Below, piece after piece: positions 1-8,855 of a stretch of DNA of 8,855 nt (positions within the stretch are counted from its first letter, which is position 1; each line of letters starts with the position of its first letter). The stretch is from positions 1 to 8,855 of the forward strand of contig CANLGS010000111.1 of NCBI GenBank assembly GCA_947490035.1, in the 5' to 3' direction. The notes beneath the pieces are model-generated. The model did not search any database. It was given only the letters and a program-made list of their open reading frames with translations, and was not told the DNA's origin. A program made the translations under genes and the position numbers. This DNA comes from Gemmataceae bacterium (lineage in GTDB: Bacteria > Planctomycetota > Planctomycetia > Gemmatales > Gemmataceae).

Positions 1-801
1 CTCGAGGACATCGGGTGCGTCGCGGTCCACAACACGCCGGGGCTGGTGGGCGCGCTGCTCGTGGGCGTGAGCGCGGCGAAGGCGTTCGCGTTCGGGCTGG
101 GCGTGCCGCTCATCGCGGTGAACCACGTCGCGAGCCACATCTACGCGTGCCGGCTCGCGGCCGGTCGCGACATCTTCCCGTGCCTGGGGCTGGTCGTGAG
201 CGGCGGGCACACGGCGCTGTTCCGCTGTGACACCGCGTTGTCACTCGAACTGCTCGGCGGCACGCGCGACGACGCCGCCGGCGAAGCGTTCGACAAGGTC
301 GCGGCGATCCTGGGGCTGGGCTTTCCCGGCGGGCCGGCGGTCGAGCGCGAAGCGGCTCAGGGCAACCCGAAGGCGTACAACTTCCCGCGCTCGTTCCTCG
401 ACGGTCGCCTGGAGTTCAGCTTCAGCGGGTTGAAAACGGCGGTGCTGTACGCGTGCCACGGGCAGGACGTGAAGAAGGCGACCCCGCCCGGACCCGGCCA
501 GAAGCGCGCCGATCTCGCCGCGAGCTTTCAGGCCGCCGTGGTGGACGTGCTGACGATGAAGTGCAAGCAGGCGCTGCGCAAGACCGGGCTGACGCGACTC
601 GCGGTCGGCGGCGGCGTGAGCGCGAACAAGCCGCTGCGCGCGGCGCTGGAGGCGATGTGTGCGAAGGAGGGCGCGGAGCTGTTCATCCCGCCGCTGTCGT
701 TGTGCACGGACAACGCGGCGATGGCCGCGCTCGCGGTGGAGAAGTGGAAGCTCGGCGCCTTCGCCCCGGCGGACTTGGACGCCGAACCGAACTGGCTGTA
801 G
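1..801 (+). CDS. tsaD: tRNA N6-adenosine threonylcarbamoyltransferase TsaD, 5'-truncated by the window edge
   Basis: TsaD (Kae1/YgjD family, ASKHA fold) transfers threonylcarbamoyl from TC-AMP to A37 of ANN-decoding tRNAs in the cytoplasm, working with TsaB and TsaE. The frame is open from base 1 and 266 residues are visible. The family is usually about 340 residues, so roughly 75-80 N-terminal residues lie outside the window; internal ATGs such as the one at 46 are not starts. Visible landmarks are the HxxxH metal motif (NHVASH, His codons at 124 and 136), the SGGHTAL loop from about 202, the SFSGLKTAV segment, GGGVSANKPLR, and the C-terminal CTDNAAM motif that carries the catalytic Asp metal ligand. 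The usual GPGL near the start reads NTPGL here, a mild variant. The stop at 799-801 is 12 bp before palindromic element PE1, and the next gene is convergent. Identification is secure. Confidence 0.96.
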   Translation, partial: LEDIGCVAVHNTPGLVGALLVGVSAAKAFAFGLGVPLIAVNHVASHIYACRLAAGRDIFPCLGLVVSGGHTALFRCDTALSLELLGGTRDDAAGEAFDKVAAILGLGFPGGPAVEREAAQGNPKAYNFPRSFLDGRLEFSFSGLKTAVLYACHGQDVKKATPPGPGQKRADLAASFQAAVVDVLTMKCKQALRKTGLTRLAVGGGVSANKPLRAALEAMCAKEGAELFIPPLSLCTDNAAMAALAVEKWKLGAFAPADLDAEPNWL

Positions 802-812
802 CCTTCGGCAGC

Positions 813-914
813 AGGCAGTGAAGAGTGGGCAGTGGGCAGTGGGCAGAGAAGACCAAGCAAAGACTTGGTGCCTTCCGCTTGGTCTTCTCTGCCCACTGCC
901 CACTCTTCACTGCC
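813..914. repeat. Palindromic element PE1 (GGGCAGT heptad family)
   Basis: The left arm 814-858 and right arm 877-914 are reverse complements over 38 nt. The only difference is one extra 7-nt unit (AGTGGGC) in the left arm; the loop is 859-876. Reading from 813, the left arm divides into consecutive 7-mers: AGGCAGT, GAAGAGT, two exact GGGCAGT, then GGGCAGA. The element fills the gap between the convergent ends of tsaD and the small basic gene. It could form a very stable hairpin and may act as a bidirectional terminator, although no U-tract follows the stem. PE4 belongs to the same family. Confidence 0.93.
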
Positions 915-922
915 CACTATTT

Positions 923-1177
923 CTACGCCTTCGGCTTCTCGGCCGGGGCGGGCGCGGCGGGCGCCTTCGCGGCGACCTTCTTCGCCTTCTTCTTGGCCTC
1001 GCGCACGACCTTTTCTTTCGCCTTGCGTTCCTTCTCGACGATCTCGAACTTCGCCATCTCCGCGTTCACCTTCTCGCGCTCCTCCTTCGGGAGGTACGCG
1101 CCCGGCCCGAGGCGATCCTCGTACTTCTTGCGGCGCTTCTCGGTCGCCTTCCGCTTCACGGTCGCGGGGTTACCCAT
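923..1177 (-). CDS. Small Lys/Ala-rich basic protein, function unknown
   Basis: This encodes an 84-residue cytoplasmic protein that I cannot assign to a family. The start at 1177 is chosen because AAGGAG (complement of 1184-1189) sits 6 nt upstream. A longer in-frame start at 1207 would place that Shine-Dalgarno sequence inside the gene. Residues 1-20 are strongly basic (KRKATEKRRKKYE). Residues 20-35 form a small Gly/Pro-containing segment (DRLGPGAYLPKEE). Residues 35-65 are charged and heptad-like, probably one long helix. The tail from about 60 is Lys/Ala/Pro low complexity (AKKKAKKVAAK, then an AP-rich end). There is no signal peptide or membrane segment. Charge and layout suggest nucleic acid or ribosome binding, as in histone H1-like tails, but that is inference. 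The gene is convergent with tsaD and divergent from the methyltransferase. Lys-rich coding sequence and a strong ribosome site support a real gene. Confidence 0.8.
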   Translation of the reverse strand: MGNPATVKRKATEKRRKKYEDRLGPGAYLPKEEREKVNAEMAKFEIVEKERKAKEKVVREAKKKAKKVAAKAPAAPAPAEKPKA

Positions 1178-1183
1178 GATCGA

Positions 1184-1189
1184 CTCCTT
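1184..1189 (-). promoter_or_regulatory. Shine-Dalgarno site of the small basic protein gene
   Basis: On the minus strand this reads AAGGAG, 6 nt before the ATG at 1177. It is the clearest ribosome binding site in the window and it fixes the start of the gene. Confidence 0.8.
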
Positions 1190-1258
1190 ATGTACTCTGT
1201 GTGTCACAACTGATTCGGTCTAAGGTAGCAGTGAAGCACGCGAACGGCGAGGGCGACT

Positions 1259-1313
1259 GTTGTAGGACAGGCCGCCGGCCTGTCAAAGCAACGACAGACC
1301 GGCGGCCTACAAC
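1259..1313. repeat. Palindromic element PE2 (ACAGGC-N5-GCCTGT family)
   Basis: The left arm 1259-1284 pairs with 1293-1313 around an 8-nt loop. The right arm lacks 5 nt (GTCCT when aligned) and has one G-to-A change. The left arm is itself a palindrome, GACAGGC-CGCCG-GCCTGTC. The core ACAGGC-N5-GCCTGT is shared with PE3. The element lies in the 152-bp divergent gap between the basic protein gene and the methyltransferase, so it cannot be a terminator for either gene's 3' end. I saw no convincing promoter in the remainder of this gap. Confidence 0.88.
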
Positions 1314-1329
1314 TCGGATAAGGCGAGTT

Positions 1330-2496
1330 ATGGACCTGGAAACGTTTCGAGAACTGCTCGCACCTCCAGGGCAACGCGCCCTCAAGCAAGCGGTTTCGAT
1401 GCAACCGACGGAAGCCGCGCTCCTCGCGGGCATCGCGTCGCTGCGCAAATATCACTCGGCGGCACTCGCGACGGCCGCGCTCGAAACGGCCCTCCTGCGG
1501 CTCAAGGCACGCGACAAGTTCACCCACGCCGACCGCATGTACTTCACGCGCGAAGCGCTCGAACAGTCCACGAGCGAGGTCGTCGCACGCCACCGCGCGG
1601 CCCGCTTCGCCGGGTTCGGGCACGTCGCGGACCTGTGCTGCGGCATCGGCGCCGACGCCCTCGCGCTCGCCGCGACCGGCTTGACCGTGGACGCGGTGGA
1701 CACCGACGCGCTTCGCGTCGCGATGGCGGAAGTCAACGCCCTGGCGCTCGGATTGCAGGACCGCGTGCGCGGAATCGTAGGCGACGCACTGGCGGTCTCG
1801 CTCGACGCGAAGGCCGCGTTCGCCGACCCGAACCGCCGCGCCGACGGCCGCCGCCACCTCAGCCCGGAAGACTACACGCCCTCGTTGAGCGCGCTTCGCG
1901 CGCGGTTCGCGCCGGGGTTCCCGCTCGCGGTGAAGATCGCGCCCGGCGTCGCACGCTCCGACCTTCCTCCGGATGCAGAAGCCGAGTTCATCTCGCTCCG
2001 CGGCGAAATGAAAGAGTGCGTGCTGTGGTTCGGCGCGCTGCGTGGCACCTCACGGCACGCGACTCTCCTGCCGTCGGGCGATACGCTCGCGGCCGAAGTG
2101 CCGCGCGACTCGGCGCCGCTCGCTCCGGTCGGCGCGGTGCTGTACGACCCCGGCGCGGCCGTGACGCGAGCCGGGTTGGTTCACGACCTCGCGGCGCGCA
2201 TCGGCGCGGAACCCATCGACTTCGAGGTGCAACTCCTGACATCCGAGAAGCACACGCCCACCGCGTTCGCGACCGCGTTCGCAGTGGAACACGCGGCCCC
2301 GTTTCACCCCAAACACCTGCGCGATTACCTCCGCGCGCATCGGGTCGGGCGCGTCACGCTGGTGAAACGCGGGTCGTCGGCCGACGCCGACGCCGTGCTG
2401 CGGGCGCTGAAGTTGGTTGGGTCGAACCACAAAACGCTGCTGCTCACGCGCTCCGGCGGGGTTCACACCGCGATCGTGTGCGAGCGGCTTGTCTGA
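1330..2496 (+). CDS. Class I SAM-dependent methyltransferase with THUMP-like C-terminal domain
   Basis: This is a 388-residue cytoplasmic protein, probably an RNA or nucleic acid methyltransferase; the substrate is unknown. Residues 1-95 are a helical N-terminal region. The Rossmann core follows, with SAM motif I DLCCGIGAD at 101-109, the acidic ribose-binding position at Asp124 (AVDTD), and DPNRR at 166-170 where many methyltransferases carry a (D/N)PPY-type motif. The C-terminal 70-80 residues (HPKHLRDYLRAH, then VTLVKRGSSADAD and a final HTAIVCERL strand) match the THUMP-like domain seen in this family. The start at 1330 is chosen because the longer in-frame reading from 1201 runs through PE2 and adds a repeat-derived leader; a weak AAGGCGAG precedes the ATG. 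The stop codon falls inside PE3. The family is secure at domain level, not at substrate level. Confidence 0.88.
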   Translation: MDLETFRELLAPPGQRALKQAVSMQPTEAALLAGIASLRKYHSAALATAALETALLRLKARDKFTHADRMYFTREALEQSTSEVVARHRAARFAGFGHVADLCCGIGADALALAATGLTVDAVDTDALRVAMAEVNALALGLQDRVRGIVGDALAVSLDAKAAFADPNRRADGRRHLSPEDYTPSLSALRARFAPGFPLAVKIAPGVARSDLPPDAEAEFISLRGEMKECVLWFGALRGTSRHATLLPSGDTLAAEVPRDSAPLAPVGAVLYDPGAAVTRAGLVHDLAARIGAEPIDFEVQLLTSEKHTPTAFATAFAVEHAAPFHPKHLRDYLRAHRVGRVTLVKRGSSADADAVLRALKLVGSNHKTLLLTRSGGVHTAIVCERLV

Positions 2497-2537
2497 TCTT
2501 GTGGCACAGGCTTCCAGCCTGTGCCACAAGATCAGAC
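2491..2537. repeat. Palindromic element PE3, overlapping the methyltransferase stop codon
   Basis: This is a perfect inverted repeat: 22-nt arms at 2491-2512 and 2516-2537 around a 3-nt TCC loop. Its core ACAGGC-TTCCA-GCCTGT is the same layout as the left arm of PE2. The last sense codon (2491-2493) and the TGA (2494-2496) of the methyltransferase lie in the left arm. It sits between two co-directional genes and could act as an intrinsic hairpin, but there is no T-run after it. Confidence 0.93.
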
Positions 2538-2551
2538 CTTCGCATTTGAGG

Positions 2552-2580
2552 TTGACGCGCCCCGCGCGCGAAGTCATACC
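2552..2580 (+). promoter_or_regulatory. Possible sigma-70-like promoter of the TIGR03067 gene
   Basis: TTGACG at 2552-2557 matches five of six positions of the -35 consensus. After 17 nt, CATACC at 2575-2580 is a poor -10. It lies 37 bp before the start at 2617 and just downstream of PE3. Weak evidence only. Confidence 0.25.
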
Positions 2581-2616
2581 GCCACCAAATCGGTTCCAGT
2601 TTTCGGGGGGCGTGCA

Positions 2617-3099
2617 ATGTTTCGCGTGGGGTCACTTATGAGTGTGATGACTTTCGGTGCGGTGGCGTTCGCGGACCCGCCGGCGGCCGCGCCGACGTCG
2701 GACCTTAACAAGATGCAGGGCTACTGGAAGCCGCTCCAGTGCGAGTTCGAGGGCAAGCCGCAGATGCCCGCTGCCGTGATGAATCAGGTGACGGTGGTGT
2801 TCGACAAGAGCGAATATCACCTGTATTTCAAGGACAAACCTAATGCGATGGGCCAACCGGTCATCTTCCGGCTGGCGCTGGCGAACATCGCGCTCGACGA
2901 GAAACCCTCGCCGAAGTCGATCACCTTCGAGTTCGCCGACGGCCCGCAGAAGGGCAAGAAGTGCCACGGCATCTACGAAGTGGCGGGCAACCAACTGAAG
3001 ATGTGCTACGGCCCGTCGGACAAGCCGAAGCCGGCCAAGTTCGAGTCCAGCGCGAACAGCGGCTACTTCCTCGAAACGTGGGCGCGACAGGTGAAGTGA
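2617..3099 (+). CDS. Exported TIGR03067 domain protein
   Basis: This is a 160-residue protein of the planctomycete family TIGR03067, whose biochemical role is unknown. Residues 1-19 form a short signal peptide with a hydrophobic core and AFA before Asp20, so cleavage after residue 19 and export are likely. The domain begins with DLNKMQGYW at about 29-36, matching the family's D-x-LQG-x-W opening. It continues through an EGK turn, alternating beta-strand segments, and the late signature HGIYEVAGNQLKMCYG. The product ends about 35 residues after that, the usual place, so the gene is complete. The ATG at 2617 is chosen because it gives the full signal peptide and follows a G-run. In-frame codons back to 2521 lie in or just after PE3 and read as filler, and the ATG at 2638 would shorten the signal peptide. 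PE4 begins 1 bp after the stop. Confidence 0.88.
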   Translation: MFRVGSLMSVMTFGAVAFADPPAAAPTSDLNKMQGYWKPLQCEFEGKPQMPAAVMNQVTVVFDKSEYHLYFKDKPNAMGQPVIFRLALANIALDEKPSPKSITFEFADGPQKGKKCHGIYEVAGNQLKMCYGPSDKPKPAKFESSANSGYFLETWARQVK

Positions 3100-3100
3100 C

Positions 3101-3217
3101 GAGCAGCGGGCAGTGTACAGTGGGCGGTGAGCAGTGAGGACAAAAGGCAAGAACCGCTCGTCGGTTCGGGTCTTTTGTCTTCACTGTCCACCGCCCACTG
3201 CACACTGCCCGCTGCTC
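3101..3217. repeat. Palindromic element PE4 (GGGCAGT heptad family)
   Basis: The left arm 3101-3146 and right arm 3172-3217 are 46 nt each, with about four mismatches. The left arm reads as in-phase 7-mers from 3101: GAGCAGC, GGGCAGT, GTACAGT, GGGCGGT and GAGCAGT. An inner hairpin GAACCG/CGGTTC (3151-3156 and 3162-3167) sits in the loop. It is the same family as PE1, but more degenerate and with a different inner stem and loop. It separates two co-directional genes. Confidence 0.92.
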
Positions 3218-3228
3218 AGGCGTACAAT
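3199..3228 (+). promoter_or_regulatory. Possible promoter of mutS2, with its -35 inside the PE4 arm
   Basis: TACAAT at 3223-3228 matches five of six positions of the -10 consensus. TGCACA at 3199-3204 is a four-of-six -35 at 18-nt spacing and lies in the right arm of PE4. A transcript starting near 3235 would suit a mutS2 start at 3273 or 3312 but not a TTG at 3234. Low confidence. Confidence 0.25.
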
Positions 3229-3311
3229 TCCCCTTGCCCGAACCCGGCGCCGCGCCGACGTGTCCTGCGGGCATGGTTACCCTCGACGCACAACAGACTG
3301 ATCCGGCCCTC

Positions 3312-5312
3312 ATGGACGCTCACACGCTCGACCTCCTCGGGTTCGACAAGGTCCGCGCCTTGCTCGCCGAGTACGCCGCCTCGTCGTTCGGGCGCGACCT
3401 CGCACGCCAGATCGAGCCGTCGCTCGACGCCGATGCCATCCGCAAGGAAATATCGCTCACGTCGGAAATGGTGACCGCGTTGGGGCTGAACCAGGCGCCG
3501 CCGTTCGGCGGGTTGCACGACGTTCGCCTGATCGCACGCCGCGCCGCGATCGGCACCATGCTCACCGCCGAGCAACTCATCGAGGTGGCCGAATCGCTCA
3601 ACTGCACCGGGGCGATGTACCGCTACCGGATGCGCCTCGCGGAACACCTGTCCGGCATCATCGACCACCTGTCCGGCATCGAAGACCTCGGCACGGTCGG
3701 CAAGTCCATCGGCGGGTGCATCGACGGCCGCGCCCACGTCCTCGACATGGCGAGTCGCAACCTCGCGGCCGTGCGCCAGAAGCTCTACGACCTCGACGAG
3801 AAGGTGAAGGCGGAGATTCGGCGCCTGCTCCGCGACCCGGAACTACGCAAGATTCTCAGTTATCCGAACGCGACCGTTCACGGCGATCACTACGTTCTGC
3901 CCGTCTCGGTGAACCACCGGCACAAGGTGCAGGGCGTCGTTCACCGCATGAGCGGCACCGGCGAAACGGTGTTCATCGAACCCGCGAGCATCTCCAATCT
4001 GAGCGCCGAGCGCGTGCAACTGAAGGCCGACGAAGACCGCGAAGTGAATCGCGTGCTGCGGCGCTTGAGTAGCGAAGTCGGCCGCGTCGCGAAGCCGCTG
4101 GTGTTCGCCCTCGATGTGATCGCGAAGCTCGACCTGATTACCGCGAAGGCCCGCTACGCACGCGACTTCGGCATGTACCCGCCGGACGTGAACACCGAAG
4201 GCCGGCTCTGGCTCAGGCAAGCAAGACACCCACTCCTCGAAGCGCTCTTCCGCAACGACCCTGCACCGAGCGCGGAGCGCGGAACGCGGAACGCGGAACA
4301 GAAGACGAACGAAGAAACGAAAGCAGCCGACCCACCGGATTCCGATTCTTCCACTCCGCGATCCGCGATCCGCGTTCCGCGCTCCGTTGTGCCGATCGAC
4401 GTGCGGCTGGGGATCGGGTTCAACCTGCTGGTCATCACCGGGCCGAACACCGGCGGCAAAACGGTCACGCTGAAAACCACCGGTCTGCTCTGTCTCATGG
4501 CGCAGTGCGGGATGCACCTCCCCGCGGGCGAAGGAAGTATGGTTCCGGTGTTCCGGCACATCCTCGCGGACATCGGCGACGAGCAAAGTCTGGAACAGTC
4601 GCTCAGCACGTTCAGCTCGCACATCTCGCGCATCGCGTCCATCTTCAAGGTCGCTAACGATCAAAGCTTAATCCTCTTGGACGAACTCGGCTCCGGCACC
4701 GACCCGACGGAAGGCGCGGCGCTCGGCCGCGCGATCCTCGATCAACTCGATACCGTCGGCTGCCGCGCGATCGTGACCACGCACCTCGGCGACTTGAAGA
4801 CGTATGCGTTCAACAACGACCGGGCCGAGAACGGGGCAGTCGAGTTCGACATCGAGACGATGCGGCCGACGTACCGGCTGCACATCGGCCAGTTCGGGAT
4901 GAGCAACGCGCTGAAGATCGCGCGCCGCCTCAAGTTGCCGAAGGAGTTGTTGAGGAAGGCGCACCGTTACCTCAAGAAGCGCGGGGGCCGCACCGGGGAA
5001 CTCGCCCGGCTTCAAGAGTTGCGGCTGGAAGCGGAGCAGGCGAAGGTCGAAGCGCTCGCGGCGCGGCACGACGCGGACCGCGAGAAGGAGTCGTTCGCCC
5101 GCGAGCGCGCCGCGCTCGACAAGGAAGTTACGGACAGGGCCGCGCTTCACGAACTGCGCACGAACCTGAAAACCGGCACCGTGGTGACCGTGCAGCGGTT
5201 CGGCTCGACCGGCAAGGTGATGAAGGTTGACGCGAAGAAGCAGACCGTCACCGTGAGCGTCGGCATCGGCCAGTGGGAAGTGCCGTTCGAGGAGATATTC
5301 CCGATCTCCTGA
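3312..5312 (+). CDS. mutS2: MutS2-family ATPase lacking the Smr domain, with an in-frame repeat insertion
   Basis: MutS2 is a MutS-like ATPase implicated in suppressing recombination and, in Bacillus, in acting on collided ribosomes. This product is 666 residues; the family is usually 750-800. MDAHTLDLLGFDKV is the standard MutS2 opening, so 3312 is preferred over the ATG at 3273 (M14 of a longer reading) and the TTG at 3234, although no clear Shine-Dalgarno precedes it. The core/clamp region runs to about 313 (ARHPLLEALFR). Residues about 316-358 are an insertion encoded by PE5. The ATPase has Walker A TGPNTGGKT at 376-384, Walker B LILLDELGSGTDP with Asp457 and Glu458, and the switch His491 in TTH. 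A coiled coil (about 550-615) and a KOW-like barrel end the protein at FEEIFPIS. No Smr domain follows; PE6 starts within a few bases of the stop. Recognition of the family is secure; function without Smr is uncertain. Confidence 0.94.
   Translation: MDAHTLDLLGFDKVRALLAEYAASSFGRDLARQIEPSLDADAIRKEISLTSEMVTALGLNQAPPFGGLHDVRLIARRAAIGTMLTAEQLIEVAESLNCTGAMYRYRMRLAEHLSGIIDHLSGIEDLGTVGKSIGGCIDGRAHVLDMASRNLAAVRQKLYDLDEKVKAEIRRLLRDPELRKILSYPNATVHGDHYVLPVSVNHRHKVQGVVHRMSGTGETVFIEPASISNLSAERVQLKADEDREVNRVLRRLSSEVGRVAKPLVFALDVIAKLDLITAKARYARDFGMYPPDVNTEGRLWLRQARHPLLEALFRNDPAPSAERGTRNAEQKTNEETKAADPPDSDSSTPRSAIRVPRSVVPIDVRLGIGFNLLVITGPNTGGKTVTLKTTGLLCLMAQCGMHLPAGEGSMVPVFRHILADIGDEQSLEQSLSTFSSHISRIASIFKVANDQSLILLDELGSGTDPTEGAALGRAILDQLDTVGCRAIVTTHLGDLKTYAFNNDRAENGAVEFDIETMRPTYRLHIGQFGMSNALKIARRLKLPKELLRKAHRYLKKRGGRTGELARLQELRLEAEQAKVEALAARHDADREKESFARERAALDKEVTDRAALHELRTNLKTGTVVTVQRFGSTGKVMKVDAKKQTVTVSVGIGQWEVPFEEIFPIS
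4270..4386. repeat. Palindromic element PE5, inserted in frame within mutS2 (NCGCGGA heptad family)
   Basis: The left arm has four 7-mers from 4270 to 4297 (two GCGCGGA, then two ACGCGGA). The right arm has four complementary TCCGCGN 7-mers from 4355 to 4382 plus TCCG. The arms pair perfectly over 18 nt at the outer end (left from 4273, right to 4386) and then with single mismatches; the loop is about 55 nt. The element lies wholly within mutS2 and is translated, with arms giving AERGTRNAE and SAIRVPRS. Those residues interrupt the normally short link between the core domain and the ATPase domain. Confidence 0.88.
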
Positions 5313-5315
5313 TAC

Positions 5316-5453
5316 CAGAAGAGGCAGAAGAGGAGCCGCACGATAAACGCAGAAGAAAGACACGATCCGAGAAAGCAGCAGACTGTTTTCAATACAGTCC
5401 TCTCTTCTCTGATCGTGTCTTTCTTCTGCGTTTATCGTGCGGCTCCTCTTCTG
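5316..5453. repeat. Palindromic element PE6, overlapping the cbiM 3' end
   Basis: The arms 5325-5367 and 5411-5453 are perfect 43-nt reverse complements. Pairing continues with a few more bases after one mismatch, and an inner hairpin GACTGT/ACAGTC lies at 5381-5386 and 5394-5399. The 9-mer CAGAAGAGG occurs twice in tandem at 5316-5333, starting 3 bp after the mutS2 stop. The right arm contains the cbiM stop and its last six codons. Perfect arms suggest a recent arrival or strong selection for pairing. It lies between convergent genes, so a bidirectional terminator role is also possible. Confidence 0.93.
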
Positions 5454-6070
5454 TCGCCAAGCATTTCAGGCTTCACCTTCTCCAGGTAGCTCACCAGCAC
5501 GCCGAGCATCAGCCCTTCGATAATCACGACCGGCACGTGCGCGAGCAGCACCAACTGCGCGAGCCGTTCCCAGTTCTCCTTGCCGCCGAGCAGGAGCGCG
5601 AGGAAGTTCAGCGCGACCGCGCCGGCCACGGCACCGCCGCCCAATAGTACGCCGCGCGCGAACGCCGGCACTCGCGCCTTCCGCAGAAGCGGGTACAGCG
5701 CGCCGGCCGCGAGCGCGGGCACGCCCACGATGCACGCGTTGATGCCGATGGTGGTGAGGCCGCCGTGACCGACGAGTCGGTATTGCAGGAACAGTCCGAC
5801 GGCGACCGCGAGCGGCGCGCGGCGGCCGAGGACGACGCCGACCAACCCGTTGAGGATGAGGTGAACGCTGGTCGGCACGACGACGAGCGGGAGGTGAATG
5901 CTCGACGCGACGAAGAACGCGGCCGTCAGCACGCCGATGCGCGGAATCTCTTCTTCGCGCACCGCGTACATCGCCACGGCGAGCATGACCGCGAGGCCGG
6001 CGAACCCGGACGCCCACCACGCGGTAGAGAGCGCCCCGTCCGACAGGTGAACGGCGAAGAGTATTGGCAT
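5432..6070 (-). CDS. cbiM: CbiM-type cobalt/nickel ECF transporter substrate-binding permease
   Basis: CbiM is the membrane S-component that binds Co2+ or Ni2+ in an energy-coupling factor transporter, normally with CbiQ (T-component), the ATPase CbiO and often CbiN. The product is 212 residues and very hydrophobic, with about six to seven membrane segments. Family landmarks are HLSDGALS at 8-15 (the MHIPDG-type metal loop), EIPRIGVLTAAFF at 41-53, the TSVHLILNG motif with His70 as the second metal ligand, GHGGLTTIGIN at 101-111, and a hydrophobic C-terminal half ending near SYLEKVKPEML. The start at 6070 is preferred because the longer reading from a GTG at 6157 translates PE7. A purine-rich stretch GGAGAGGG, contributed by PE7, lies about 9 nt upstream. 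The last six residues (RRGAAR) and the stop come from PE6. No cbiN, cbiQ, cbiO or cobalamin riboswitch is nearby. Whether the metal is Co or Ni cannot be decided. Confidence 0.88.
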   Translation of the reverse strand: MPILFAVHLSDGALSTAWWASGFAGLAVMLAVAMYAVREEEIPRIGVLTAAFFVASSIHLPLVVVPTSVHLILNGLVGVVLGRRAPLAVAVGLFLQYRLVGHGGLTTIGINACIVGVPALAAGALYPLLRKARVPAFARGVLLGGGAVAGAVALNFLALLLGGKENWERLAQLVLLAHVPVVIIEGLMLGVLVSYLEKVKPEMLGDRRGAAR

Positions 6071-6078
6071 TTGGTTTG

Positions 6079-6210
6079 GCCCTCTCCCCTTGCGGGAGAG
6101 GGTGGCGAGGCTTTGCGAGACGGGTGAGGGGTGGCTCAGCAGGTGGGGTAACGTCACCCCTCACCCGACCGGCGAAGCGCCGGCCACCCTCTCCCGCAAG
6201 GGGAGAGGGC
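6079..6210. repeat. Palindromic element PE7 (CCCTCTCCC family, BIME-like)
   Basis: The outer arms 6079-6106 and 6183-6210 are perfect 28-nt reverse complements. Each arm is itself a hairpin, with CCCTCTCCC and GGGAGAGGG nine-mers (6080-6088 with 6094-6102, and the mirror copy at 6187-6209). Inner arms CGGGTGAGGGGTG (6121-6133) and its complement (6155-6167) are also perfect. Between them, the right side has a small hairpin CCGGCG-AAG-CGCCGG (6169-6183), while the matching left side has diverged. Two inverted copies of a hairpin unit is the layout of bacterial BIME/REP elements. It fills most of the 150-bp gap between two co-directional minus-strand genes. Confidence 0.92.
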
Positions 6211-6220
6211 AAAGAGAAGG

Positions 6221-8855
6221 TCACTTCCCGCCCACCACCGCGACCCGCGCCGGCGACTTCTCCACGTCCTCCAACTCGACGCGCACGTCTTCCTTCTCGC
6301 GTTTCGAGCGGTCGATGAGGATGGTCACCGTTTGCACGCCGGTCTTGAGGTCGAGGAGCGTTTCGAGCTTCGGCTCGACGGGTGCCGTGCCGACGTACAC
6401 GGTCAGACCAGCCACCGAGTTGAACTTCAGCTTCGCGGCGCCGGCGGTGGTGACGTCTAGCTGGAAGCGCAACACCGTTTGCGGGGCGGTGTCGTTCCAC
6501 ACGGTAAACTTAGGCTGCTCCGCGAGCGGCAGGTCGCCGCTGACCTTCGAGTACGCCGGCGACCACGCGAACACGTTGTCGGCTTCCGCCGCGGCACTCA
6601 CGCGCGCACGGCGGAAGAGGTTCAGGTTCGCCGTGGTCGGGTCGATCACCTGCCACCGCCGCACGACGCGCGCCTTGCTCGGCGCGTAGTTCCCGCCGAC
6701 CTTGCCGAGTTCGGACATGAACCGCACGAGGTCGGCGAAGTCCTGCTTCGTGAGCTGGTCGGTGATGCCTTCGGGCATGAGCGACTTCGTGGACTTCGCG
6801 CGCTCCGCGATGTCCTTTACCGGGATCGTGATTTCCTTGTCTTCGGCCGTGCGCAACACGAGCAGCCCGTTCGCCTCGCGCACCTTCACGCCTTGAAGCA
6901 CCTTGTCGTCGGTAGTTACGACGCGGGTCACGTCGAACCCTTCCTTGATCGCTTTGTGCGGCAGCAGTAGCGAATCGACGAGGTAATCGACCTGCGCGCT
7001 GGCGCCGATTGAGGTCATGTCCGGGCCGACTTGCCCGCCGGCGCCGCCGTAGGCGTGGCACGCGAGGCACTGCAAATCCTTGCGGCGGTACACCGCTTCA
7101 CCGCGAGCCGCGTCGCCGAGTTTGATCGCGTCGAGCGCGAGTGCCTTCACTTCGGCGTCGGTGGGCGGCTTGCGCGGGGCGTCGAGGCTGCCGGCTTTCG
7201 TGAGCGCCGCGATGAGGTCGTCCGCGGGCTGGTTACTGGCGCGAAGCGCCTTCAGGCCGAGCTTCGCGACATCCGCGGATTGGAACTTCTTTCCCTCGAT
7301 TGCCTTCGCCAGCGCCGCGGGGCCGCCCTTGCGGTTAATGATGGCCGCGAACAGGTCGGTGAGTTCCGGGTCGGCCTTCTTGATGTACGCGACGTACCGG
7401 CCGGCGTGATCGACCGCCGCGGGGAGGTCGATGGACGCGAGCGCGATGATCGCAACCCGGCACACGTCGTCCGAATGTTCCGCGTCGCACATCTTCGAGA
7501 TCGTCTTCTTGGCGTCCGCGTCGTTGAAGAGCGCGAGCGCTTCGAGAGCCGCGCCGCGTTCGTCCGCGGGGATGGTGGCTTTGGTGGTGGCGAGCGTCTC
7601 GACCACGATGCGAAGGTCGTTGAGCTTCCACAGCCCGACGATCCGCATCGCGGGGTGCCGGACCGCGGCGGCCTTGTCGGTGCTCAGCGCCTCCAGGCTC
7701 GCCACCTTCTTGGGCGGCAAAACCTTGCGCGTGCGGATCGCGTCTTCGACCGCTTGCAGAAGTTCGCCGCGCTTCGCAACGGTGATGCCAGAATCACCGC
7801 CGACGTACCCGACAACCTTCGCGAGTTCTTCCGGCCCGCCGATCTGCGAAAGCAGCAGGTACAACCCCTGAAGATTCTCCTTCGGCACCTTCCCGCCGTC
7901 GATGAGCGCGAGAACCGGCTTCACGGTGTCCTTGTTGCCGATGGCGTTGAGCGCGAACGCAAGTTTCTTCGCGTCGCCGCCGAACGTGAGTTCACCTTTT
8001 TGGAATGCAGGTAACCAGTACGGTTCGAGTTCGCGCACCGTCAGCCACAGCGCGTAGTCGAGCGTGCGGTCCATCGGCTTGTCGAGCGCATCCAACGCGA
8101 ACTGCGCGGACTCAGCTCGACCATCTGCCGAAAGTCCCCGGACAGCTTCCAACCGGACACGCGGGTTGTCATGCCGAACAAGGTCCGTTAATCCTCCGCG
8201 GCCGTAAGGCGAAGTGAGTTCGGACATAATTCGAGTGGCCGCGGGGCTCGCGAACTGCGTGCCCTTGAACGCAATGTTATCAAGCTCCTTTTTGTGAAAT
8301 GAGCCGAGCGCACGATAAACCCACAGCACTTCAAGGCGGGTGTGCTCGTCTTGAGTCTTTTCCAAGAAGTCTTCCAGAGCGCCGAGGAGTTGGTTGACAT
8401 CGGCACCTTTCCTTGCGCTCCGCTCCTTCAGCACGCGCTTGGCTTGCTGGCGGGTCCACTGTTCAGGCGCCTTCAGCGCTTCCAGCAGTTCGGGCACGGT
8501 CGCGTCCACGAGCTTCGGCGGCTTCACGAGGTCGCGGCCCTTCGCGGTCACGCGCCAGATGCGGCCGTGCGTGTGGTCGCGGCGCGGGTCGCGGAAGTCC
8601 ACTTCGCCGTGCTGAATGATCGGGTTGTACCAGTCTGCGATGTACAAGGCGCCGTCCGGTCCCATCTTCACGTCGATCGGCCGGAACGCCGGGTGGTTGC
8701 TCTTGATGACTTCCGTCATCTCGCGGCTCGCAAACGTGCTGCCGTCCTCTTTGAGCTTGAACCGGCAGACGCGGTGACCGCGAAAGTCGCAGGTGATGAG
8801 GTCGCCTTGCCAGTCGTCCGGGAAGTGCCGGCCGCTGATGATTTCCAGGCCGCAA
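6221..8855 (-). CDS. PVC-type heme-binding (CxxCH) protein with HEAT-like helices, 5'-truncated by the window edge
   Basis: This is the C-terminal 877 residues of a large secreted planctomycete cytochrome-like protein. The frame stays open to the window end, so the ATG at 8719 is not the start. Residues 1-90 are the end of a beta-propeller dehydrogenase-like domain of the TIGR02604 type (PIDVKMGPDGALYIADWYNPI). Residues about 110-520 are repeated helical pairs resembling HEAT repeats (such as RHDNPRVRLEAVRGL). A heme module of the TIGR02603 type follows, starting GEAVYRR, with CLACH (596-600) for covalent heme attachment and LMPEG with Met693 as likely axial ligand, ending near LVRFMSELGK. 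The final 150 or so residues are beta-rich and may be a carbohydrate-binding-like or jelly-roll domain, which I cannot name. Export to the periplasm is expected from the family, since heme c is attached there; the signal peptide is outside the window. These proteins are thought to act in sugar or polysaccharide oxidation, but the substrate is unknown. The TGA is at 6221-6223. Confidence 0.93.
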   Translation of the reverse strand, partial: CGLEIISGRHFPDDWQGDLITCDFRGHRVCRFKLKEDGSTFASREMTEVIKSNHPAFRPIDVKMGPDGALYIADWYNPIIQHGEVDFRDPRRDHTHGRIWRVTAKGRDLVKPPKLVDATVPELLEALKAPEQWTRQQAKRVLKERSARKGADVNQLLGALEDFLEKTQDEHTRLEVLWVYRALGSFHKKELDNIAFKGTQFASPAATRIMSELTSPYGRGGLTDLVRHDNPRVRLEAVRGLSADGRAESAQFALDALDKPMDRTLDYALWLTVRELEPYWLPAFQKGELTFGGDAKKLAFALNAIGNKDTVKPVLALIDGGKVPKENLQGLYLLLSQIGGPEELAKVVGYVGGDSGITVAKRGELLQAVEDAIRTRKVLPPKKVASLEALSTDKAAAVRHPAMRIVGLWKLNDLRIVVETLATTKATIPADERGAALEALALFNDADAKKTISKMCDAEHSDDVCRVAIIALASIDLPAAVDHAGRYVAYIKKADPELTDLFAAIINRKGGPAALAKAIEGKKFQSADVAKLGLKALRASNQPADDLIAALTKAGSLDAPRKPPTDAEVKALALDAIKLGDAARGEAVYRRKDLQCLACHAYGGAGGQVGPDMTSIGASAQVDYLVDSLLLPHKAIKEGFDVTRVVTTDDKVLQGVKVREANGLLVLRTAEDKEITIPVKDIAERAKSTKSLMPEGITDQLTKQDFADLVRFMSELGKVGGNYAPSKARVVRRWQVIDPTTANLNLFRRARVSAAAEADNVFAWSPAYSKVSGDLPLAEQPKFTVWNDTAPQTVLRFQLDVTTAGAAKLKFNSVAGLTVYVGTAPVEPKLETLLDLKTGVQTVTILIDRSKREKEDVRVELEDVEKSPARVAVVGGK

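Follow-up and report, generated by a model that had tools for sequence, protein, structure and literature searches.

How does an inverted repeat come to lie in frame within the gene of a core protein, and what does it become there? The question is raised by mutS2 in an 8,855-nucleotide stretch of Gemmataceae DNA, which we analysed as a whole and call the window (its own genome is coded G000, relatives G001 upward, and extracted loci carry L numbers). The gene occupies positions 3312–5312 of the forward strand, with 666 codons plus a stop, from an ATG at 3312 to a stop codon ending at 5312. A Pfam scan detected PF00488 (MutS_V, ATPase domain V) at E 7e-33 and a PDB MutS2 matched at E 5e-118, identifying a MutS core with domain V, while the MSSS domain (PF20297) scored under its cut-off. 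Many MutS2 proteins carry a C-terminal Smr domain, which the Pfam scan at E 0.001 did not find in the product of 3312–5312. Close homologues include proteins of Gemmata sp. G18 and Frigoriglobus tundricola.

The original prediction placed here a roughly 129-nt in-frame stretch with inverted CGCGGA-rich arms, between segments that are nearly adjacent in MutS2 proteins, and our analysis bore out each part of that description. Positions 4257–4385 of the forward strand are exactly 43 codons of a frame that is open from 3312 to 5312, and they encode residues 316–358 (D316–S358, DPAPSAERGTRN...IRVPRS) between RHPLLEALFR and VVPIDVRLG. When aligned with the chain of the solved MutS2 7qv3, presumably from Bacillus subtilis, these two segments are one residue apart: the first aligned block stops at residue 312 of the chain and a second starts at 314, and the query skips from 309 to 356. 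Inverted-repeat and tandem-repeat analysis placed a left arm of CGGAACG-type heptads at 4273–4297 and a right arm of inverted heptads at 4362–4386 (forward-strand positions), 25 nt long, 96% complementary and separated by 64 nt; an alternative pairing gives wider arms of 41 nt at 83% complementarity (4265–4305 and 4347–4387). Each arm is a tandem array of a 7-nt unit (CGCGGAA ×4.1 and TCCGCGA ×4.6), and the inverted-repeat score of 27 lies well above that of 40 base-shuffles (mean 8.3, maximum 16).

We lean towards a reading in which this part of the MutS2 linker, a pair of inverted 7-nt arms kept in frame and confined to one lineage, was made in place by template switching and forms a predicted disordered loop. 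The heptad CGGAACG is open on both strands and, since a 7-nt repeat runs through all three frames, an array without stops in one frame has none in the other two. The 43-codon stretch is predicted to be translated into a floppy, disordered loop, and we infer that the linker residues remain in the MutS2 protein. A structure model of the whole protein, too poor overall for placing the linker, had a mean pLDDT of 57.2, with the linker blocks lowest at about 28–36.

To see how the stretch is distributed we turned to relatives, where a MutS2 or MutS-like match was present in 99 of 99 genomes searched, the window's own included. Among 50 extracted loci, minus the truncated L075 (and with no usable mutS2 from G018), the gap between anchors ran from 18 nt in G011 to 243 nt in G056; in protein terms, the linker measured 8 to 81 residues among the 105 of 120 homologues that parsed, the other 15 falling outside this range estimate. 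CGGAAC-type arms occur in mutS2 of G000, G013, G008, G010, G003, G016 and G007, and another form in G014. In G005 the arms are of GGCGGAA type (score 24 against a shuffle maximum of 13). G034 holds a palindrome that is not built of heptads (27 against 11), and the long GGAACTC-type palindrome of G056 scored 60, without a shuffle comparison; L066 was scored without shuffles. Pairing is imperfect in several carriers, with scores of 14–17 in G013, G007 and G014, and the linkers of G011, G015 and G006 are short and arm-less. G001 and G004, which sit nearest to G000 on the MutS2 tree (support 100/99), have different linkers. The expected absence from sister species was thus confirmed for the window's palindrome, but not as plain absence of sequence, as many relatives carry a different stretch at the site. 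Neither of the findings named in advance as fatal to the prediction, an insertion shared across the order or arms with no copies elsewhere in the genome, was encountered: 15 further contigs of the genome carry related DNA. An ancestral MutS2 feature was rejected, the stretch being missing from 7qv3 and from part of the genus.

On the MutS2 tree, the CGGAAC label (assigned by eye, with 4 of 26 rows unlabelled) needs six changes, at least five of them forced by well-supported branches, and a count as low arose in 165 of 500 label shuffles. Because the label changes this often and clusters no more than shuffled labels do, repeated gain or loss of the arms is likely, the change count not separating gains from losses, and a single simple event no longer fits. 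Among seven carriers pN/pS was 0.48 for the linker and 0.12 for its flanks, and for this reason we regard the linker as a loosely constrained, tolerated spacer, for which "domesticated" is too strong a word. The centre between the arms (DPPDSDSS, 4329–4352 on the forward strand, its last 6 nt within the wider right arm) may be older than the arms. In four of six carriers the low-complexity centre, excised by hand, was closer to arm-less linkers than its own shuffles were (1–6 of 300 shuffles as good), and in the other two it was less distinct (18 and 42 of 300). This resemblance suggests that the centre is the old host linker, a weaker case than the one we describe next.

In a UbiD homologue, whose gene allows the best check of the centre, the segment between the arms in G000, DPDITRLLSSL, aligns with the arm-less orthologs HPDITRLCDSL (G004) and APDVIRLVEHL (G016), and because of this alignment we identify it as host protein. 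No complete hairpin was inserted there, and the idea that the element "landed" as a unit is not supported as it stands; what survives of the palindromic element proposed for the MutS2 linker is its lineage restriction, its frame and its membership of a dispersed repeat class, and not its arrival in one piece. The heptads of the UbiD arms also differ between genomes, being CGGA(T/A)CG in G000, GGCGGAA in its sister G001 and GGAATGC-type in G003, where the arms match each other over 36 nt at 97%. In G015 the usual GP(K) is replaced by GRPLP, whose DNA is perfectly complementary over 17 nt to the downstream heptad array, and we read this as an overwriting of host sequence. Matched arms around unchanged local sequence, the pattern expected of template switching, are therefore present in UbiD and only suggested in MutS2. 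The host-conserved segment between the UbiD arms and the differing heptads of sister species point to arms built in place, probably by template switching, and away from the insertion of a single hairpin.

Template switching is reportedly a proposed creator of hairpins. In the mechanism we envisage, template switching during replication would copy an array of CGGAACG-type heptads and its adjoining DNA onto each other, such that the second arm is made, or made to match, by the switch. Which genic copies persist would then depend on selection, both for an intact frame and for linkers that tolerate the addition. This reading draws on the UbiD host centre, the heptad types of sister species, the matched arms of G003, the GRPLP of G015, and the presence in 27 of 115 G000 palindromes of a mirrored outer arm extending at least 6 nt past the shared core. 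These are end states, from which we infer the process, and not an observed event.

The heptad arms belong to a large population of palindromes. Searched against its own genome, the mutS2 stretch gave 27 rows of matches (self rows included; 40 of 63 candidates were scored). Its copies have related arms, and a few of the matches run on into part of the centre, but centres differ between most copies. An intergenic member of the heptad family matched 15 of 19 genus genomes searched, most often G014 (74 rows) and G003 (72 rows; both strands and arms are counted), and had no match in G004, G011, G012 and G017. Copy number of this family was associated with its presence in mutS2 (Mann-Whitney p 0.014, 18 genomes, uncorrected for kinship and with the mutS2 copies themselves counted). 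Overall, G000 held 117 palindromes in 363.6 kb (the 20 longest contigs, at most 20 kb of each), four of them within coding frames by a codon-score criterion; there were 24 in 400 kb of G008, 22 and 18 in 160 kb each of G013 and G016, 7 in 80 kb of G010, and none in 160 kb of base-shuffled sequence. The majority in G000 belong to non-heptad families, and among periods 5–12 only period 7 reaches a self-match of 0.7 in palindrome arms (10 of 113). A comparison of arm identity within and between palindromes (0.967 against 0.666) was set aside as biased, the arms having been chosen for complementarity.

Six genes have linkers that are palindromic repeatedly: mutS2, dnaA, the ubiD homologue, a cheA-like gene, an ABC ATPase and a membrane protein. 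Palindromes occupy 25 of 106 ortholog linkers of these genes compared with 9 of 820 control coding windows, and as the genes were selected for their G000 repeat arms we also counted without the G000 rows, giving 20 of 100. A 7-nt periodic stretch was present in 32 of the 106 linkers and in 7 of the 820 controls, and the palindromes belong to several unrelated families. Length is divisible by three in 24 of the 25 palindromic linkers and stop codons are absent from all 106; the fraction in frame and open expected from G000 palindromes outside coding frames is 0.177, and since orthologs share descent, binomial values on the 24 of 25 are not probabilities. The three off-frame linkers among the 106 are those of the G010 ABC ATPase (L147), G016 CheA (L189) and G005 UbiD (L281), which are either real breaks or assembly errors at hairpins; in the last of these, the host segment is gone between two perfect 18-nt arms. 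A stricter palindrome test was passed by only 4 of 18 mutS2 and 1 of 19 dnaA linkers, G000 DnaA failing it.

The genes differ in what occupies the linker. Further in-frame heptad cases in G000 are DnaA and a UbiD-family protein, and in the DnaA locus L005 (G000:C94) heptad arrays precede the ATPase domain at a place where G003 has a 32-nt, 91% palindrome. The ABC linker shows several families of palindromes or repeat arms over 16 genomes when inspected by eye, with 10 of 16 passing the palindrome test; the CheA linker is palindromic in 3 of 17 genomes (of 19; L186 and L192 had no usable linker), in two families. The membrane-protein linker has heptad arms in G000 and none in either sister, G004 or G001; in that linker G015 bears its own set of heptad arms. 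A comparable pattern was seen in what we take to be an M16-like peptidase, whose linker holds a CCCTCC-type palindrome in G008 and GGA-type heptad arms in G010 and G013. Pfam supports the identity of UbiD, DnaA, the CheA-like kinase (Hpt, HATPase_c, CheW, receiver), the ABC ATPase and an AAA helicase; for L084, the membrane protein, no Pfam family matched at E 1e-5. The count of 106 leaves out a G018 UbiD fragment (L282) and two other paralogues from the membrane-protein search (L134, L135), and L056 was below the length needed for the palindrome test.

The dispersal of related copies would also sit well with a mobile hairpin, a miniature element like a REPIN or a Rickettsia palindromic element (RPE), that entered mutS2 as one unit and was retained where it was in frame, and in-frame REPs and RPEs have already been published. 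Many palindrome families exist in these genomes, some sharing loops and one nested in the loop of another (L081, 18235–18402); shared loops are what movement of whole hairpins predicts and count against an origin in place, and a heptad family with 72–74 match rows in G003 and G014 spreads by some route. Y1 transposases offer a candidate partner, with five matches in G000 and 80 in all, distributed over 16 of 19 genus genomes, and a palindrome lies within 260 nt at 12 of the 20 loci examined. Yet none of these 20 loci (of the 80 matches) has a heptad-periodic arm within 1200 nt, the UbiD centre is host protein, and a target duplication could not be defined: among G008, G010 and G013, or G000, G001 and G004, we found no clean empty site or target duplication, the spacers having diverged or containing another palindrome. 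We consider a mobile origin of the mutS2 stretch a serious possibility that we nevertheless doubt. Because of the shared loops, the nested hairpin and the palindromes close to Y1 genes, some of these palindromes are probably REPs or REPINs of the ordinary kind. Three Y1 transposase genes (L226, L232 and L243, from G000, G003 and G013) are flanked by CACAGGG-type palindromes in a REP/RAYT-like arrangement.

The recurrence of palindromes in inter-domain linkers could instead mean that the hairpin works at the level of mRNA, for example by making ribosomes slow down between two domains. That is very unlikely, as several mutS2 carriers have arms that pair imperfectly or have decayed, and the stricter test finds the palindrome missing in 14 of 18 orthologs. 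Removal of the stretch from the product by splicing or ribosome bypass, which would mean that it is not protein, is extremely unlikely: removal does not require the open frame that 24 of the 25 palindromic linkers keep, and we rejected it, having found no supporting evidence. Fragmentation of the G000 assembly (754 contigs, 68% complete) raises the prospect of an artefact, whose chance we put near zero and which we rejected on finding homologous linkers in the well-assembled G013, G008 and G016 (3, 1 and 2 contigs).

Returning to template switching in place, the recurrence in other genes permits a broader and more tentative proposal, that Gemmata-type genomes may act as a "palindrome factory". 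Heptad arrays would seed sites, template switching would mirror an arm over host DNA, arms would change heptad in concert, and, heptads of this kind being free of stops in all frames of both strands, the products would be kept as new disordered linkers in core proteins (MutS2, DnaA, CheA, UbiD), with the same linkers rewritten repeatedly. If this is true, repeat DNA repeatedly turns into protein at known sites in one genus, where arm-less, two-armed and replaced states coexist, and transposition and in-place writing of coding palindromes could be tested against each other directly in cultured Gemmata strains. It would also call for caution, as planctomycete protein linkers may stem from repeats instead of being conserved.

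Heptad arrays of the Beggiatoaceae are reportedly of unexplained origin and spread. The same holds for the degenerate 7-nt arrays of Xanthomonas and Nostoc, which share with the window a 7-nt tandem unit and form 70 inverted pairs in one Xanthomonas genome and 75 in another; their units, however, are G-rich (GGGANTN) and were studied as G-quadruplex formers, and the available portion of that report does not describe in-frame palindromes in conserved linkers (PMC4692102). RPEs are genome-dispersed palindromes, some in frame within genes as in the window (PMC10969869), and are described as families of about 150 bp with a conserved peptide, whereas here the arrays are degenerate and centres differ between copies. 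REPs and REPINs, inverted pairs that are mainly intergenic and sometimes intragenic, including in DNA repair genes, are present in Planctomycetes (PMC3733652). The window's genome likewise has a Y1 transposase, as in REP/REPIN systems with RAYT, but the 25-nt mutS2 arm at 4273–4297, as read from its sequence, has no GTAG or CGTC tag, and heptad arms were missing from the 20 Y1 loci. MITEs are recognised by terminal inverted repeats with a target-site duplication; at mutS2 there are inverted arms, and comparison of relatives yielded no clean empty site. In yeast, template switching at inverted repeats homogenises arms and alters coding sequence (PMC8604942); the cases described there are short events, whereas ours would involve arrays tens of nucleotides long in bacterial core genes, by a process reconstructed from its products. 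Genic tandem repeats of Borgs yield disordered regions and preserve frame (PMC9879509), with units divisible by three, whereas a unit of 7 keeps frame only through total length. Nematomorph mitochondria carry inverted repeats within functional genes (PMC6649704), where both arms encode conserved protein, in contrast to the variable linker encoded here. Bacterial genes with palindromes in frame, heptad arrays in inverted pairs and template switching within coding sequence thus each have precedents. New are the combination of the three and the repeated rewriting of the same linkers; in the open-licence literature we found neither this combination nor any description of heptad palindromes in genes of planctomycetes.

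Besides mutS2, the window's 8.9 kb contain five more long intergenic palindromes of different families. They lie at 817–918 (AGTGGGC heptads), 2491–2537 (the GTGGCACAGGCT family), 3101–3217 in the spacer that separates mutS2 from its upstream neighbour (56-nt arms, 88%), 5325–5453 between mutS2 and cbiM (49-nt arms, 98%) and 6076–6213 (the CCCTCTCC family, 31-nt arms, 97%), and an imperfect sixth is visible by eye at about 1261–1311. The outer arm at 2491–2537 includes the final bases and stop of a methyltransferase gene (GTCTGA), mirrored in the opposite arm, so that host sequence lies within an arm. Elsewhere, L078 (18–159) holds a composite palindrome whose junction is mirrored as well, and in L077 (7441–7544) a GGGGGCGTAAGCCCCC palindrome lies in frame in the G000 AAA helicase, directly ahead of its ATPase domain.
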